This document shows positions 1-64,000 of a stretch of DNA of 64,000 bases, one piece after another. The notes under the pieces were generated by a model. It was not told where the DNA came from, did no database searches, and was given only the letters and a program-made list of their open reading frames with translations. Each line of letters starts with the position of its first letter. The first letter of the stretch is position 1. A program made the translations under genes and the position numbers. Origin of the DNA: Poseidonibacter antarcticus (lineage in GTDB: Bacteria > Campylobacterota > Campylobacteria > Campylobacterales > Arcobacteraceae). Where the stretch lies: positions 434,001 to 498,000 of the forward strand of contig NZ_RCWF01000001.1 of assembly GCF_003667345.1 (NCBI RefSeq). The letters are read 5' to 3'.

Positions 1-148
1 CTGCTACAAAATAGTACCCAATTACAAAAATAAATAAACATGCAAATCCAGCCCATGTCATTGTAATATCAGGGATTTCCCCTGTACTAGCTGTACTTGC
101 GAATAACGAAACTGTTGTTAACAGTAAAGTCATTAATAATTTTAACAT
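1..148 (-). CDS. Partial: N-terminus of probable NhaD-type Na+/H+ antiporter
   Basis: Only the first 49 codons lie in the window; the gene continues off the left edge. The protein starts MLKLLMTLLLTTVSLFAS, a signal-peptide-like or first membrane helix, followed by a motif TMTWAGF and a second hydrophobic stretch ending GYYFVA. That N-terminal pattern resembles NhaD-family sodium:proton antiporters of Campylobacterota; this is recognition from memory of the family, not from a search. The ATG (146-148) overlaps the nadB stop by one base (TAATG on the minus strand) and is preceded by an AAGGAG ribosome site inside the nadB 3' end, so translation is probably coupled to nadB. Another ion-transporter family is possible because so little is visible. 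Confidence 0.5.
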   Translation of the reverse strand, partial: MLKLLMTLLLTTVSLFASTASTGEIPDITMTWAGFACLFIFVIGYYFVA

Positions 149-1599
149 TAATTCTCCTTAATATAATGTGCTCCAAGCGATTCTTTACGCTTTAAAGCTG
201 CTTGTAATATTGACCTTGCCGTAAGTAGTCTTAAGAATAATAGTCTTCCAACATCTTGTTTTAAATATTCATTAATTTGAGATAATGCTTTTTCTAATTC
301 TTTTGGATCTCTTACTATAGCAACTGATTTCCACATAATCTGTCTTAGATTATTTTTGATATCTTTGTCAATTTTTTGATTTCTCACATATGATTTTATA
401 CTTTTCGTATAATTTTCTTGTGATATTTTGAAATTATTTTTAAGAGAATCTTCAACTGCTATTTGAGAGAAAACTAATCCTTCCAATAAAGAGTTTGAAG
501 CTAATCTATTTGCACCGTGAACTCCAGTACAAGCTGCTTCACCTACAGCATATAAGTTTTTCATACCCTTAACTTTTGCATCAAGTGTAGTTTCAATTCC
601 TCCCATTGCATAATGGAATGCAGGTGAAATAGGAACTTGTTCAAAAGGTAAGTCATAACCTAAATCTTTTAAATTAGCATAAATATTTGGGAATCTTTTT
701 TTGAAAGCTTCTTTTTCAAACTCTTCAAATGATAAGAAAATACCTAATCCTGTTTTTTGATTATAATCAAAAATAGAACGAGAAACTACATCTCTTGGTG
801 CTAATTCTCCATCTTCATGATAATCTTTTAAAAATCTATAACCATTTTCATCTACGATATGAGCACCCTCACCTCTTAATGCTTCTGATAATAAAGGTTT
901 TCTTGCAAAATGCGTTCCTTTTACAACTGTAGGATGAAATTGCATCATTTCCATATCTTTAAGGCTTAAACCTTTATGCGAAATAATACCTTGAATCTCA
1001 CCTGCAATTGCAGTTGAGTTTGTATGATATTTATACAATGAACCAATTCCACCACTAGCAATAATAGTATTATTGGCATAAACAACTCTTTGTTCTGTTT
1101 CACTTGTAAAAAATTGAACACCGTAACAAATATCGTCTTGAATTAATAAATCATTCACAACTACATTAGTTACAATCTCATGTTTACATTGTTGTATTAA
1201 AAACAAATGTGTCATTCGTCCTGTTGCATCTCCATCAGCATGAAGAATTCTACTTCTACTATGTGCAGCTTCTTTTGTAAAAGCTAATTTACCTTTAGCA
1301 TTTAAGTCAAATTTTAAACCTGAACTTATTAAATTCTTTACAGCAAGTAAAGATTTTCTACTTAATAATTCAACTGCTTTTTTATCATTATAATCTACAC
1401 CAGCAGTTAGAGTATCTTGAATGTGTGAAGGAATATCTTCATCATCAACTGCTGTAGCTATTCCGCCTTGCGCCCAAAAAGTATTACAGTCCCAAGGAGA
1501 CTTTTTACATAATACTAAAACTTTTTTGTCTTTAGGAATCAGTCTTGCAGCATTTAAACCAGCAACACCTGTTCCTATAATTATATAATCGTATACCAT
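148..1599 (-). CDS. nadB: L-aspartate oxidase
   Basis: NadB oxidises L-aspartate to iminoaspartate with FAD, the first step of de novo NAD synthesis; quinolinate synthase NadA then acts on the product. The protein has the N-terminal dinucleotide-binding motif IIIGTGVAGLNAA (about residues 6-18), the substrate region with AHSRSRILHADGDATGR (about 112-128), and the C-terminal flavin segment GVHGANRLASNSLLEG. At 483 residues it is shorter than the E. coli enzyme (about 540), mainly at the C-terminus. It follows the small lipoprotein gene with a 1-bp gap and runs into the NhaD-like gene by a TAATG overlap, so the three look like one transcript. No nadA or nadC is in the window. Confidence 0.95.
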   Translation of the reverse strand: MVYDYIIIGTGVAGLNAARLIPKDKKVLVLCKKSPWDCNTFWAQGGIATAVDDEDIPSHIQDTLTAGVDYNDKKAVELLSRKSLLAVKNLISSGLKFDLNAKGKLAFTKEAAHSRSRILHADGDATGRMTHLFLIQQCKHEIVTNVVVNDLLIQDDICYGVQFFTSETEQRVVYANNTIIASGGIGSLYKYHTNSTAIAGEIQGIISHKGLSLKDMEMMQFHPTVVKGTHFARKPLLSEALRGEGAHIVDENGYRFLKDYHEDGELAPRDVVSRSIFDYNQKTGLGIFLSFEEFEKEAFKKRFPNIYANLKDLGYDLPFEQVPISPAFHYAMGGIETTLDAKVKGMKNLYAVGEAACTGVHGANRLASNSLLEGLVFSQIAVEDSLKNNFKISQENYTKSIKSYVRNQKIDKDIKNNLRQIMWKSVAIVRDPKELEKALSQINEYLKQDVGRLLFLRLLTARSILQAALKRKESLGAHYIKEN

Positions 1600-1600
1600 G

Positions 1601-1750
1601 TTATTTACTTGCTTCTTTATTTTTTGTTATTGGAAGGGTTGGTTTGTCAGCTACATAAACAGGATCGCCTTTGTAACCACAACCACTAAAAGATAATATA
1701 AAACCTGCTATAATTAGCGTATGAAAAAATTGAATGAAATACTTAGTCAT
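1601..1750 (-). CDS. Small LptM-like lipoprotein (49 aa)
   Basis: This short ORF begins MTKYFIQFFHTLIIAGFILS, a signal sequence, then FSGC-GYKGDPVYV. A lipobox-like cysteine at residue 24 followed by G-x-K-G-D/P-x-Y is the hallmark of LptM (YifL) lipoproteins, which in E. coli help the LPS translocon LptD mature. The hydrophobic segment, lipidation cysteine and motif are seen; the function is inferred from family. The stop lies 1 bp before the nadB start. The start ATG (1748-1750) lies inside the 5' end of the DUF721 gene on the opposite strand, giving a 30-bp divergent overlap. An AGGA sits about 12 bases upstream of the ATG. The phenylalanine at -3 of the lipobox is not ideal. Confidence 0.6.
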   Translation of the reverse strand: MTKYFIQFFHTLIIAGFILSFSGCGYKGDPVYVADKPTLPITKNKEASK

Positions 1751-2137
1751 CTTAAAAAAAATCCTGAATTCAGAAAAATTAATACATCAACTTCAATTAA
1801 AAAATTTATTGAAGTGCTACCTCTAAAATTAAAAAAAGGAGTTAAATTTGCTTATATAAGAACGCAAACTTTGTATTTTGTATTAACCCATCCTGTTTAT
1901 AAAATGGAATTTGAGTATAACAAAGCAGATATAAAATCATTATTAAAAATGGGAAATTTTGATAATGTTACAGAAATTGCTTTTTTTGTTTCTAATAAAA
2001 TTGAGAAAAAAGAAAAGATAAAAAAGGAAGAACCTTTATTTAAAGAACGAGCAAAAGGTAGTTTTTATAATCAAGCAAAAGATGGTAAAATCTATGAAAA
2101 GTTTGAAAATATTCGAGAAATTATAAGAGGGTCTTAA
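1721..2137 (+). CDS. DUF721 (DciA-like) protein
   Basis: A 138-residue, lysine-rich soluble protein. Residues about 5-75 (ILSHLKKNPEFRK, then VKFAYIRTQTLYFVLTHPVY and a run ending DIKSLLK) resemble the DUF721 domain; this family includes DciA, which loads the replicative helicase in bacteria lacking DnaC. The family assignment is from recognition and the helicase role is inference. The C-terminal part is charged and probably flexible. The start has no clear Shine-Dalgarno and overlaps the divergent lipoprotein gene by 30 bp. The 3' end overlaps the convergent metallopeptidase gene by 17 bp. Confidence 0.6.
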   Translation: MKKLNEILSHLKKNPEFRKINTSTSIKKFIEVLPLKLKKGVKFAYIRTQTLYFVLTHPVYKMEFEYNKADIKSLLKMGNFDNVTEIAFFVSNKIEKKEKIKKEEPLFKERAKGSFYNQAKDGKIYEKFENIREIIRGS

Positions 2138-2714
2138 ATAATTTCTCTCTTTCTTTATAATCTGGGCAATAACATTCAACTAAATTCCAAAACTTTTTGG
2201 AGTGATTTTTATGTTTGATATGTGCTAATTCGTGAACTACAACATATTGAGCAATTTCTATTGGAAATTTACAAAGCTGTGTATTAAAATTTAATCCATT
2301 TTTATAATTACACGAACCCCACGTTCTTTTGTTTTTTCTATATTTAATTGAGGTTGGATAAAGATTCATTAGTTTTGAGTACTTTTCTACAAGACTTGGA
2401 ATTACTTTTTCTATACTTTCTCTATAAAATTTATCAATATTTTTAATTTTGTAATCATATAATTTTTTTATCTCACCAAAATATAAAAATTCATCATCAT
2501 TCAATTGTGTCTGATTTATATGACTTAAAGCCTTTATTAGCCAATTCTTTTTTCTTTCTAATAATTCTAAAGCATCAAGATATGTAAAATTTATGTTAGC
2601 TTTTATATGTATTAAATTATTATTAATAACCCTTAAATAACAATGTTTTATATGCCTTTTATTCTCAAACTTAACAGTAAGTACCAAAGAATCAATATTA
2701 TGTTCAAATTCCAA
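2121..2714 (-). CDS. YgjP-type zinc metallopeptidase (DUF45)
   Basis: A 197-residue protein with the zinc-binding HELAH motif at about residues 161-165 and a following H-x-H-K-N-H-S-K-K-F-W segment that supplies the third ligand. Upstream lies the family block KRTWGSCNYKNGLNFN. This is the M48-related YgjP/DUF45 family, whose physiological substrates are poorly known. There is no signal peptide, so it should be cytoplasmic. Its C-terminus overlaps the tail of the convergent DUF721 gene, and its start diverges from aspC with only about 80 bp between them, which must contain both promoters. Confidence 0.85.
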   Translation of the reverse strand: MEFEHNIDSLVLTVKFENKRHIKHCYLRVINNNLIHIKANINFTYLDALELLERKKNWLIKALSHINQTQLNDDEFLYFGEIKKLYDYKIKNIDKFYRESIEKVIPSLVEKYSKLMNLYPTSIKYRKNKRTWGSCNYKNGLNFNTQLCKFPIEIAQYVVVHELAHIKHKNHSKKFWNLVECYCPDYKEREKLFKTLL

Positions 2715-2796
2715 GCTTTTCCTTAAGATTATTTTTGTTATAATCCAACATTATATCATAGAAAATATGATCAATATTACATACGAGGAAACATTA

Positions 2797-3966
2797 ATGA
2801 AAATTGCAAACAGAATGGAAAACTTATCTCCATCGGTAACTATGGCAATTACAGCTCTTGCAAGAGAACTGAAAGCTCAAGGTAAAGATATATTAAGTTT
2901 TAGTGCAGGTGAACCAGATTTTGATACACCAGAAGTTATTAAACAAGCAGCTATAAAAGCTATAACTGAAGGTTACACAAAATACACTGCAGTAGAAGGT
3001 ATAACGCAAACCAAACAGGCAATCATTAATAAGTTAAAAAGAGATCACAATTTAGATTATAGTTTAGATAATATCATAGTTAGTAATGGTGCGAAACATT
3101 CATTATTTAATCTTTTTCAAGTATTAATTGAAAAAGGTGATGAAGTAATTATTCCTGCTCCATATTGGGTTACTTATCCTGAACAAGTAAAATATTCTGA
3201 TGGTGTTCCAGTGATTATTGAAACAGAAGATACAAATAATTTTAAAATTACAGCAGAGCAATTAAAAAATGCAATAACTGAAAAAACTAGAATTCTTTTA
3301 ATAAATACTCCATCTAATCCAACAGGTGCTGTTTATACAAAAGAAGAATTAGAAGCAATAGCTGAAGTTTTAAAAGGTACTGATATTTTAGTATTATCAG
3401 ATGAAATGTATGAAAAAATCATATATGATGGTAAAAAATTTACTGCACTTGCACAAATATCTGAAGATATGTATCAAAGAACAGTTACTATTAACGGTTT
3501 AAGTAAAGCAGCAGCTATGACAGGTTGGAGATTTGGTTATTTAGCAAGTCCTAAAACTGAACTTATAAAAGCTATGATTAAATTACAAGGTCAAGTAACT
3601 TCAAATGTAAACTCAATCACTCAATACGCAGCAATCCCTGCACTTGAAGGTGAAGCTGATGATACAATGGAAATTATGAGAAAAGAGTTTGAAAAAAGAA
3701 GAAATATTGCAGTTAAATCTTTTAATGAAATCAAAGGTTTAAGAACTCTTAATCCAGATGGTGCATTTTATTTATTTGTAAATATTAAAGATGTTTCAAA
3801 TGATTCTATAAAATTTTGTGCAGATCTACTAGAACAAAAAGGTGTCGCTTTAGTACCAGGTCTTGCATTTGGAACTGAAGGATATATTAGATTTTCTTTT
3901 GCTACAGACTTAAAAACAATCGAAGAAGGAATCAAAAGAATCAAAGAGTTTGTAGAAAACAAATAA
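2797..3966 (+). CDS. aspC: Aspartate aminotransferase (class I, PLP)
   Basis: A class I/II aminotransferase that interconverts aspartate and 2-oxoglutarate with oxaloacetate and glutamate. The PLP lysine is in the NGLSKAAAMTGWRFGY block (about residue 237), with NAPxW-like PAPYWVTYPEQ and the NTPSNPTGAVY block upstream, typical of the subgroup Ib enzymes. The reading frame is open from an ATG at 2767, but a good ribosome site (CGAGGAA) lies 6 bases before the ATG at 2797, giving MKIANRMENLSPS, the usual N-terminus of this family, so I place the start there (389 aa). It is followed after 2 bp by a cation transporter gene. Confidence 0.9.
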   Translation: MKIANRMENLSPSVTMAITALARELKAQGKDILSFSAGEPDFDTPEVIKQAAIKAITEGYTKYTAVEGITQTKQAIINKLKRDHNLDYSLDNIIVSNGAKHSLFNLFQVLIEKGDEVIIPAPYWVTYPEQVKYSDGVPVIIETEDTNNFKITAEQLKNAITEKTRILLINTPSNPTGAVYTKEELEAIAEVLKGTDILVLSDEMYEKIIYDGKKFTALAQISEDMYQRTVTINGLSKAAAMTGWRFGYLASPKTELIKAMIKLQGQVTSNVNSITQYAAIPALEGEADDTMEIMRKEFEKRRNIAVKSFNEIKGLRTLNPDGAFYLFVNIKDVSNDSIKFCADLLEQKGVALVPGLAFGTEGYIRFSFATDLKTIEEGIKRIKEFVENK

Positions 3967-3968
3967 TT

Positions 3969-4853
3969 ATGACTCTTCAAAAAAAAGCTACGGTCGTATC
4001 AACATCAGTTGCGGCCCTTCTTACAGTTATCAAACTTATAATTGGAATAGCTAGTGGATCTGTTGCTGTTTTAGCTTCAGCAATAGATTCTATTCTAGAT
4101 ATGTTTGTCTCAATTTTTAATTATTTTGCAATATCAAACTCTGAAAAACCAGCAGACAATGAATTTAACTATGGTAGAGGAAAAATAGAAGCCCTAGCTT
4201 CTGTTGTAGAAGGTACAATAATTACTGTATCTGGACTATTTTTACTTTATCAAGCCATACAAAAAGCAATAAATGGTGAAGTTTCACAATATATGGGAAC
4301 ATCAATTATTGTTATGATTATATCTCTTGTAATCACTGTTTTCTTGGTAATTTACTTAAATAAAGTTGCAAAAAAAACAAACTCAATGGTTATAAAAGCA
4401 GATGCACTTCACTATAAAACAGATGTTTATTCAAATGTTGCCGTATTAGTATCACTACTTCTAGTTAACTTCACAGGATATGAAATAATCGATGTTCTAG
4501 TAGGTAGTGGTATTGCATTGTTTATTATTTATTCTTCTTATGAGTTAATTCATGATGGAATATTGGTACTATTAGATAGAGCTGTTGATCATGATGTTGT
4601 TAATAAAATCGAAGCTATTATCAAAAATAATGATAATGTTAATACATATCACCTTCTAAAAACAAGAGAAGCAGGTCATCAGACTTTTGTAGAAGTGCAC
4701 TTGGTTTTTAACTGTATTATTACTCTAATGGATGCACATAGAGCTAGTGATAAAATTGAACAAGAAATAGAAGACTTAGATAAAAATAGAGATTGGATTA
4801 TCAATATCCATATGGATCCTTATGATGATTTTACAATCAATGGTGAAAAGTAA
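3969..4853 (+). CDS. CDF cation efflux protein (FieF-like)
   Basis: A cation diffusion facilitator that exports divalent metals (Zn, Fe, Cd or Mn) in exchange for protons across the inner membrane. The family metal site is visible: DSILD in TM2 and HYKTD in TM5 (DxxxD plus HxxxD), with YGRGKIEALAS between TM2 and TM3. A cytoplasmic C-terminal domain follows from about residue 205, with VEVHLVF and a histidine in INIHMDPYDD. The length (294 aa) is normal for FieF. It starts 2 bp after aspC and is followed 12 bp later by the rhodanese gene, so co-transcription is likely. The exact metal cannot be read from the sequence. Confidence 0.88.
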   Translation: MTLQKKATVVSTSVAALLTVIKLIIGIASGSVAVLASAIDSILDMFVSIFNYFAISNSEKPADNEFNYGRGKIEALASVVEGTIITVSGLFLLYQAIQKAINGEVSQYMGTSIIVMIISLVITVFLVIYLNKVAKKTNSMVIKADALHYKTDVYSNVAVLVSLLLVNFTGYEIIDVLVGSGIALFIIYSSYELIHDGILVLLDRAVDHDVVNKIEAIIKNNDNVNTYHLLKTREAGHQTFVEVHLVFNCIITLMDAHRASDKIEQEIEDLDKNRDWIINIHMDPYDDFTINGEK

Positions 4854-4865
4854 TAAAGAATTAAT

Positions 4866-5303
4866 ATGATGAAAATTTTATTTATCTTTATGATTTTTGT
4901 ATCCGTAATCTTTGCAGATACACAAATAAACTACAACACTGCAAAGCTTTATAAAGAAGATATTTCCTCAAGCACAGCTTATAAAATGCAACAAAAAGGT
5001 GCTTTATTAATTGATGTAAGAACAAAAGTAGAATTTGAAGAATCAAGAGCAAAAAACTCTATAAATATTCCAATCTTTAAAGACCAAAATGGAAAAAGAG
5101 TCTTTAATAAAGCATTCTTAAATGAAGTCTATCAAGCATCAAATAGAAACCTAAACAAAAAAATTCTACTAATCTGTAGAAGTGGTTCAAGAACAAAAGT
5201 TGCAAGTAATATCCTAGCACAACAAGGTTTTAAAGACATTTACAATATACAATATGGATTTCAATATGATTGGTTGAAAGTTGGTTTACCTACACAAAGG
5301 TAA
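4866..5303 (+). CDS. Periplasmic rhodanese-domain protein
   Basis: A 145-residue protein with an N-terminal signal sequence (MMKILFIFMIFVSVIFAD) and a single rhodanese domain. The active-site loop CRSGSR begins at Cys104 and the CH2A-like block LIDVRTKVEFEE is present. It probably transfers sulfane sulfur or reduces an oxyanion in the periplasm; the substrate is unknown. The export signal and catalytic cysteine are seen directly. It closes an aspC, CDF, rhodanese run and no terminator hairpin is obvious after it. The 259 bp to the next gene are AT-rich, with no recognisable gene. Confidence 0.85.
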   Translation: MMKILFIFMIFVSVIFADTQINYNTAKLYKEDISSSTAYKMQQKGALLIDVRTKVEFEESRAKNSINIPIFKDQNGKRVFNKAFLNEVYQASNRNLNKKILLICRSGSRTKVASNILAQQGFKDIYNIQYGFQYDWLKVGLPTQR

Positions 5304-5562
5304 AAGAATACATCTTTCTTCTTCAATATTTTAAATTTTATATATAAAGTATAATCTATTCTAATATAGTTCATTCAATAAACTCACATCATTAATTAGA
5401 TACAATAGCCACTTAAATTTAAATAAATGAAAACAATTTATTATTATATAGACTTACAAGGTATAATACAAAATTTTTGATACTAAAAGTAGAATACTAT
5501 ATATTAACAAGTCTATAATTAACTATCTATAAAATACTATTTTAAGGGATTCATAAACAAAT

Positions 5563-7518
5563 ATGGCACTAATAGACTTACAAAACATTTCAAAACAATA
5601 TGATACAAAAGTTATTTTAAAAAATGTAAACTTTACTTTAAACACAGGTCAAAGAATAGCCGTAATTGGTCAAAATGGTCAAGGGAAATCTACACTTCTT
5701 AAGATAATTACAGGTGAGATTGAAGAGGATGATGGTGTTAAAGCTATTGATAAATCAATAAAAGTTGAGATGCTAGCACAGCATCCAAAGTTTGATGATA
5801 ATCTAATAGTTCGTGATGCTATTGAAAATCAATTAAAAGAGTTAAAAGATGCAAGAGTTGAGTATGAAGAGGTTTCTTTAAAAATTATTGATGATTATGA
5901 AAACAATGATTTAATCAATAGACAAAGTGAGCTTTCGACTTTTCTTGAATTCCATAATGCTTGGGATTTGGACAATATGATTGAGCGTGTTTTAAAAGAG
6001 TTTCAACTAAAAGAGTATGAATTTAAAGATGTAAATCTTCTAAGTGGTGGTGAGCAAAGAAGAGTTTCTTTAGCTGCTTTACTTTTGAAAAAACCTGATG
6101 TTTTACTTTTAGATGAGCCAACCAATCACCTTGATGTTTATATGGTTGAATTTTTAGAACAACTTTTAATGAAGAATAATTTTACACTTATCTTTATTTC
6201 TCATGATAGATATTTTATTGATAATATTGCGACTTCAGTTATTGAGGTTGAAGGTGGTTCTTTACGAAAATTCCAAGGTGGATATTCTTCATATTTAGAA
6301 CAAAAGCAACAATTACTTGAAAATATGCAAAAAGACCATCAAAATATGCTTGGTTTATTTAAAAGAGAAGCACATTGGATGCAAAGAGGTGTTACAGCAA
6401 GACGGAAGAGAAATGTAAGAAGAAAAGCTGAATACTTAGAATTAAAAGAAAAGGTAAAATCAACACCTTCTGCTATTAGAAAAATGAGTGTTGAATTACA
6501 AAGAGAACAAAAGTCTTTTAATTCAGGAGAAGCAAGAACTCAAAACAAAAGAAAAATGCTTTTTGAACTTGATGATATTGGTATCACTCTTGGAGATAAA
6601 CTTCTTATAAAAGATTTTACTACAAGAATTTTACAAAAAGATACTATTGCAATAGTAGGACCAAATGGTACTGGAAAATCTACAATGCTTAAAATATTTA
6701 TGGAAAAACTTAAAGTAGATTATGGAAGATTTAAAAAAGGTGAATTCAAAGTAGGATATTTTGATCAACATAGAGAAATGCTAAATGACAATCAAAGTAT
6801 TATGCACACTTTTTGTCCAAATGGTGGTGATTTAGTTGAGCTAAATGATGGTAGAACTATGCACGTTTATGGTTACTTGAAAAACTTTTTATTTCCAAAA
6901 GAGTACTTAGAAAAGAAAATTGGTGTTTTAAGTGGTGGAGAAAAAAATAGAGTTGCTTTAGCTTTATTATTTACTAAAAGTATTGATTGTCTCGTTCTTG
7001 ATGAGCCTACAAATGATCTAGATTTACCTACTATTAATATTTTAGAAGAGTATTTAGAAAACTTCCAAGGTGCTGTTATTTTTGTATCTCATGATAGATA
7101 TTTTGTAGATAAACTTGCAAAAAAATTATTTGTATTTACAGGTGTAAATGGAAAAGTTGAAGAGAGTTTCCAACCATATAGTGAATATTTAGAAATTGAA
7201 AAAGAGCTAAAAGATTTAAGTTCTTTAGAAAATAGTTTAAATAAAGAGCAAAATGAAAAACCAAAAGAACAAGTAAAAAAGAAACAAGTAAAATTATCTT
7301 TTAATGACCAAAGAGACCATGACAATTTACCAAAAGAAATTGAAGAATTAGAAGAAAGAATAGAAGAAATAAACAATTGTTTAATGGATCCAAAGTGCTA
7401 TGAAGAAAAAGGAATAGTTGCAGTATCCCAAGAACTCGAAAAAGTTGAAGCAATTTATGAGACTAAAGTAGAAAGATTTTTACAACTAGAAGAGCTAATA
7501 GAAAGCTTTAACTCATAA
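5563..7518 (+). CDS. uup: ABC-F family ATPase (Uup-like)
   Basis: A soluble protein of two ABC cassettes without membrane segments, as in the ABC-F ribosome-associated ATPases. Cassette 1 has Walker A GQNGQGKST and signature LSGGEQRRVSLA; cassette 2 has GPNGTGKST and LSGGEKNRVALA. Both Walker B motifs end LLDEPTNHLD or VLDEPTNDLD. A basic linker (about 265-330, with RRKRNVRRK) separates them, and a C-terminal acidic coiled coil (about 585-651) resembles the Uup DNA/ribosome-binding tail. At 651 residues it matches Uup length. The role in translation or ribosome rescue is from family knowledge. A possible ribosome site, AAGGGAT, lies about a dozen bases before the ATG, a long spacing. Confidence 0.88.
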   Translation: MALIDLQNISKQYDTKVILKNVNFTLNTGQRIAVIGQNGQGKSTLLKIITGEIEEDDGVKAIDKSIKVEMLAQHPKFDDNLIVRDAIENQLKELKDARVEYEEVSLKIIDDYENNDLINRQSELSTFLEFHNAWDLDNMIERVLKEFQLKEYEFKDVNLLSGGEQRRVSLAALLLKKPDVLLLDEPTNHLDVYMVEFLEQLLMKNNFTLIFISHDRYFIDNIATSVIEVEGGSLRKFQGGYSSYLEQKQQLLENMQKDHQNMLGLFKREAHWMQRGVTARRKRNVRRKAEYLELKEKVKSTPSAIRKMSVELQREQKSFNSGEARTQNKRKMLFELDDIGITLGDKLLIKDFTTRILQKDTIAIVGPNGTGKSTMLKIFMEKLKVDYGRFKKGEFKVGYFDQHREMLNDNQSIMHTFCPNGGDLVELNDGRTMHVYGYLKNFLFPKEYLEKKIGVLSGGEKNRVALALLFTKSIDCLVLDEPTNDLDLPTINILEEYLENFQGAVIFVSHDRYFVDKLAKKLFVFTGVNGKVEESFQPYSEYLEIEKELKDLSSLENSLNKEQNEKPKEQVKKKQVKLSFNDQRDHDNLPKEIEELEERIEEINNCLMDPKCYEEKGIVAVSQELEKVEAIYETKVERFLQLEELIESFNS

Positions 7519-7560
7519 AAGGATATAATCCCGCATAAATAATAAAAGACAAGGACTAAA

Positions 7561-8004
7561 ATGAGTTTAAAACAACAACTTAAAGACGATGTTAAAACAG
7601 CTATGAGAGCAAAAGACATAGTAAAAAGAGATTCAATTAGAACTATTAATACTATGATTAAACAAATCGAAGTAGATGAAAGAATAGAATTAGATGATGC
7701 AGCAATAATCAAACTTATTCAAAAAGGTATCAAACAAAGAGATGAAGCAATTTCTCAGTTTAAAGAAGCTGGTCGTGATGATTTAATAGCTAAAGAACAA
7801 GAACAAATTGATGTATTCAAATTATATTTACCAGAGCAAGTATCAGATGAAAACTTAGAAATCGGAATGAAAGAAGTTATTGCACAAGTTGGTGCTAGTT
7901 CGATGAAAGATATGGGAAAAGTAATGGGTGCAGCTAGTAAAAAATTTGCAGGTGTTGCTGATGGAAAAAGAATAAATGAAATGGTTAAGAAACTTTTAGG
8001 ATAA
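7561..8004 (+). CDS. GatB/YqeY domain protein
   Basis: A 147-residue helical protein with the full YqeY pattern: MSLKQQLKDDVKTAMRAKDIVKRDSIRTI at the start, the IKQRDEAISQFKEAGRDDL block, and the C-terminal DMGKVMGAA...ADGKRINEMVKKLL. It resembles the tRNA-binding tail of GatB and may assist tRNA-dependent amidation, although the role of the free-standing protein is unproven. A TATAAT sequence at 7524-7529 just after the ABC-F stop could be its own promoter. The diguanylate cyclase gene follows after 18 bp. Confidence 0.9.
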   Translation: MSLKQQLKDDVKTAMRAKDIVKRDSIRTINTMIKQIEVDERIELDDAAIIKLIQKGIKQRDEAISQFKEAGRDDLIAKEQEQIDVFKLYLPEQVSDENLEIGMKEVIAQVGASSMKDMGKVMGAASKKFAGVADGKRINEMVKKLLG

Positions 8005-8022
8005 AAAATTTTAGGATTAACT

Positions 8023-9150
8023 ATGAATAAAGAATTTGAAGAAATCTTTTCAAAATTAACAATAACTGAAAAAAATGTAGTAAGAGATAATAATATTGCT
8101 ACTCCTATAGCATTACTCCCACTACTCTTAAATAGAGTTTCAACAGAAAATGTTGAAGAGTTAGCTTCCTTACTTAAACAGTCTGTTTTACCATCAATTT
8201 GTTCAGAAATTGATGATGAAATAGAAGAACTTTTTGAAAAGATTGATAAAAATGCAAATTTATTATTTGAAAAAGAAATACAAGAAAAAATTCAAGAATT
8301 TATAGAAAAAAGATTTGAAAGAGATAAACAAGTTGTTATTCAAAGAACTTCTGATATCTCAAAATTCGTTACACTAATGGGTGAATTTTTAAATGATGCA
8401 ATAACAAGCAATGGATTCAGTTCTAAAAATGTATTAGATATTAAAGAAAAAATTCAATCTATTGATTTATCAAAAGATGGAATAAAAGAATTATCAATCT
8501 TACAAACTGAATTAATTGATGCAGCAGCTTTAATTGAAGTAGAGATGAATACAGTTACAAATAAATTACAATCAGGTAAAACAAAAGTTCAAGAACTTGA
8601 AGAAAAAGTCAGTACATTAGAAAATGAACTTACAAAAAGTAAGAATGAAAGTAGGAAAGACCACCTTACTGGTCTTCTTACAAGAAGAGCTTATAATGAT
8701 GAAATAAAAAAAATAGAAAGCTCTTATAAACGACATAATACTCAATATGCAGTTGTATTTTTTGATCTTGATTATTTCAAAAAAGTAAATGATACTTATG
8801 GTCATGAATGTGGAGATGTTGTACTTTCAACCTTTGCAAAGATTCTAGAAAAAAACACAAGAGATCATGATATTGTTGGAAGATATGGAGGAGAAGAATT
8901 TGTTGCAATTGTTCATTATAATCTAAATAGAGAACTTTTACAATACTTGAAAAGAATAAAAACAATTGTTACTACAAATAAATTCTTATATAAAGAACAT
9001 GCTATAGGAGTAACCTTTTCAGCGGGGGTAGCAACTAGAGCAGATCATAAATCTTATGATAGCACGATACAAAAAGCGGATATGTTATTATATGAAGCAA
9101 AAGAAAATGGACGAAATCAAATCAAACTTGAAGATGGAAAAATTATATAG
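8023..9150 (+). CDS. Diguanylate cyclase (GGDEF domain), cytoplasmic
   Basis: The C-terminal half (about 215-372) is a GGDEF domain with active-site motif GGEEF and metal/GTP residues in FFDLDYFKKVNDTYGHECGD. An RxxD inhibitory site (RDHD) lies five residues before GGEEF, so feedback inhibition by c-di-GMP is predicted. The N-terminal about 200 residues have no transmembrane segment; they are helical and end in a coiled coil (VQELEEKVSTLENELTKSK) feeding into the catalytic domain. I do not recognise a named sensor domain there. The protein should make cyclic di-GMP in the cytoplasm and influence motility or attachment. The 184 bp after it hold no gene I can support. Confidence 0.9.
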   Translation: MNKEFEEIFSKLTITEKNVVRDNNIATPIALLPLLLNRVSTENVEELASLLKQSVLPSICSEIDDEIEELFEKIDKNANLLFEKEIQEKIQEFIEKRFERDKQVVIQRTSDISKFVTLMGEFLNDAITSNGFSSKNVLDIKEKIQSIDLSKDGIKELSILQTELIDAAALIEVEMNTVTNKLQSGKTKVQELEEKVSTLENELTKSKNESRKDHLTGLLTRRAYNDEIKKIESSYKRHNTQYAVVFFDLDYFKKVNDTYGHECGDVVLSTFAKILEKNTRDHDIVGRYGGEEFVAIVHYNLNRELLQYLKRIKTIVTTNKFLYKEHAIGVTFSAGVATRADHKSYDSTIQKADMLLYEAKENGRNQIKLEDGKII

Positions 9151-9334
9151 TTTTTCCAATTCAAACAAGATAATCAAGACCATTTAACACTCCTTCTTTT
9201 TAAATTACTAATTATATATCAAAAATTTAATCTTCTAATAACTCTTATTTTTACGTAAGTTAAATTTATTAACTGACAATAAATGACTATTAAAAATATA
9301 TAAATCAACTATACTTAAATAAAAAGGCTTCAAT

Positions 9335-10093
9335 ATGGAACCTAACAAAACAATTTGGATAGTTGGTGGAAGTAGTGGTATTGGTTTAGAGTTGGTAAAA
9401 CTTTGTCTTAAAAATAATTATAACATTGTAGTAAGCTCAAGAAATTCTCTAAAAACTAAAGAGCTTTTGGATTTAAAGAATACTTTGCCTGAACAGATTC
9501 ATATACTCGATTTAGATGTAACAAATAAAAAAGATATAAAAGAAAAAGTTAAAGAAGCATGGAGTTGTTTTGATGGAATTGATATATGGTTTTATAATGC
9601 AGGTTCATATGATGTAATGAATATTGATTCTTGGGATAGTGAAAAATTTGAACAGATGAATGAAGTTAATTATCTTGGAGTAACAAGATTAATGACTGAA
9701 CTCATTCCATATTTCAAGAATTCAAATAAAGGTCATTGGGTTTGGAATTCAAGTTTATCTTCATATTTTGGCTTACCTCATGCAGGAGCATATTCTGCTC
9801 CAAAAGCAGCACTTGTTAATTTAGCCCAATCAATACAACCAGAATTAAATTCATTAAATATCAAACTTCAAATAATAAATCATGGTTTTGTCAAAACAAA
9901 ATTAACTGATAAAAATAAGTTTAAGATGCCTCAATTAATGGAAGCTAGTTTTACAGCAGCTAAGATACTTAAAGGTATTGAAAATTCAACTTCTTTTGAA
10001 ATTAGATTTCCATTTATACTATCTTTAGTTCTAAGAATAATTAATTTATTACCATATAGTTTATCTTTAGCCCTAACAAAAAGGAGTATGTAA
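9335..10093 (+). CDS. Short-chain dehydrogenase, first gene of lipid cluster
   Basis: An NAD(P)-dependent SDR of 252 residues. The cofactor motif is GGSSGIG near residue 11, the NAG motif appears as YNAGSYD, and the catalytic Ser/Tyr/Lys are in NSSLSSYFG and YSAPKAALVN. It ends by overlapping the next start by 1 base (TAATG). SDRs of this type are commonly found next to the flavoprotein, DUF1365, cyclopropane-synthase and DUF3833 genes that follow here, so it is probably part of the same lipid-modification pathway; substrate unknown. Confidence 0.85.
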   Translation: MEPNKTIWIVGGSSGIGLELVKLCLKNNYNIVVSSRNSLKTKELLDLKNTLPEQIHILDLDVTNKKDIKEKVKEAWSCFDGIDIWFYNAGSYDVMNIDSWDSEKFEQMNEVNYLGVTRLMTELIPYFKNSNKGHWVWNSSLSSYFGLPHAGAYSAPKAALVNLAQSIQPELNSLNIKLQIINHGFVKTKLTDKNKFKMPQLMEASFTAAKILKGIENSTSFEIRFPFILSLVLRIINLLPYSLSLALTKRSM

Positions 10094-10512
10094 TGAAATC
10101 AAAAAATTACATACTATTTTTTGAAAATTTAAATATAAATACTTCAATTGAAGAATATAAAAAAGTATTTGATCTAAATGCAAAATTTAAAGATCCTTTT
10201 CATAAAGTAACTGGATTAGAAAAGATTTATAAAATATTTCAAGATATGTATACAAAACTTGATAACCCAAAATTTAAGATTATTGAAGTTATTGCAGAAG
10301 ATAAAATCATATATATAAAATGGGATTTTGAATTTAAATTTAAAAATAAATCAAAACAAGAATCTTTTGAAGGTATTAGTAGAGTAGAATTTAATAATGA
10401 AGGAAAAGCAATATCACACATTGATTATTGGGATTCTGTTGAAAATTTATATGAAAAAATTCCTATACTTTCATTTTTTATTAAACTGATTAAAAATAAA
10501 ATAAAAAGTTAA
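10093..10512 (+). CDS. NTF2-like (SnoaL-type) protein
   Basis: A 139-residue protein with the cone-fold pattern of the NTF2/SnoaL superfamily: FKDPFHKVTGLEKIYKIFQDMY near the front, IIYIKWDFEFKF in the middle, and SHIDYWDSVENLYEKIPIL at the end. Members are small hydrolases, isomerases or ligand-binding proteins; no catalytic role can be assigned here. It sits translationally coupled to the upstream SDR and 4 bp before the MFS gene, and such NTF2-like genes recur in clusters with DUF1365 and cyclopropane synthases. Confidence 0.75.
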   Translation: MKSKNYILFFENLNINTSIEEYKKVFDLNAKFKDPFHKVTGLEKIYKIFQDMYTKLDNPKFKIIEVIAEDKIIYIKWDFEFKFKNKSKQESFEGISRVEFNNEGKAISHIDYWDSVENLYEKIPILSFFIKLIKNKIKS

Positions 10513-10516
10513 TACC

Positions 10517-11782
10517 ATGAATTCAAAACTTAAAAAAAAAGAGGTTCTTTATTATAGTTTGATTGCATTACCTTTAGCAATAATTGGATTACCTTTATAT
10601 ATTTATATTCCAACATTTTATGCAACTGATGTTGGTTTAGACATTGCAATAGTTGGTTTATTAATTTTTATAGCAAGAGTAAGTGACGTATTTACTGATC
10701 CTTTTTTCGGTTACTTAAGTGATAAATGTGTTCAATGGTTCAATAGTAGAAAACCTTTAATGATAGTGGGTAGTCTTATCTTAATTTACAGTTTCTATAG
10801 TCTCATTAATCCAAATAAAGAGTTTCCTCAAATTTGGCTCTTACTATACTCAATATTAATATATATTGGTTGGAGTATGATTAATATTCCATACTTAACA
10901 TGGAGTTCAGAAATAAGCTTTAATAAAATTGATACAACAACTTTAAATACTTCTAGAGAAATGTTTACAATTATTGGTGTTATTATTGCTTTACTTATTC
11001 CTTATATTTATGGTGTATCTCAAAACCCAAAAGAAACATTAGAACTACTTTTATATTCTTTTCTAATACTTTTTATTCCTTTATTTTTTATAAGTATAAA
11101 AAATATTAATATTAAATCAAATAGCACTAATAATGAATTTAATCTAACAAAAATAAAAAAAATTTATACAGATATTTCAGATTTAAAATATTTACAAATA
11201 GGATACTTTTTTAATAACCTAGCAAATGCGTTACCAGCAACTCTTTTTCTACTTTTCATTGAGTTTGTTATCCAAGAAAAAGACTCAAGTGGAATGATAT
11301 TAGTTTTATATTTTTGTTCAGCAGTTATTGCACTTCCATTTTGGAATTTACTAGCCAATAAAATAGGTAAAAAAAAGACTTGGTTACTTTCTATATTTTT
11401 AGCTTTAATTGCATTTATTTATGTTCCTTTTTTAGAAGCTAAAGATTTAAACTTATTTATTATTATTAGTATTGTTACAGGTTTATCTCTTGGTGCAGAT
11501 ATGGCCCTACCTACTTCGATTCAAAGTGATGTAGTACAAACAATCAATACAAAGAATGAAAATATTTCTGGATTGCTTTTTGGTATTTGGACAATGATTA
11601 CAAAACTATCATTAGCGCTTTCAGTTGCTTTTAGTTTTTTAATATTAGGTTTATTTAATTTTGAAGCAGACTCTCCTTCTGAACTATCTCTTTTTGTCTT
11701 AACTACTTTATACGGTTTAGTACCTATTTTCTTTAAATTACTAGCCATTTATTTTATTAGAAAATATTTTCATGATAGATAA
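10517..11782 (+). CDS. MFS transporter, glycoside/pentoside/cation-like (MelB fold)
   Basis: A 421-residue integral membrane protein with about 12 predicted helices. The first helices with DVFTDPFFGYLSDKC (the DxxxDPxxGxxSD motif) and the later block ALPFWNLLANKIGKKKTW resemble the GPH/MelB branch of MFS. In this setting it may move a lipid or lipid precursor rather than a sugar; that is inference from the neighbours only. It lies inside the lipid cluster, and the next gene starts 76 bp later after a possible internal promoter (TATAAT at 11833-11838). Confidence 0.85.
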   Translation: MNSKLKKKEVLYYSLIALPLAIIGLPLYIYIPTFYATDVGLDIAIVGLLIFIARVSDVFTDPFFGYLSDKCVQWFNSRKPLMIVGSLILIYSFYSLINPNKEFPQIWLLLYSILIYIGWSMINIPYLTWSSEISFNKIDTTTLNTSREMFTIIGVIIALLIPYIYGVSQNPKETLELLLYSFLILFIPLFFISIKNINIKSNSTNNEFNLTKIKKIYTDISDLKYLQIGYFFNNLANALPATLFLLFIEFVIQEKDSSGMILVLYFCSAVIALPFWNLLANKIGKKKTWLLSIFLALIAFIYVPFLEAKDLNLFIIISIVTGLSLGADMALPTSIQSDVVQTINTKNENISGLLFGIWTMITKLSLALSVAFSFLILGLFNFEADSPSELSLFVLTTLYGLVPIFFKLLAIYFIRKYFHDR

Positions 11783-11858
11783 TCTTTTTATGAACGAACA
11801 TTTTATAGCTACAAAGATACTTTAAATAAATATATAATAACAGCACAAGGAGATTAAG

Positions 11859-12392
11859 ATGAAACAATCTTTCACATATATATTTACAATTTTTATTATC
11901 ACTCAAGCTTCTATTGTATATGCCAATACACCAAAAGCTATTGAAAATATAAACCCATCTTTGTTTAGTGGCTTATGGTATGAAATGGCAAGAACATACA
12001 ACAGTTTTGAGAAAGACTGCGTTGCAGCTACTGTTGAATATAAATTAGTAGAACCTCTTAAATATGAAATAAAAAATAGATGTTTTGAAAAAAACATAGG
12101 TGAAAAACTTATCGAATATAATGGAACAGCAGTACCTTCAAAGGGAAATAATATGTCAGAAATAGACATGACATATTTTTGGTTATTTACAAAAAGATAT
12201 AAAATCATTTATTTAGATGATTATGAATCTGCAGTACTTGTAGATAATGATTTAGAATATGTATGGATAATGAATAGAAAGCCTTTTATGCAAAAAGAAA
12301 AGCTTTATAAAATTGTTGGTTTTTTAGAAAAATATATGGATACATCAAAATTGATTTACACACCACAAGATAAGCAAGGAAGATACAAATGA
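11859..12392 (+). CDS. Lipocalin (Blc-like), exported
   Basis: A 177-residue lipocalin with an N-terminal signal sequence (residues about 1-22, ending VYANTP). The first conserved lipocalin block is FSGLWYEMARTYNSFEKDC; later blocks DMTYFWLFTKRYKIIYLDD and YVWIMNRKPF match the Blc subfamily (second G-x-W-like and R motifs). No lipobox cysteine is seen, so it may be soluble in the periplasm. Bacterial lipocalins bind lysophospholipids and fatty acids, which fits the adjacent fatty-acid-modifying genes. The ribosome site AAGGAGAT lies just before the ATG. It overlaps the next gene by 4 bp. Confidence 0.88.
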   Translation: MKQSFTYIFTIFIITQASIVYANTPKAIENINPSLFSGLWYEMARTYNSFEKDCVAATVEYKLVEPLKYEIKNRCFEKNIGEKLIEYNGTAVPSKGNNMSEIDMTYFWLFTKRYKIIYLDDYESAVLVDNDLEYVWIMNRKPFMQKEKLYKIVGFLEKYMDTSKLIYTPQDKQGRYK

Positions 12393-13654
12393 AAAATTAT
12401 AAAAAACTAAAAATTGCTGTTTTAGGTGCAGGAATAAGTGGATTAGGTTCTGCTTACTTATTAAGTAAAAAATACGATGTTGATTTATATGAAAAAGAAA
12501 ACAGACTAGGAGGACACGCTAGGACTACACAAGTTACAGAAGATAATAATACATTTGGAGTAGATACAGGTTTCCTAGTTTTTAATCATGAAACTTATCC
12601 CTTATTGACAAAGCTTTTTAAAGAACTTGATGTAAAAATAGAAAATAGTGATATGAGTTTTGCATTTTGGAACCAAAAAACAAATCTTGCTTATAATGGG
12701 GAATCGTTAAAAGGAATGTTTTTTCAAAAGAAAAATCTATTTTCTTATTCTCATTTAAAAATGATTAAAGATATATTGAAATTTAATAAAAAAGCTAATA
12801 GTGATTTGAAATCTAATTCTTATGATTTAGATTTATCATTAGGCGATTATTTAGAAGAGTATTCATCTTATTTTAAAGAAAGATATATTATCCCTATGGG
12901 TGCATCAATTTGGTCTACACCTAGTGATAAAATGAATGATTTTCCAGCAAGAACATTTCTACATTTTTTTGAAAATCATGGATTATTAGGAATTGATACA
13001 CAACACCAGTGGTTAACAGTAAGTGGTGGTTCTATTAATTATGTAAATAAGATATCAGAAAGAATCTCTGGAAATATCATAAAAAATAGTGATGTAATAA
13101 GTGTCAAAAGAGAAAACGACAAAGTAATCTTAGTACACGATGATAATAGGGAAACTACTTATGACAAAATAATATTTGCTATGCATGCACCTGATGCTTT
13201 ACAACTACTTGATGAACCAACAGTTGATGAGTTAAATATTTTATCATCTTTTGAATATAAAGAAAACAAAGCACTTTTACATACAGATAAAAACGCTTTG
13301 TATCCAAATAAAGGAATTTACGCAGCATGGAATTATAAAACTAATACTAAAGATGGTAAAAATGACGAAAATGTAACTTTATCTTATTGGATTAATAGAC
13401 TACAAAACTTAAAGTCTAAAAAAGACTATTTTGTATCTTTAAATGAAACACAAGAAGTAAATGAAGTAATAGAAAAAATTTCATACGAACATCCACAGTT
13501 TGATAAAAAAGCAATTGAAGCACAAAGTAAGAGATCTGTAATAAATGGGAAAAACAACACATATTTTGCAGGTGCTTATTGGAGATATGGATTTCATGAA
13601 GATGGACTATATTCTGCAAATACAATAGCACAAGAATTTGGATGTGAGTTATGA
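12389..13654 (+). CDS. FAD-dependent amine-oxidase-like oxidoreductase
   Basis: A 421-residue flavoprotein. The N-terminus carries the dinucleotide-binding motif VLGAGISGLGSAYLL, an acidic YEKENRLGGHARTT block, and the C-terminus ends TYFAGAYWRYGFHEDGLYSA, the FAD-contacting element of this family. Proteins of this kind sit with DUF1365 and a cyclopropane-synthase-like methyltransferase in many proteobacteria; in alphaproteobacteria related genes take part in the singlet-oxygen response and in making methylated or furan fatty acids. I infer a desaturase or oxidase role on an acyl chain. Four-base overlaps on both sides support translational coupling. Confidence 0.88.
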   Translation: MKNYKKLKIAVLGAGISGLGSAYLLSKKYDVDLYEKENRLGGHARTTQVTEDNNTFGVDTGFLVFNHETYPLLTKLFKELDVKIENSDMSFAFWNQKTNLAYNGESLKGMFFQKKNLFSYSHLKMIKDILKFNKKANSDLKSNSYDLDLSLGDYLEEYSSYFKERYIIPMGASIWSTPSDKMNDFPARTFLHFFENHGLLGIDTQHQWLTVSGGSINYVNKISERISGNIIKNSDVISVKRENDKVILVHDDNRETTYDKIIFAMHAPDALQLLDEPTVDELNILSSFEYKENKALLHTDKNALYPNKGIYAAWNYKTNTKDGKNDENVTLSYWINRLQNLKSKKDYFVSLNETQEVNEVIEKISYEHPQFDKKAIEAQSKRSVINGKNNTYFAGAYWRYGFHEDGLYSANTIAQEFGCEL

Positions 13655-14391
13655 GTCACAAGTTTCAAGAAGGAATAATTTACCATAAAAGAGTAAGCCC
13701 TAAAAAGCATGATTTTAAATATAAATTTTTTATGCTCGATATTGATATAAATTCTTTTTCGGAACTTGAGAATAAGTACTTTTCTAAAAATAGCTTTAAC
13801 TTATTTTCTTTTAATACAAAAGACCATTTTGGAGAAAGTGACGATTTTAAGAAAAATGTAAAAGGGTTATTAGAAAAATATCAAATAAAAGAAACAAATA
13901 AAATGAGATTTATTACACTTCCAAGTATTTTGGGTTATGTATTTAATCCTATTAGTATGTTGATTCTTTTTAAAGAAGAAAAGCCTACTTATATGCTAGC
14001 TGAAGTACATAACTATAATGGAGGAAGAATTATCTATTGTGTAAAACTAGAATCAAAAGATAATATCCATTACAAAGGAATAGGAAATAAAGATATGTAT
14101 GTTTCACCTTTCTTCAAATCAGTTGGAAGATATGCTTTTTCATTAAGGTATGAAGAGAATAACTTTTCATTAGGAATTAACCTTTTTGAGAAAGATACAA
14201 AAATGCTAACAACAACACTTGTTGCAAAATCACTTGAATTCAATGAATCAAATGTAGTCAAACTTTTTTTTAGGCATTTTCTATTAACAGTATTAGTAGT
14301 TACTAGAACAATATGGCAAAGTTTAAAACTTAAATTAAAAGGCTTAACATGGAATAAGCCAAATAAAAAAGACCAAGTAAGGAGGGCATAA
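13651..14391 (+). CDS. DUF1365 family protein
   Basis: A 246-residue DUF1365 protein. Visible family blocks are YHKRVSPKKHDFKYKFFMLDID at the start, FITLPSILGYVFNPISM in the middle, and KDMYVSPFFKSVGRYAF with a following F-S-L-R. Biochemical function is not established for the family, but it is nearly always next to a flavin oxidoreductase and a CFA-like methyltransferase, as here. It overlaps the flavoprotein gene by 4 bp and is separated from the synthase gene by 2 bp, with the site AAGGAGGG before the next ATG. No signal peptide or lipobox is seen. Confidence 0.88.
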   Translation: MSHKFQEGIIYHKRVSPKKHDFKYKFFMLDIDINSFSELENKYFSKNSFNLFSFNTKDHFGESDDFKKNVKGLLEKYQIKETNKMRFITLPSILGYVFNPISMLILFKEEKPTYMLAEVHNYNGGRIIYCVKLESKDNIHYKGIGNKDMYVSPFFKSVGRYAFSLRYEENNFSLGINLFEKDTKMLTTTLVAKSLEFNESNVVKLFFRHFLLTVLVVTRTIWQSLKLKLKGLTWNKPNKKDQVRRA

Positions 14392-14393
14392 TT

Positions 14394-15620
14394 ATGAAAA
14401 CTTTTTGGAATAAATTAGGTGATCAATATTTATCAAAAATCACACAAGGAACTTTAGATGTAATTTTTAGTGATGGTACAAAAAAAATATATGGAAATAA
14501 TCAAGAACCAAAAGCTAAGCTTGTATTGAATAATGCAGATTTATTTAAAAGGTTAACTCTTTTTGGAGATATAGGTTTTGCAGAGAGTTTTATGGATAAA
14601 GACTTTGAATGTGATGATTTAACAGCTTTAATAAAAATTGGAATCATTAATTCACAAGAATTAGAAACAAAAAGTGAAGATGCAAAAAAATTTTCTCTTC
14701 ATAATTTATTCCCAATAGTTAATAAATTAAAGCACTCTTTACGAAAAAATTCGAAAACACGTTCACAAAAAAATATTCAAGAACATTATGATTTATCAAA
14801 TGAATTTTTTGAATTATTCTTAGATGATACAATGATGTACTCATCAGCTGTATTTGAAAAACCAGATGAACCTTTATTTGAAGCTCAAAAAAGAAAAATA
14901 GATATATTAGCAAAAAAACTAAATCTAAAAAAAGGTTCAAAAGTACTTGAAATTGGATCTGGATGGGGTGCTATGGCTATGCACTTGGTAAAAGAATATG
15001 ATTGTGAAGTTACCACATTAACACTATCTAAAGAGCAAAAAAAACTTTGTGAAGGTAGATTCAAAGAACATAATATAGAAGAGTCAGTAAATGTAATGTT
15101 AAAAGATTATAGAGATATGCAAGGGCAATTTGATGCAGTAATTGCAGTTGAAATGTTTGAAGCAGTTGGACGTGAATATTTTGATGTATTCTTTAAAAAA
15201 TGTGAAGAGTTACTAAATCCTAGTGGAATATTAGTAATGCAAATAATCACAATGCCAGATCAAAGATATAACGCATATTGTAAAGGTACTGATTTTATTC
15301 AAAAGTATATTTTCCCAGGAGGTCATCTTCCTAGTGTTGGAAAGATACTTGATGTTACTAGTAAAAATACAAAATTAAACCTTCTTCATATGGAAGAATA
15401 TACAGAGCATTATGCAAAAACACTTAATATTTGGCATAAAAATTTCAATGCAAAAATTGAACACATTAAAAAATTAGGGTTTGATGAATATTTTGTTAGA
15501 ATGTGGAAAATGTACCTTTGTTATTGTGAAGCAGCCTTTTTAACAAGAAATATTAATCTTGTTCAAGTTTCGTTTACTAGATATCAAAATACAGCTTTAA
15601 ATTCAGGATTAGTAGAATGA
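14394..15620 (+). CDS. cfa: Cyclopropane-fatty-acyl-phospholipid synthase family methyltransferase
   Basis: A 408-residue SAM-dependent enzyme of the CFA synthase family, acting on unsaturated acyl chains of membrane phospholipids. The SAM motif is VLEIGSGWGAMAMHLVKEY (about 185-203), preceded by the family block NIQEHYDLSNEFFELFLDDTMMYS and followed by AVEMFEAVG and the segment IFPGGHLPS. The N-terminal domain (about 1-120) is the shorter lipid-binding type. In clusters with DUF1365 and the flavoprotein, such enzymes may methylate rather than cyclopropanate the chain, so the product is uncertain. It overlaps the DUF3833 gene by 4 bp. Confidence 0.9.
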   Translation: MKTFWNKLGDQYLSKITQGTLDVIFSDGTKKIYGNNQEPKAKLVLNNADLFKRLTLFGDIGFAESFMDKDFECDDLTALIKIGIINSQELETKSEDAKKFSLHNLFPIVNKLKHSLRKNSKTRSQKNIQEHYDLSNEFFELFLDDTMMYSSAVFEKPDEPLFEAQKRKIDILAKKLNLKKGSKVLEIGSGWGAMAMHLVKEYDCEVTTLTLSKEQKKLCEGRFKEHNIEESVNVMLKDYRDMQGQFDAVIAVEMFEAVGREYFDVFFKKCEELLNPSGILVMQIITMPDQRYNAYCKGTDFIQKYIFPGGHLPSVGKILDVTSKNTKLNLLHMEEYTEHYAKTLNIWHKNFNAKIEHIKKLGFDEYFVRMWKMYLCYCEAAFLTRNINLVQVSFTRYQNTALNSGLVE

Positions 15621-16147
15621 AACTAAAACTGATACTTTTAATAGCTATATTTTTAATTTTTACAGGATGTTCAAAAATGCAAATAGAAGATTTTACAAAT
15701 AAAAAACCAGAGTTTATTCCTCAAGAATATTTTAATGGTACGTTAAGAGCTTATGGATTAGTAAAAGATAGAAGTGGAAAAATTATTAGAACTTTTAAAG
15801 GTGAATTAATTGGTTCTTGGGATGAAAAGGGAATTGGAACATTAGATGAAAAATTTATATATGATGATGGAGAAAAACTATCAAGAATATGGAAATTAAA
15901 ACCTACTGGAAAAAAAACTTTTGATGCAACAGCAGGAGATATTGTAGGTACTGCAAAAATGATTGCAAATGGAAATACAGTTATGATTGATTATATAATG
16001 GAAGTACCTTATAATGATTCGACTATTAATATTTCTGTAAAAGATTGGCTTCATTTACAAGAAGATGGTGTAATAATAAATCACTCTAAAATGAAAAAAT
16101 TTGGATTCACAGTAGGTGAACTTATTATCACAATAATAAAAGATTAA
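15617..16147 (+). CDS. DUF3833 lipoprotein
   Basis: A 176-residue predicted lipoprotein. The signal sequence ends in LIFTGC-SKM, a clear lipobox with Cys18, then the DUF3833 body: FNGTLRAYGLVKDRSGKIIRTF, WKLKPTGKKTFDATAGDIVGTA and VKDWLHLQEDGVIIN. Function is unknown. The family is a stable companion of CFA-like synthases and DUF1365, which points to an envelope partner of the same lipid chemistry. The coding start overlaps the upstream stop by 4 bp; about 90 bp separate it from the phasin-like gene. Confidence 0.88.
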   Translation: MKLKLILLIAIFLIFTGCSKMQIEDFTNKKPEFIPQEYFNGTLRAYGLVKDRSGKIIRTFKGELIGSWDEKGIGTLDEKFIYDDGEKLSRIWKLKPTGKKTFDATAGDIVGTAKMIANGNTVMIDYIMEVPYNDSTINISVKDWLHLQEDGVIINHSKMKKFGFTVGELIITIIKD

Positions 16148-16235
16148 AATAAGAAGATATCGTAAATTTTATAAGCTAATGAATACTTTGATTTGTTATA
16201 GAAAAAATAATTTCAATTTATAAAAAGGATAAAAA

Positions 16236-16508
16236 ATGTTAAAAGAATTAGCAAATACAATACTTGGTGCTTCAGTAATAGCAAGACAAAAAATGGAAGA
16301 AGAATTAAAAGTATTAGAAGGTAAAGGAAAAATTAAAAAATCTGATGCAAAAGATTTAATGAAATCTTTTGAAAAAAAAGGCAAAGCAGAAAACAAACGA
16401 ATTAAAAAACAAATGAAATCTATGATGAAAGAGATTATAAATGAGCTTGGCCTTGCTACAAAAAAAGATTTGATGAAACTAGAAGAAGAGTTGAAAAAAA
16501 CCAAGTAA
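16236..16508 (+). CDS. Phasin-like small helical protein
   Basis: A 90-residue, lysine-rich, fully helical protein (LKELANTILGASVIARQKMEEEL, then KSDAKDLMKSFEKKGK and a C-terminal TKKDLMKLEEELKK). The pattern resembles PhaI/PhaF-type phasins, which coat polyhydroxyalkanoate granules. A similar protein lies next to UbiB/ABC1-type kinases in various bacteria, and here it is directly upstream of one, 10 bp from its presumed start. A general scaffold role is as likely as granule binding. The ribosome site AAAAGGAT precedes its ATG. An antisense frame of similar length here looks like a shadow. Confidence 0.7.
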   Translation: MLKELANTILGASVIARQKMEEELKVLEGKGKIKKSDAKDLMKSFEKKGKAENKRIKKQMKSMMKEIINELGLATKKDLMKLEEELKKTK

Positions 16509-16518
16509 AGGATAAGTT

Positions 16519-18057
16519 ATAAAATATTATTCACTATTAAGAGTTTATAGAGTTTTTACTTTTTTACTAACGGTTTATTTAGTTATTAAGAAAAAAAAGA
16601 GTTTTCTATTAATTACACCTCTTAAACCAAAAAAATTAAAATATACAATTGTTAGTCTTGGTGCTAGTTTTATAAAACTAGCTCAAGTTTTAGCAACTAG
16701 ATCAGATTTTTTTTTAGAAGATTATTTAGAAGAATTAAAAGGTCTTCATGACCAAATTCCTGCAATGAAAGAAAAAGATTTTAAAGAAATTTATAATATA
16801 TCTTTTAAAGATAAAGATATTTTTACAAGTTTTGAAGATATTCCAATTGCATCAGCATCTATTGGTCAAGTTCACAAAGCATATTTAAAAAATGGTAAAA
16901 AAGTTGCAGTTAAAATAAGAAGAAAAGGAATTAAAGAGCAAGTTTTAGCAGACATTAAAATCATAAGCTTTTTCAATACACTTTTTAAACCACTATTTTC
17001 TTCATATACAAAAAATTCAATTGAATCAGTAATTTCAGAATTCTCAAAAATGATTGTTGAAGAAGTAAGTCTTAATAAAGAAATGACAAATCTAAAAACA
17101 TTCAAAAAAGTATACAAAAAGCAAAATATAAGATTTCCAAAAGCTTATGCAAAATATTCTTGTGATGATGCTCTAGTTATGAGTTTTGAAGAAGGTTTTA
17201 GATTTGATGACAAAGAAAATATATTAGGTCATAATATTGATTTCAAAGCTATTATTGCAAATCTTGTAGACTTTTATACAACACAAATGTTAATAAATGG
17301 ATATTTTCATGCAGATCCACATCCAGGAAATTTATTAGTAAACAAAAAAGGTGAATTAATTTTACTTGATTTTGGAATGGTAAAGACAATTCCAAATGAT
17401 AAAAGAATAGCTATTATTGAGCTTATTAAAGCTGCTAACGAACAAGATTATGAAACATATATAAGTGCCAGCAAAAGATTAGGAACGATTGCTTATGAAG
17501 CTCCTACAAGTGAATTAGCAGAATTTACAGCAAAAATGTTTGATATTTTCTCAAATAATAATCTAGATAGTGAATCAATGCAAAAACTTGCATTTGAAGT
17601 TTTAGAAAGTACAAGAGATTTACCTTTTAAACTTCCAAGTGATGCTATTTATATTTTAAGAGTAAGTGCTATTATTGAAGGATTAGGTACTACATATATT
17701 GAGAATTTCAATGGTGTAAAAGATATTCTTCCAATATTAACAAAAAATCTTCCAAAAGCATTAGGTGCTAAAGAGTCAATATCTGAAACAATTGTTGAAG
17801 AGGTAAAAGATCTACCATTTATGATAAAAAATTTAAAGACAGTTATTAGAAAAGCTAGTGAAGGTACTCTTGAAGTTGAGTTATCAAATAATCAGTTAGA
17901 GTTTATTGCAAATAGTACTAAAAAACTTTTAAAATCATATGCTATATCTCTTGGGCTTATTTTTGCATCAATTTTCTATGTATTGTATGGCTTTGAACCC
18001 AAAGAGGTTTCAATAGGACTTTTTTTATTAGGATTTGTAAGATTGATATATAAATAA
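16519..18057 (+). CDS. ubiB: ABC1/UbiB-family atypical kinase, AUA start
   Basis: A 512-residue UbiB-like protein kinase/ATPase, a family that supports ubiquinone or lipid metabolism. The conserved KxGQ-type N-lobe segment appears as LGASFIKLAQVLATRSDFF, ahead of the first ATG (16765), so that ATG cannot be the real start. The frame is open back to the TAA at 16513; there is no ATG, GTG or TTG upstream. An AAAGGA ribosome site lies 6 bases before an ATA (16519-16521) that begins (M)KYYSLLRVYRVF. Later motifs are ASASIGQVHKAYL, the catalytic HADPHPGNLLV and the DFGMVK metal site. A C-terminal pair of hydrophobic segments anchors it. The AUA start is the odd point; a lesion of ATG is the alternative. 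Confidence 0.85.
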   Translation: MKYYSLLRVYRVFTFLLTVYLVIKKKKSFLLITPLKPKKLKYTIVSLGASFIKLAQVLATRSDFFLEDYLEELKGLHDQIPAMKEKDFKEIYNISFKDKDIFTSFEDIPIASASIGQVHKAYLKNGKKVAVKIRRKGIKEQVLADIKIISFFNTLFKPLFSSYTKNSIESVISEFSKMIVEEVSLNKEMTNLKTFKKVYKKQNIRFPKAYAKYSCDDALVMSFEEGFRFDDKENILGHNIDFKAIIANLVDFYTTQMLINGYFHADPHPGNLLVNKKGELILLDFGMVKTIPNDKRIAIIELIKAANEQDYETYISASKRLGTIAYEAPTSELAEFTAKMFDIFSNNNLDSESMQKLAFEVLESTRDLPFKLPSDAIYILRVSAIIEGLGTTYIENFNGVKDILPILTKNLPKALGAKESISETIVEEVKDLPFMIKNLKTVIRKASEGTLEVELSNNQLEFIANSTKKLLKSYAISLGLIFASIFYVLYGFEPKEVSIGLFLLGFVRLIYK

Positions 18058-18068
18058 GATATATTAGG

Positions 18069-18815
18069 ATGGAAAGATTACTAGAATTAAGAAAAGACAA
18101 AGAAAATGCTTTGATTTTATTAAATGAATATACAAAACTCTCAAATATTGGTCAAAGTATGATTAATATGTCCCATCAATAGAAAGAACCAATTAATCAT
18201 ATATATTATGCAATGAATAATATATCTGCTGCAAAAGAGTTTAAAGACCCTAATTTATCACAAATAATTGATAATTCACTAGAACAAATAAAAACTACTA
18301 CTACTTATATGTCAAAGACAGGAGAAAAATTTCTTGATTTATATGCAGATAAAAAAGGTATAGAGAATATTGATTTAAGTAATTCCATATCATCTTCTAT
18401 AAAGATTTTTAAAAGTCAAATTGATTCATTAAATATAAAAATAATTACTGAAACAAAAAATAAATATACTTTATATTCAGATAAATATTTAATCTCCAAT
18501 ATATTTTTAATAATACTTGAAAATGCCATTAAAGTATTTAAAAGTAAAAATATAAAAAATCCATTTATAAAAATTGTAAGCACAAAAATAAACAAACAAA
18601 TAATCATAACTATTAGTGACAATGCAGGAGGAATAAAAACAACTCCAATAAACAGTATTTTTGAGAAAGATTTAACTAGTTTAAAATCTAGTGGACTAGG
18701 ACTATTCTTAGCAAAAAATATTCTAACTATGAAATTAGATGGTGAAATTTCTGTAGAAAATACTATAGATGGTGCTTGCTTTAAGATTATTTTTAATATT
18801 GGAAAAAATATTTAA
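18069..18815 (+). pseudogene. Histidine kinase interrupted by in-frame TAG
   Basis: The frame from ATG 18069 reads MERLLELRKDKENALILLNE and reaches a phosphoacceptor box MSHQ, then TAG at 18180-18182, then continues in the same frame KEPINHIYYAMNNIS. In Campylobacterota kinases this box reads SHQWRQPL, so the TAG replaces an expected TGG (Trp) by one base. The rest is intact: N-box LENAIKVF, G1 ISDNAGGIK and G2 SSGLGLFLAKN. No transmembrane or sensor domain is present, so it was a soluble kinase of about 248 residues. Re-initiation at ATG 18213 would give the ATP-binding part without the histidine. Read-through is possible but unsupported. It follows ubiB by 11 bp. Confidence 0.8.
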
Positions 18816-19585
18816 AATATAAATAATTTTTCTTGTCCAATACGATACAGTGAAAAATCATACTTAATAGGGTCATTTATATCAAAACTTTTTAATTTTT
18901 CTGTGATTAACAATGCAGATTTTAAATCATAGGTTTTTCGTGTTAAAAGTCCTAGCTTTCTTGATACATTAAAGGTGTGTGTATCCAAAGGCAGTATCAA
19001 ATCTTTTTTATCTATACCTTTCCATAATCCTAAATCAAGTTCATCATCTCTTACCATCCAACGTAAAAACATATTCCATCTTTTATATGGTGCATTTCCT
19101 ATTTCTTTTATTTGTCCATTTTTATCTCTTTTTAAAGGACTTGAAACTAAAAATGTAAAACCTTGGGATTTATGATTTGCTATTTCATGTATTTGTTTTA
19201 TTAGATAGTCTAAGCCTTCTAAAATAGAACTATTTTCTTTATATCCTTTTAGAAAAATCTCATTTAGACTACTTGTTTTTTTCATTTTTTTAAATGTTTT
19301 AAATATTATCTTTATATCTTCACTATTTTGAAATCTATAATAAAATGAGTCTAATTCTTTATCAATTTTTTCATCACTTGCATCTAAAAGTGAAAAATCT
19401 AAGCTATCTAGAAATTTTACAATCATACTGGCTTTTCCATAAGCAAATAAAGCACATAAAAGAATTATATATTCATCATCATATCTACTTGCTACCAAAA
19501 GTGGGTCTGGTTTGTCGTACGAGAGTTCATACTCTTTATTTCTTTGTTCAAATTCATTATCCAAAAGCTTTTTTATATTATTCAT
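18812..19585 (-). CDS. TIGR02757 (DUF2400) family protein
   Basis: A 257-residue protein with the family blocks YDKPDPLLVASRYDDEYIILLCALFAYGKA near the N-terminus and KRWNMFLRWMVRDDELDLGLWKGIDKKDLILPLDTHTFNVSRKLGLL in the second half (quoted separately as RWNMFLRWMVR and LPLDTHTFNVSR). The pattern recalls helix-hairpin-helix base-excision glycosylases, so a DNA repair role has been suggested; the function is not established. It is convergent with the broken kinase, overlapping its stop by 4 bp, and divergent from the SDR gene at 19644. Confidence 0.85.
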   Translation of the reverse strand: MNNIKKLLDNEFEQRNKEYELSYDKPDPLLVASRYDDEYIILLCALFAYGKASMIVKFLDSLDFSLLDASDEKIDKELDSFYYRFQNSEDIKIIFKTFKKMKKTSSLNEIFLKGYKENSSILEGLDYLIKQIHEIANHKSQGFTFLVSSPLKRDKNGQIKEIGNAPYKRWNMFLRWMVRDDELDLGLWKGIDKKDLILPLDTHTFNVSRKLGLLTRKTYDLKSALLITEKLKSFDINDPIKYDFSLYRIGQEKLFIF

Positions 19586-19643
19586 TATCTATCCATATTT
19601 TTGATTGGATATAATACCTTTAATTAAAGAAAAAGAGTGTTAA

Positions 19644-20465
19644 ATGAAAAACATATTAATAACAGGATGTTCAACAGGTATAGGTTTAGAAACTGCATTG
19701 GTTTTAAAACATAATGGTTTTAAAGTATATGCAAGTGCTAGAGAAGATAAAGATGTAATCAAGCTTAAAAACTTAGGCTTTAATGCATTTAAAATTGATG
19801 TAAGAAACAAAGAGCAAATAGCTTCTGCACTTAGTACAATTTTAGAAAATGATAAAAGATTAGATGCAGTATTTAACAATGCAGGATTTGGGCAACCAGG
19901 TGCAGTTGAAGATCTAAGTACTGAAGTTTTAAAAGAACAGTTTGAAACAAACATATTTGGATTACACGAAGTTACAATTCAAGTAATGAAAATATTTAGA
20001 AAACAAGGTTATGGAAAAATAATACAACATAGTTCTGTTTTAGGGATTATTTCTTTAAAATTTAGAGGTGCTTATAATGCAAGTAAATATGCAATAGAAG
20101 GATTAACAGACACTTTAAGACAAGAAGTAATAGGCTCAAATATCTCTGTAAGTGTTATTAATACAGGTCCTGTAACTTCAAGTTTTAGAGAAAATTCTTT
20201 GAAGAATTTTAATGCAAATATTGATATTGAAAATAGTTATTTTAGCAAGCTTTATAAAAAAGAGTTAAAAAAGAGATTAGAATCGACAAAAGACAATACA
20301 CCTTTCAATCTTCCAGCATCTTCTGTTGCAAATGTGGTATTTAAAATTATGAATACAAAAAAACCAAAACCTAGATATTATGTTACAAAAGCAACATATA
20401 TTCTAGGATTTTGTAAGAGAATTTTTTCAACTTCAATTATGGATAAAATATTAAATAAAATGTAA
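19644..20465 (+). CDS. Short-chain dehydrogenase/reductase
   Basis: A 273-residue classical SDR. Cofactor motif TGCSTGIG (about residues 7-14), NNAGFGQPG block, catalytic Ser in IIQHSSVLGI and YNASKYAIEG with the Tyr-x3-Lys pair. The C-terminal extension (VANVVFKIMNTKKPKPRYYVT) is typical of the retinol-dehydrogenase-like SDRs; the substrate is unknown. A TATAAT box at 19610-19615 lies close upstream and probably drives it. It stands alone, closed by a bidirectional hairpin shared with the convergent lipoprotein gene. Confidence 0.88.
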   Translation: MKNILITGCSTGIGLETALVLKHNGFKVYASAREDKDVIKLKNLGFNAFKIDVRNKEQIASALSTILENDKRLDAVFNNAGFGQPGAVEDLSTEVLKEQFETNIFGLHEVTIQVMKIFRKQGYGKIIQHSSVLGIISLKFRGAYNASKYAIEGLTDTLRQEVIGSNISVSVINTGPVTSSFRENSLKNFNANIDIENSYFSKLYKKELKKRLESTKDNTPFNLPASSVANVVFKIMNTKKPKPRYYVTKATYILGFCKRIFSTSIMDKILNKM

Positions 20466-20490
20466 GAAGATAAGCTTTTAGCTTTTCTTC
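20466..20490. terminator. Bidirectional hairpin between SDR and lipoprotein genes
   Basis: GAAGATAAGC pairs with GCTTTTCTTC around a short TTTTA loop with one mismatch. It lies between two convergent genes and includes the stop of the minus-strand gene. Confidence 0.6.
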
Positions 20491-21113
20491 ATATTTGAAA
20501 TCAATTCTTTAATAGATTTCTCAATTGAGTCTATTAATGCTTTTTCTAAAACCATTTTATTATTTAATAAACTATTTTCTTTATATGAAAAAGATTCATT
20601 TACTACACTATCTGAATATATAACATCACTATTTTTGTTTAATATTTCTAAATCAATATAAACTTTTAAGTTCGCATTAGAACTAAACATTGATTTATCA
20701 ATTAAAAACTTTGGAATAAATAAATGAACTGTATAATTAGCTCCAAATGGAACAAATTTGTTTTGATAGTACTCATCATTTTTCATTTGTTGAGAAAATT
20801 CATTTTTTATAATATTTGATAATGAAATATTATGTAATGCAATACTTCTTTCTAAATCCAAAGCTTCATCATTTGAAATTTCTGGACGGATTGTTGTGCC
20901 CATACTAACTCCGACATGCCTAGATATACTACTTCCAACACCTAATCCAATAGAAAAAGGACTTGGAACTGTTTGAGGTGTCGATAAAATTACAACATTT
21001 TTGTATAAAGAAAAAGAATTCATTTGCTCATTTATTTTAAGTTCATTTTTTGAAGAACATGCAGTGAAAACTAATAACGGTAATAAAAAAAGTATTTTAA
21101 AAAAGTAAGTCAT
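20478..21113 (-). CDS. Lipoprotein of unknown function
   Basis: A 211-residue predicted lipoprotein: signal sequence MTYFFKILFLLPLLVFTAC with lipobox FTAC (Cys19), then SSKNEL. The mature part has a glycine/serine-rich stretch PSPFSIGLGVGSSISRHVGVSMG, followed by mixed segments, a strand-like YTVHLFIPKF and a C-terminal helix. I do not recognise the family. It resembles in outline the small outer-membrane lipoproteins that have a variable Gly/Ser linker. It is the last gene of the fthC, rny, rsmD, permease operon, 19 bp after the permease. Confidence 0.7.
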   Translation of the reverse strand: MTYFFKILFLLPLLVFTACSSKNELKINEQMNSFSLYKNVVILSTPQTVPSPFSIGLGVGSSISRHVGVSMGTTIRPEISNDEALDLERSIALHNISLSNIIKNEFSQQMKNDEYYQNKFVPFGANYTVHLFIPKFLIDKSMFSSNANLKVYIDLEILNKNSDVIYSDSVVNESFSYKENSLLNNKMVLEKALIDSIEKSIKELISNMKKS

Positions 21114-21132
21114 GATAAATATCCTTATTATT

Positions 21133-21933
21133 TTAAGAGTTTTGAATTTCTTTTGTATTAAATTTACTTTGTAAAAAATCTGAAATCTGAATAAGCGAAA
21201 ATGTAATTAAAAATATCATTAAACCAGGGAAAAAACTAACCCACCAAGCTATATCAATTACACTTTTTCCATCACTTAATAATGAACCCCAAGACATTTG
21301 AGGTGGATTTATACCAAGTCCTAAAAAAGAAAGACCAGATTCAGCTAAAATCGAACCCCCTACTCCAAAAGTAAAAGATATAAGAAATATTGGAGCTAAT
21401 AAAGGTGAAAAATATTTAAATATGATTTTAAAAGTAGAAACATTTGATAGTTTTAATATTTTAATATAAGGTTTATTTCCTATTGCAAAACTTTCACTTC
21501 TTATAAGCCTAGCCATTCCCATCCATCCTGTAATTGAAATTACAATGATTAAAATAACAGATGAAGCTTGAATATATGAAACCAAAGCTAAAAGTAAAAA
21601 AAATGTAGGAAATGTTAAAAATAAATCTATTACTATAGTTATAGTTTTATCAATATTTCCTTTGAAATATCCTGCATTTATTCCAATAAACAAACCAACT
21701 AGCGAAGATATACTAGCTGCTAAAAAGCCAATTATAAGTGAAGTTTGTCCACCTTCAAGGATTCTAGCTAATACATCCCTACCTAATCTATCTGTTCCAA
21801 ATAGATGTTCTAAAGATGGACTAGTTAGAATTTTCAAGGGATTTAATTCATAAGGAGATACTGTATAAAAAAATGGCAATATAAAAACTAATCCAATTAA
21901 AGAAACTATTAAATATGTCGCAAATTTATACAT
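21133..21933 (-). CDS. ABC transporter permease, DppC/OppC type
   Basis: A 266-residue inner-membrane permease with about 6 predicted helices. An N-terminal block PFFYTVSPYELNPLKILTSPSLEHLFGTDRLGRDVLARIL contains the GTDxxGRDV hallmark of the dipeptide/nickel DppC family (shown here as GTDRLGRDVLARIL). The EAA-like loop ends GVGGSILAESGLSFLGLGINPPQMSWGSLL. Such permeases work with a DppB partner, two ATPases and a binding protein, none of which is in the window, so it is an orphan here. It lies 9 bp downstream of rsmD in the same operon. Confidence 0.88.
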   Translation of the reverse strand: MYKFATYLIVSLIGLVFILPFFYTVSPYELNPLKILTSPSLEHLFGTDRLGRDVLARILEGGQTSLIIGFLAASISSLVGLFIGINAGYFKGNIDKTITIVIDLFLTFPTFFLLLALVSYIQASSVILIIVISITGWMGMARLIRSESFAIGNKPYIKILKLSNVSTFKIIFKYFSPLLAPIFLISFTFGVGGSILAESGLSFLGLGINPPQMSWGSLLSDGKSVIDIAWWVSFFPGLMIFLITFSLIQISDFLQSKFNTKEIQNS

Positions 21934-21942
21934 TTTTTCTAC

Positions 21943-22533
21943 CTATGAATAAGTATAATATGAAAGTGTACTTTTACCAAACTTCTTAGTTTTACTTAAA
22001 GTAAATTTACCAAGTGTATTTGGAATTTCTAAAGTTGTAACATGCTCTATAATAATCATAAAAATATTTTCATTTTCTATTTCTTCAATCATTTTAAAAG
22101 ATTTTGCATAAATATCATCCATACCATCTCTAAAATCAAAAGGAGGATCTACATAAAGTATAATTTCATCATTTGAACTTTTCAAAGATTCTAAAATAGA
22201 AGGTGTTTGAACAAAAGTATCTCCAATAATTGTTTGACATTTATTCATATCAATTGCTTTACAATTTTTTACAAGAATATTATATGAACCTTTATCTAAT
22301 TCTACAAAATATGCTTTTTTAGCATCCCTTGAAACTGCTTCAAGACCAATAGATCCAGAACCTGCAAAAGCTTCTATGAATATTTTATCAATAATATCAA
22401 ACTGTAAAACATTAAATAAAGACTCTTTAAGTCTTGATTTAGACGATCTTGTAACATCTAATGAAGGTAAAGCTATTGTTTTACCTTTATATTTTCCTGC
22501 AATAATTTTTGTTGTTGGCGTATTTATTTTCAT
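21943..22533 (-). CDS. rsmD: 16S rRNA (guanine-966-N2)-methyltransferase
   Basis: RsmD methylates N2 of G966 in 16S rRNA in the assembled small-subunit head. The 196-residue protein begins IIAGKYKGKTIALPS, then the RSSKSRLKESLFNVL block, SAM motif FIEAFAGSGSIGLEAVSRDA and the catalytic DPPF motif in ILYVDPPFDF. The start ATG at 22533 is preceded by three copies of an 8-bp AAAGAGAA repeat that fill the gap after rny and carry the ribosome site. The operon order is fthC, rny, rsmD, permease, lipoprotein. Confidence 0.92.
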   Translation of the reverse strand: MKINTPTTKIIAGKYKGKTIALPSLDVTRSSKSRLKESLFNVLQFDIIDKIFIEAFAGSGSIGLEAVSRDAKKAYFVELDKGSYNILVKNCKAIDMNKCQTIIGDTFVQTPSILESLKSSNDEIILYVDPPFDFRDGMDDIYAKSFKMIEEIENENIFMIIIEHVTTLEIPNTLGKFTLSKTKKFGKSTLSYYTYS

Positions 22534-22534
22534 T

Positions 22535-22558
22535 TTCTCTTTTTCTCTTTTTCTCTTT
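22535..22558. repeat. Three tandem copies of an 8-bp repeat
   Basis: TTCTCTTT is repeated three times without a mismatch, so on the coding strand AAAGAGAA x3 fills the space between the rny stop and the rsmD ATG. Each unit has an AGAG element that can serve as a Shine-Dalgarno, so copy number could affect rsmD translation. Confidence 0.85.
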
Positions 22559-24108
22559 TATCTAGCGTAAGATTGAGCTCTTAATTCTCTAATTACATTT
22601 ACTTTTATTTCACCTGGATATTGAACTTTTTCTTCAATTTCTTTTGCTATTTCACTAGCTAAAATAACAGCTTCATCATCGTTTACTAATTGTGCTTTTA
22701 CAATAACTCGAACTTCACGTCCTGCATTAATTGCAAAGGCATTTAAAACTCCTGTTTTTGAAGTTGAAATATTTTCTACTTCTTCCACTCTTTTTAAGAA
22801 ACTTTCCAATACTTCTCTTCTTGCTCCTGGTCTTGCAGCACTTAAAGCATCCGCAGCACAAACAGCTGCACTTTCTACATTTATAGGTTCTTCATGACCG
22901 TGATGTGCATAAATAGCATTTATTACAGTATCAGGTTCATCATATCTTCTACAAATTTCAGCACCTAGGTCTACGTGAGAACCTGGCATTTCATGAGTTA
23001 AAGCTTTTCCAATATCATGTAATAATCCAGCACGTCTTGCTAAAATTGCATCTCCACCCATTTGAGCAGCTAATAATCCAGCTAAATGTGATACTTCTAA
23101 AGTATGAGCTAAGGCATTTTGTCCATAAGATGCTCTATATCTAAGTCTTCCAACTAATTTGATAAGTTCAGGATGCATTGTTTTAATACCAAGTTCTAGT
23201 ATTACATCTTCACCCTCTTTTAAAATATTAGCATCAAACTCTTTTTTCACTTTATTAAAAATCTCTTCAATTCTTGCTGGTTGAATTCTACCATCTTCTA
23301 ATAAATCTTTAATAGTTCGTGTAGCAATAGCCCGTCTATAAAGGTTAAATGAAGAAATAGTAATAGTATTTGGAGTATCATCAATAATAATATCTACACC
23401 TAATAACATTTCAAGAGCTTTAATATTTCGTCCCTCTTTACCAATAATCTTACCCTTTGTTTCATCATCTTTAATTGGTAAATTATTGATTAATCGCTCA
23501 GCTGCAAACTCTCCTGCATATCTTGTAACTGCATGAGATAGCATATTATTAATTTCATTTTTTGTATTTGCCTCTGCAATTTTATATTTTTTTCTAAAAA
23601 TTGAAGCTATTTGTGCTCTTGAATCTTCTTTAACTTTTTTAATCATTAATTCTTTAGCCTCATCAACTGTAAGACCACATGCATTTTCAAGAATTTTTAT
23701 CGCTTCCAAAGTTTTTACTTCATAAGTTTTTCTTTGTTTTTCTAAACCCTCTTTAATTGTTGTTATTTTCTTGTTTTTTTCAATAATCTCTTCTTTTTCA
23801 GATTTAATTATTCCTAGTTCTTTTTCAAGATGTTCGTTTAATTCTTTTTCTTTTCTCTCAATTTTTGCAAGCATAGATTCATAATCACGTCTTGCATTTC
23901 TAAACTCTTTATCACACTCAACTTTTGCTTTTAACTGCGAATCTTTTAAAGAAACTTCAGCCTCATGCTCAATCACTTTTGCTTTTGCTTTTGCTTGTTC
24001 AATAAACACTTGAAACTTAGCTCTATCAATTTTTCTAACAATTATTATGCTTGATACTGCACTAATAAATGCTATTACAATACATCCAATAATATATTCC
24101 ATATTCAA
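22558..24108 (-). CDS. rny: Ribonuclease Y
   Basis: RNase Y is a membrane-anchored endoribonuclease that starts mRNA decay. The 516-residue protein has an N-terminal transmembrane helix (about 5-24), a long coiled coil (about 30-190), a KH domain with GKIIGKEGRNIKALE, and an HD domain with LLHDIGKALTHE carrying the catalytic His-Asp. The KH and HD order and the length match the family. It follows fthC after 4 bp and precedes rsmD by 24 bp. Confidence 0.95.
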   Translation of the reverse strand: MNMEYIIGCIVIAFISAVSSIIIVRKIDRAKFQVFIEQAKAKAKVIEHEAEVSLKDSQLKAKVECDKEFRNARRDYESMLAKIERKEKELNEHLEKELGIIKSEKEEIIEKNKKITTIKEGLEKQRKTYEVKTLEAIKILENACGLTVDEAKELMIKKVKEDSRAQIASIFRKKYKIAEANTKNEINNMLSHAVTRYAGEFAAERLINNLPIKDDETKGKIIGKEGRNIKALEMLLGVDIIIDDTPNTITISSFNLYRRAIATRTIKDLLEDGRIQPARIEEIFNKVKKEFDANILKEGEDVILELGIKTMHPELIKLVGRLRYRASYGQNALAHTLEVSHLAGLLAAQMGGDAILARRAGLLHDIGKALTHEMPGSHVDLGAEICRRYDEPDTVINAIYAHHGHEEPINVESAAVCAADALSAARPGARREVLESFLKRVEEVENISTSKTGVLNAFAINAGREVRVIVKAQLVNDDEAVILASEIAKEIEEKVQYPGEIKVNVIRELRAQSYAR

Positions 24109-24112
24109 AACC

Positions 24113-24652
24113 TTAATTAGTTATTATATAATCTGCTTGAATATCGTAACTTTCAGATAAAATTTTGTCACTTTGACAAAGTATTAATTGTGTAAAAACT
24201 AGTGTTGGTTTATAAGATAATCTACCAAAAAATCTATCATACATTCCTTTTCCAAAGCCAATTCTCTTAGCAATAGCATCTACTCCCACAATAGGTACTA
24301 TGGCTAAATCAATTTGCGCTGCTTTAAAAAAAGAGTTATTCGTTTCTTCTATTCCAAATTTCTTTTTTTGTAGAGGTAATCTATATTTAACTATCTTAAA
24401 ACTATCACCTTCCATATAAGGAACATAAACATTTTTATTTTTTATTTTTCTTAATTTATTTATTAATGGTTTAACATCAACTTCTATACCTAAAGGTATA
24501 TATAATAAAATATTTTTTGCTTTGCTTCTATTTATAAAATTTTCTAATTTTTTAAGGACAATTTTGTCTTTATAATACTTTGAAGTTACACTTGTAAACT
24601 TTAATCTTTTTATACACGATTTTCTAAAATCACTTTTGTGATTTAATTCCAT
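24113..24652 (-). CDS. fthC: 5-formyltetrahydrofolate cyclo-ligase
   Basis: Converts 5-formyl-THF to 5,10-methenyl-THF with ATP in one-carbon metabolism. The 179-residue protein shows NILLYIPLGIEVDVKPLI, VPYMEGD, and the C-terminal IVPIVGVDAIAKRIGFGKGMYDRFF (here GFGKGMYDRFF), which holds the nucleotide- and folate-binding residues. Start and length are normal. It heads a five-gene minus-strand operon and diverges from the TlpA-like gene over a 60-bp gap. Confidence 0.9.
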   Translation of the reverse strand: MELNHKSDFRKSCIKRLKFTSVTSKYYKDKIVLKKLENFINRSKAKNILLYIPLGIEVDVKPLINKLRKIKNKNVYVPYMEGDSFKIVKYRLPLQKKKFGIEETNNSFFKAAQIDLAIVPIVGVDAIAKRIGFGKGMYDRFFGRLSYKPTLVFTQLILCQSDKILSESYDIQADYIITN

Positions 24653-24713
24653 TTTTAAGCCTCACTTAGGTAAAATTCCTACCCAACAAATAATTTTACC
24701 CAAAGGAATTAAA

Positions 24714-25274
24714 ATGCAGTTTAAAACATTAGCATCTTTATCAATTTTATCAATTTTATTTTTTACAGGATGTGATTCAAAAACAGATGGTGAACAATCA
24801 AATAAAACAGATACTAAAAAAGAAGTAACAGTAAAAAAAGACTTTGTATTAAAAACAACAGATAATTTAGATTTAAATGTAAAAATTCAAGGAGATAAAA
24901 TAATTTTCAAAGATTATCCTGAAAAAATTATATTATTAAACTTTTTTGCAACATGGTGTCCACCTTGTAAAGCAGAGATTCCTAATTTAGTTAATCTACA
25001 AAATAAATATGCAAATGATTTAAAAATAGTTTCAGTTTTATTAGAACAAGATAAATCAAATGAAATTATAAATGAATTTATAAATAAATATAAAATTAAT
25101 TATCAAGTGACAAATAGTGATGAGAATTTTGCATTATCAACAGGATTAGGAGAAATAAAATCAATTCCAACTATGATTTTAATTGATAAAGATTCAACAA
25201 TATTTCAAAAATATGTAGGAATTGTTCCTTCTGAAATGATGGAAATTGATATCAAAAAAATTCTTGAGAAATAA
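24714..25274 (+). CDS. TlpA-like thioredoxin-fold lipoprotein
   Basis: A 186-residue thiol:disulfide protein anchored by a lipobox (ILFFTGC, Cys20). After a polar lysine-rich linker the thioredoxin fold starts and carries the active site ATWCPPCKAEIP (Cys-Pro-Pro-Cys), with the cis-proline in SIPTMILID. TlpA/ResA proteins reduce cysteines in the periplasm, often for cytochrome c maturation, which fits a bacterium with c-type cytochromes such as TsdA here. It is followed after 9 bp by ftsY. Confidence 0.9.
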   Translation: MQFKTLASLSILSILFFTGCDSKTDGEQSNKTDTKKEVTVKKDFVLKTTDNLDLNVKIQGDKIIFKDYPEKIILLNFFATWCPPCKAEIPNLVNLQNKYANDLKIVSVLLEQDKSNEIINEFINKYKINYQVTNSDENFALSTGLGEIKSIPTMILIDKDSTIFQKYVGIVPSEMMEIDIKKILEK

Positions 25275-25283
25275 AGGTAAGTA

Positions 25284-26357
25284 ATGTTTAGTTTTTTTAA
25301 AAAGAAAAAGAAAGAAGAACCAAAAGAAGAACTTCCCAAAGAAGTTATAGAAGAAAAGATTGAAGAAAAAGTTCAAGAAATTGTAGAAGAAGTAAAAGAA
25401 CTTGAAAAAGAAGTGGTTGAAGAAGTAAAAGAAAAAATAATTGAACCTATTAAAGAAGAAATAAAAGAAGTAGAAGAGAAAAAAGGTTTCTTTTCAAGAG
25501 CTTTAGAAAAAACATTTTCAAGTATTAAAACAGTTATTCCAACAAAAAAAGAAAAAATTGATTTTGATGATATTGAAGAAATGCTAATTGAAGCAGATAT
25601 GGAATATGAAATTATTGAAAAAGCAATGGATGGATTACCTGCTGAAATTACAAGAAAACAGTTAAGACACAGACTTGTAATGCTTTTTGAACATGCACCT
25701 GATGTTGATTTAAGTAATTTACCAAAACCATTTGTAAGACTTATTATTGGAGTAAATGGAGCTGGTAAAACTACAACAATCGCTAAATTAGCCTATAAAG
25801 CTAAACAAGATGGGAAAAGTGTGATTTTAGGAGCTGGAGATACATTTAGAGCAGCTGCAATTGAACAACTTTCAACATGGGCCGATAGATTAGATGTTCC
25901 AATTATCAAAACAAAACAAGGTCATGACTCTTCAGCTGTAGCTTATGATACTATTTCATCAGCAATTGCAAAAGACATTGATAATGTAATTATTGATACA
26001 GCAGGACGATTACAAACACAAAAAAATCTTAATAATGAACTTATTAAAATTGTAAAAGTTTGTTCAAAAGCAAAAGAAAATGCTCCACATCAAAAACTAA
26101 TGATTTTAGATGGAACACAAGGAAATACAGCAATCGCACAAGCAAAAGCTTTTAATGAAATGGTTGGTATTGATGGAATTATTGTTACAAAACTTGATGG
26201 AACTGCAAAAGGTGGAGCATTATTTTCTATTTCAAATCAACTTGAACTTCCAATATTCTTTGTAGGAGTTGGTGAACAAAAAGAGGATTTAATCGAATTT
26301 AGTCCTGATGCATTTGTAGATTCACTATTAGATGAGATTTATACAGAAGAAAAATAG
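25284..26357 (+). CDS. ftsY: Signal recognition particle receptor FtsY
   Basis: FtsY receives SRP-ribosome complexes at the membrane for co-translational insertion. The 357-residue protein has an acidic/charged N-terminal region (about 8-65, rich in Glu-Lys-Val), an N domain, then the G domain with IGVNGAGKTTTIAKLA (P-loop), DTFRAAAIEQL, DTAGRLQ and TKLDGTAKGG. The charged N-terminal A-domain is short but typical for Campylobacterota. It is followed after 20 bp by the sensor gene. Confidence 0.95.
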   Translation: MFSFFKKKKKEEPKEELPKEVIEEKIEEKVQEIVEEVKELEKEVVEEVKEKIIEPIKEEIKEVEEKKGFFSRALEKTFSSIKTVIPTKKEKIDFDDIEEMLIEADMEYEIIEKAMDGLPAEITRKQLRHRLVMLFEHAPDVDLSNLPKPFVRLIIGVNGAGKTTTIAKLAYKAKQDGKSVILGAGDTFRAAAIEQLSTWADRLDVPIIKTKQGHDSSAVAYDTISSAIAKDIDNVIIDTAGRLQTQKNLNNELIKIVKVCSKAKENAPHQKLMILDGTQGNTAIAQAKAFNEMVGIDGIIVTKLDGTAKGGALFSISNQLELPIFFVGVGEQKEDLIEFSPDAFVDSLLDEIYTEEK

Positions 26358-26377
26358 TTAAAAAAAAGAGGTAAAGT

Positions 26378-27268
26378 TTGGGATTTTTAAACTCAAAAAC
26401 AAATAGATATTTATTTGCCATAATAGTAATTGCCTCTTTTACTATTTTTTTAGTTTTCTATTTCCTAAATAACTTAAACAATAGCAATAGACTTATAAAT
26501 AAATTAGAAAATGCCCTAACAACTACAAAAAATCTTTTTGAAGAACAAAAGAGATATGCTTTATCTTTATCTATTTTACTCTCTGAGGATAAAACAATTA
26601 TTGACAGTTTTATAAAAAAAGATAGAAAAAAAAGCTTTCAAATCGTTAATACGAAAATCAAGACCTTAAAACAATTACAAAATAGTACTCTTGAAATCCA
26701 AATACATAATAAAAATTTAACAACATATATTAGAAGTTGGGATATAAATACAAAGAACCTAAATTTAGCATCTTTTAGACAAGGTTTAATAAAAGTAGCA
26801 AAAGAGAAAAAACCTATTGTATCTATTGAATTAGGAGAGAGATTAAATATCAAAGCTATTTCTCCTATAATTGAAAACAATGAATATTTAGGTTCAGTTG
26901 AAGCTATTATAGATTTTGATTATTTATCACATGAACTTGCTAAAAAAGGTTATGAGCTATTTGTATTATTAGATAAAGAATACTTAAATATTGCAAGTGA
27001 ATTAAAAAATAAAAAAAGAATAAAAGACTATATTCTTATAAATAAAGCTAATATTCATCACTTAAATAATTTAGATTTAGATAATATTAAAGATTATGGA
27101 TATATTTCAAATGAAAATTACTCCTTTGCTTATTTCTCATATTATGGTTTAGATAATAAGCATTTAGGATATATTTTCACAGGAATTGATAATAATAAGC
27201 ATTTAGATATCAGTAATGATTATAAATATGAAACTATATATATCAACTCTAAGGTTAAAATTAAATGA
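26378..27268 (+). CDS. Membrane-anchored periplasmic sensor protein (Cache-like)
   Basis: A 296-residue protein with one N-terminal transmembrane helix (about 11-30) and a large extracytoplasmic domain. That domain has a long helix, then strand-rich parts with IRSWDINTKNLNLASFRQGL and GERLNIKAISPIIENNEYLGSVEAIIDFDYL, the pattern of a PDC/Cache ligand-binding domain (the SWD block is common in such sensors). No kinase, HAMP or chemotaxis domain follows. The start is a TTG with AGAGG six bases before it. It overlaps the response regulator gene by 4 bp, so it is probably the sensing subunit of the two-component system next to it. The ligand is unknown; thiosulfate or tetrathionate would fit tsdA downstream. 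Confidence 0.75.
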   Translation: MGFLNSKTNRYLFAIIVIASFTIFLVFYFLNNLNNSNRLINKLENALTTTKNLFEEQKRYALSLSILLSEDKTIIDSFIKKDRKKSFQIVNTKIKTLKQLQNSTLEIQIHNKNLTTYIRSWDINTKNLNLASFRQGLIKVAKEKKPIVSIELGERLNIKAISPIIENNEYLGSVEAIIDFDYLSHELAKKGYELFVLLDKEYLNIASELKNKKRIKDYILINKANIHHLNNLDLDNIKDYGYISNENYSFAYFSYYGLDNKHLGYIFTGIDNNKHLDISNDYKYETIYINSKVKIK

Positions 27269-27930
27269 GACTTTTACTGCTAGAAGATAATTTAGATTAT
27301 AAAGATACTATTAAAGAGTATTTAGAATCCTTAGGATATCAAATTGATGATTTTGAAGATGGCGAAGATGCATTAAATGCTATTTATATAAATAAATACC
27401 ATTTATTAATTTTGGATATAAAAGTTCCATCTTTAAGTGGATATGAACTAGTAAAAACAATTAGAGAAGATAATAACAATACTCCTGTAATTTATATAAC
27501 TTCTCTTACTGATATAAATAATCTAAGCTTAGGATATGAATTAGGTTGTAATGACTATATAAAAAAACCTTTTTCACCTAAAGAATTAAAATATAGAATT
27601 GAACAACTTATAAAACTATTTTATACTGATGAAAGTTCTGATCAAATCAAATTAAAACCTAATTTTACATATAACATTTTAAAAAGAGAACTTTTTATAA
27701 ATAATACTTTGATTAACTTAACAAAAAAAGAAAAAAGAGTAGTTTTTTGTTTAGTATCAAATAAGAATCAATTTGTAAGTATAGATAAACTAAGAAATGA
27801 CGTATGGGAAGATAAGTATATTTGTGAAGCAGATATTAGAGTTTGTATTAAAAAAATTAGAGATAAAACTTCAAAAGAATTTATTATAAACCAAAGAGGC
27901 ATAGGATATAAAATTGATAGAGAAAAGTAA
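27265..27930 (+). CDS. OmpR-type response regulator
   Basis: A 221-residue regulator: receiver domain (about 1-115) with acidic pair ED, phosphoacceptor Asp in LLILDIKVPSLSGYEL and Lys in YIKKPFSPKEL, followed by a winged-helix DNA-binding domain (about 130-221) with LTKKEKRVVFCLVSNKN and the recognition segment DIRVCIKKIRDKT. It overlaps the sensor protein gene by 4 bp and the kinase gene by 17 bp. A likely target is the tandem 14-bp repeat before tsdA; this is inference. Confidence 0.9.
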   Translation: MRLLLLEDNLDYKDTIKEYLESLGYQIDDFEDGEDALNAIYINKYHLLILDIKVPSLSGYELVKTIREDNNNTPVIYITSLTDINNLSLGYELGCNDYIKKPFSPKELKYRIEQLIKLFYTDESSDQIKLKPNFTYNILKRELFINNTLINLTKKEKRVVFCLVSNKNQFVSIDKLRNDVWEDKYICEADIRVCIKKIRDKTSKEFIINQRGIGYKIDREK

Positions 27931-29041
27931 AAACTTTATTCTAAAAATTTCTATTTTTTATACTGGAATATTTTTTATATTTATTGCTATTCCTACATAC
28001 TTTTATACTAATTTAGAATTAGAAAATTATAAAAATACTCAAAATAGACTATTAATAGAGCATGCTCAAATAATACAAAGAGCAATTTATGACTTCTCAA
28101 ACTCTAAAAGTGATACTTTTATTTTTCCAAAATCTTTTAAATTTGAAGCAACTTTATTAACAAAAGATAAAAAAGTAATATATCAAACAAGAAATCTAAA
28201 TGTAAATAGTAACTTGAAAATGTCTATAGAAGTAGAGCTCTCAAATAATAGATTAAATTCAAAATATCTTCAACTTAGCAAAAAAATCTCTTTTGATGAA
28301 GTATATTTCAAAATTCTTATCTTAAGTCTTGGTATTGGGCTTTTTATTTTCATTTCTATTTATTTTGTTATAAAAGCAAGTGTTGAACCTTATAAAAAAG
28401 CAAATGAATATTTAGATGCTTTTTTCAATGATGCAATGCATGAACTAAAAACCCCACTTGGAATCATACAACTAAATCTTGAAATACTTGAAAATAAGCA
28501 AAAAAAAGCAAAAGAACTTGAGCGTTCAATAAATGCTACAAAAAATCTTTTTTTAGTCTATGAAGATATTGAATATTTAATAAAACAAAAAAGAGTTCAA
28601 TACAATAAAGAAGATATAGATTTTACAAATATATTAAAACAAAGATTAGATCAATTTGAAAGCTTAGCAAGTCCCAAAAGTATTAAATTCAATGTAAATA
28701 TAGAAGAGAATATAAATTTAATAATAAATAGAACACATATTCTAAGAATTATTGATAATACACTTTCAAATGCAATAAAATATTCATTTAAAGAAACTAT
28801 AATCACAATTAATTTAATAAAAAAAGAAAACCATATTATTTTCAGTGTCCATAATTATTCAAATCCAATAAAAAATAAGAAAAATATTTTTATGAGATAT
28901 GAAAAAGAAAACCATATAAAAGGTGGTTTTGGAATAGGACTAAATATTATAAAAAATATTTGTCAAGAAAATAATATTAATATATTTTTAGATTCTACAG
29001 AAAAAGATGGAACAACTTTCAAATATATTTTTTTTAAATAA
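27914..29041 (+). CDS. Sensor histidine kinase
   Basis: A 375-residue membrane kinase. TM1 is about residues 10-30 and TM2 about 132-155, flanking a periplasmic region of about 100 residues. The HisKA box is NDAMHELKTPLGIIQLNLEIL (His at the centre), then an N-box IDNTLSNAIKYSF and a G2 box GGFGIGLNIIKNI. No PAS or HAMP is evident. Start overlaps the response regulator gene by 17 bp. The small own sensor and the separate Cache protein suggest a three-part signalling unit. tsdA follows about 100 bp later. Confidence 0.9.
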   Translation: MIEKSKNFILKISIFYTGIFFIFIAIPTYFYTNLELENYKNTQNRLLIEHAQIIQRAIYDFSNSKSDTFIFPKSFKFEATLLTKDKKVIYQTRNLNVNSNLKMSIEVELSNNRLNSKYLQLSKKISFDEVYFKILILSLGIGLFIFISIYFVIKASVEPYKKANEYLDAFFNDAMHELKTPLGIIQLNLEILENKQKKAKELERSINATKNLFLVYEDIEYLIKQKRVQYNKEDIDFTNILKQRLDQFESLASPKSIKFNVNIEENINLIINRTHILRIIDNTLSNAIKYSFKETIITINLIKKENHIIFSVHNYSNPIKNKKNIFMRYEKENHIKGGFGIGLNIIKNICQENNINIFLDSTEKDGTTFKYIFFK

Positions 29042-29068
29042 GACTTATTTTATACTTAATTATAACTT

Positions 29069-29096
29069 AAAACATACACTTTAAAATATACACTAA
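29069..29096 (+). promoter_or_regulatory. Tandem 14-bp direct repeat before tsdA
   Basis: AAAACATACACTTT (29069-29082) is followed directly by AAAATATACACTAA (29083-29096), identical at 11 of 14 positions. Tandem copies are usual for OmpR-type regulator sites, and the regulator is encoded just upstream. The repeat ends 46 bases before the tsdA GTG start. No protein binding has been shown. Confidence 0.5.
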
Positions 29097-29142
29097 AGTA
29101 ACTCTTTAAATGTAAAATAATTTTATATAAAAAGGAGTTACT

Positions 29143-30132
29143 GTGAAACTTAACAAAAAAAGATTAATTCTTATTTCAACTTTATTGACAACTGTTTTTT
29201 CTTCAAGTGTTTTTGCTTTTGATAAAAAAGAGTTACAAAAAAGAAGTGATAGAGGATTTGAACAACCTAAAATGGAATATGTAGTTCCAGATATGAAAGA
29301 TTTACCTGATAATCAATATGGGAAATTAGTTAAATATGGTAAAGAACTTATTGTTCATACATATAAATATATAGGACCTGAAGTTGAAGATGCAAGTATG
29401 AGATATACAGGAAATAATAATGCATGTCAAAACTGTCACTTAGATGCAGGAACAAAAAAGTATTCTGCTCCTTTTGTAGGAACTTTTGGTGCATTTCCTC
29501 AATATAGACCAAGAGAAGATGGTATTGGAACTTTAAGTGCAAGAATAAATGGATGTATGCAAAGAAGTATGAATGGATACTCTTTACCAACAGAAGGTAA
29601 AGAAATGAAAGCCATGAAAGCTTATATGCATTGGTTAAGTCAAGCTTATCCTGTAGGAGGAGCAAAACTTGAAGGTAGAAGATTAACTAAAATTGATAGA
29701 GAAATGGTGAAAACTACTAAGGCAGATGTTGTAAATGGTGAAAAAGTTTATTCACAAAATTGTGCATCATGTCATGGAGCAAATGGTGAAGGAATTAAAA
29801 ATCCTGGACGTGCAAATGGTTATATGTTCCCAAAATTATGGGGAAGTGACGATACTTACAATAAAGGTGCAGGAATGTATAGATTATTAAAATCTGCTGA
29901 CTTTATTAAAGCAAATATGCCTCTAGGTGCAACAAAAGAAAACCCTATATTAACAGATAAAGAAGCATATGATGTTGCTGCATTTATGAATCAAGATAGT
30001 CATTATAGACCAGAAAAAATCAATAGAACTTCTGATTTTCCAGATGATATTGTAAAAGCTCCTGATGTTTATAGACCAAATATGGAAACTATAGAACATC
30101 AATTTGGACCTTTTGGTAAACTAATGAAATAA
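29143..30132 (+). CDS. tsdA: Thiosulfate dehydrogenase / tetrathionate reductase, diheme cytochrome c
   Basis: TsdA joins two thiosulfates into tetrathionate or, in Campylobacter, mainly reduces tetrathionate. The 329-residue protein has a signal peptide (about 1-24), heme motif CQNCH (about 97-101) followed by LDAGTKKYSAPFVGTFG, heme motif CASCH (about 206-210), and the block RINGCMQRSMNG with the cysteine that is the distal ligand of heme 1 in the family. A methionine in IKANMPLG is a candidate heme 2 ligand. The start is GTG with AAGGAG before it. The tail is longer than in some TsdA proteins (about 45 residues after the ANMPLG block). No tsdB is adjacent. A hairpin terminator follows. Confidence 0.88.
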   Translation: MKLNKKRLILISTLLTTVFSSSVFAFDKKELQKRSDRGFEQPKMEYVVPDMKDLPDNQYGKLVKYGKELIVHTYKYIGPEVEDASMRYTGNNNACQNCHLDAGTKKYSAPFVGTFGAFPQYRPREDGIGTLSARINGCMQRSMNGYSLPTEGKEMKAMKAYMHWLSQAYPVGGAKLEGRRLTKIDREMVKTTKADVVNGEKVYSQNCASCHGANGEGIKNPGRANGYMFPKLWGSDDTYNKGAGMYRLLKSADFIKANMPLGATKENPILTDKEAYDVAAFMNQDSHYRPEKINRTSDFPDDIVKAPDVYRPNMETIEHQFGPFGKLMK

Positions 30133-30146
30133 ATAAAATAGCCAAG

Positions 30147-30190
30147 AAAATAGAAAAAACTATGAAAGTAAAATAGTTTTTCTATTTTTT
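30147..30190 (+). terminator. Terminator after tsdA
   Basis: AATAGAAAAAACTAT (30149-30163) pairs with ATAGTTTTTCTATT (30173-30186) with one bulged A, followed by a run of T. It closes the regulatory/tsdA unit. Confidence 0.8.
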
Positions 30191-30302
30191 GCTAAACTTC
30201 TTAAAATATTTACTAAAAAGTATTTCTCTCTAAATCATTTTCAATCTTAAAAAAATAATAAGTAATCATAAAATTCTCTAGAATAACTGTTGATAAATAT
30301 AT

Positions 30303-30363
30303 CTTTCTAGAAAGTTAGTTTTAAGTTAATAGATGTTACATTTAATTATATCTTTCTAGAAAG
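30303..30363. promoter_or_regulatory. Twofold palindromic operator upstream of the OsmC-like gene
   Basis: The perfect 12-bp palindrome CTTTCTAGAAAG occurs at 30303-30314 and 30352-30363, each within a longer shared TATCTTTCTAGAAAG. Their starts are 49 bp apart. The region from 30191 to 30553 has no complete gene, only a relic ORF (30371-30524), so these sites may be an operator for the OsmC-like unit. The regulator is not in the window that I can tell. Confidence 0.55.
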
Positions 30364-30370
30364 ACAGTAT

Positions 30371-30524
30371 TCAAAGGACGTAAATTCTATATTACAGCTT
30401 TTGCAGTTAAATATTATCAATTGTGGCTGTACTTTTAGGAATATACATGTTCTTTAATCCAGATTTTCAATTTGAAAATCCAAAAACAATAATTACTGAA
30501 TATATATTTTCAGTGATAAATTAA
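30371..30524 (+). pseudogene. Relic of a small membrane protein (two frames)
   Basis: A coding-like stretch FKGRKFYITAFAV (from 30371) ends in one frame at about 30408, and a neighbouring frame then gives ILSIVAVLLGIYMFFNPDFQ from 30411 to a TAA at 30522. Joined, they read as one transmembrane protein with a single frameshift. The second part alone has an ATG (30447) with AGGA seven bases before it and codes for 25 residues. I do not recognise the family, and it may be a chance frame; a relic is only a suggestion. Confidence 0.3.
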
Positions 30525-30553
30525 AAAAGATTTAAAGTAAAAAAGGAACGAAG

Positions 30554-31846
30554 ATGAAAATAAATACACTATCAATAGTAGTAGCACTATTAGTATCAGG
30601 AAGTGCAGTTTATGGACAAAGTGATGTAAATCAAGACCAAACAATTTATCAAATTGCAAAAAGATTAAATAATTATACTCGCCCTATAACTTTTACTCCT
30701 ACAAAAGCAATAGCAGTAAATGGTTCAATTACAGAAAATATTGTTACAACAACACAAAATATAGTAAATAAAGAAGCACCTTTTCTTAAAAAAGGTATCG
30801 TAAAACCAGTAGGTGAGGATCAATTTAGTGCATGGGAAGCTGTAAGTGATGAAAGGGGAGCAGGTCATAATCAAACTGCTCCAAATCCTTTGACTTATTA
30901 TGCAGCAGGATCAGCTTCAAGTTTATTAACTCAAGTTGAAAGAGCTATTCAAGTTATGGGTTTAGATGTGAAAGATGTAAAAGTAGAATCAGAAATATTT
31001 TTTAGATGGTCTGATACTATGAGTGATAAATGGTCTGGATACACAGATAAAGTTGTATCAAATATATTAATTTCAAGTAATGAACCAGCTTCAAAAATAA
31101 AAGAATTAAAACAAATGGCAATTAAAGCATGGGCAGTGGGAGAAGGTTTAGCAAATAAATCTACTATTGATGTAGGTATTCAAGTAAATACGGATAATTG
31201 GGCAGGATTACAAGCACACCTAGGAAAAGTAGGAACTCCACTATCAAAAGATAATGGTCAAATAATCACTAACATCACACCTGATTTAAATAATGTACTT
31301 CAAACAATTAAAGTTAAAGATGATTTCTCTATAGATATGCATAAATTTCCAAGTTCAATGGCATTTAGTGAAATTGTAATTGCGCAATCTGCAAATGATA
31401 AAACAAGACCATTTATGCATAAAATTAGAGCAAAATCATTAACTGAAAACTATGCAACTTGGGAACTTTATACTGATGATAGTCGTGGATATGAAGGAAT
31501 AGATAAAGCACCAACGTCAAGAGATTACTTTACTTTAGGAACATCTTTTTGTTTAATGAGTCAATTAACTGCAGCTAAGGGTTACTATCATCAAAAAGGG
31601 ATTAATATAGATAACTATAGAGTTGAACATCAATTTGATTATGTTCAAGATAATTTTATGACCCCTTCTATGAATGGTCATCTTGATAATGTTATTACAA
31701 AAGTTATTGTGACAAGTGATGCAAAAAAAGAAGAGTTAGTTAAATATGCTAAACAAGCACTTAGTATGTGTTTTGCAGGAGAAGGTATCCAAAATGAAAC
31801 TGAGATGGAAACGAGTGTTTATTTAAATGGAAAAGTTGTCAAATAA
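30554..31846 (+). CDS. Secreted protein with two OsmC-like domains
   Basis: A 430-residue protein with a signal peptide (about 1-21, ending VYGQ). Two OsmC/Ohr-fold domains follow. Domain 1 (about 95-220) has NPLTYYAAGSASSLLTQVE and IKAWAVGEGL; domain 2 (about 300-428) has the equivalent GTSFCLMSQLTAAKG and KQALSMCFAGEG. OsmC proteins reduce organic hydroperoxides with two cysteines at these places. Domain 2 keeps both; domain 1 has Ser and Trp instead, so it looks catalytically dead. An exported tandem OsmC with a lost first site is unusual. It starts after AAGGAACGAAG and the next gene follows with no gap. Confidence 0.75.
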   Translation: MKINTLSIVVALLVSGSAVYGQSDVNQDQTIYQIAKRLNNYTRPITFTPTKAIAVNGSITENIVTTTQNIVNKEAPFLKKGIVKPVGEDQFSAWEAVSDERGAGHNQTAPNPLTYYAAGSASSLLTQVERAIQVMGLDVKDVKVESEIFFRWSDTMSDKWSGYTDKVVSNILISSNEPASKIKELKQMAIKAWAVGEGLANKSTIDVGIQVNTDNWAGLQAHLGKVGTPLSKDNGQIITNITPDLNNVLQTIKVKDDFSIDMHKFPSSMAFSEIVIAQSANDKTRPFMHKIRAKSLTENYATWELYTDDSRGYEGIDKAPTSRDYFTLGTSFCLMSQLTAAKGYYHQKGINIDNYRVEHQFDYVQDNFMTPSMNGHLDNVITKVIVTSDAKKEELVKYAKQALSMCFAGEGIQNETEMETSVYLNGKVVK

Positions 31847-32308
31847 ATGAATAAAATATTAGATAACAAAACACTAAAAAAGATTTTTGTAATGATTGGG
31901 ATGATGAGTCTAATAGGAGGTACTTTTATTGCTATTATGACTTATGCCAATATTGGATTTTCGAATAAGTTCTTCTTCACATGGTATAGCTCACTATTTT
32001 TTGCAATACTTGTAATGATGCCACTTGGTGCAATCATAATGATTATTTCAAATAAAATAGTTAAAATAAGTATCCCTAATCAAAAAGAAATTTTACAAAA
32101 TATAGCCATTGGAATTCTTATGGCTTTATCAATGGAAGCAATAATGGCAGTAGTGACAACTATAAATATACATGGATACTCAGATTTCAATCTGTTTTCA
32201 TCTTTTTGGTTAAAGAGTTATTTACTGGCACTTCCATTTGCTTTAGTAATGTCTCCAATGATGACCATTCTTGTTAAACCAAAATTAGATGCGTATTTAG
32301 CTAAATAA
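31847..32308 (+). CDS. DUF2798 family membrane protein
   Basis: A 153-residue membrane protein with four predicted helices in two repeated DUF2798-like halves. The first half includes IFVMIGMMSLIGGTFIAIMTYANI, then a W and the block MPLGAIIMIISNKIV; the second half has IAIGILMALSMEAIMAVVTT and LPFALVMSPMM. The start comes right after the OsmC-like gene stop (TAAATGA). The family is uncharacterised. Its place between OsmC-like and DUF3861 genes suggests one operon. Confidence 0.75.
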   Translation: MNKILDNKTLKKIFVMIGMMSLIGGTFIAIMTYANIGFSNKFFFTWYSSLFFAILVMMPLGAIIMIISNKIVKISIPNQKEILQNIAIGILMALSMEAIMAVVTTINIHGYSDFNLFSSFWLKSYLLALPFALVMSPMMTILVKPKLDAYLAK

Positions 32309-32330
32309 AAAATAAATATTAGGAGAAAGA

Positions 32331-32615
32331 ATGAAAGGTAATTTATATAAGTTTACAATTGAGCATTTAGAAGATGCAAAAGGCAATGATCTTGAAGCAA
32401 ATCCTTTAGTATTTGAAACAAAAAATCATGATGATATTTTTAAAATTGTAGAACAAATGGAAGGCAAGATGCAACTTGATAATCAAGATACAAAAGCATT
32501 ACTTATTGGTTTAAAATTGTTTAGTGAAGTTATGTTGAAAAATAAGGATTCCAAACCTTTTAAAGAACTACTTCCCCACTTCAAAAACTTTATGAAAGAA
32601 TTAAAAAAGAAATAA
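32331..32615 (+). CDS. DUF3861 family protein
   Basis: A 94-residue soluble protein with the family layout: GNLYKFTIEHLEDAKGNDLE at the start, FETKNHDDIFKIVEQMEGK in the middle, and a tail LIGLKLFSEVMLKNKDSKPFKELLPHF. Function is unknown. It follows the DUF2798 gene after 22 bp with an AGGAG site before its ATG. Downstream, a decayed copy of the OsmC-like gene end lies before a terminator. Confidence 0.8.
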   Translation: MKGNLYKFTIEHLEDAKGNDLEANPLVFETKNHDDIFKIVEQMEGKMQLDNQDTKALLIGLKLFSEVMLKNKDSKPFKELLPHFKNFMKELKKK

Positions 32616-32692
32616 AAGGACAAATATATAATTATGCTCTTATGAAACTATAAGTGTATATGTACAAAAAAAATGGAAAAGTTATCAAATAA
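32616..32692 (+). pseudogene. Decayed copy of the OsmC-like gene 3' end
   Basis: The 24 bases 32671-32694 match 31825-31848 (the last codons and stop of the OsmC-like gene) at 23 of 24 positions, and in frame read N-G-K-V-I-K-stop against N-G-K-V-V-K-stop. Just upstream, E-T-I-S-V-Y matches E-T-S-V-Y of the true gene with a shift. It seems a second copy of the 3' end was lost or degraded, or the repeat flanks a rearrangement. The DUF2798-DUF3861 pair lies exactly between the two copies. Confidence 0.5.
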
Positions 32693-32697
32693 ATTAA

Positions 32698-32725
32698 AAT
32701 AAGAAGATAAAACTATCTTCTTATT
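32698..32725. terminator. Bidirectional terminator
   Basis: A perfect 12-bp stem, AATAAGAAGATA (32698-32709) with TATCTTCTTATT (32714-32725), and a 4-base loop, between the convergent DUF3861 unit and the esterase gene. Confidence 0.85.
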
Positions 32726-32726
32726 A

Positions 32727-33293
32727 TTAAGATAAAAAAGAATTAATCTTTCTAAAATATTTTTCAATTCCTACAAAAGAATGATTCCCACCCTCTTCTA
32801 TTATCAAATTTGTTTCTTCAAGCTTTTCAGCGGCTTCTTCATAATCTAAAATTTCATCTTCATCTTGAAGTAAAGTTAAAAAGTTTTCAGGATTTTTGAT
32901 AATCAAAACTTCATAATTTCGTAAAGATTGAGAATGAGAATGATTAAATTCAAACTTTGAATTATCATAATAAGATGTTGCTAATTCATATTCATCTTTT
33001 CTATAATTTTCTAATGTAATCCAAGGATAAACAGCAGGATTTATTAATACAGCTTTTAGATTATATTTATTTGCAAGATATAAACTATAAAAACCACCTA
33101 ATGAAGAACCTATCAAAGATACCTTTTCACCTCTATTCAAAAAAGCCTCTATCAGCTGTTCTAGTGTAGCTATTGCTAAATTTGGTATTGTTGGAAGTGT
33201 TGGTGTAATTATCTCATCTTCAAAGTATTCTAAGAATTTTTGGGCTTTTACTCCAAAACCTGCACTTGCGAAACCATGTAAGTAAATTATCAT
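32727..33293 (-). CDS. YqiA/YcfP-like alpha/beta hydrolase
   Basis: A 188-residue alpha/beta-fold esterase. It starts MIIYLHGFASAGFG (oxyanion-hole HGF), has the nucleophile elbow LIGSSLGGFYSLYLANKYN with Ser in GSSLGG, an acidic LLQDEDEILDYEEA and the catalytic His in EEGGNHSFVG. The family is small and cytoplasmic, with a few members active on short acyl esters. It stands alone, convergent with the OsmC-like unit and divergent from lpxR. Confidence 0.85.
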   Translation of the reverse strand: MIIYLHGFASAGFGVKAQKFLEYFEDEIITPTLPTIPNLAIATLEQLIEAFLNRGEKVSLIGSSLGGFYSLYLANKYNLKAVLINPAVYPWITLENYRKDEYELATSYYDNSKFEFNHSHSQSLRNYEVLIIKNPENFLTLLQDEDEILDYEEAAEKLEETNLIIEEGGNHSFVGIEKYFRKINSFLS

Positions 33294-33354
33294 TTAATTT
33301 TTTCCTAATTGTTTTATTATATAATTTTTCAATATTACTACAAAAAGGTTAAAT

Positions 33355-34338
33355 ATGAAATTATATACTTATTTTTTTATTGCAATTTTATTTTCAATAA
33401 ACTTATATGCACAAACATTTACAATAAATTTAGAAAATGATGTCGTAGATGGAGATGACAATCATTATACAAATGGTACTTCATTTATGTATTTAAGCAA
33501 TAAAGATACAAATGATTTAGAAAAATATGATAGTAAATTTTTTAAATACATTACTTCAATACCCACTTTTACACAAGATACAAAATACCAATCTTTTGGT
33601 ATCGCCTATTCACAACTTGCATTTACTCCAGATGATTTAAAAAGAAGTGACAAAATAGTTGGAGATGTACCCTATGCAGGTGTTATAACTTTAGATTTTG
33701 CACTTTTTAAATGGAATGAAAATTTATTTCATCAATATATGTTAACAATAGGAATGGTAGGACCTAGTACAAAAACAGCAGAGTTTCAAAAAGGCTATCA
33801 TGATATAACAGGAAATACAAAACCTGAAGGTTGGGATAATCAATTAAAAGATAATTTTTTATATAACTTTGCCTATTCATTTGGATATAAAAACTTCAAA
33901 AAAAGTTTTAGCTATGGAAAAATGGATATAATAAGTAGTGTTAGAATAGATCTTGGGAATTATAATAGAGCAGCAATGGTTGGAACTATGTTGAGATATG
34001 GGAATAACTATCCAGATACATTTAATACAGTAGGAAGACTTATAGGATCTAATGAGAATAATCTTTTAAATATAGACTCAAAAACAAATAAAGACTTTGG
34101 ATGGGCGTTATCTTATGGTTTAGGGTACACATATACTGATTATTTTTATATAAATGATTATGATAAATCATATGAACTAGACAAAATAGAAGGTACACTT
34201 ACACAACTAATTTCAATTGATACTTTTTATGATGATTTTTTATTATCATTCAATTTTAAAACTTCAAAATTAATTTTTACAAATGAAAATAGTACAAGAG
34301 AAAATTGGGGTGGAGTTAGCTTAACTTATATTTTTTAA
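33355..34338 (+). CDS. lpxR: Lipid A deacylase LpxR-like outer-membrane protein
   Basis: LpxR is an outer-membrane beta-barrel that removes the 3'-acyloxyacyl chain of lipid A. The 327-residue protein has a signal peptide (about 1-19, ending LYAQ) and the LpxR pattern: FTINLENDVVDGDDNHYTNGTSFMYL with the Asn-Asp and Ser of the catalytic site, GDVPYAGVITLDF, and KGYHDITGNTKPEGWDNQL with the active His. It ends in aromatic VSLTYIF, as outer-membrane barrels do. The effect would be altered LPS. The next gene starts 23 bp later. Confidence 0.88.
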   Translation: MKLYTYFFIAILFSINLYAQTFTINLENDVVDGDDNHYTNGTSFMYLSNKDTNDLEKYDSKFFKYITSIPTFTQDTKYQSFGIAYSQLAFTPDDLKRSDKIVGDVPYAGVITLDFALFKWNENLFHQYMLTIGMVGPSTKTAEFQKGYHDITGNTKPEGWDNQLKDNFLYNFAYSFGYKNFKKSFSYGKMDIISSVRIDLGNYNRAAMVGTMLRYGNNYPDTFNTVGRLIGSNENNLLNIDSKTNKDFGWALSYGLGYTYTDYFYINDYDKSYELDKIEGTLTQLISIDTFYDDFLLSFNFKTSKLIFTNENSTRENWGGVSLTYIF

Positions 34339-34360
34339 ATTTTATATACAAGGATAAATA

Positions 34361-34996
34361 TTGAATACCAAAAGTAAATCATTTATTGAAGATACTTTAA
34401 TTTTACTAGTAATAGGAGCTTTATTATATGGCTTATACTCTTTCTTTTTTGGATCTGAAGATATTACAGATAACTCATTTGAGAATCAAACTACTATTGA
34501 AAAGAAAATTGACATAAAGAAAAAAGAACCTGTAATAATAAATGAAGAACAAAAAATTATTACTACTACAGAAGATGAAAATCAAGAAGTAGAAGAAATA
34601 AAAACAATAAAATCTCTAGAAAATCTTCCAAAAGAAATAAAAGAGAAAGTAAAAGAAGTTCAAGAAGAAGTAATAATAGAGAAACTTCCAGAAGAAATCA
34701 AAGAAGAAATCTCAACTCCAATAACTATAGGAGAATTTTATAAATCAATAGAAGACAAAATCTATTCAAATATATCAAGAGATGTAGATAAAAGCCTAAT
34801 AAACAATATAAGTGAAGTAAATATAAGATTAACTATCTTAAAAAATGGGAAATATCAACAATTAAAATATATGGATGGAAACAAACAATACTACAACTTG
34901 ATTAAACCATCAATTTTAAAAGTATTTCCTCTTGAGATTGATGATTCATTAAAATATAAATTTCCAAGATATTTCAGAATGAAAGTAAAACCTTAA
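34361..34996 (+). CDS. TonB-like periplasmic protein with long Lys/Glu linker
   Basis: A 211-residue protein: one N-terminal transmembrane helix (about 12-29, LILLVIGALLYGLYSFFFG), then a long charged Glu/Lys/Ile linker (about 35-115), and a small C-terminal domain (about 120-211) with EVNIRLTILKNGKYQQLKY. The shape resembles TonB or TolA: anchor, spanning linker, C-terminal binding domain. It lacks the usual Pro-rich linker and TonB C-terminal motif, so it may be a divergent relative. Start is TTG with AAGGAT before it. It overlaps the RNase H gene by 4 bp on the other strand. Confidence 0.6.
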   Translation: MNTKSKSFIEDTLILLVIGALLYGLYSFFFGSEDITDNSFENQTTIEKKIDIKKKEPVIINEEQKIITTTEDENQEVEEIKTIKSLENLPKEIKEKVKEVQEEVIIEKLPEEIKEEISTPITIGEFYKSIEDKIYSNISRDVDKSLINNISEVNIRLTILKNGKYQQLKYMDGNKQYYNLIKPSILKVFPLEIDDSLKYKFPRYFRMKVKP

Positions 34997-35478
34997 GTTT
35001 TACTCTCACCCCGTAAAGCAGTTCTAGCTGCTTTATCTACGATATTAAATACCTCATCAATATCATTTTTTAAGCTATTTTTTTTATGCCCTTTTACCTT
35101 AATAAACTCACAATTATATTTTTCTAAAAGCTTGAAAAAATCTCTATAAAGTTCACTATTGTTCAAAAGCTTACCCGAACTAGAATGATAATCCAAAGCT
35201 TGTAATTTTTCTTTTCTATGCAAAAGCCCAATAATATTTTGACAATCAGTATAAATCTCAATAGTAGAATCAATGATATTTATATCACTCAAAGCCCAAA
35301 GAAGTGTTTGTATTTCCAATTTTGTTGAAGAAGTATTTTCAAATCTTTTTAAAATAACATTTGATTTTAAATCATCTAAATTTTTCAAATTATCATCTGT
35401 AAGTAAAAGATAAGCACCAAAACCTATTTTTTTCTGAGGATTTACACTTCCATCTGTAAAGAGTTTTATTTTTTTCAT
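34993..35478 (-). CDS. rnhA: Ribonuclease H-like protein
   Basis: A 161-residue RNase H fold protein that cuts RNA in RNA-DNA hybrids. The first carboxylate is in IKLFTDGSVNP, the Glu in STKLEIQTLLWALSD, the Asp in IEIYTDCQNIIGLL, and the last in a C-terminal NIVDKAARTAL. The order Asp-Glu-Asp-Asp matches type 1 enzymes, although the sequence is divergent (the helix after strand 3 is unusual). It is preceded by the tRNA-like element and convergent with the TonB-like gene. Confidence 0.8.
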   Translation of the reverse strand: MKKIKLFTDGSVNPQKKIGFGAYLLLTDDNLKNLDDLKSNVILKRFENTSSTKLEIQTLLWALSDINIIDSTIEIYTDCQNIIGLLHRKEKLQALDYHSSSGKLLNNSELYRDFFKLLEKYNCEFIKVKGHKKNSLKNDIDEVFNIVDKAARTALRGESKT

Positions 35479-35558
35479 ATTATATATTATCCAATGTATT
35501 TAAATATTGTTTATTTGAAATTAGAGGAACAATTATAAGAAGGTTAATATATAGAAAA

Positions 35559-35633
35559 GAACTTTGGAGGAGTCGAACCTCCCTCTAGAATTACTTACAA
35601 TTAATTTCTTAGTTCCCCGAAGCATAAAAGTTC
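35559..35633 (-). tRNA. tRNA-like element (pseudo or divergent tRNA)
   Basis: On the minus strand this 75-base stretch has a perfect 7-bp acceptor stem (GAACTTT with AAAGTTC), a perfect T arm (GGAGG, loop TTCGACT, CCTCC) and a 5-bp anticodon stem (AATTA with TAATT). The anticodon loop (ATTGTAAG) has 8 bases rather than 7 and the D stem is only 3 bp (CTT with AAG). No CCA is encoded. Anticodon could be TGT (Thr) or GTA (Tyr), but bacterial tRNA-Tyr has a long variable arm, which is missing. It looks like a degenerate tRNA or a tRNA-like relic. It lies right after the unknown membrane protein gene. Confidence 0.5.
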
Positions 35634-35634
35634 A

Positions 35635-36363
35635 TTATAAATTTAGTGCTTTATACCTTATTCTATCTAATACTTTTTGTTGTAAGATTAAAACATGTGA
35701 TAATGCTTTATTATATCGTTTATATTCTTTAGTATTATTATTCATCTCTATTAACATATAACTAATTTTAATTTCTGCATTACTTAATAATATATGAATA
35801 GAATCATATTTTTTGATTTTCCCATATAATTTAACTAGCTTATCATATAAGTGTACAGATGTAGGATTATTTGCTGTAGCTAATAACAATATTTCAATTG
35901 AATCCTCCACTGAAATATTCTTTGTAAGTTGGTTTAATATTTCTATACTTTTTGATTTATGAAATTTTACATTTGATGCAAAACTCATGTTACTTCCAAT
36001 ATTTTTCTTTTTAGGTAAATGATCTTTACATATAATTTTATGATGAATAATACCATTTTTTTTATTTACAATTAATTGATTACCATTAGGCAAATATAAA
36101 AAAATAAACTTTTTTACTTTTTCACTTATAAAATTTGTATTCATTAGTTGCCAAATACTTAATCCAATTACAGATGAAAAACTAATTAAAAAAATTCTAC
36201 GAGGTAAAATAGTTTTTAAGTTACAATATTTTTTAAATGAATTTTCTTTTTTAAATTGTAAAATAACATTCTTATTGACTAAAATAATAATCAATGTAGT
36301 AACTATTATTCCAATTGATGTAACTATTGAATTAACTGAATCTATAAAATCGTAAATTATCAT
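35635..36363 (-). CDS. Unknown membrane protein with possible TPR-like region
   Basis: A 242-residue protein I do not recognise. Two transmembrane helices (about 10-28 and 55-72) lie near the N-terminus, separated by a basic loop. The rest is soluble, with a block of short helices (about 135-240, for example VHLYDKLVKLYGKIKKYDSIHILLSNAEI) resembling tetratricopeptide-like repeats. The gene is bounded by the tRNA-like element and a 390-bp stretch without an intact gene, in a degenerate region. Lower confidence that it is expressed. Confidence 0.5.
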   Translation of the reverse strand: MIIYDFIDSVNSIVTSIGIIVTTLIIILVNKNVILQFKKENSFKKYCNLKTILPRRIFLISFSSVIGLSIWQLMNTNFISEKVKKFIFLYLPNGNQLIVNKKNGIIHHKIICKDHLPKKKNIGSNMSFASNVKFHKSKSIEILNQLTKNISVEDSIEILLLATANNPTSVHLYDKLVKLYGKIKKYDSIHILLSNAEIKISYMLIEMNNNTKEYKRYNKALSHVLILQQKVLDRIRYKALNL

Positions 36364-36465
36364 ATTGAATAAACAATATTTTTCATAGTATTATCTTCAT
36401 AATGATTATTTCCTTTAATATAATTGTTCTAAATTTCTAAGTATCTGATAATAGCTATTTAATCT

Positions 36466-36606
36466 TCAATCTTGATTATTCCTTTTTTGTCTATTTACAT
36501 TTCTTGCACTTATTATTTTAATAATTTCTTCGCCATCATCTGTAAAAAATAGATTAACAATGTCAATCATTAAAAATATTACATATTGAAATATTTTTAG
36601 ATACAT
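36466..36606 (-). pseudogene. C-terminal remnant of a BrnT-like toxin
   Basis: The 46-residue frame ends VNLFFTDDGEEIIKIISARN and then VNRQKRNNQD. BrnT toxins end in an R/K-I-I-S-A-R-K-x-x-x-x-E pattern, close to IKIISARNVNRQ here. The start (MYLKIFQYVIFLM) has no similarity I can place, so the N-terminal half seems lost. No intact BrnA antitoxin was seen downstream, only an AAAGGA site and a short frame (MKNIVYSI). The rest of 36364-36753 is AT-rich with nothing supportable. Confidence 0.5.
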
Positions 36607-36753
36607 AAAAATATATTAGATATTATTTTAGTAAACCTTTTTTCATGAAATAACTAGGTAAATAATCTAAAGTCTTTTACTATCATTACCTATACAGTAA
36701 AAGAATTAAACAAAAATGATATAAAATCACCTTTAGATTTTTAAGGAAAATAA

Positions 36754-38103
36754 ATGGCAAAGAAAAAAACATCACTATTTGAATGTCAACACTGTGGAGA
36801 ACAAGCTACAAAATGGTTAGGAAAATGTCCTAGTTGTGGTTCTTGGGATTCTTTTATTGAGTTAAATCAAGACCAACAAGAAGTGATAAAACAAACTTCA
36901 AAAGTAAGAGATACAAAAACAAAAGCAACTCCAATTACTCAAATCAAACAAGATAATGTAGTTAGATTTTCTTCTAACAACGATGAGTTTGATTTAGTTT
37001 TAGGTGGAGGAATAGTTCCAGGAAGTCTTACTTTGATTGGGGGAAGTCCTGGGGTTGGTAAGTCTACTTTACTTTTAAAAGTTGCAGGTTCTATAGCAGC
37101 TGGTGGGAAAAAAGTTTTATATGTATCAGGTGAAGAAAGTGCTGGTCAGATAAAACTACGAGCTAATAGACTTGATGCAAATCACGATGATGTATATTTA
37201 TTAAGTGAGATTAAACTAGAAGAGATACAAGACGAGCTTTTAAGAGTAGATTATGAAGTTGTGATTATTGATTCTATTCAAACAATTTATTCTTCAAATC
37301 TTACATCTGCACCAGGAAGTGTTTCGCAAGTGCGAGAGATTACTTTTGAGCTTATGAGAAAAGCAAAAGAATCAGATATTGCAATGTTTATAATAGGTCA
37401 TATCACAAAAGATGGAAGTATAGCAGGACCTAGGGTTTTAGAACATATGGTTGATACTGTTTTATATTTTGAAGGTGAATCTTCAAAAGAGTTACGAATG
37501 CTTCGAGGTTTCAAAAATAGATTTGGTTCAACTTCTGAAATTGGTATTTTTGAAATGACAGCTGAGGGTTTAATATCTGCAAAAGATATTGCTTCAAAGT
37601 TTTTTGATAAATCAAAAGCTCAAAGTGGTTCAGCTTTGACAATTACTATGGAAGGAAGTCGTGCTTTAATACTTGAAGTTCAAGCTTTAGTAACAGAAAG
37701 TACCTATCCAAATCCAAAAAGAAGCGCAACAGGATTTGATGCAAATAGATTAAATATGCTTTTAGCCCTACTTGAAAAGAAAATTGATTTACCTCTAAAT
37801 ACTTATGATGTATTTATAAATATTTCAGGTGGTATAAAAATCAAAGAAAGTTCTGCGGATTTAGCTGTTGTTGCTGCTATTATTTCATCATTTAGAGATA
37901 GACCTATTTCAAAAGAGTCTGTATTTATTGGTGAAGTTTCACTAACTGGTGAGATTAAAGATGTTTATTCTATTGATATGAGATTAAAAGAAGCACAAGC
38001 ACAAGGAATCAAAAAAGCAGTAATTGCTCAAAAAACAAAACTAAAACTTAATCTAAAAGAGTTTCCAGTAGATGAAGTTACAAAAATGATAGAACTATTT
38101 TAA
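36754..38103 (+). CDS. radA: DNA repair ATPase RadA
   Basis: RadA helps branch migration and processing of recombination intermediates. The 449-residue protein has an N-terminal zinc finger (CQHCG and CPSCGSW), P-loop GGSPGVGKSTLLLKVAG, the RadA motif KNRFG in RGFKNRFGSTSE, and a C-terminal Lon-protease-like domain with GIKIKESSADLAVVAAI and GEVSLTGEIKDV. Length and order match the family. A hairpin overlapping its stop ends the transcript. Confidence 0.95.
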   Translation: MAKKKTSLFECQHCGEQATKWLGKCPSCGSWDSFIELNQDQQEVIKQTSKVRDTKTKATPITQIKQDNVVRFSSNNDEFDLVLGGGIVPGSLTLIGGSPGVGKSTLLLKVAGSIAAGGKKVLYVSGEESAGQIKLRANRLDANHDDVYLLSEIKLEEIQDELLRVDYEVVIIDSIQTIYSSNLTSAPGSVSQVREITFELMRKAKESDIAMFIIGHITKDGSIAGPRVLEHMVDTVLYFEGESSKELRMLRGFKNRFGSTSEIGIFEMTAEGLISAKDIASKFFDKSKAQSGSALTITMEGSRALILEVQALVTESTYPNPKRSATGFDANRLNMLLALLEKKIDLPLNTYDVFINISGGIKIKESSADLAVVAAIISSFRDRPISKESVFIGEVSLTGEIKDVYSIDMRLKEAQAQGIKKAVIAQKTKLKLNLKEFPVDEVTKMIELF

Positions 38104-38114
38104 AATAGTTCTAT
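38089..38114. terminator. Palindrome over the radA stop
   Basis: ATAGAACTATTTT and its complement form a perfect 26-bp palindrome that includes the stop codon. It lies between the convergent radA and thioesterase genes, so it may terminate both ways. Confidence 0.75.
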
Positions 38115-38129
38115 TATTTATTTTTAACT

Positions 38130-38540
38130 CTAATTTAACGTTTCTATTCTCTTTTTAGCACCACTCATTAGTCTTTCATTTGAAACTATTGCACGTGTAT
38201 GAGTTCCTGTACCTACTTTTCCAGCTGAATCAACTACTTCAATAGAAAACTTATAAAGTTTTCCTTCCATTCCTTCAAATGTAGCAGTTGAAATTGCAGT
38301 ATCACCCTCAAGTGTTGGTGCTAAATGTATAATATTTACTCCAACTCCAACAGATAATTCACCCTCTTTTAAAAAAGGAATTAATATTTTTGCAGCTGAA
38401 CACTCCATAAGTGCCACCATTCTTGCAGTTGCAAAAACATCAGGAAAACCATCATCTGGTGATATATTTAAATTACTTGCTAAATCTGATTGTTTTACTT
38501 TAAATTCTATTTTATCTTGTGTTCCAATTTCTAAAGCCAT
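38130..38540 (-). CDS. FlK-like hotdog thioesterase
   Basis: A 136-residue hotdog protein. The blocks FPDVFATARMVALMECSAAKIL, GVGVNIIHLAPTLEGDTAI and FSIEVVDSAGKVGTGTHTRAIV match the fluoroacetyl-CoA thioesterase-like (FlK) family: a helix with a Glu/Cys pair, a central helix/strand and the HTRAIV block. Members cleave short acyl-CoA thioesters; the substrate here is unknown. It stands alone, convergent with radA. Confidence 0.8.
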   Translation of the reverse strand: MALEIGTQDKIEFKVKQSDLASNLNISPDDGFPDVFATARMVALMECSAAKILIPFLKEGELSVGVGVNIIHLAPTLEGDTAISTATFEGMEGKLYKFSIEVVDSAGKVGTGTHTRAIVSNERLMSGAKKRIETLN

Positions 38541-38669
38541 AAAAAATCCTTTTAATTTATTTTGATAATTCTAACATATATTTAACATTAAATAAACTTA
38601 ATCTAATTTTTTACTTAATCTACTAATATATAAAACTTTGCTACAATCGCGTAAATTAAAAGGTAAATA

Positions 38670-39089
38670 ATGATTGATATTGAAAATAACACCTCTTTTG
38701 ATGTACCAACATCGCTTATTGAAGATATAGCTTCATCTTTAACACAAAAAGATATTGAACTTATTATTGTACATAATGATGAAATTCGAGAATTAAATAG
38801 TGAGCATAGAAATATTAATAAAGCTACAGATGTTTTATCTTTTCCATTAGAATTTGATATGCCAAATATGCCTTTGGGTTCCATTGTAATTTCTTTAGAT
38901 TTTGTAGAAGAAAAAGCAAAAGAGTATAAACATACAGACAAAGAAGAGTTTTGCCTTCTATTTATTCATGGTATATTGCATCTTTTAGGATATGACCACG
39001 AAGTTGATAATGGCGAACATAGAACAAAAGAAGAAGAATTAATCAAACAATTTAATTTACCAGATAGCTTAATAGTAAGGAACTCATAA
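38670..39089 (+). CDS. ybeY: Endoribonuclease YbeY
   Basis: YbeY is a zinc endoribonuclease for rRNA maturation and 70S quality control. The 139-residue protein ends with the family motif HGILHLLGYDHEVDNGEH, whose three histidines bind zinc. The block INKATDVLSFPLEF and the start of the fold are also visible. It is followed by the CaCA gene after 1 bp, with a coupled start. Confidence 0.95.
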   Translation: MIDIENNTSFDVPTSLIEDIASSLTQKDIELIIVHNDEIRELNSEHRNINKATDVLSFPLEFDMPNMPLGSIVISLDFVEEKAKEYKHTDKEEFCLLFIHGILHLLGYDHEVDNGEHRTKEEELIKQFNLPDSLIVRNS

Positions 39090-39090
39090 A

Positions 39091-40011
39091 ATGGACATTT
39101 TTATATTTATTGTTTCAATGGCTGCACTTATTTATGGTGCGGATTTTATCATTGAACAAAGTGAAAAGATTGCATTACATTATAAGATTTCAAGTTTTGT
39201 AATTGGTGCTACATTAGTTGCACTTGGAACTTCTCTACCTGAAATGGCAGTTTCAATGTCTGCTTCAATAAAAGGTAGTGGAGATATTGCAGTTGCAAAT
39301 GTTATTGGTAGTACTATTTTCAATATTTCTTTAGTCCTTGGAGTTGTATTTTTAATTGCTAAAAATGTAAAACCAACAAGAGATTTATTTGCAAAAGATT
39401 CAGCTTGGTCTTTATTCCCTATTTTTGCATTTATTCTAATGGGGATAGATGGTGAAATAAACTTTGTTGATGGTCTTTTATTTCTAGCACTTATGGCTGG
39501 ATATTTAATGTTCTTAATCTCTAGTAATGCAATGGAAGAAATAGATGAAGATATAGCAAAAGAAAAGTTTGCATGGGGAAAAACTGCCTTACTATTAGCA
39601 GTTGGATTTATTTTTGTTGTTGTAGGTGCTGATTTTGCAATAGATAGTGCTTCAAATATTGCAAGAAGTTTTGGTATTTCAGAATGGGTTATTGGATTAT
39701 TTTTAATTGCATTTGGTACATCATTACCTGAACTTACTATTTCGATTAAATCAGCTCTTAACAATAACACTGATTTAGCAATTGGTAATATTATTGGTTC
39801 AAATGTTGCGAACTTTACTATGGTTTTAGGATTATCGTCATTGATAAATCCATTAAATGTTGATTTATCTGCTAACTTATTTGATATTACAGCTGCTGTT
39901 ATTGCTTCTGTTATGCTTGTATTTATAACAGCTAATAAACTTTATAATAAATCTGCAGGAATTGCTTTAATGGTGATTTTAGCCTTAGTAGTACAAAATA
40001 GCCTAGCTTAA
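39091..40011 (+). CDS. CaCA-family Na+/Ca2+-type exchanger (YrbG-like)
   Basis: A 306-residue inner-membrane exchanger with about 10 helices and an internal duplication. The two alpha repeats read GATLVALGTSLPEMAVS (about 41-57) and FLIAFGTSLPELTIS (about 205-220), and each has a following GNIIGSN-like block (VIGSTIFNIS, IIGSNVANFT). The duplicated GTSLPE motif is the hallmark. The exchanged ions are inferred as Na+ for Ca2+. An opposite-strand frame of similar length is a shadow. A terminator hairpin follows. Confidence 0.9.
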   Translation: MDIFIFIVSMAALIYGADFIIEQSEKIALHYKISSFVIGATLVALGTSLPEMAVSMSASIKGSGDIAVANVIGSTIFNISLVLGVVFLIAKNVKPTRDLFAKDSAWSLFPIFAFILMGIDGEINFVDGLLFLALMAGYLMFLISSNAMEEIDEDIAKEKFAWGKTALLLAVGFIFVVVGADFAIDSASNIARSFGISEWVIGLFLIAFGTSLPELTISIKSALNNNTDLAIGNIIGSNVANFTMVLGLSSLINPLNVDLSANLFDITAAVIASVMLVFITANKLYNKSAGIALMVILALVVQNSLA

Positions 40012-40029
40012 AAGCTAGACTATTTTTTT
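39997..40029. terminator. Terminator after the CaCA exchanger
   Basis: AATAG-C-CTAGCTT pairs with AAGCTAG-A-CTATT through an inner stem of 7 bp and an outer stem of 5 bp, followed by a run of T on the plus strand. It may also serve the convergent PerR-like gene, whose stop overlaps it. Confidence 0.85.
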
Positions 40030-40435
40030 ACTTATTACAGTGAGAACAAAGCCCTGTTAAAACTAAATTTGTTGAATCTATTTTAAACTTACTTAAAGAG
40101 TTAACCTCTTCTAATACACTACTTACATTCAAAGTTATATCTTCAATATTTCCACACGATGAACAAACTAAATGAGCATGTTCTGTTTTAACTAATTCAA
40201 AAACTGATTTAGTATTTGGAATTTTTACTTCTGAAAGAAAAACCTTTTCAAGCATTGCATTTATATTTTTATATATAGTTGCAAGTGAAATAGAAGGAAA
40301 CTTTGTAAGTAACTTTTTGTATAAATCATCAATATTCATATGACCATTTAAATAAAGTTCTTCAACAATAGCAACTCTTTGAGGTGTTACTTTTAGATCA
40401 TATTCCTTTAATAAACCTGTATAATTCGATATCAT
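40028..40435 (-). CDS. perR: Fur-family regulator, PerR-like
   Basis: A 135-residue Fur-family repressor with helix block LKVTPQRVAIVEELYLNGHMN and SLATIYKNINAMLEKV (DNA recognition), a metal/regulatory site with TEHAHLVCSSCGNIED and a C-terminal zinc site CSHC. The first residues of the frame (from 40462) are probably not translated: an AAGGAAAGG site lies just before the ATG at 40435, giving MISNYTGLLKEYDLKVTPQR, typical for the family. It faces the peroxide-reducing rubrerythrin divergently, so a PerR role is the best fit. A Fur or Zur role is not excluded. Confidence 0.82.
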   Translation of the reverse strand: MISNYTGLLKEYDLKVTPQRVAIVEELYLNGHMNIDDLYKKLLTKFPSISLATIYKNINAMLEKVFLSEVKIPNTKSVFELVKTEHAHLVCSSCGNIEDITLNVSSVLEEVNSLSKFKIDSTNLVLTGLCSHCNK

Positions 40436-40515
40436 TACCTTTCCTTTCGTGAAATAATACAATATGTTATATTTAATTCACTAATATTTATTCTGGAATT
40501 ATAGCATATATTTTA

Positions 40516-40540
40516 TTAAAGGAAAATAATTTTCCTTTAA
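40516..40540. promoter_or_regulatory. 25-bp palindrome between perR-like and rubrerythrin genes
   Basis: TTAAAGGAAAAT and ATTTTCCTTTAA flank a central A with no mismatch. It lies in the 249-bp gap between two divergent genes, so an operator is more likely than a terminator. A further AT-rich stretch with ATTATAATTAT at about 40550-40562 could be the PerR box or a promoter. Confidence 0.5.
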
Positions 40541-40684
40541 GTTTCTATATATTATAATTATCTATTGGAAAAAGATTTTCTATAACTAAATATTATTGTT
40601 AATAAACCGCCTTACTTAGGCTAGTTTAAGAGCAGTTTTATATGAATATCAATAGAATAAACATTAAAATTAAGAGGATTAAAT

Positions 40685-41335
40685 ATGAGACAATACGAAA
40701 CGTACAGATGTAATAAATGTGGTAACGAAGTTGAAGTTCAAAAAGTTGGTGGTGGAGAATTACACTGCTGTGGTGAAGCTATGGAAATGATTACAGAAGA
40801 TTTAACAGCAGTTAATTTAATGAAAGCATTTGCAGGCGAATCAATGGCTAGAAACAAGTATGAATATTATGCTAAAGTTGCACAAAAAGAAGGTTATAGA
40901 GATATTGCTGAACACTTCCAAAGAGCTGCTAATAATGAAAAAATGCATGCTAAACTTGAACTTAAAATGCATAATCAAATTGTATCAGGTAAAGAACTTG
41001 GAAATACTATTGAAAACCTTAATGATGCGATTAATGGTGAATCATATGAAAATGTAACAATGTATCCAGATTTTGCAGCTATTGCAAAAGAAGAAGAACA
41101 TAAAGATGTTGCAAGAATTCTTGCAGGAATTGGTAAAATTGAAGTTGAACATGAAAAGATGTATAGAATGCTTCTTGAAAGACTTGAATCAGGGAAAGAA
41201 CACGAAAGTGATGAAGAAGAAGAGTGGATCTGTGAAGTATGTGGACATATTCATAGAGGGAAAAAAGCTTTAAAAGTTTGTCCTGTATGTAAACACCCAC
41301 AAGAGTACCAATCAAGATTAAATTCTAAAAAGTAA
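40685..41335 (+). CDS. Rubrerythrin with N-terminal desulforedoxin domain (desulforubrerythrin)
   Basis: A peroxide-reducing non-heme iron protein, of the kind described in Campylobacter jejuni (Rrc). The 216-residue protein has a desulforedoxin-like site (CNKCG and HCCGEA) at about 9-32, a di-iron four-helix domain with FAGESMARNKYEYYAK, AANNEKMHAKLEL and IGKIEVEHEKMYRML carrying the Glu/His ligands, and a C-terminal rubredoxin site with CEVCG and CPVC. All cysteine pairs are intact. The divergent perR-like gene suggests peroxide control. The ribosome site AAGAGGA precedes the ATG. Confidence 0.93.
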   Translation: MRQYETYRCNKCGNEVEVQKVGGGELHCCGEAMEMITEDLTAVNLMKAFAGESMARNKYEYYAKVAQKEGYRDIAEHFQRAANNEKMHAKLELKMHNQIVSGKELGNTIENLNDAINGESYENVTMYPDFAAIAKEEEHKDVARILAGIGKIEVEHEKMYRMLLERLESGKEHESDEEEEWICEVCGHIHRGKKALKVCPVCKHPQEYQSRLNSKK

Positions 41336-41355
41336 TTAAAAAAAAGGATATCTTT

Positions 41356-41376
41356 GGTAATATAAGAAAAATTACC
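41356..41376 (+). promoter_or_regulatory. Small hairpin before the nuclease gene ribosome site
   Basis: GGTAAT (41356-41361) and ATTACC (41371-41376) can pair over a 9-base loop, and the stem borders the GGAG ribosome site of the TTG start at 41387. It could affect translation; weak evidence. Confidence 0.3.
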
Positions 41377-41386
41377 GGAGATAGCC

Positions 41387-42973
41387 TTGATTAAACTATT
41401 ATTATTAACACTTTTTGCTTTATGTATTTATGCAAAAGATTTTACAATTGCATCTTATAATGCAGAAAATTTATTTGATTTAAAAAAACAAAATAGCGAA
41501 TATAAAGAGTTTATACCCAACACTTCTTCAAAATGGAATCAAAAAAATTTCAATATAAAAATCAATAATGCAGTAAAAGTTATAAAGGCAATTGATGCTG
41601 ATATTATTGGACTTCAAGAGATTGAAAATAAAGCGGTATTACAACTTTTATTAAAAAAGCTACCACAATATAAATACTCATCATTTATAAAATATTCTAG
41701 ATCAGCAATTGGACTTGGATTTTTATCAAAAATAAAAATAAAAGACAGTAGACAAATAGATATAAAATTTACAAATAAAATATATAGACCTATTTTAGAA
41801 AGTACCTTTGTTTTTGATAATACAGAGTTTAAGGTTTTTAATAATCACTGGCCTTCAAAAAGAGTTGCAGAAAGTTATAGAGTTAAATTTGCAAAGAAAT
41901 TACAAGATAGACTTTCAAAACTTCCAAGGGATTATGATTATATTTTACTTGGTGATTTCAACTCAAATTATGATGAAATGAGAAGTTTTAAATACAATAA
42001 AAAATTAAATAATACAAATGGTATAACAGGAATAAATCAAGTTTTAAATACAACTGTAAATGATAAATATATCACTTATGATGATGTTTTAAAATTAAAA
42101 AGAAAGGTACATTTTAACCTTTGGTTAGATTTACCATCAAATCAAAGATTTTCAAATAAATATAGAACACAAAATAATACTCCTGATAATATTATTGTTT
42201 CACCTGCTCTACTTGATACAAAAAATATTTCATATATTCATAATTCATTTAAGGTTTTTAAACCTAATTATCTATATAAAAACAATAAAGTTTTAAGATG
42301 GCAAATGAAAGGTTCAAGATATAACAAAGTTCATATTGGAGTTGGATATTCTGATCATTTACCAATTTATGCAAAATTCTCAACATCAAAAGAAAAAACA
42401 AATCCTATTAAAGAGATTAATAAAAATAGTAAAAAAGAGTTACATTCTATTTCTGATTTATACACAAAAATGAAACTAATCGAACCTGCTATTATAAAAA
42501 ATGCTATTGTGATTTATAAAACAAAAAATGGTGCGATAATAAAACAAAAAAATAAACGAGCTATTTATATATATAATCATGCAAAAAACTTAAAACTTGG
42601 ATATTCATATACTTTACAAATAAACCAAATTCTTGATTATAATGGATTAAAAGAAGTTGATTCTTTTTCTATTTTAGATGAAGATGGAAAATATAAAGAT
42701 TATAAATCACTTTTATTAAATGCGAAGAAAAACAATATTTTAGAACCTATTTATCAAAATGAAATAGCCTTTAATCTAAAAGGTATTGTGAAAAATAAAA
42801 AGCTACATATTGAAAATTCTAAAGGAAAGTATATAAAACTATATGCAAAAAATAAAAAAGATTTACCAAAAGAAAACTCTATAATCACTTTTAAAAATGC
42901 ACATATTGGAGAATATCGAGGTATTCCTCAAATACTTATTCATAATAAAAATGACTATAAAGTAGGTAAATAA
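41387..42973 (+). CDS. Exported endonuclease/exonuclease/phosphatase-family protein
   Basis: A 528-residue protein with a signal peptide (about 1-16, ending IYAKDF). The DNase I-like fold is clear in the first half: IASYNAENLFDL, IGLQEIENKAVL (catalytic Glu), FNNHWPSKR, DYILLGDFNSNYD (Asp-Phe-Asn) and GYSDHLPIYAKF (catalytic His at the end). The second half (about 340-528) is predicted to be beta-rich with two OB-like parts (YTLQINQILDYNGL, GIVKNKKLHIENSKG); it may bind nucleic acid. Extracellular or periplasmic DNase is the best guess; another substrate is possible. The start is TTG with GGAG before it. It overlaps murJ by 1 base. Confidence 0.83.
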   Translation: MIKLLLLTLFALCIYAKDFTIASYNAENLFDLKKQNSEYKEFIPNTSSKWNQKNFNIKINNAVKVIKAIDADIIGLQEIENKAVLQLLLKKLPQYKYSSFIKYSRSAIGLGFLSKIKIKDSRQIDIKFTNKIYRPILESTFVFDNTEFKVFNNHWPSKRVAESYRVKFAKKLQDRLSKLPRDYDYILLGDFNSNYDEMRSFKYNKKLNNTNGITGINQVLNTTVNDKYITYDDVLKLKRKVHFNLWLDLPSNQRFSNKYRTQNNTPDNIIVSPALLDTKNISYIHNSFKVFKPNYLYKNNKVLRWQMKGSRYNKVHIGVGYSDHLPIYAKFSTSKEKTNPIKEINKNSKKELHSISDLYTKMKLIEPAIIKNAIVIYKTKNGAIIKQKNKRAIYIYNHAKNLKLGYSYTLQINQILDYNGLKEVDSFSILDEDGKYKDYKSLLLNAKKNNILEPIYQNEIAFNLKGIVKNKKLHIENSKGKYIKLYAKNKKDLPKENSIITFKNAHIGEYRGIPQILIHNKNDYKVGK

Positions 42974-44274
42974 TGCTTTTAAAATCTATATTCACAAATA
43001 GTACAGGAATTCTAACATCAAGAATTTTAGGATTTATTCGAGATTTATTAACAGCATCAATTTTGGGAGCAAATATTTATTCGGATATTTTCTTTGTAGC
43101 TTTTAAATTACCAAATCTTTTTAGAAGAATTTTTGCAGAAGGTGCATTTACCCAAGCTTTTATACCAGCTTATGCAAAATCAAATCATAAAATTAGATTT
43201 TCTTCTGTAGTGTTTTTACAACTATTTGGATTTTTGATAATATTATCACTTTTAGTAACTCTTTTTTCATCACTTGTTGCAAAAGCAATTGCAATTGGTT
43301 TTGATCAAGAGACAATAGATTTAGCAGCACCATTATTTGCAATAAATTTCTACTATTTACCTATGATTTTTGTAGTTACTTTTATGGCTGCACTTTTACA
43401 ATATAAACATCATTTTGCTACAACTGCATATTCAACAGCACTTTTAAATCTTACAATGATTTTATCTCTTTTGATTTCAAAAGATATGGATAAATATGAA
43501 ATTACTTTTTACTTATCTTATGGAGTTTTAGCAGGAGGACTTTTACAAATACTAGTACATTTATATGCTATAAAAAGACTTAATTTATGTAAAATATTTC
43601 ATTTTAAAAAACATAAGAAAAAAGAGGAAAATAAATTTTATAAAAACTTTATGTCTGCAACACTTGGTTCTTCAACTACACACCTTTCAGCTTTTATTGA
43701 TACGTGGTTAGCATCATTTTTAATGACAGGTTCTATTTCATATCTTTATTATGGGAATAGAGTTTTTCAACTTCCTTTAGCCCTTTTTGCAATTGCTACA
43801 TCAGTTGCCCTATTTCCAATGATTGCAAGAAGTATAAAAAATAAAGATGAAGAAAAAGCATTAAATCTAATGAAAAAATCATCATTAATTTTATTTGGAT
43901 TATTAGCAGTTTCAACATTTATAGGAATAGTTTTTAATGAATTTATAATCTCATTATTATTTGAAAGAGGAGCATTTACCCAAACAGATACAGCAAATAC
44001 TGCATTAATTTTATCTATGTATTTAATAGGTCTTATTCCTTTTGGAATTGGTAAAATATTTTCGCTTTGGTTATATGCAAAAGAACAGCAATTTTTAGCA
44101 GCAAAAATATCAGTTTATTCTCTTGGATGGAATATTGTATTTTCATTGATTTTAATACAACCTTTTGGAGCAGCTGGTTTAGCATTTGCTAGTACACTTA
44201 GTGGATTTATACTTTTTTTTCTAACTATTAAAGCTTTTGGTTTTAAAAAATTTAAACTTATGTTCAAAAAATAA
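42973..44274 (+). CDS. murJ: Lipid II flippase MurJ
   Basis: MurJ moves lipid II across the inner membrane for peptidoglycan synthesis. The 433-residue protein has about 12-13 helices, the family start NSTGILTSRILGFIRDLLTASILG, and FKLPNLFRRIFAEGAFTQAFIPAY, the conserved pocket with Arg and Glu. A second conserved block ALFAIATSVALFPMIAR and FERGAFTQTDTANTA follow. It is slightly shorter than E. coli MurJ (511), as usual in this phylum. msbA follows 73 bp later. Confidence 0.93.
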   Translation: MLLKSIFTNSTGILTSRILGFIRDLLTASILGANIYSDIFFVAFKLPNLFRRIFAEGAFTQAFIPAYAKSNHKIRFSSVVFLQLFGFLIILSLLVTLFSSLVAKAIAIGFDQETIDLAAPLFAINFYYLPMIFVVTFMAALLQYKHHFATTAYSTALLNLTMILSLLISKDMDKYEITFYLSYGVLAGGLLQILVHLYAIKRLNLCKIFHFKKHKKKEENKFYKNFMSATLGSSTTHLSAFIDTWLASFLMTGSISYLYYGNRVFQLPLALFAIATSVALFPMIARSIKNKDEEKALNLMKKSSLILFGLLAVSTFIGIVFNEFIISLLFERGAFTQTDTANTALILSMYLIGLIPFGIGKIFSLWLYAKEQQFLAAKISVYSLGWNIVFSLILIQPFGAAGLAFASTLSGFILFFLTIKAFGFKKFKLMFKK

Positions 44275-44347
44275 AGAACTTGGATTTTTAGTAATTAATT
44301 ACATTTTAGCTATAATCATCGCTTTAATAAATATTACTAGGATTTAA

Positions 44348-46057
44348 ATGAAAGAATTTTTCAAACAATATTCACCATTTTATAAAAATTATAAACTAGA
44401 ATTTTTTTATGCTTTTGTAGGAATTATATTAGTCGCAGGAGCAACTTCTGGAACGGCTTATGCTATACAACCTTTACTTGATGATATTTTTATCAATAAA
44501 GATGAAGAAATGTTATATATGATGCCCATCTTTGTAATCATTCTTTATGCTGCAAAAGGTTTTGGACGATATATCCAAGCTTATTATATTTCTTTTATTG
44601 GACAAGATATTACTAGAATTGTAAGAGATAGATTATTTGCACACGTTTTAACTTTAGATATTAATTTCTTTCAAAAAAAACATGGTGGAGAACTTGTTAG
44701 TAGAATTATAAATGATATAAATAGAATACAAAGTGCAATTTCAAACTATGTAGCAGAGTTTATACGTGAATCACTTACAATAGTTGGACTTGTTGCACTT
44801 GTAATTTATCACTCACCAGAACTTGCATTTTATGGTTTAGTCGTACTTCCTCTTGCAATTTATCCATTATCAAGACTTGCAAAAAGAATGAAAAAACTTT
44901 CATTTAAATCACAAGAATCAAATGCTGATATTACTACATCTTTAAGTGAATCATTTAATAATATAGAAATAATCAAAGCTAATTCAACAGAAGAGATTGA
45001 ATCAAAAAAATTTTCAATTCATAATCTAAACTTCTTTAAATACAATATGAAAGCAGTTAGAACAAATGAACTAACTTCTCCTCTAATGGAAATAATAGGT
45101 TCATTTGCATTTGCAGCAGTAATATTAGTAGGTGGAACAAAAGTAATAAGTGGAGAATTAACAACAGGTACATTTTCATCTTTTATTGCAGCACTATTTA
45201 TGCTTTATTCTCCAATAAAAAGATTATCAGCTTTATATAATAAAATGCAAGATGCGCTTGCAGCAAATGATAGAATTAATGAAATGCTAAATCAACAAGC
45301 AACTATTCTTTCAGGTAAAAATAAATTCCCTGATGAGATTAAAACTATTTCATTTAAAGATGTATTTTTAAAATATGATGATTTTACTGCTCTTTCAAAT
45401 ATTAGTTTTGAAACAAAAAGAGGTGAAACTATTGCTCTTGTAGGTGATAGTGGTGGTGGGAAATCATCATTAATTAATCTAATCATCAGATTTTATGATG
45501 TTTCAAAAGGTGAAATAAAACTTAATAACAAATTATTAAATGACTTAGATATTAAGTCTTTAAGAGAAAATATTTCAATAGTAACACAAAGAGTATATAT
45601 TTTTAATGACACAATAAGTGCTAATATTGCTTATGGTTATGATATAAATGAACAAAGAGTTATCGAAGTATTAAAACAAGCTCACGCTTATGACTTTATA
45701 CAAAAAATGCCAGAAGGTATTAATACAAAACTTGATGAATTTGGAACAAATTTAAGTGGAGGTCAAAGACAAAGAATTGCAATTGCACGGGCTTTATATA
45801 AAAACCCTCAAGTTCTTATACTTGATGAAGCTACTTCAGCACTAGATAATGAAAGTGAATCAATAATTTCAGAAGTGATTGATGAAGTAAGTGTAGATAA
45901 AATTACATTTATTATTGCACATCGATTAAGTACAATAAAAAATGCAACAAAAATAGCAGTTTTTAAAAATGGAAAGATAGTATGTATGGATACAGAAAAA
46001 AACTTATTAAAAACTTGTGAAGAATATAAAAGATTACATAATTTAGCAAATATGTAA
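44348..46057 (+). CDS. msbA: ABC transporter, MsbA-type lipid A exporter
   Basis: A 569-residue half-transporter with an N-terminal six-helix domain (about 1-310) and a C-terminal ATPase: Walker A GDSGGGKSS, signature LSGGQRQRIAIARAL and Walker B LILDEATSALD, followed by the H-loop IIAHRLST. MsbA flips lipid A-core from the inner to the outer leaflet. The close murJ neighbour supports an envelope role. Other multidrug-type exporters share the same motifs, so lipid A is inferred. Two hairpins follow before pyrD. Confidence 0.85.
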   Translation: MKEFFKQYSPFYKNYKLEFFYAFVGIILVAGATSGTAYAIQPLLDDIFINKDEEMLYMMPIFVIILYAAKGFGRYIQAYYISFIGQDITRIVRDRLFAHVLTLDINFFQKKHGGELVSRIINDINRIQSAISNYVAEFIRESLTIVGLVALVIYHSPELAFYGLVVLPLAIYPLSRLAKRMKKLSFKSQESNADITTSLSESFNNIEIIKANSTEEIESKKFSIHNLNFFKYNMKAVRTNELTSPLMEIIGSFAFAAVILVGGTKVISGELTTGTFSSFIAALFMLYSPIKRLSALYNKMQDALAANDRINEMLNQQATILSGKNKFPDEIKTISFKDVFLKYDDFTALSNISFETKRGETIALVGDSGGGKSSLINLIIRFYDVSKGEIKLNNKLLNDLDIKSLRENISIVTQRVYIFNDTISANIAYGYDINEQRVIEVLKQAHAYDFIQKMPEGINTKLDEFGTNLSGGQRQRIAIARALYKNPQVLILDEATSALDNESESIISEVIDEVSVDKITFIIAHRLSTIKNATKIAVFKNGKIVCMDTEKNLLKTCEEYKRLHNLANM

Positions 46058-46080
46058 GCAAAAAAAAGTTTTTTTTGCTT
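46057..46080 (+). terminator. Terminator after msbA
   Basis: AAGCAAAAAAA with TTTTTTTGCTT, a stem of A-T pairs closed by a GC pair, right after the msbA stop. Confidence 0.65.
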
Positions 46081-46090
46081 ATTTCTTAAC

Positions 46091-46115
46091 TTAATGAAAT
46101 TAATAATTTCATTAA
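46091..46115. repeat. Inverted repeat before pyrD
   Basis: TTAATGAAAT and ATTTCATTAA are perfect 10-bp arms around TAATA. The first in-frame ATG of the pyrD frame falls in it, which argues against that ATG as the start. It may be a second terminator or an operator. Confidence 0.6.
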
Positions 46116-46171
46116 AACTTATATTTAACGACTTTTGGATAAAATATCTAAATTTTAAAAAAGGCACAAAC

Positions 46172-47230
46172 TTGTTTAGCTATAATACACTTAAAAAAGT
46201 TCTATTTAAATTTGAACCAGAAACAGCACATAATATGGCTGAAATGGGATTGAGAATAGTTGGTAAATGTAAAATTATCCAAAACTACATGGAAAAAAAG
46301 AACTATATTAAGGATCATAAACTTTCACAAGAAATTTTTGGTCTTACTTTTGAGAACCCTGTAGGCCTTGCAGCTGGTTTTGACAAAAATGCGACAATGG
46401 TAAAAGCTATGCCTTCACTTGGATTTGGTTTTACAGAAATTGGAACAATGACACCAAGACCACAAGATGGTAACCCAAAACCTCGAATGTTTAGATATCC
46501 AGAAGTTAAAAGTGTTCAAAATGCAATGGGGTTTAATAATAAAGGTGCGCACAAAGTACTTAAAAATTTAAAAGAAGTTTACCCAGCTTCTATTCCTGTT
46601 GGAGTAAATATTGGTAAAAATAAATTAACTCCTGAAGAGTTTGCTTTAAGTGATTATAAAATGTTAATCAAAAAATTTGAACAAACTAGTGATTATTTAG
46701 TAATAAATATTTCTAGTCCAAACACTCCAAATTTAAGAGATTTACAAAATGAAAAATTTATTACTGAATTATTCACTATGGCTAAAGAATTTACAAAAAA
46801 ACCAATTTTATTAAAAATTGCTCCAGATATGGAAGCACAAGTTGCAATTGATTTATGTAAAAGTGCAATAAATGCGGGTGCATCTGGAATAATAGCAACA
46901 AATACTACAATTGATTATGATTTAGTTCCAAATTGTCAAGATTTTGGTGGATTAAGTGGTGCTTGTTTAACTAATAAATCTTATAATATTTTTAAAGAAA
47001 TTGCAAAAGAATTATTTGGAAAAACAATTTTAATATCAGCAGGTGGTATATCAACAGGGGAACAAGCATATGCTCGAATAAAAGCAGGTGCTTCATTGGT
47101 ACAATCGTACTCAGGTTTAATTTTTGAAGGACCTTCAATGGTTCGAAAAATTAATGAAGAACTTTTAGAACTAATAGCCAAAGATGGATATGCAAATATC
47201 ACAGAAGCTATTGGTGCTGATTTAAAATAG
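46172..47230 (+). CDS. pyrD: Dihydroorotate dehydrogenase (quinone), class 2
   Basis: PyrD oxidises dihydroorotate to orotate with quinone, at the inner membrane, in pyrimidine synthesis. The family blocks PVGLAAGFDKNATMVKAM, GFTEIGTMTPRPQDGNPKPR, NAMGFNNKGA, VNIGKNK, NISSPNTPNLR and ISAGGIST are all seen. I put the start at TTG 46172 (FSYNTLKKVLFKFEPE), 352 residues, with AAAAAGG 7 bases before. An in-frame ATG at 46094 would add 26 residues but sits in a palindrome with no ribosome site. The N-terminal helices of class 2 enzymes are kept. Confidence 0.9.
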   Translation: MFSYNTLKKVLFKFEPETAHNMAEMGLRIVGKCKIIQNYMEKKNYIKDHKLSQEIFGLTFENPVGLAAGFDKNATMVKAMPSLGFGFTEIGTMTPRPQDGNPKPRMFRYPEVKSVQNAMGFNNKGAHKVLKNLKEVYPASIPVGVNIGKNKLTPEEFALSDYKMLIKKFEQTSDYLVINISSPNTPNLRDLQNEKFITELFTMAKEFTKKPILLKIAPDMEAQVAIDLCKSAINAGASGIIATNTTIDYDLVPNCQDFGGLSGACLTNKSYNIFKEIAKELFGKTILISAGGISTGEQAYARIKAGASLVQSYSGLIFEGPSMVRKINEELLELIAKDGYANITEAIGADLK

Positions 47231-47242
47231 GAAATATTTAAA

Positions 47243-48586
47243 ATGAATTTAATAAACCAAACAAAAACTAAAAAAACTTTTTTACTTTTTATTGTTTCAT
47301 TATTCATTATCACAGGAGAATTAATGGCTAATAGCTTACCAAAATATTACACTAAAACATTAGAAAATGGATTACAAATAGTTGCAATTCCTATGAAAAA
47401 TGACTCAAATGTAGTATCAACTGATATATTTTATAAAGTTGGAAGCAGAGATGAGAAAATGGGGAAAAGTGGAATAGCACATATGCTTGAACACTTAAAC
47501 TTTAAATCAACTAAAAATTTAAAATCAGGTGAATTTGATGAAATAGTAAAAGGTTTTGGAGGAGTTAATAATGCTTCTACATCTTTTGATTTTACACACT
47601 ATTATATAAAATCTGCTTCAAAGAATATGGATAAATCATTAAGTTTATTTGCTGATTTAATGGAAAATTTAACATTAAAAGATGAAGAATTTCAACCAGA
47701 ACGTAATGTAGTTGCAGAAGAAAGACGTTGGAGAACTGATAATAGTCCTATGGGTTATTTACAATTTAGATTATTCAACAACGCATATATTTACCATCCA
47801 TATCACTGGACTCCAATTGGATTTATGAGTGATATTAAAAACTGGTCAATTAATGATATAAAAGATTTTCATAGTACATATTATCAACCAAAGAATGCAA
47901 TTATTGTAGTTGCTGGAGATATAGATAAAGATAAAATATTTGCTTCTTCTGAAAAATATTTTAAAGATATAAAAAATAAAAAAGAAATAATATCAGATAT
48001 TCATACAGTTGAACCAAAACAAGATGGAGCTAAAAAAGTAACTGTCTTAAAAGATTCAGCAGTTGAAATGATAGCAATTACTTATCATATACCAAACTTT
48101 GAACATGAAGACCAAGTTGCACTTTCAGCTTTAAGCGAATTTTTTAGTTCAGGGAAAAGTTCGATTTTACAAAAAAGACTAGTTGATGAAAAAAGATTAG
48201 TTAACTCTGTTTATGCATATAATTTAGAATTAAAAGACCCTGGTTTATTTATATTTATGGCTGTTGCAAACGAAGGTATAAAAGCTAAAGACATTGAAAA
48301 AGAAATTTTAGCTATAATCGACGAAATCAAAAAAGGTAAAATTACAAAATCAGATATTGAAAAAATAAAAATTAATACAAAAGCAGATTTTATTTTTTCA
48401 CTTGAAAGTTCATCTTCTGTTGCATCATTATATGGTTCTTATTTTGTAAGAGACAATATAAAACCTTTATTTAATTATGAAGAAAAAGTAGATAAATTAA
48501 CTAAAAAAGATTTAATAGAAGTTGCAAATAAATACTTTACAAAAAATAATTCCACTACGGTAATACTAAAACAAGAAAAGCAGTAG
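47243..48586 (+). CDS. M16-family zinc peptidase, exported
   Basis: A 447-residue pitrilysin-like peptidase. After a signal-like helix (about 11-28, FLLFIVSLFIITGELMA) comes the inverted zinc motif HMLEHLNFKS (HxxEH) at about residue 78, with NVVAEERRW as the more distal Glu ligand. The second half has the paired inactive-type domain with the usual SS-x-L-x-x-x-L-V region (SGKSSILQKRLVDEKRLVNSVY). Members degrade peptides in the periplasm. It sits 12 bp after pyrD and 52 bp before dapA. Confidence 0.88.
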   Translation: MNLINQTKTKKTFLLFIVSLFIITGELMANSLPKYYTKTLENGLQIVAIPMKNDSNVVSTDIFYKVGSRDEKMGKSGIAHMLEHLNFKSTKNLKSGEFDEIVKGFGGVNNASTSFDFTHYYIKSASKNMDKSLSLFADLMENLTLKDEEFQPERNVVAEERRWRTDNSPMGYLQFRLFNNAYIYHPYHWTPIGFMSDIKNWSINDIKDFHSTYYQPKNAIIVVAGDIDKDKIFASSEKYFKDIKNKKEIISDIHTVEPKQDGAKKVTVLKDSAVEMIAITYHIPNFEHEDQVALSALSEFFSSGKSSILQKRLVDEKRLVNSVYAYNLELKDPGLFIFMAVANEGIKAKDIEKEILAIIDEIKKGKITKSDIEKIKINTKADFIFSLESSSSVASLYGSYFVRDNIKPLFNYEEKVDKLTKKDLIEVANKYFTKNNSTTVILKQEKQ

Positions 48587-48638
48587 TTCAATTATAAAAA
48601 ATAAAAAATAGAAGATTTAGTAGTAAAAAAGGATAGAT

Positions 48639-49526
48639 ATGGAAATTATTACAGGTGCAATGACCGCACTAATTACACCATTTAAAAATGGAAAAGTTGA
48701 TTTAGAGAAATATGAATCTTTAATTAAAAGACAAATAGAGCAAGGTATGGATGCAGTTGTTCCTGTGGGAACTACAGGTGAAAGTGCTACATTATCTCAT
48801 GATGAGCATAGAGAATGTATTGAAGTTGCAGTTGCAACTTGTAAAGGTACTAATATTAAAGTTATTGCAGGAGCTGGTTCAAATGCAACGCATGAAGCAG
48901 TTAGTATTGCAAAACATGCACAAGCTGTTGGAGCTGATGGTCTTTTATCTGTAACTCCATATTATAATAAACCAACTCAAGAAGGTCTATATCAACATTA
49001 TAAAGCAATTGCTACTTCTGTTGATATTCCATTTATGTTATATAATGTACCAGGAAGAACTGGTGTTGAAATAACAGCAGAAACTACAATTAGACTATTC
49101 GATGATATTCCTAATATTTATGCTACAAAAGAGGCAACTGGTTCATTACAAAATGCAATTGAACTATTATCACAAAGAAGTGATATTGTTGTTGTTTCAG
49201 GAGATGATGCTATTGATTTTCCTATGTTAGCTAGTGGATGTAAAGGAATTATATCTGTAACTGCAAACTTACTTCCAAACTTGAAATCTAGACTTGTTCA
49301 TGCTGTTCAAGAAGGAAAATTTGCAGAAGCTAGAAAAATTAGTGAAGACTTATATTCTTTAAACTCTGTATTATTTTGTGAAAGTAACCCAATACCAATT
49401 AAGGCTGCTATGTATTTAGCTGGTCTGCTTGATACTTTAGAATATAGACTTCCTTTAACTGCTCCAAGTGCAGAAACAATGAAAAAACTTGAAAAAACTT
49501 TAATACAATATAAGGTAATTAAATAA
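48639..49526 (+). CDS. dapA: 4-hydroxy-tetrahydrodipicolinate synthase
   Basis: DapA condenses pyruvate with aspartate semialdehyde, the first committed step to lysine and diaminopimelate. The 295-residue protein has GAMTALITPFKNG, the GTTGESATLSHDEH block, SVTPYYNKPTQEGLYQHY with the catalytic Tyr, and the Schiff-base Lys in YATKEATGS. Its stop overlaps the next gene start by 1 base (TAATG). Confidence 0.95.
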   Translation: MEIITGAMTALITPFKNGKVDLEKYESLIKRQIEQGMDAVVPVGTTGESATLSHDEHRECIEVAVATCKGTNIKVIAGAGSNATHEAVSIAKHAQAVGADGLLSVTPYYNKPTQEGLYQHYKAIATSVDIPFMLYNVPGRTGVEITAETTIRLFDDIPNIYATKEATGSLQNAIELLSQRSDIVVVSGDDAIDFPMLASGCKGIISVTANLLPNLKSRLVHAVQEGKFAEARKISEDLYSLNSVLFCESNPIPIKAAMYLAGLLDTLEYRLPLTAPSAETMKKLEKTLIQYKVIK

Positions 49527-50305
49527 TGAGTGATTTTATGAAAAATAAAACTTTAGTAATTTCTGGTGGTACAAAAGGTATCGGTAAAGAATGTGTTTAT
49601 AAATTTGCACAAAATGGTGTAAATGTTGCTTTTACATATAATTCTAATAAACAATTTGCAGAAGATATCTGTAAAGATATTGAAGAAAAATATGGAGTTA
49701 AATGTAGAGCATATCCTTTTAATATTCTTGAACCAGAACAATACAAAGAATTATTTTTAGAAATTGATAAAGACTTTGATAGAGTTGATTTTTTTATCTC
49801 AAATGCAATGATTTATGGTCGTGCTGTTGTTGGTGGATATGGTAAATTTATGAAATTAAAACCTCGAGGTTTAAATAATATTTATACTGCAACAGTAAAT
49901 GCTTTTGTATGTGGAGCACAACAAGCAGCTAAAAGAATGCAAAAAGTTGGAGGAGGAGCAATTGTTTCTTTATCATCAACTGGTAATTTAGTATATATTC
50001 CTAACTACTCAGGTCATGGAACAAATAAAGCAGCTGTTGAAGCAATGGTAAGATATGCAGCAACAGAATTAGGAGAATTTAATATTAGAGTAAATGCAGT
50101 TTCAGGTGGTCCAATAGACACTGATGCACTTAAAGCATTTACAAACTATGAAGAAGTTAAACAAAAAACTATTGATTTATCAGCTTTAAATAGAATTGGT
50201 CAACCAAAAGATTTAGCGCAATCATGTTACTTCTTATGTACTGAAGACGCATCTTGGATAACTTCTCAAACTTTAGTTGTTGATGGTGGAACAACTTTCA
50301 GATAA
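49526..50305 (+). CDS. fabL: FabL-like enoyl-ACP reductase (SDR)
   Basis: A 259-residue SDR. It has the cofactor motif SGGTKGIGKEC, NAMIYGRAVVGGY, and the catalytic Tyr-x6-Lys in NYSGHGTNKAAVEA, rather than the usual Tyr-x3-Lys. The block AVSGGPIDTDALKAF and the end ASWITSQTLVVDGG resemble Bacillus FabL, an enoyl-ACP reductase of fatty acid synthesis. A different SDR activity is possible. It is translationally coupled to dapA and overlaps the pgsA start by 1 base. Confidence 0.7.
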   Translation: MSDFMKNKTLVISGGTKGIGKECVYKFAQNGVNVAFTYNSNKQFAEDICKDIEEKYGVKCRAYPFNILEPEQYKELFLEIDKDFDRVDFFISNAMIYGRAVVGGYGKFMKLKPRGLNNIYTATVNAFVCGAQQAAKRMQKVGGGAIVSLSSTGNLVYIPNYSGHGTNKAAVEAMVRYAATELGEFNIRVNAVSGGPIDTDALKAFTNYEEVKQKTIDLSALNRIGQPKDLAQSCYFLCTEDASWITSQTLVVDGGTTFR

Positions 50306-50850
50306 TGAAAGAAAAAATACTTAACCTTCCAAATATCTTAGCATTATTTAGAATAGCATTAGCTCCACTAATGCTATGGTTTTTTATAGATAGAGATAAT
50401 TCTATTTTTTCTCATTGGCATCCTTCTTGGATGGATTATTTTGCTGGACTTATTTTCGTAATTGCATCAGTTACTGATTTTTTTGATGGATATATTGCAA
50501 GATCATGGAATCAGATAACAAAACTTGGTGGGATACTAGATCCACTTGCTGATAAAATGCTTGTACTAGCAGGATTTTTAGGTCTTATGGTAATTGATAG
50601 AGCATCTGCTTGGGCAGTATTTTTAATACTCTCGCGTGAATTTTTTATTACTGGATTAAGAGTAGTTGCAGTAAGTGAAGGTAAAGATGTAGCTTCTACA
50701 ATGGCTGGAAAAATAAAAACTGTAATTCAAATGATTGCAATAGGTTTTTTAATTATGAATTGGCCATTTGCAACAGAACTTTTATGGTTAGCTGTTGTTT
50801 TAACAATGTATTCAGGATATGAATATATTAGAGATTATTTTAAAATATAG
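50305..50850 (+). CDS. pgsA: CDP-diacylglycerol-glycerol-3-phosphate phosphatidyltransferase
   Basis: PgsA makes phosphatidylglycerophosphate for PG and cardiolipin. The 181-residue membrane protein has the CDP-alcohol motif spread over SVTDFFDGYIARSWNQ and TKLGGILDPLADK (D-x2-D-G-x2-A-R...G-x3-D-x3-D). It starts KILNLPNILALFRIALAPLM. It overlaps the upstream reductase by 1 base and is followed by rseP after 9 bp. Confidence 0.93.
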   Translation: MKEKILNLPNILALFRIALAPLMLWFFIDRDNSIFSHWHPSWMDYFAGLIFVIASVTDFFDGYIARSWNQITKLGGILDPLADKMLVLAGFLGLMVIDRASAWAVFLILSREFFITGLRVVAVSEGKDVASTMAGKIKTVIQMIAIGFLIMNWPFATELLWLAVVLTMYSGYEYIRDYFKI

Positions 50851-50859
50851 AGGTTTTTC

Positions 50860-51915
50860 TTGGGTACTATAACATTTTTACTGGTATTATCGTTTTTAGT
50901 TTTTTTTCATGAATTAGGTCATTTTACTGCTGCTCGTTATTTTGGAGTAAAAGTTCATGTTTTCTCAATTGGTTTTGGGAAACGTCTTTTTGCAAAAGAA
51001 TGGAAAGGTACAGTTTGGCAACTTTCATTAATACCACTTGGTGGTTATGTAAAAATGAAAGGTCAAGATGATTCTAATCCTTCTTTAGTTGAAAGTGGTG
51101 ATGATTCATATAATACGAAATCTCCTCTTCAACGAATAGTTATACTATTTGCAGGTCCATTTGCAAACTTTTTATTAGCTGCTATTTTATACTTTTCTAT
51201 TGCTATTATAGGTGCTTCAGCACTTGCTCCTCAAATAGGTCAAGTTCAAGCTAATTCACCTGCTTTTAAAGCTGGAATTCAAAAAAATGATGAAATTGTA
51301 AGAATTAATAATACACAAATCACAACATGGAATGATCTTGGAAAAACAATTGTAAATACACAAGGTCCTTTAAAATTCTTCATTAAAAGAGATGGAAACC
51401 TAATAGCTAAAACTATAAACCCACATATCTCTGATGCACAAAATATGTTTAAAGAAGATATTAAAAAAAGAATGGTTGGGATTTCACCTTCTGGGAAAAT
51501 TATAAAACTTGATTTATCTATTGGTGAATCTTTAGTATTTGCTTATGAAAAAACAGTATTTGCATCAACAATGATTTTTCAAGGTGTTCAAAAATTAATC
51601 CAAGGTGTAATACCAAGTAGTGAAGTTGGTGGAGTTATTACAATTGGAAAAGTAATCTCTGATGCAAGTCAATCTAGTATTATTGCATTGCTTACGATTA
51701 CGGCACTTATTTCTGTTAATTTAGGTGTTTTAAACTTACTTCCTATTCCAGCACTAGATGGTGGACATATTATGTTTAATATATATGAAATGATTACAAA
51801 AAGAAAACCAAGTGATAAAGTTTTCATGATACTTACAATCGCTGGTTGGGTGATTCTTGGTTCTTTAATGTTACTAGGAATTTACAACGATATTAATAGA
51901 ATTTTCTTAAAATAA
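50860..51915 (+). CDS. rseP: Site-2 protease RseP
   Basis: RseP is a membrane-embedded zinc protease that cuts transmembrane segments, including anti-sigma factors and signal peptides. The 351-residue protein has the zinc motif FHELGHFTAAR (about 17-27), one PDZ domain (about 112-190, QVQANSPAFKAGIQKNDEIVRIN), and the second site NLLPIPALDGGHIMF. A single PDZ is typical of this branch. The start is a TTG at 50860, with AGAGG upstream. Confidence 0.92.
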   Translation: MGTITFLLVLSFLVFFHELGHFTAARYFGVKVHVFSIGFGKRLFAKEWKGTVWQLSLIPLGGYVKMKGQDDSNPSLVESGDDSYNTKSPLQRIVILFAGPFANFLLAAILYFSIAIIGASALAPQIGQVQANSPAFKAGIQKNDEIVRINNTQITTWNDLGKTIVNTQGPLKFFIKRDGNLIAKTINPHISDAQNMFKEDIKKRMVGISPSGKIIKLDLSIGESLVFAYEKTVFASTMIFQGVQKLIQGVIPSSEVGGVITIGKVISDASQSSIIALLTITALISVNLGVLNLLPIPALDGGHIMFNIYEMITKRKPSDKVFMILTIAGWVILGSLMLLGIYNDINRIFLK

Positions 51916-51936
51916 TAAAATATATAAAGAGTTAAA

Positions 51937-52617
51937 ATGAATAAAATTATTGCAACACAAAATTTAGATGACATTATTACAAGAGTAGAAGGTGCTAGAC
52001 TTAAAATATCTGAGCATCATATTGTAAAGATAATTGGTATTAGTAAATATTCTCCTGTTGAAGATGTTGAAATCTTATACAATGTAGGTCAAAGAGCTTT
52101 TGGTGAAAATAAAGTTCAAGACTTAAAAGCTAAAAGCGAAGCTTTAGAAGAATTACCAATTGAGTGGCATTTTGTAGGAACATTACAAAAAAATAAAATC
52201 AATAATTTAATTGATTTAAATCCAACACTTGTACAATCAATTGATTCATTAGAATTAGCACAAGAATTAAATAAAAAGCTTGGAGCTAAAAATAAAAAAA
52301 TGAATATTCTTTTACAAATAAACTCTGCAAAAGAAGATACAAAATCAGGTGTAATGCCAGAAGTTGCAGTTGAAATTTATAAACAAATACTTGCTACTTG
52401 TCCAAACTTAAGACTAAAAGGTGTTATGAGTATTGGTGCACATGTAAAAGATGAAAAAATCATAAAAGATTCTTTTATTACTACTAAAAAAATTTATGAT
52501 GAATTAGTTCCATTAGGTGCTAGATATTGTTCAATGGGTATGAGTTCAGATTATGAACTTGCAATTGCCTGTGGTTCAAATATGATTAGAGTAGGAACTA
52601 GTTTATTTAAAGATTAA
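51937..52617 (+). CDS. yggS: YggS-family PLP homeostasis protein
   Basis: A 226-residue PLP-binding protein of the YggS/PROSC family that controls vitamin B6 levels. The PLP Lys is in KIIGISKYSPVEDVE. Family blocks FGENKVQDLKAK, WHFVGTLQKNKIN, LQINSAKEDTKSG and GMSSDYELAIACGSNMIRVGTSLF are seen. A strong hairpin follows the stop. Confidence 0.93.
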   Translation: MNKIIATQNLDDIITRVEGARLKISEHHIVKIIGISKYSPVEDVEILYNVGQRAFGENKVQDLKAKSEALEELPIEWHFVGTLQKNKINNLIDLNPTLVQSIDSLELAQELNKKLGAKNKKMNILLQINSAKEDTKSGVMPEVAVEIYKQILATCPNLRLKGVMSIGAHVKDEKIIKDSFITTKKIYDELVPLGARYCSMGMSSDYELAIACGSNMIRVGTSLFKD

Positions 52618-52620
52618 TAC

Positions 52621-52654
52621 AAGTAACAGATATATTTAAACATATCTGTTACTT
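52621..52654. terminator. Bidirectional terminator
   Basis: AAGTAACAGATAT (52621-52633) and ATATCTGTTACTT (52642-52654) form a perfect 13-bp stem between convergent yggS and the oxidase gene. Confidence 0.88.
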
Positions 52655-52666
52655 CTATAATACAAT

Positions 52667-53872
52667 TTAAATATTTTTACTAGTACTTTTCAATATATGT
52701 TCTTCAATAACCCAAGAAGCAAAGGGTATTGAGCAAGTAAAAGCTGGACTAACAGCGTTTAATATATGTATTGAATTATCATCAGATTCAACAACAAAAT
52801 CTTGAACTAATTCTAAAGTTTCTTTATTTAATAGTTGCGCTCTAATACCAGGTGTACTCCAAGAATCATATCCCTTATGATCCATATTTTTTGTTAACTT
52901 TTTAGCTAAACTTTTTAGATAATTTAAATTATATTTTTTAACTTCACTATATGCTAAGCTTCTAAATCCAAAAGCATTACTTATAAATAGTTTTAACTCA
53001 TAATATGATATTTGCAAAAATTCTTTTAAAGAAAAATTATCAAATCCATTATAGTTTTCTCTCCAAAATGCAGGAATTGCAGTAGGACCTATTTTACTTT
53101 CATTATCAACAGTTAATGTGTAATGAACACCTAAAAAAGGATTATCTAAGTTTGGAACTGGATATACATTTGTTGTAAGATTTGAAATATTATTCTTATC
53201 TTTAAGATATATACCTTTAAAAGGAATTATCACATAATCTTTTGAAAAACCAAAATCTCTAGCAATATTATCAGCATATAAACCTCCACAATTTATAACT
53301 TTTACAGAATTATAATCACCTTGATTAGTATGAATTACATTTCCTTTAGATCCTAAATACTTACAATCTAAAATTAACTCAACTCCTAATTCTTCAATAG
53401 CTTTAGCAAATTCTTTTGTAACTTCTTTTGGATTAACAGTTGCAGTTGAAGGACATAAAAGTGCTTTTTTATAAGTTTTAATATTTGGATATAATTCTTC
53501 CAAATCTTTTTCATTAAGCCAATGAAGTTCTACACCATTTGCATCACCTCTTCTTTTTAATTCTTCTAAACCTTCAACTTCTTTATCATCAATTGCTACA
53601 ACAACTTTTTTACAAGAATTTACAGTAAGATTTCTCTGTTTACAAAACTCTTTTAGTGCCTTATTTCCATCTTTAGTAAATTTTGCTTTTAATGAATCTG
53701 CACTATAATAGAATCCTGCATGTAAGACACCAGAATTTCTACCACTACTATGCATTGCAACTTCTTTTTCTTTCTCTAATACAATTATTTTACTATCAGG
53801 GAATCTTTCTTTTAGATTTTTTGCAATATTTAGGCCAATAATTCCAGCACCAATAATTAAATAATCATACAT
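52667..53872 (-). CDS. lhgO: LhgO-type L-2-hydroxyglutarate oxidase/dehydrogenase
   Basis: A 401-residue FAD enzyme that oxidises L-2-hydroxyglutarate to 2-oxoglutarate. The FAD motif is LIIGAGIIGLNIAKNL, and the family block is MHSSGRNSGVLHAGFYYSADSLKAKF. A second FAD segment, VINCGGLYADNIAR, and GVHYTLTVDNESKIGPTAIP follow. It is the last gene of the TRAP/LUD unit and is 3 bp after the LUD gene. Related DAO-family oxidases (malate or other hydroxyacids) cannot be excluded. Confidence 0.85.
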   Translation of the reverse strand: MYDYLIIGAGIIGLNIAKNLKERFPDSKIIVLEKEKEVAMHSSGRNSGVLHAGFYYSADSLKAKFTKDGNKALKEFCKQRNLTVNSCKKVVVAIDDKEVEGLEELKRRGDANGVELHWLNEKDLEELYPNIKTYKKALLCPSTATVNPKEVTKEFAKAIEELGVELILDCKYLGSKGNVIHTNQGDYNSVKVINCGGLYADNIARDFGFSKDYVIIPFKGIYLKDKNNISNLTTNVYPVPNLDNPFLGVHYTLTVDNESKIGPTAIPAFWRENYNGFDNFSLKEFLQISYYELKLFISNAFGFRSLAYSEVKKYNLNYLKSLAKKLTKNMDHKGYDSWSTPGIRAQLLNKETLELVQDFVVESDDNSIHILNAVSPAFTCSIPFASWVIEEHILKSTSKNI

Positions 53873-53875
53873 TTT

Positions 53876-54472
53876 CTAATATCCTAATTCTTCATTTACA
53901 ATGATAATTGTTATTCTATCTTTTTCATCTGCTTTTATATAAGTAAATTTATTAGCAATGTTATCTAAGTTATGTCTTGGTGTTTTACCCATTTCAATAG
54001 CTTTTGAATTCATTCTATCAATATTTTTTACAGCACTAACTTCCATTAATCTTTTAAAACCCTCTTCTACATTTTCAACTATTTTATTAATACCTACTAT
54101 TACTACAACTTTTTTAGGACCAAAAATCAAAGCTGCAACTCTGTTCCCACTACCATCAGCATTCACTAGTTTTCCATCTTTTGTAAGTGCATTAGTTCCA
54201 CAAACAAAAACATCTGTTAGCATACCCTTTCTTCTTCTATCAAGGTTTTCACTCATTGGAATACCTTTTTCATATTGATTAAATAAAGTTATATCTTCTT
54301 TATTTACTAAATAATCTAATAATCCAATTTGATCTACACTTGTTGAACCACCTAAACCAACACTTATATTTGGTTTGATAAAAGTTTTTGCTAAAGTTAA
54401 TGCTTCTTTTTTATTTTCAACAAAATGAGGATCGTATCCACAAGTCTTTAAAGTTTCTAAAAATTCATTCAT
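53876..54472 (-). CDS. LUD-domain protein
   Basis: A 198-residue protein with the LUD (DUF162/LutC-like) fold: ISVGLGGSTSVDQIGLLDYL, then GTNALTKDGKLVNADGSGNRVAALIFGPKKVVVI with a Gly-rich segment and a C-terminal TPRHNLDNIA. In lactate utilisation the family takes part in electron transfer with iron-sulfur partners; the stand-alone form has no defined role. It lies between the TRAP permease and the LhgO gene, 3 bp from the latter, so it may help 2-hydroxyacid oxidation. Confidence 0.8.
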   Translation of the reverse strand: MNEFLETLKTCGYDPHFVENKKEALTLAKTFIKPNISVGLGGSTSVDQIGLLDYLVNKEDITLFNQYEKGIPMSENLDRRRKGMLTDVFVCGTNALTKDGKLVNADGSGNRVAALIFGPKKVVVIVGINKIVENVEEGFKRLMEVSAVKNIDRMNSKAIEMGKTPRHNLDNIANKFTYIKADEKDRITIIIVNEELGY

Positions 54473-54488
54473 ATTTATCCTTTTTTTA

Positions 54489-56435
54489 TTAATTAACTAT
54501 ATATATTTTTGCTTCACGAGATAACATCTTATGTAATCCCATTGATACAGCAAATATGATAAACCCTATAATATGTGTATTCTGAATAATACCAAAATAG
54601 CTTTCCATATTAAATACATTATCTGGACATAAAAGTAATATCGCTGCAATAAAGAATACAATTCTTTCAATTACATTTAACTTTTGATCCCAGTAACCTT
54701 CCATTACAATTGAGAACGATGCAATACCCATCATAGCAAAGGTAAATACTTCAAATCTTTCAAACCATGTTCCATTAATTAATGGAGTAAATGCAAATAA
54801 TAAAGGAATTATATACATTCCTTTCCCTACTTTCCATGCAACTAATCCTGTTTTCATTGGAGGAGTTTTAGCAATTGCAGCTGCTGCAAAAGCTGCTAAA
54901 CAAACAGGTGGTGTAAGATTTGAATCTTGTGATAACCAAAATATTATTAAGTGTGCGGATAATAAATACATTGCAACTTCAGGCATTTCAATTCCAGCAT
55001 TAACCAATGCAGCCATTTCAGGACTTAACATTAAACCTACTAACGCAGGTGCTGATAGTACAGATAAAACAACATAAGATGCAGTTACAGGTAATCCCAT
55101 ACCAAGAACAAGTGAAGCAACAGCTATTAAAATAATTGCTATTAAAAGTGAATTACCTGACCATTCCATAATAAGTTGTGAGAATGTGATTCCAATACCA
55201 GAAATATTAATAACTCCAACAATAACACCAACAGCAATAAGTAAAACACCCGTTACTACCATATTTTGAGAACCTAATGCCAAAGCTCCGAAGATTTCTT
55301 TGATTCCCATTCTTTTATTTTTAGTTAAATACGATGAAAAAATAATGGCAAATATTGCAATACCTGCTGCATATGTAGGTGTAAAACCATAAACTAATAA
55401 TCCAACAAGTGTACTTAAGGGAATAATAAAATGGAAACCTTCTCTTAAAATTGGAAGAATCTTAACATCACTATTCTCACCTTTAATATTATGTTCTTTT
55501 GCATGAATATTTATATAAAAAGCAATTGAAGCAAAATATAAAATTGCAGGTAAAATTGAAACAGTTACAATTGTTACAAATGGAATATGTGTCATTTGAG
55601 CCATAATAAAAGCCCCTGCTCCCATAATTGGAGGCATGATTTGTCCACCTGTACTTGCCGCTGCTTCAACTGCTGCTGCAAATGTACCTTTAAATCCCGC
55701 TTTTTTCATCATTGGAATTGTTATTGAGCCAGTTGAAACAGTATTTGCAACAGCTGAACCAGAAATTGTTCCCATTAAAGCAGATGAAAATACTGCAACA
55801 TGTCCAGTTCCACCTGTATATTTTCCTGCAACTGCACTTGAAACATCAACTATAAAGTCTCCTGCTCCTGATTTTAAAAGGAATGCTGCAAATAAAATAA
55901 ACATAAATACATATGTTGATGAAATAGTAGCAATTGGACCAAATAATCCTTCACTTGTATAGAACATTCTATAAAGGAATCGCTCAGGAGTCATTCCAGC
56001 AAAAGCAAAAATACCATCTATATGTTGACCTAAAAATAGTAAATATGCAATACAAGACAATATTATAAAAGGAATAATATATCCAGTTGACTTTCTAACC
56101 ATTTCCACTGCTAAAACAATTGTCATTCCAGCAACTATTAAATCACTAGTTCTCATTTGTCCATTTGCTACTGCATATAAACTTTCTTCAAAAAGTACCA
56201 TATAAGCAAATGTAAATAACGATAACACTGCTAAGAACAAATTAATTATACTTACTTCATTTTCATTTTTTGTTGCTTCATAAGTTAAAAAACCAAGAGA
56301 TGCTAATAAAGCAAAATGTGCTGAGTTAAACCATAAATCACTAATTCCACCCCAAATATTTACACCAAAATGAAATAGTGATATAAGTATTGCGTAGACA
56401 AAAGTGATTTCTTTAAAATATTTTATTTTAATCAT
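54489..56435 (-). CDS. TRAP transporter fused permease (TAXI type)
   Basis: A 648-residue inner-membrane protein that fuses the small (4TM) and large (12TM) TRAP subunits, as in the TAXI class. The first part (about 1-145) has several helices; the large part begins near GYIIPFIIL and contains GTISGSAVANTVSTGSITIPMMKKAGFK and the block EAAASTGGQIMPPIMGAGAFIMAQ, the DctM hallmark. It would take up a small organic acid with sodium, using the SBP encoded upstream. A hairpin in the gap upstream may lower its transcription. Confidence 0.9.
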   Translation of the reverse strand: MIKIKYFKEITFVYAILISLFHFGVNIWGGISDLWFNSAHFALLASLGFLTYEATKNENEVSIINLFLAVLSLFTFAYMVLFEESLYAVANGQMRTSDLIVAGMTIVLAVEMVRKSTGYIIPFIILSCIAYLLFLGQHIDGIFAFAGMTPERFLYRMFYTSEGLFGPIATISSTYVFMFILFAAFLLKSGAGDFIVDVSSAVAGKYTGGTGHVAVFSSALMGTISGSAVANTVSTGSITIPMMKKAGFKGTFAAAVEAAASTGGQIMPPIMGAGAFIMAQMTHIPFVTIVTVSILPAILYFASIAFYINIHAKEHNIKGENSDVKILPILREGFHFIIPLSTLVGLLVYGFTPTYAAGIAIFAIIFSSYLTKNKRMGIKEIFGALALGSQNMVVTGVLLIAVGVIVGVINISGIGITFSQLIMEWSGNSLLIAIILIAVASLVLGMGLPVTASYVVLSVLSAPALVGLMLSPEMAALVNAGIEMPEVAMYLLSAHLIIFWLSQDSNLTPPVCLAAFAAAAIAKTPPMKTGLVAWKVGKGMYIIPLLFAFTPLINGTWFERFEVFTFAMMGIASFSIVMEGYWDQKLNVIERIVFFIAAILLLCPDNVFNMESYFGIIQNTHIIGFIIFAVSMGLHKMLSREAKIYIVN

Positions 56436-56495
56436 TTTTTATTCCTAGATATATATAAATTATATAAATAATTTTAAATTACTTATATATTTTAT

Positions 56496-56526
56496 ATATC
56501 AAAAGAAGATGAACTTCTTTTGATAT
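56496..56526 (-). terminator. Hairpin between SBP and permease genes (attenuator)
   Basis: ATATCAAAAGAAG and CTTCTTTTGATAT are perfect 13-bp arms around ATGAA. It is in the 97-bp gap after the binding-protein gene and before the permease, both on the minus strand. A partial terminator or mRNA stabiliser would favour more binding protein than permease. Confidence 0.7.
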
Positions 56527-56532
56527 GTTAGT

Positions 56533-57552
56533 TTATTTTCCTAATAACGACGCAGGTATAGTAATACCTTTTTCTTGATAGAATCTAATAGCACCAGGAT
56601 GTAAAGGCATTGGAAGACCTGAAATAGCTTTTTCTAAAGACATTGCTTTTGTAGCTTTGTGAACAGAATTCAAAAAAGGTAGGTTTTCATAGATTGTTTT
56701 AGTTAATAAATATACATCTTCTTCAGGAGTATCTTTTGTAACAACTAGTAAGTTTGGTTGTGCAATTGTATTAATATCTTTTGTTTGACCAGGATAAGTT
56801 CCTGCTTTAATATTAAATGGAGTCCATACTGGATAGTTAGCATTAATATCAGCTAAATTTTTCTTAGAAAAATCTAATACTTTAATTTCGTCATTTCCAA
56901 TAGAAGCAAAGGCATTTGTAACTGCAGATGTTGGAGGACCTGATGGAGTATTCATTCCTTGAACTTTTCCATCTTGAAGTGCAGTTGAACTTGGAGTATA
57001 TCCTAAGTATTGAACATTCATTTTATTAAAATCAATTGAAAGTGAACTCATAATAGTTTCAGCAGAAACTCTTGAACCTGAAGATCTTCCACCAATTGCA
57101 AATCTTTCACCATATAGATTTTGTAAATCCATAATATTTCCAGTTTTTGCAAATTTATTTTTTATTGTAAATTGTTCAACATTTTGCCATAACATAGAAA
57201 CAGATCTTAAGTTTTTTTTAGGATTTCCTTCATATTTTGCTTTTCCTTGCCATGCCATAGAACCAAAAAGTCCTTGCAAAATTGCAAAGTTAACTTCACC
57301 TTTTTGAAGCATATCAACATTTTCACCAGATCCAGCAGATGTAATAGCTGAAAATGTAGTTTTATGAGTTTTTGCTAATTTAATTGAAGCAATTGTAGCA
57401 ATTCCAACTCCAACTGGATAATATGTTCCACCTGTACTTGCTGTTGCAATTACATATTTTGTTTCTTTTGTAGCTGCATTTGCACCTGTAATCATTGTAG
57501 CTGTGATTGCTGATGTAACTAATAGCTTTTTTAAAATCGATAATTTTCTCAT
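56533..57552 (-). CDS. TAXI-family TRAP solute-binding protein
   Basis: A 339-residue periplasmic binding protein of the TAXI family. A signal peptide (MRKLSILKKLLVTSAITATMITGANA) precedes YVIATASTGGTYYPVGVG, the TAXI start block, then FSAITSAGSGENVDMLQKGE and RFAIGGRSSGSR. The frame is open 21 codons further upstream, but a strong AAGGAAAAT site lies before the ATG at 57550-57552. Known TAXI proteins bind dicarboxylates or glutamate-like acids; the ligand here is not shown. The LhgO neighbour makes a C5 hydroxyacid or 2-oxoglutarate a fair guess. Confidence 0.9.
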   Translation of the reverse strand: MRKLSILKKLLVTSAITATMITGANAATKETKYVIATASTGGTYYPVGVGIATIASIKLAKTHKTTFSAITSAGSGENVDMLQKGEVNFAILQGLFGSMAWQGKAKYEGNPKKNLRSVSMLWQNVEQFTIKNKFAKTGNIMDLQNLYGERFAIGGRSSGSRVSAETIMSSLSIDFNKMNVQYLGYTPSSTALQDGKVQGMNTPSGPPTSAVTNAFASIGNDEIKVLDFSKKNLADINANYPVWTPFNIKAGTYPGQTKDINTIAQPNLLVVTKDTPEEDVYLLTKTIYENLPFLNSVHKATKAMSLEKAISGLPMPLHPGAIRFYQEKGITIPASLLGK

Positions 57553-57606
57553 TTTATTTTCCTTAGTTTTTAACTTAAGGAAAGTATAACACAGATTGAA
57601 ACAAAA

Positions 57607-57626
57607 TTGTTTCAAAATTGTTTCAA
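57607..57626 (-). promoter_or_regulatory. Operator-like tandem repeat upstream of the SBP gene
   Basis: TTGTTTCAAAATTGTTTCA at 57607-57625 is repeated base for base at 61041-61059 before the kinase gene. Within it, TTGTTTCA recurs 11 bp apart, one helical turn. A further TTGAAACAA lies at 57596-57604, so the site is extended by an inverted half. It ends 54 bases before the start codon of the SBP gene. Confidence 0.7.
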
Positions 57627-57671
57627 ATTTGTAAATTTACTATTATTTGCCTATTTTATAGATCATGTAGA

Positions 57672-58376
57672 TTACTTTATTATATAACCTAGACCTTTTT
57701 TTGAAACAATAAAGTCATTATCACTAATTTTATCTTTTACTCTTTTTATTACTGTACGCATTGTGGCATCTGAAGTTTTGGGATCATTCCAAATAAATTC
57801 TTTTAAAAAATCTTTGGACTTTATCTTTTTGATATCACTTATTAAAGCTTGAATTAGCAAAGTTTCTTTTTTTGATAAGTTAATTAATTCATCATTATTA
57901 TACAAAAGATTTGTTTTTGTATTAAAAGTATAACTATCATTTAATCTTAATACCTCATCAATAGTTTCATTTTTAGATTTTTCCTCTAATACTTTAGTTT
58001 TTACTTTTTTTAACATTTCCATCATATTTTTAACTTCTAAAGGTTTTACAAAATATGAGATAACATTTAAATTAATTGATTTAAAAAGATACTCTTCATC
58101 TTTGTATGCAGACACGATAATAAACTTTTGATTATCATTGATTTTTGTAATATCTTCAATCATACTAAGACCATCTTTATTTGGCATTCTAATATCTGTA
58201 AGAACTAAATCAAATGCCTTTTTATCATCATAAGCTTTCTTATATATATCAAGACCTTGCTCTCCATCACATGCAATTGATACCTCATCAAAAACTGTAT
58301 CAAGATAAAACTCAAGTATCTCCCTTGCATCTTCTTCATCTTCTACTAATAATACTCTTGTAATTAAATTATCCAT
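57672..58376 (-). CDS. OmpR-type response regulator of the TRAP unit
   Basis: A 234-residue regulator. The receiver has EDEEDA in the acidic pocket, phospho-Asp in LVLTDIRMPNKDGLSMIE and Lys in SYFVKPLEVK. The C-terminal winged helix has INLSKKETLLIQALI and a recognition part TSDATMRTVIKRVKDKI. It follows the kinase after 15 bp and precedes the TRAP genes, whose upstream region has its likely operator. Autoregulation is suggested by the second copy before the kinase. Confidence 0.9.
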   Translation of the reverse strand: MDNLITRVLLVEDEEDAREILEFYLDTVFDEVSIACDGEQGLDIYKKAYDDKKAFDLVLTDIRMPNKDGLSMIEDITKINDNQKFIIVSAYKDEEYLFKSINLNVISYFVKPLEVKNMMEMLKKVKTKVLEEKSKNETIDEVLRLNDSYTFNTKTNLLYNNDELINLSKKETLLIQALISDIKKIKSKDFLKEFIWNDPKTSDATMRTVIKRVKDKISDNDFIVSKKGLGYIIK

Positions 58377-58391
58377 ATTTTTCCTATGTAG

Positions 58392-61004
58392 TTATATATC
58401 TAATGTGATTATAAACTTCACACCACTATTAATATTTACTACTTCTATTTTACCTTTCATATTTGTTTCAATAATAGCCTTTGTCATATAAAGACCAATT
58501 CCTGTACCTTGTGTTTCAAACTTTGTAGTAAAGTATGGTTCAAAAATTTTATCCATAATATCATTGTTAATGATACCACCATTATTTGAGATTTCAATTT
58601 TTACCTTATCTTCTACAAGGATTGTATTAATATTAATTATTGCATCAAATTTTTCTTTTTCTTTTCGTAATAGTATTGCATCTTTTGCATTGTTTAAAAT
58701 ATTCAATAAAGATTGTTTTAATTCATTTTCATAATTTATAATTTCAATATCTTCATATTTAAACTCTATTTTTATATTTTCTATCTCGTATTGATTTTTT
58801 ACCATATATAATAAGGAGTCAATACACTCTTTAATTGAAAACTTATTTTTAACTTTTGATGGTTTATAAAAATTTCTAAAATCATCAATTGTTTCACTCA
58901 TGTACTCAATATTCTTATTTGCTTTTCGCATAAATTTATCTAACTTTTCTTCACTTACTTTTTCATTTTTATAATTATCTCTTAAAAAATGAAGAATTAA
59001 AGATACATTGTTTAATGGTTGTCGCCATTGATGTGAAATATTTCCAAGCATTTCTCCCATTGAAGCTAATTTACTTTGCTGAATTAAAATTCTATCTTTT
59101 TGCCTATTTTTATTTACTTCTACTTCAACTTTTAATTTTAATTCTTCTTGGCTAACTTTTATTTTTGTAATATCATTTATATATCCATAAAAATGACTTA
59201 CCTCCCCTGAATGATCTTTTATTAGTATTACTCTACTTGAAATCCACTTAATTTCATTTGCTGCATTTATTATTCTACATACAAAGGTAAAGTTTGACAA
59301 ATCTTTTTTTAAGGCAGCATAAATAGCTACTTTTACTTTATTAATATCTTCTTTATAAATTAAATTCATAAAATTCAATTCTTTGTTTTCAAAATCTTTT
59401 TTATTAAAGCCAAAAGTTTTAATACTATTTGATATATACTTTATACTTAAGTTTTTGTCATTAAATAATTTAAAAATTACAATCTTTCCATCTTCTACTA
59501 ATAACTCAATATCAAGAAGTTCTTTTTTCATTCTTTTATTTTTATCAATATCCATTGACATCATAAGCATACGATCTAAATTACCAGATTCATCATAAAA
59601 TGATTTACCACGGGCTAAGACCCATTTAAAATCATCATTTTTTGTTTTAAGTCTATATTCACATACAATTGTATCATCAACTTTTGCAAATATTTTATCA
59701 AATAATTGTTCAACCTTATTTTTATCTTCATTATGAATTAAATTGAACCAATTAGCAAAAGTATGTATTTCATTTCTTTTATATCCAAACATTTCAAGCC
59801 ATTTATCTGAAAAATAAATCTTCTTAGTTTTAAAGTTAATATCCCAAAGGCCATCATTTGACGCAATAATTGCCAACTCAAATCTTTTTTTCCAATGTTC
59901 TAATGATAAAGTTTTTGTTTTAAGTTCATCATTATATTCATTAAAAATTGTTTTAATGAAATTTGAAAATATATATGTAAATAATATAAGTATTGCACTA
60001 ACTACCAAAATAATAATAAAAACTTTCGAGAATAAATTTCTATAATCATTTTTAATATCAAAGATAATATCTTTTAATTTATATTCGATAATTTTTTTAT
60101 CATAAAATACACTTATTATAAAATTATATTTATTATAAAGGTATACATAGTTTTTAAATTTTTCATTATATTCATAATCGGTAAAATAATGTTCTAGTAT
60201 TTCATAAGATTCATTATCTTCTTTATCTTTTAGTAAAACATTTGATTTTTCTATCTTTTTATTATTTTCAAAATTAAATGTATCTTGAGTTATTAAATCA
60301 TAAAACCAAATATTAAACTTTTGTGTTTTAATTGAATCTATTATAGATTTTTTTGTAATCTCTTTTATTGAATTAATAATAGAAAATGAACCTATATAAT
60401 ACTCTTTATCATTAATTTTAACACTGTCAAAAAAACTAAGTCTAACTGTTTTCTTTACATCATCATTCCAAAATTGAAGATTGTTACTACCTTGAGAATA
60501 TATATATTGTAAAGTTAAGTTTTTGTATTTATTCACTTGTTGTTTTTTATTAAATATTAATCTTTGTAAATATGAAATTGAAGTATCTCCATACAAGATA
60601 TCTAAATTATCTTTTTTAAAAATAACTAATTCTATACTATTTTCTTTTTCAATATTTCTCAAATAATCTTCTAATAAACCAAAATTATTTAAAGAGTTTG
60701 ATTCTATATATCCAATTGTTTTATATGTAATCTTTTTTAGTACTATTTCTTCCTTAGAAAAACTCTTTTTTACTTGATTATTTATATATACTTTAAATTT
60801 ATTTAATTCTTCTTTTTTATCAAATTCATAATTTAATATATATTTTTGTTTTAATAAATCTATTTTTCTATTTTCTTTTGACTCTAATATAAAAAAGGTA
60901 ATTGTTAATAAAATTATAGCAAGTAGCATTATAAAGATTATAGGTATTTGAGAAAATAAACGTTGAATATCATCTAAGTTATATTTCCTATTTTTAAAGA
61001 ACAT
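58392..61004 (-). CDS. Sensor histidine kinase with two PAS domains
   Basis: An 870-residue kinase. TM1 (about 13-37) and TM2 (about 326-350) flank a long periplasmic sensor region. A PAS domain (about 375-495) has GLWDINFKTKKIYFSDKWLEMFGY, and a second PAS region (about 505-625) with ISNSIKTFGFNKKDFEN follows. The HisKA box is MGEMLGNISHQWRQPLNNVSL, then an N-box LNILNNAKDAIL and G2 TQGTGIGLYMTKAI. It belongs with the regulator next to it and probably senses the TRAP substrate or a related acid. The upstream operator-like repeat is described separately. Confidence 0.92.
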   Translation of the reverse strand: MFFKNRKYNLDDIQRLFSQIPIIFIMLLAIILLTITFFILESKENRKIDLLKQKYILNYEFDKKEELNKFKVYINNQVKKSFSKEEIVLKKITYKTIGYIESNSLNNFGLLEDYLRNIEKENSIELVIFKKDNLDILYGDTSISYLQRLIFNKKQQVNKYKNLTLQYIYSQGSNNLQFWNDDVKKTVRLSFFDSVKINDKEYYIGSFSIINSIKEITKKSIIDSIKTQKFNIWFYDLITQDTFNFENNKKIEKSNVLLKDKEDNESYEILEHYFTDYEYNEKFKNYVYLYNKYNFIISVFYDKKIIEYKLKDIIFDIKNDYRNLFSKVFIIILVVSAILILFTYIFSNFIKTIFNEYNDELKTKTLSLEHWKKRFELAIIASNDGLWDINFKTKKIYFSDKWLEMFGYKRNEIHTFANWFNLIHNEDKNKVEQLFDKIFAKVDDTIVCEYRLKTKNDDFKWVLARGKSFYDESGNLDRMLMMSMDIDKNKRMKKELLDIELLVEDGKIVIFKLFNDKNLSIKYISNSIKTFGFNKKDFENKELNFMNLIYKEDINKVKVAIYAALKKDLSNFTFVCRIINAANEIKWISSRVILIKDHSGEVSHFYGYINDITKIKVSQEELKLKVEVEVNKNRQKDRILIQQSKLASMGEMLGNISHQWRQPLNNVSLILHFLRDNYKNEKVSEEKLDKFMRKANKNIEYMSETIDDFRNFYKPSKVKNKFSIKECIDSLLYMVKNQYEIENIKIEFKYEDIEIINYENELKQSLLNILNNAKDAILLRKEKEKFDAIININTILVEDKVKIEISNNGGIINNDIMDKIFEPYFTTKFETQGTGIGLYMTKAIIETNMKGKIEVVNINSGVKFIITLDI

Positions 61005-61040
61005 ATATTCTTACCTTAAATTAATTTTTATATCTACTCT

Positions 61041-61060
61041 TTGTTTCAAAATTGTTTCAT
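61041..61060 (-). promoter_or_regulatory. Second copy of the operator-like repeat, before the kinase gene
   Basis: The 19 bases TTGTTTCAAAATTGTTTCA are the same as at 57607-57625. They begin 36 bases upstream of the kinase start, in a gap of 87 bp. Confidence 0.7.
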
Positions 61061-61091
61061 ATTTATTATTGTATTAAAAAGAAACAAAGAC

Positions 61092-61307
61092 TTAGCTTTT
61101 AGAATCCTCTCTTATTTTACTGACTGTTTTACCACCAATTGCATAGTTATCAGTGTTTATCTCTTCTATTATAACTACAGCACTAGAAGCACCTCGTCCA
61201 TTAAAAATACTTGCAAATAGTTCTGTAATACCTTTTGAAAGCTGTTCTTTTTGTTCTTTTGTAGCTCCACCGTCTTCTTCTGTCATTTTTACGTTAATTA
61301 CTGGCAT
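61092..61307 (-). CDS. 4-oxalocrotonate tautomerase-like protein
   Basis: A 71-residue tautomerase with the N-terminal catalytic Pro exposed after Met removal (MPVINVKMTEEDGG), then KEQKEQLSKGITELF and VVIIEEINTDNYAIGGKTVS. Members isomerise enol/keto acids. It may act on a catabolic intermediate in this island, but a promiscuous role is as likely. It is 33 bp after the DUF711 gene. Confidence 0.88.
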   Translation of the reverse strand: MPVINVKMTEEDGGATKEQKEQLSKGITELFASIFNGRGASSAVVIIEEINTDNYAIGGKTVSKIREDSKS

Positions 61308-61340
61308 TTTATTCTTCCTTGTTTATATTCATATTTATTC

Positions 61341-62591
61341 TTATGGTAGAGCTAATACTGCACTATTACATAAATCATCACTTTCAAATTTTGTAATATC
61401 ACCCTCTTTTAAATCAGGAACAGGAAATAATCTAACTGTTAAAGGTTTATTTAATCTATAAGCCATAGTTCCAGTATCTCTCATTATTTGTTCAATTTTT
61501 TTATTTGTTGTATTTCCCTCAATTGGAACTGTATCTAATCCTATTCCACATATCGCACTATTTGTAAGTAGTGTTCTAATATCAAAATCTTTATTTATAG
61601 TTCCAAGAGCTAATCCTTCATCTTCAACAACTGCCAACATAAGACCGGAAAACCCAACTAAAGGAAGTTCTTTTACACTTTTAAATACCTTTGTTAATAA
61701 AGACGATATTTCAACTGTTCCACTTCTTCCAAAAGAGTCTAATCCCATTTGTTTATATACTTCTACCATTGATGAGCAATTTTTTGAAGGTGCTGCTGAT
61801 GAATCAATTCCTTTAAATACAAATGATGTTTTATTTTCGTTTTTTTCTTCAAACTTATCTAAAATATTTTTTATATTTTTACAATGATAAGAGAGAGCTT
61901 CTTTTAAAATTCTTGAATATGAAGCCATTGCATCATTATGTGAAAGTCTAGGATTTTTTTCATTAAATTCTTTTAAAACTTCAACTAATAAATCAGGAGT
62001 TTCTAAACCTAAAACATAAGAGTTTTCTAAATTGCTATTATGATATGAAGCAGGGAAATATGGAATAAAAGGTTTACAGTTAAAATTAACAGTAAAGTTA
62101 AAGTTACCCTCACCTCTTGGTGTAATTTTTGATATTTTTTTCACTGCTTTTACTGATTGAACAATTAAATCATTATCTAAAATTTCATTTTCATCTAATG
62201 ATATATTTACACAAGCATTCGCTAAATCTCCAAAGGCTAATATCAATTCAGGAAGTAAATCTACCTCATCAAAAGTTTTTGCTTCACCTATTGCAAATCT
62301 AATTCGTAAACTTGTACGACTTTTATCTAAAATACTTGAAATCAATTCTAAATCTTTTTTAGCACTTGAAATACTAGATGTATCTAAATATTCTCCAAAA
62401 GCATTTGTTACAATTCTAATAGATTGAACTACATATTTTTCTTCTATAAATTTTGTGCTTAACTCTTCGCAAAAATCACAAGCTTCAAGAAGTTCTTTTT
62501 CCCATGTATTTTTATCTTTTTGTAAAGTAAGAAAAGTTGTAATTGTTCTTACTTTACATAAATTTTTATTTTTGTAAATCTCGTTTGACAT
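61341..62591 (-). CDS. DUF711 family protein (PFL-like)
   Basis: A 416-residue protein of the DUF711 family, related in fold to pyruvate formate-lyase-type barrels but without a known role. Visible blocks are KVRTITTFLTL near the start, FNFTVNFNCKPFIPYFPASYH, KGIDSSAAPSKNC and FSGLMLAVVEDEGLA. The family is widespread in anaerobes. It lies 2 bp after the GNAT gene and before the tautomerase, so the three are likely co-transcribed. No glycyl-radical motif was seen. Confidence 0.82.
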   Translation of the reverse strand: MSNEIYKNKNLCKVRTITTFLTLQKDKNTWEKELLEACDFCEELSTKFIEEKYVVQSIRIVTNAFGEYLDTSSISSAKKDLELISSILDKSRTSLRIRFAIGEAKTFDEVDLLPELILAFGDLANACVNISLDENEILDNDLIVQSVKAVKKISKITPRGEGNFNFTVNFNCKPFIPYFPASYHNSNLENSYVLGLETPDLLVEVLKEFNEKNPRLSHNDAMASYSRILKEALSYHCKNIKNILDKFEEKNENKTSFVFKGIDSSAAPSKNCSSMVEVYKQMGLDSFGRSGTVEISSLLTKVFKSVKELPLVGFSGLMLAVVEDEGLALGTINKDFDIRTLLTNSAICGIGLDTVPIEGNTTNKKIEQIMRDTGTMAYRLNKPLTVRLFPVPDLKEGDITKFESDDLCNSAVLALP

Positions 62592-62593
62592 TA

Positions 62594-63157
62594 TTAACTC
62601 AATACTCTTTTAGATGTATCATAAACCATTTCATAATATCTATTATTGTTAAATTCAAACTCTTGAATAACATCAAGACCAAGTTTTCTTTTGTGTGCTT
62701 GATATGAACGCTCATTGATTACATTTACAAAAGTTACAAGGATTTCATATCTCTTTGACATTGAATCCAATGCAAAATCAAAAAGTTTTTCAAGTAATCC
62801 ACTACCTCTTACACTTTTATCAATACAAACAGGTCCATATTGGTATGAATTATCTATTGTCAGAGTTTTTCCTAAGTAGTTTAGATTTGGTAAGTCTTTT
62901 ACCATAAAAGCAAACATAGGCCATTTTGACCAATACTGCCAAGAAGCAGACATTACATATCCTTGAACCTCATCGTTTTCTACTGCTATAAATATTCCTT
63001 GCTCTTGTTCAATAATATCAGCTAACTGTTCTTTTTCAAAAGCAGTTGTTACAAAACCATCTTTTTTATCTTCTTCTTTTATAGTTGCTAATTGGTATTT
63101 TGCATGTAATTTTAATATATTTTCAATATCTTTAGTTTGGGCTATTTTTAGTTCCAT
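62594..63157 (-). CDS. GNAT-family N-acetyltransferase
   Basis: A 187-residue acetyltransferase. The acetyl-CoA region with VCIDKSVRGSGLLEKLFDFAL (R/Q-x-x-G-x-G/A pattern) and the block VNVINERSYQAHKRKLGLDV are typical of GNAT. The front, LKIAQTKDIENILKLHAKYQ, is also characteristic. The substrate cannot be told. It heads a small run with DUF711 and tautomerase. Confidence 0.88.
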   Translation of the reverse strand: MELKIAQTKDIENILKLHAKYQLATIKEEDKKDGFVTTAFEKEQLADIIEQEQGIFIAVENDEVQGYVMSASWQYWSKWPMFAFMVKDLPNLNYLGKTLTIDNSYQYGPVCIDKSVRGSGLLEKLFDFALDSMSKRYEILVTFVNVINERSYQAHKRKLGLDVIQEFEFNNNRYYEMVYDTSKRVLS

Positions 63158-63211
63158 TATAAACTTCCTTAAATTAATGATGTAGTATATAATGTTTTAT
63201 AAAAAATGTCA

Positions 63212-63814
63212 TTAACCTATGTTAATTTTCATCTCTTTTCGTATTCTTGATAGTGCAACACTTGTAATTCCTAAATATGAAGCAATATGATAATTGGGAA
63301 CAACATCTTCTATCATAGAATAGTCTTCCAAGAATTTTTCATATCTTCCTCTTGCATCTAAAAGTAAAAAATCAGCTTCTCTTTTTTCTTTTTTAATAAT
63401 TAAGTCTTCATATATTCTCAAAAGTAAATCATTCCATTGTGCATTTTCCTTTCCTAATTGCAATAAATCTTTATATCCAATATATAAAGTAGTGAAATCA
63501 GATAAAAGTTCAACACTAAAAGGAGAACCTATTCCATATGAGACAGAAGAAATACTGCTTAATAAATGTCCTTGTTTTTCTGCAAAGGATTTATTAAATT
63601 CTTTTCCATCAACTGTTAGATAATAATATCTGGCAAGTCCGTGAATCAAAAAGTAAAAATCTTCAACTTTATCTTCCATTAAAAAAAGATGTTCACCTTG
63701 TTTTAAAGTTTTAGTTTTAAAATATACTTTTGCTTTATTCCATGATTCTATTGAAAGTGGGGATTTATTATTTAGTATTGGATATAAGATATCAAATTGT
63801 TTTTCTATGTTCAT
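63212..63814 (-). CDS. Crp/Fnr-family transcriptional regulator
   Basis: A 200-residue regulator with an N-terminal cyclic-nucleotide-type sensor (about 1-115, with LKQGEHLFLMEDKVEDFYFLIHGLARYYY) and a C-terminal HTH with YHIASYLGITSVALSRIRKEM. It has no Fe-S cysteine cluster. The frame is open from TTG 63847, but the ATG at 63814 (MNIEKQFDILYP) is more natural. It is divergent from a YjbR-like gene and 54 bp upstream of GNAT on the same strand, so it may control the neighbouring genes. Confidence 0.85.
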   Translation of the reverse strand: MNIEKQFDILYPILNNKSPLSIESWNKAKVYFKTKTLKQGEHLFLMEDKVEDFYFLIHGLARYYYLTVDGKEFNKSFAEKQGHLLSSISSVSYGIGSPFSVELLSDFTTLYIGYKDLLQLGKENAQWNDLLLRIYEDLIIKKEKREADFLLLDARGRYEKFLEDYSMIEDVVPNYHIASYLGITSVALSRIRKEMKINIG

Positions 63815-63930
63815 ATTGAAGTATATTACTTTGACTATTAATCTCAACTGATAAGCAACAATTAAGAAAGAATCACTCTATCTCGTATAGCTTTTTTAAA
63901 TTTTTATAAAAACTTCGATAATATTAGTAC

Positions 63931-64000
63931 ATGAATTTAGAAAAATTAGAAGAAGTATTATTATCAAAAAATAAAGCTACAAAAGAATTTCCTTTTGATG
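63931..64000 (+). CDS. Partial: YjbR/MmcQ-like protein
   Basis: The first 23 codons, MNLEKLEEVLLSKNKATKEFPFD, match the N-terminal pattern of the MmcQ/YjbR DNA-binding fold family (L..L...P/G-A-T-x-x-F-P-F). The gene runs off the right edge. The family is only seen from the start, so this is a moderate call. Confidence 0.65.
   Translation, partial: MNLEKLEEVLLSKNKATKEFPFD

Follow-up and report, generated by a model that had tools for sequence, protein, structure and literature searches.

A tandem OsmC protein with a cysteine-free first half and a predicted signal peptide in Poseidonibacter antarcticus

Introduction

OsmC-family proteins are normally homodimers and are treated as small cytosolic proteins with two equal sites. 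One gene in the window analysed here, a stretch of 64,000 nucleotides from the genome of Poseidonibacter antarcticus, has a product that was originally predicted to be a secreted fusion of two OsmC-like domains, the first with a lost reactive site, and perhaps to be a built-in heterodimer for periplasmic peroxides or another thiol task. The locus raises the question of whether such a lopsided protein is the relic of a damaged gene or a design in its own right and, if the latter, what the two halves might do for each other.

Results

Both halves of the protein are very likely OsmC domains

The Pfam OsmC model (PF02566) matches twice within the single ORF, with scores of 30.7 and 28.7 bits, both above the curated cut-off of 27.5 (53.2 bits for the whole protein), which places each half in the OsmC superfamily. 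The NCBIfam family of OsmC-related (seleno)proteins, NF041052, scores 131.1 bits in two stretches against a cut-off of 95; the Cys or Sec that this family requires at its UxxT/CxxS position is Cys333 (CLMS) in the second domain (D2) and is replaced by Ser in the first (D1). Profiles made from ten D1 halves and eleven D2 halves both returned 3cje as the top structure (E values in Table 1). When a fold prediction for D1 alone (pLDDT 55) was searched with Foldseek, the 17 PDB matches with E<=0.001 were without exception OsmC-family structures. A model of the whole protein made from four sequences (pLDDT 37.8, pTM 0.41) was too poor to reveal the domain arrangement; in this same poor model the secondary-structure elements of OsmC (a long helix, two paired strands and another helix) are seen in each half, and OsmC proteins head its PDB matches. 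Because the profile matches to 3cje and the fold-model matches concur, both halves are very likely OsmC domains, which supports the predicted two-domain make-up.

Table 1. Features of the tandem OsmC locus, in window positions.
Feature	Position	Strand	Basis or remark
Two near-identical 29-bp repeats around palindrome CTTTCTAGAAAG, 49 bp apart	30294..30371	.	both lie in the 420-bp upstream gap
Tandem OsmC gene, 430 aa precursor	30554..31846	+	ORF, ATG start; PF02566 twice; NF041052 twice
Predicted signal peptide, residues 1-21 (MKINTLSIVVALLVSGSAVYG)	30554..30616	+	hydropathy and cleavage-site pattern as in Cocleimonas orthologues, absent from other relatives
OsmC domain 1 (D1), residues 74-216, lacking both cysteines	30773..31201	+	profile match 3cje 5e-13; Foldseek matches all OsmC
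Lys79, the same in every complete D1 of the tandem set	30788..30790	+	alignment
Asp99-Glu100, never varying in a complete tandem D1 or in single-domain relatives	30848..30853	+	alignment
Ser123 (AGT) at the D1 reactive-cysteine position	30920..30922	+	Ser, Asn, Ala or Asp in other members
Trp193 (TGG) at the D1 second-cysteine position	31130..31132	+	Trp or Ser in other members
Linker, residues 217-267	31202..31354	+	low conservation in alignment
OsmC domain 2 (D2), residues 268-430, with both cysteines	31355..31843	+	profile match 3cje 2.2e-9
Cys333, predicted reactive (peroxidatic-type)	31550..31552	+	invariant in D2 of tandem members and in single-domain relatives
Cys406, predicted resolving cysteine	31769..31771	+	invariant in D2 of tandem members and in single-domain relatives
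DUF2798 membrane protein, its start codon abutting the OsmC stop	31847..32308	+	

Tandem relatives share the dead-then-live order

Twelve further tandem relatives, 13-70% identical to the window protein, were found in Gamma-, Beta- and Alphaproteobacteria and in Streptomyces, giving a set of 13 proteins, 12 of them with a complete D1 (the exception being L034). A genome scan yielded two exported orthologues in Cocleimonas (L003, L004), each 70% identical to the window protein. C. flava also carries a 44% identical tandem paralogue without a signal peptide (L022); in a sister genome of this genus a 79-aa remnant of the non-exported paralogue (L035 1492-1731) indicates that the copy was lost there. 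Another genome of the Cocleimonas order (L034) contains a tandem form that lacks the N-terminal half of D1 and has an intact D2. A single-domain OsmC-like gene of 141-142 aa immediately follows the tandem gene in two genomes (L004 5466-5894; L034 1021-1446). The family search added two more tandem proteins without signal peptide (L069, L076), and a third (L094) is encoded beside putative TRAP transporter genes. A plasmid search with L076 produced five more, from Comamonas, Nitratireductor, Pacificitalea and two Streptomyces. Searches of phages and plasmids gave no match to the window protein and no member of its OsmC family was found in viral contigs, so the idea that the exported form came from a phage or plasmid was rejected.

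The cysteine positions of the two halves differ as had been claimed. In D1 the motifs read GSASSLLTQ (Ser123) and AIKAWAVGEG (Trp193); in D2 they read GTSFCLMSQ (Cys333) and ALSMCFAGEG (Cys406). Both D1 cysteines are missing from every tandem protein with a complete D1, the window protein included (12 of 12), and both D2 cysteines are present in all 13, down to 13% identity. Thus, a homologue with cysteines in both halves, which would have undermined the prediction, was not encountered among the 12 complete proteins, none of which carries either D1 cysteine. Since relatives in other bacteria have the identical arrangement, the lopsided design is a selected one and not a damaged gene. We also considered whether Trp193, whose TGG codon is one base from UGA, might be a selenocysteine remnant. 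The idea was dropped, as Sec in the known family occupies the first cysteine position (UxxT). The window gene contains no in-frame UGA or other stop.

A predicted signal peptide is a rare trait of the tandem proteins

Signal peptides were judged from hydropathy (13-residue Kyte-Doolittle mean) together with the cleavage region. Residues 1-21 of the window protein have the look of a Sec-type signal peptide, with a peak mean of 2.28. The Cocleimonas orthologues peak at 1.8-2.2 and have a similar AVYG/AVYA cleavage region, and the other tandem relatives reach at most 1.26. Signal peptides are therefore confined to three of the 13 tandem proteins, namely the window protein and its two Cocleimonas orthologues (one of the other ten is N-terminally truncated). 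The signal peptide placed ahead of the two domains by the original prediction is found again in these two homologues, and the descriptive part of that prediction is right throughout. The notion of a fused, exported OsmC stands for the window protein, which is predicted to be exported; it does not extend to the family, in which export seems a rare trait. Cys333 and Cys406 are the sole cysteines of the window protein, and all three exported proteins have exactly these two; three to eight are found in the non-exported relatives whose D1 is complete.

Conserved residues are unevenly divided between the halves

Six residues of D1 are invariant in the tandem proteins, Lys79, Trp94, Asp99, Glu100, Pro112 and Leu113, and the corresponding positions are more weakly conserved in D2. 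There the Lys column has no majority residue and Glu is found in 50%, as opposed to 92-100% for the Phe-Cys pair and the second Cys. Single-domain relatives combine the invariant Lys, Asp and Glu with both invariant Cys in one chain. The pattern fits a fused dimer in which both halves would contribute to the single remaining site. Judging from the alignment, the residues are not cleanly divided: five non-exported tandem members also keep the D2 Glu, the D2 Lys of the window lineage is displaced by one column, and the D2 of the truncated L034 protein has its own Lys and Asp-Glu.

The D2 site resembles, in part, that of Ohr/OsmC peroxidases

Of the Ohr/OsmC catalytic residues, the reactive and resolving cysteines are present in D2 (Cys333, Cys406) and absent from D1. 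The catalytic Glu, expected ten residues before the reactive cysteine as in XfOhr (Glu51/Cys61; PMC5962072), is Arg323 in D2 and Leu113 in D1. No conserved Arg column corresponds to the catalytic Arg of the Ohr N-terminal loop, and in that region D1 has its conserved Lys. In known OsmC-like selenoproteins Sec replaces the first cysteine (UxxT), which supports redox chemistry at this position (PMC1088965). As family members have either Cys or Sec at the reactive position, D2 is likely to carry out thiol redox chemistry. A role in reducing peroxides is plausible and falls short of being established, since no activity is known for the YhfA-like branch, in which the Arg and Glu of Ohr are missing (PMC8945050), and the window protein is itself without the Glu. 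The peroxide reductase of the original prediction was consequently a guess, made for a member of the YhfA/NF041052-like branch.

The tandem may have arisen more than once

When the halves were placed in trees as separate sequences, the D1 and D2 domains from the window lineage came out as mutual sisters (support 98/93, and 98/94 when the cysteine columns are left out). This pair has a single-domain relative (L028) as its neighbour and is separated from the two halves of the plasmid lineage. A topology holding all D1 together was not rejected (AU p = 0.25) and one holding all D2 together was barely rejected (p = 0.048), in a tandem sample that is small (13 proteins). These trees favour, short of proof, the view that the tandem arose twice, with the first copy losing its cysteines each time; gene conversion between the halves would also give such a tree.

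Gene neighbourhoods differ between the exported and non-exported forms

The window segment from ftsY to yqiA (26357-32727) is variable in the genus. In three members ftsY adjoins genes that we take to be yqiA and LpxR-like, with none of the window cluster in between; in a fourth, DUF3861 alone of this cluster separates ftsY from yqiA; in a fifth, the two-component/cytochrome cluster adjoins yqiA without OsmC. The OsmC-DUF2798 pair was seen in the window genome alone among the genus members compared, and the window gene is the only OsmC gene of the P. antarcticus genome (Pfam OsmC scan). Its GC3 of 0.11 is typical of the neighbours. Although the distribution suggests transfer, a recent event was rejected on this base composition. 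The gene was probably acquired, and not recently, because its codon composition is local.

OsmC and DUF2798 are probably co-translated, given their abutting codons; no DUF2798 gene was seen beside the Cocleimonas orthologues. The 29-bp repeats upstream possibly represent a putative operator pair. Promoter and terminator scans gave sites no more numerous than in shuffled sequences. The reading frame LSIVAVLLGIYMFFNPDFQFENPKTIITEYIFSVIN (window 30420-30525) stops shortly upstream of the OsmC gene and resembles the last part of a membrane protein gene that has been lost. Further upstream (26378-30132) lies a cluster for a dCache sensor, a response regulator, a histidine kinase and a SoxA/TsdA-type diheme cytochrome c, whose location varies among genus members. 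A functional link to this cytochrome was rejected, the cluster occurring without OsmC in two genus members.

Neighbours of the exported genes differ in each genome, with no conserved one to indicate a substrate. Non-exported tandem relatives lie near genes for reductive dehalogenases, aromatic-ring enzymes and TRAP transporters, some of them identified by eye. Two unrelated plasmids have such an OsmC gene near reductive dehalogenase genes (L088 1-9194; L089 1925-8173), and at a further locus (L097 6926-12869) it is followed by putative pyruvate dehydrogenase E1 and lipoyl-bearing E2 genes (by eye). A lipoyl-bearing E2 is the kind of partner that re-reduces Ohr. These neighbours hint at xenobiotic or aromatic metabolism, perhaps with lipoyl reductants, for the non-exported branch. 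Neither reductive dehalogenase, TRAP transporter nor E1/E2 genes were found beside the exported OsmC genes.

Discussion

Our leading explanation, whose chances we consider about even, is that the protein is exported and acts as an OsmC pseudo-dimer made of a single chain, in which one redox site works. Ohr/OsmC homodimers have two active sites, located at the dimer interface (PMC5962072). In the window protein the two partners would be fused in one chain. The Cys333/Cys406 pair of D2 would react outside the cytoplasm with a substrate in its oxidised form and then join in a disulfide within the chain, while the thiol-free D1, keeping its fold and the Lys/Trp/Asp-Glu segment, would supply the second half of the interface and probably contribute residues to the single active site. 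Re-reduction might take a periplasmic DsbD/thioredoxin route, because the lipoylated partners of cytosolic Ohr are not expected in the periplasm; a DsbD-type protein, encoded in the genome, could plausibly provide reducing power there. We infer the intramolecular pairing, the shared active site, the substrate and the reductant.

The role of D1 could be a humbler one. It might be purely structural, completing the pseudo-dimer and stabilising D2 with no active-site residue of its own, so that D2 would work as half of an ordinary homodimer. The free drift of the D1 cysteine positions (Ser, Asn, Ala or Asp at one, Trp or Ser at the other), the D2 domains that keep Glu and the L034 protein, with half of D1 lost and Lys and Glu kept in D2, all speak for this reading; the truncation also counts against the leading explanation, as D1 may be dispensable there. 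Nevertheless, we regard a purely structural D1 as unlikely, if worth serious attention, since D1 has Lys79, Asp99 and Glu100 without exception, even in proteins as little as 13% identical, and these positions are less conserved in D2, a pattern that seems more than scaffolding alone needs.

Other doubts concern the chemistry and the very significance of the arrangement. Cys333/Cys406 might act on disulfides, persulfides or other electrophiles outside the cytoplasm instead of serving a peroxidase, as could be argued from the YhfA-like branch, which has no known activity and is without the Ohr Arg and Glu (PMC8945050), from the Arg ten residues before Cys333 and from the dehalogenase and aromatic-ring enzyme genes near non-exported relatives. 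However, such a substrate has no direct support and the neighbours of the exported lineage change from genome to genome; we think this rather unlikely. Alternatively, the first site could have been lost by chance in the window lineage after acquisition, as meaningless decay, for which one may cite the presence of the gene in just one of 397 Campylobacterota genomes. Set against this are the intact reading frame, the 70% identity to Cocleimonas with D2 conserved, and the identical loss in all complete tandem relatives. Chance decay is refuted by these relatives, and we give it hardly any credence.

Returning to the single-chain pseudo-dimer, a wider version of it can be offered tentatively, being rather doubtful as a whole: the tandem proteins would be single-chain heterodimers, their site split between a thiol-bearing and a thiol-free half, produced by at least two independent tandem duplications in which the first copy lost its cysteines, one lineage being exported. 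A conserved dead/live tandem is a natural asymmetric OsmC, in which ordinary point mutations can probe what the partner subunit does. Its exported form, if real, extends OsmC chemistry to the periplasm and poses the question of re-reduction there; a repeated origin with the first half dead each time, if true, is a clear case of convergence.

The half-dead tandem OsmC is a variant within an already-known kind of protein. Our search of the open literature found nothing on tandem, double or fused OsmC and, as far as that literature shows, the architecture, here with predicted export, is a real, conserved and undescribed one. Ohr/OsmC peroxidases have the same fold and the two-cysteine site of D2; the window protein differs from them in being a fused tandem, predicted to be exported, with a cysteine-free D1 and no Glu ten residues before the reactive Cys. 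The OsmC-like protein of Jannaschia (NF041052/3cje) is the best structure for both halves, which both match it, and shares the CxxS/T segment and second cysteine of D2. It is a single domain with both cysteines, unlike the tandem with its cysteine-free D1, and the single-domain NF041052-type relatives examined have no signal peptide, whereas the window protein is predicted to have one. Non-exported tandem proteins of plasmids (WP_015586008.1, Comamonas sp. 7D-2 pBHB; WP_113156445.1, Nitratireductor pOM-1), annotated merely as 'OsmC family protein' or hypothetical protein, have the same dead-then-live order and the conserved D1 Lys and Asp-Glu; they differ in lacking a signal peptide, in their extra cysteines and in an identity of only 13-17%, and probably stem from a separate tandem duplication. 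The exported C. flava protein (L003 3992-5284) has different gene neighbours but, at 70% identity, shares with the window protein the signal peptide, the Ser/Trp pair of D1 and the two cysteines.

Follow-up and report, generated by a model that had tools for sequence, protein, structure and literature searches.

At its target promoters, the response regulator PhoB acts through a repeat in the -35 region, and the site of DccR, a regulator of Campylobacter jejuni, is similar to TTTCA repeats. For the OmpR/PhoB class as a whole, sites of 11-nt direct repeats (the PHO box), with a CTGTCAT-like unit in E. coli, are described in the accessible part of PMC4415409. Within the phylum to which the bacterium analyzed here belongs, DccRS and RacRS of C. 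jejuni are OmpR-type two-component systems (accessible part of PMC9449129), and RacR activates the gene of a glutamate-forming enzyme (accessible part of PMC4456614). Among transporters, TAXI-TRAP systems with known substrates include VcGluP of V. cholerae and those of Proteus mirabilis and Azoarcus; in the accessible part of PMC12344293, 2-oxoglutarate and 2-hydroxyglutarate are reported as substrates of the P. mirabilis system. In the open-licence literature, no TAXI-linked two-component system was found described for the marine group considered here, nor was any report found that brings together Arcobacter, a TRAP transporter, a two-component system and TAXI, and the accessible part of PMC11265409 contains nothing on such a circuit.

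The window (the whole stretch of DNA that was analyzed, i.e. 64,000 nucleotides of Poseidonibacter antarcticus, contig NZ_RCWF01000001.1, positions 434,001 to 498,000) contains a two-component pair next to a TAXI-TRAP operon. The features are:

61068-61073, minus strand: kinase promoter, -10 box TACAAT, located 8 nt ahead of the operator (prediction)
61052-61059, minus strand: operator unit 1, TGAAACAA, kinase promoter (sequence)
61041-61048, minus strand: operator unit 2, TGAAACAA, kinase promoter, with 11-bp spacing to unit 1 (sequence)
58392-61004, minus strand: sensor histidine kinase, 870 aa, with a PAS/Cache-like extracytoplasmic sensor, two PAS_3, HisKA and HATPase_c (domain search, structure comparison)
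57672-58376, minus strand: response regulator, 234 aa, receiver and winged helix, OmpR/PhoB type (Pfam, alignment, model)
57618-57625, minus strand: operator unit 1, TGAAACAA, TAXI promoter (sequence)
57607-57614, minus strand: operator unit 2, TGAAACAA, TAXI promoter, at the -35 position (sequence)
57583-57588, minus strand: TAXI promoter, -10 box TATACT, located 18 nt behind unit 2 (prediction)
56533-57552, minus strand: TAXI-family TRAP solute-binding protein, 339 aa (TIGR02122, 287.2 bits, cut-off 84.35)
54489-56435, minus strand: fused TRAP permease, 648 aa (TIGR02123, 604.3 bits, cut-off 320.65)
53876-54472, minus strand: protein with a LUD domain, 198 aa, probably of the same operon (Pfam LUD_dom)
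52667-53872, minus strand: L-2-hydroxyglutarate oxidase (LhgO), 401 aa, same probable operon (NF008726 equivalog, 327.2 bits, cut-off 299)

As the initial annotation had claimed, the element TTGTTTCA-AAA-TTGTTTCA is present in two identical 19-nt copies, each composed of two TTGTTTCA units 11 bp apart, and these were found where it had placed them: the copy at 57607-57625 upstream of the TAXI gene, and that at 61041-61059 upstream of the kinase gene, after which the response regulator gene comes next. The genes at both sites are all encoded on the minus strand, on which the site reads TGAAACAATTTTGAAACAA. A genome scan for further copies, named beforehand as a refuting test, revealed no third one, i.e. 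the exact pattern occurs only at these two positions in the 2.92 Mb genome. When up to two mismatches were allowed, 26 matches were obtained versus 20 for the reversed control, and therefore nothing but the exact copies is conspicuous; within the window, the 10 matches with up to three mismatches (6.05 expected) are unexceptional. Among the nearest candidates in the same genome, C4:152498 (within a gene presumably encoding an ABC-transporter ATPase) and C1:316072 (within a small gene, which we take to be redoxin-like) were rejected, as neither lies in a promoter. The only near-match in a promoter-like place is C2:443994, a TGAAACGA pair located 44 nt before an SDR gene, which is not kept as such in relatives. 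After the TAXI copy comes a third, inverted unit (57596-57604; plus strand, TTGAAACAA), which only the nearer relatives keep.

The comparison was extended to 104 Arcobacteraceae genomes, using the core TGAAACAATTNTGAAAC as the query and the reversed core as the control. The exact core gave 34 matches in 25 of the 104 genomes (reversed control, 0), of which 33 are located before orthologues of the TAXI or kinase gene and one inside flhA; the many copies at unrelated genes that the initial annotation had named as refuting were not found. With one mismatch allowed, 63 matches were found (26 before TAXI, 16 before the kinase gene, one before the regulator gene and 20 elsewhere); the last number is about equal to the 16 matches of the reversed control in the same 104 genomes, and a larger regulon was therefore rejected. 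An exact match is present in 24 of the 26 genomes with a regulator of the type encoded here (group A) versus one of the 78 without it, and that sole exception (G005, 86% complete, 270 contigs) carries the TAXI operon. In G028, the TAXI site is present and no group-A regulator was found in the 180-contig assembly, while G060 has a regulator with the same helix type, yet no site at the kinase or TAXI gene. The site moves with the transporter: the TAXI gene lies 0.5-8.3 kb from the regulator gene in G001, G003, G010, G041, G043, G045 and G074, and the two genes are on different contigs in G042; in 8/8 of these genomes, TAXI is preceded by the site. The periodicity of the units peaks at 11 bp at both TAXI (z 13.9) and kinase promoters (z 6.9). 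Since almost every relative that carries these genes also has the element, which hardly ever occurs elsewhere, the regulator very probably controls both operons by binding to it.

The regulator exceeds the cut-offs of Pfam PF00072 (69.4 bits) and PF00486 (Trans_reg_C, 38.3 bits), its structure model (mean pLDDT 76) contains the winged-helix elements, and the phosphorylation residues E12, D13, D61 and K111 are invariant in 32/32 aligned regulators. It scores below the cut-offs of the PhoB equivalogs (TIGR02154, 54.2 versus 296.2 bits; NF053854, 80.9 versus 270 bits). With PhoB and the PHO box, the system shares the receiver and winged helix, the two direct repeats of 11 nt (tandem half-sites approximately 11 bp apart at target promoters, as for the OmpR/PhoB-type class) and, at the TAXI promoter, the -35 location, but it differs in the unit, which is TGAAACAA(N3) and not CTGTCAT-like, in having a two-promoter regulon, and in the position of the site after the -10 box at its own promoter. 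The modelled recognition helix (residues 203-216) is almost unchanged in the 26 group-A regulators, with overall identity down to 58%. From sequence comparisons, the adjacent regulator very likely binds both sites, and the 19-bp element quite likely represents the operator of this OmpR/PhoB-type protein, with a regulon of two promoters. The earlier reading, of a two-component system with its own operator controlling both itself and the transporter, is thus supported.

A paralogous cassette is present in the same genome (C8), in which TAXI2-permease genes are convergent with RR2-HK2, the two regulators being 54% identical. This group-B cassette resembles the system described here in the kinds of genes, but differs in its recognition helix (distinct from that of group A in the six aligned group-B regulators) and in lacking the TGAAACAA repeat, which is absent from the group-B promoters (25 loci listed). 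The 18 TAXI2 promoters used, of the 25 loci listed, have 11- and 22-bp periodicity (z 3.7 and 3.6, respectively) and no fixed consensus, as the best 11-bp pairs vary from one species to another. In the C8 cassette, the kinase gene adjoins the preceding gene, presumably truA-like, without a promoter gap. In the tree, groups A and B are sisters, although the support is modest (A 76/61, B 93/88) and the outgroup rows are on very long branches.

The position of the site relative to the predicted -10 boxes differs between the two promoters. At the TAXI genes, unit-N3-unit is followed by 17 or 18 nt and TATA[AC]T in 26 of the 28 genes with a usable start (counted of 29 matches, with L184 omitted, whose match begins at residue 104 and which has no site in the stretch inspected), and the repeats stand in place of the -35 box; in the other two (G004 and G060), TAXI is directly behind the regulator gene. 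At the kinase genes of most relatives, TATAAT or TATACT is located 4-9 nt before the operator: among the promoters with a two-unit site, TATA[AC]T is found at this distance before the site in 13/16 (chance rate 0.02) and after it in just one. In four genomes, the start codon is just 8 nt away from the kinase site, and therefore there is no room for a promoter after the site, while in G004 the site lies 4 nt before a TATAAT. Five of the 26 kinase starts (L096, L098, L104, L105 and L106) were outside this promoter survey, and L106, inspected separately, has no site. With the site at the -35 position of TAXI and after the -10 box of the kinase gene, the regulator would activate the transporter and limit itself. 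Judged by this geometry, activation of the TAXI operon is probable, and repression of the regulator's own operon in this species is, on balance, favoured; we infer that autoregulation is negative in most species.

The same operator and regulator could instead activate both operons, with the kinase transcript starting elsewhere than predicted. OmpR/PhoB regulators are often activators of their own genes, and the window's own -10 box before the kinase site is imperfect (TACAAT; L088 has only TATGTT). Moreover, in five kinase promoters of the genus g10 (L099-L103), one clear unit, in most cases with a degenerate unit before it, precedes a plausible TTGACT-17/18-TAnnAT core promoter, and therefore the sign could differ there. 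Positive autoregulation is nevertheless unlikely, given the -10 boxes before the site in 13 of the 16 promoters and the 8-nt gap to the start codon in four genomes.

It is less probable still that the site is read by a DNA-binding protein other than the adjacent regulator, whose binding is itself a prediction. The genome gave 56 matches to related regulators, i.e. dozens of possible readers, and a winged-helix-like gene is located behind the SDR gene preceded by the similar TGAAACGA pair; however, a global regulator should have more sites, the site and the group-A regulator co-occur, the paralogous cassette is without the motif, and the spacing is that of the OmpR/PhoB class (accessible part of PMC4415409). 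As a further alternative, the TAXI copy might be a terminator or form an RNA hairpin downstream of the regulator gene, the kinase copy being due to chance, since TTGAAACAATTTTGTTTCAA on the coding strand can equally be read as an inverted repeat, which is present at the TAXI copy in nearer relatives. This was rejected as highly improbable, because more distant relatives keep the direct repeat and do not have the inverted arm; furthermore, the site accompanies TAXI even at a distance of kilobases from the regulator gene, its A+T-rich sequence offers no G+C-rich stem, and the copy at the kinase gene is likewise conserved.

The transporter belongs to the TAXI-TRAP family, both the binding protein and the fused permease being above the TIGR02122 and TIGR02123 cut-offs. 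It resembles the systems with known substrates in this composition, but differs in having a dedicated two-component pair and in that its putative substrate is deduced from an operon partner. The operon partner L-2-hydroxyglutarate oxidase hints at a substrate of the 2-hydroxyglutarate type, and the substrates reported for P. mirabilis in the accessible part of PMC12344293 fit this enzyme. For this system, the closest solved chain is 9ibp (E 2.5e-111), of which no mention was found in the open-licence literature. The extracytoplasmic domain of the kinase was modelled with a pLDDT of 88; Foldseek returned no match for this model at E<=0.001, and VIA-align gave a best Z of 11.2 over 114 residues at 3.0 A, with Z values of 9.3 for CitA, 8.6 for DcuS, 8.6 for LuxQ and 7.6 for DctB among known PAS/Cache sensors. 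The modelled fold may be called PAS/Cache-like only. By analogy with LuxQ, which reads its signal via LuxP, it might be speculated that the kinase reads the substrate via the TAXI protein.

In the proposed circuit, the signal sensed by the kinase would come from outside the cytoplasm and is probably the dicarboxylate that is transported, and the regulator would bind a head-to-tail pair of TGAAACAA units with a spacing of 11 bp. Once phosphorylated, it would occupy the -35 region of the TAXI-TRAP-LUD-LhgO operon and recruit polymerase, leading to activation. At the kinase-regulator operon, the same site would coincide with the transcription start or follow it closely, and binding there would therefore limit the regulator's own synthesis (negative feedback). 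We tentatively propose the complete picture, in which one 19-bp site has opposite roles depending on its position (activating an operon for 2-hydroxyglutarate-type uptake and oxidation and repressing the regulator's own), the regulon comprises exactly two promoters and persists in much of the Arcobacteraceae, also where the operons have separated, and the group-B paralogue has shifted to another 11-bp repeat along with its recognition helix.

The system cleanly illustrates a familiar type of bacterial control circuit. For a marine group, it provides a short readable operator together with its probable regulator and the whole of a small regulon. With its altered repeat and helix, the paralogue would make the pair a natural experiment in the divergence of duplicated regulators, and paralogous regulators with different DNA sites are useful for understanding how OmpR/PhoB recognition helices choose their sequence. 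For the bacteria themselves, 2-hydroxyglutarate-type acids are suggested as a regulated food.

The 19-nt element TTGTTTCAAAATTGTTTCA was found in identical form at 57607-57625 and 61041-61059, as stated in the initial annotation, and its internal repeats were likewise confirmed: each copy comprises two TTGTTTCA units spaced 11 bp start to start, which gives TGAAACAA-TTT-TGAAACAA on the coding (minus) strand. The placement of both copies before the two transcripts also held, the 57607 copy preceding the gene of the TRAP solute-binding protein (TAXI) and the 61041 copy the kinase-regulator operon. The genes concerned are:

58392-61004, minus strand, kinase
57672-58376, minus strand, regulator
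56533-57552, minus strand, TAXI binding protein
54489-56435, minus strand, fused TRAP permease
53876-54472, minus strand, LUD-domain protein
52667-53872, minus strand, L-2-hydroxyglutarate oxidase

The TAXI operator is lengthened by an inverted third unit (57596-57615; TTGTTTCAA on the coding strand), kept in nearer relatives only. A gene for a 71-aa protein (61092-61307, minus strand) lies just upstream of the kinase promoter and points the same way; the protein presumably resembles 4-oxalocrotonate tautomerases, and read-through from this gene into the kinase operon is possible.

In the 2,917,500-base genome, the exact pattern (0 mismatches) occurs at these two places only. With up to 2 mismatches, 26 matches were obtained vs 20 for the reversed control, and with up to 3 mismatches the window held 10 (6.05 expected), which is near chance. 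By sequence, the named relatives are Poseidonibacter lekithochrous, P. ostreae, Halarcobacter and other Arcobacter-like bacteria, on which basis the window is assigned to Poseidonibacter. Across 104 Arcobacteraceae genomes, the core TGAAACAATTNTGAAAC gave 34 matches in 25 genomes and its reversed control 0. Sorted by position relative to the regulator, TAXI and kinase genes, 20 of these are upstream of TAXI, 13 upstream of the kinase and one within a gene, presumably flhA-like, of genome G093. The many copies at unrelated genes that might have spoken against the proposal did not appear, as 33 of the 34 core matches lie at the two promoters. Allowing one mismatch (no N) yielded 63 matches family-wide (reversed control, 16): 26 before TAXI, 16 before the kinase, one before the regulator gene (G086) and 20 elsewhere. 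Since core matches sort to the TAXI and kinase promoters and the rest stay at about the control level, these two promoters constitute the detectable regulon. A perfect TGAAACGA-TTT-TGAAACGA pair is present upstream of an SDR gene in the same genome (contig C2, 443994-444012; locus L033, 3995-4013), and the following gene encodes a 323-aa protein, one end of which presumably resembles an OmpR-like winged helix. This pair before the SDR gene was not found as such in other family genomes.

Regulators related to that of the window (E<=1e-50) are encoded in 57 of the 104 genomes. They divide into regulators of the window's kind (group A; 26 genomes, the relatives having 58-81% identity to the window's) and paralogues (group B; about 48-57%). 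In a tree, a single, modestly supported branch separates the two groups. An exact core match is found in 24/26 group-A genomes vs 1/78 others, the exception being G005 (assembly 86% complete, TAXI operon present). The TAXI operon is often away from the regulator, by 475 nt (G003), 942 nt (G045), 1.5 kb (G010), 3.9 kb (G041), 4.0 kb (G001), 4.1 kb (G043) or 8.3 kb (G074), or on a different contig (G042), and both units are upstream of TAXI in all eight genomes with a separated operon. Where TAXI immediately follows the regulator gene (G004 and G060), it lacks a site of its own.

The 11-bp periodicity is strong in group A (z 13.9 for 26 TAXI promoters; z 6.9 for 21 kinase promoters) and weaker at 18 promoters of the group-B TAXI gene, TAXI2 (z 3.7 at 11 bp and 3.6 at 22 bp), in which the TGAAACAA repeat was not found; their rhythm comes from a different, A+T-rich sequence. 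In all 26 group-A regulators the predicted recognition helix (residues 203-216 of the model; mean pLDDT 76, the protein's end being modelled poorly) reads DAT[ML]RT[VLIA]IKR[VL]KDK; in the 6 aligned group-B regulators it reads DS[AS]FRTVMKRLKDK. A change of site between the paralogues is thus matched by a change of helix, in line with the regulator reading the site. The window's own genome carries a second TAXI-TRAP cassette (contig C8, 23500-34000; L036), where the transporter genes converge on those of a kinase and of a paralogous regulator (54% identical).

A usable start was available for 28 TAXI genes, of which 26 show T[GA]AAACAA, 3 nt, TGAAAC[AC]A, 17 or 18 nt and TATA[AC]T, the last lying 24-31 nt from the inferred start. 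At this spacing the second unit takes the place of the -35 element, and no TTGACA-like box was seen there (26 genes). PhoB-type activators sit at the -35 position, and the TAXI promoters resemble their targets in having a repeat unit there. The PHO box, as described in PMC4415409, consists of 11-nt tandem repeats.

The kinase promoters are arranged in the opposite way. The two-unit site is present at 16 of the 22 kinase starts examined; TATA[AC]T lies 4-9 nt upstream of it in 13/16 (0.02 by chance in resampled sequence), closely preceded by GTTTCA in 13/13, and downstream in 1/16 (G004). The window's kinase promoter has TACAAT in the -10 place, 8 nt before the site. With the -10 just upstream, the expected transcription start lies no more than a few nt from the beginning of the site. 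The gap between site and kinase start codon is only 8 nt in four genomes (loci L090, L092, L093 and L094), leaving no space for a promoter downstream. Judged by sequence, the site is placed where a repressor would bind. Counting against a uniform geometry rule are the kinase promoters of the five genus g10 genomes, with one clear unit upstream of a TTGACT/TAnnAT core and in most a weaker unit before it, and of G060, where no site was found. At L090, L092, L093 and L094 the likely ribosome-binding site of the kinase gene and the second unit overlap. In g10 (L099-L103) the predicted -10 stops only ~10 nt short of the kinase start codon, so that a nearly leaderless kinase mRNA would result.

The last gene of the transporter operon encodes a product above the L-2-hydroxyglutarate oxidase cut-off, and in many of the relatives examined the permease gene is likewise followed by LUD and oxidase genes. 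According to the discussion in PMC12344293, TAXI proteins commonly bind L-glutamate and a Proteus mirabilis TAXI system takes 2-oxoglutarate and 2-hydroxyglutarate. Given the terminal oxidase gene and the P. mirabilis system, a 2-hydroxyglutarate-type acid appears the likeliest substrate. The kinase sensor is modelled as a PAS/Cache-like domain (pLDDT 88); its structural neighbours include the carboxylate sensors CitA (Z 9.3), DcuS (8.6) and DctB (7.6) as well as LuxQ (8.6), with a best Z of 11.2 overall, and do not name the ligand. Foldseek alone found nothing at E<=0.001 with this model.

The initial reading of a two-component system controlling itself and the transporter is strengthened by comparison across relatives, which supports an OmpR/PhoB-type pair that would act on both through a tandem 11-bp operator. 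This kind of circuit is already known; what is added is evidence for a two-promoter regulon, with opposite geometry at the TAXI and kinase promoters.
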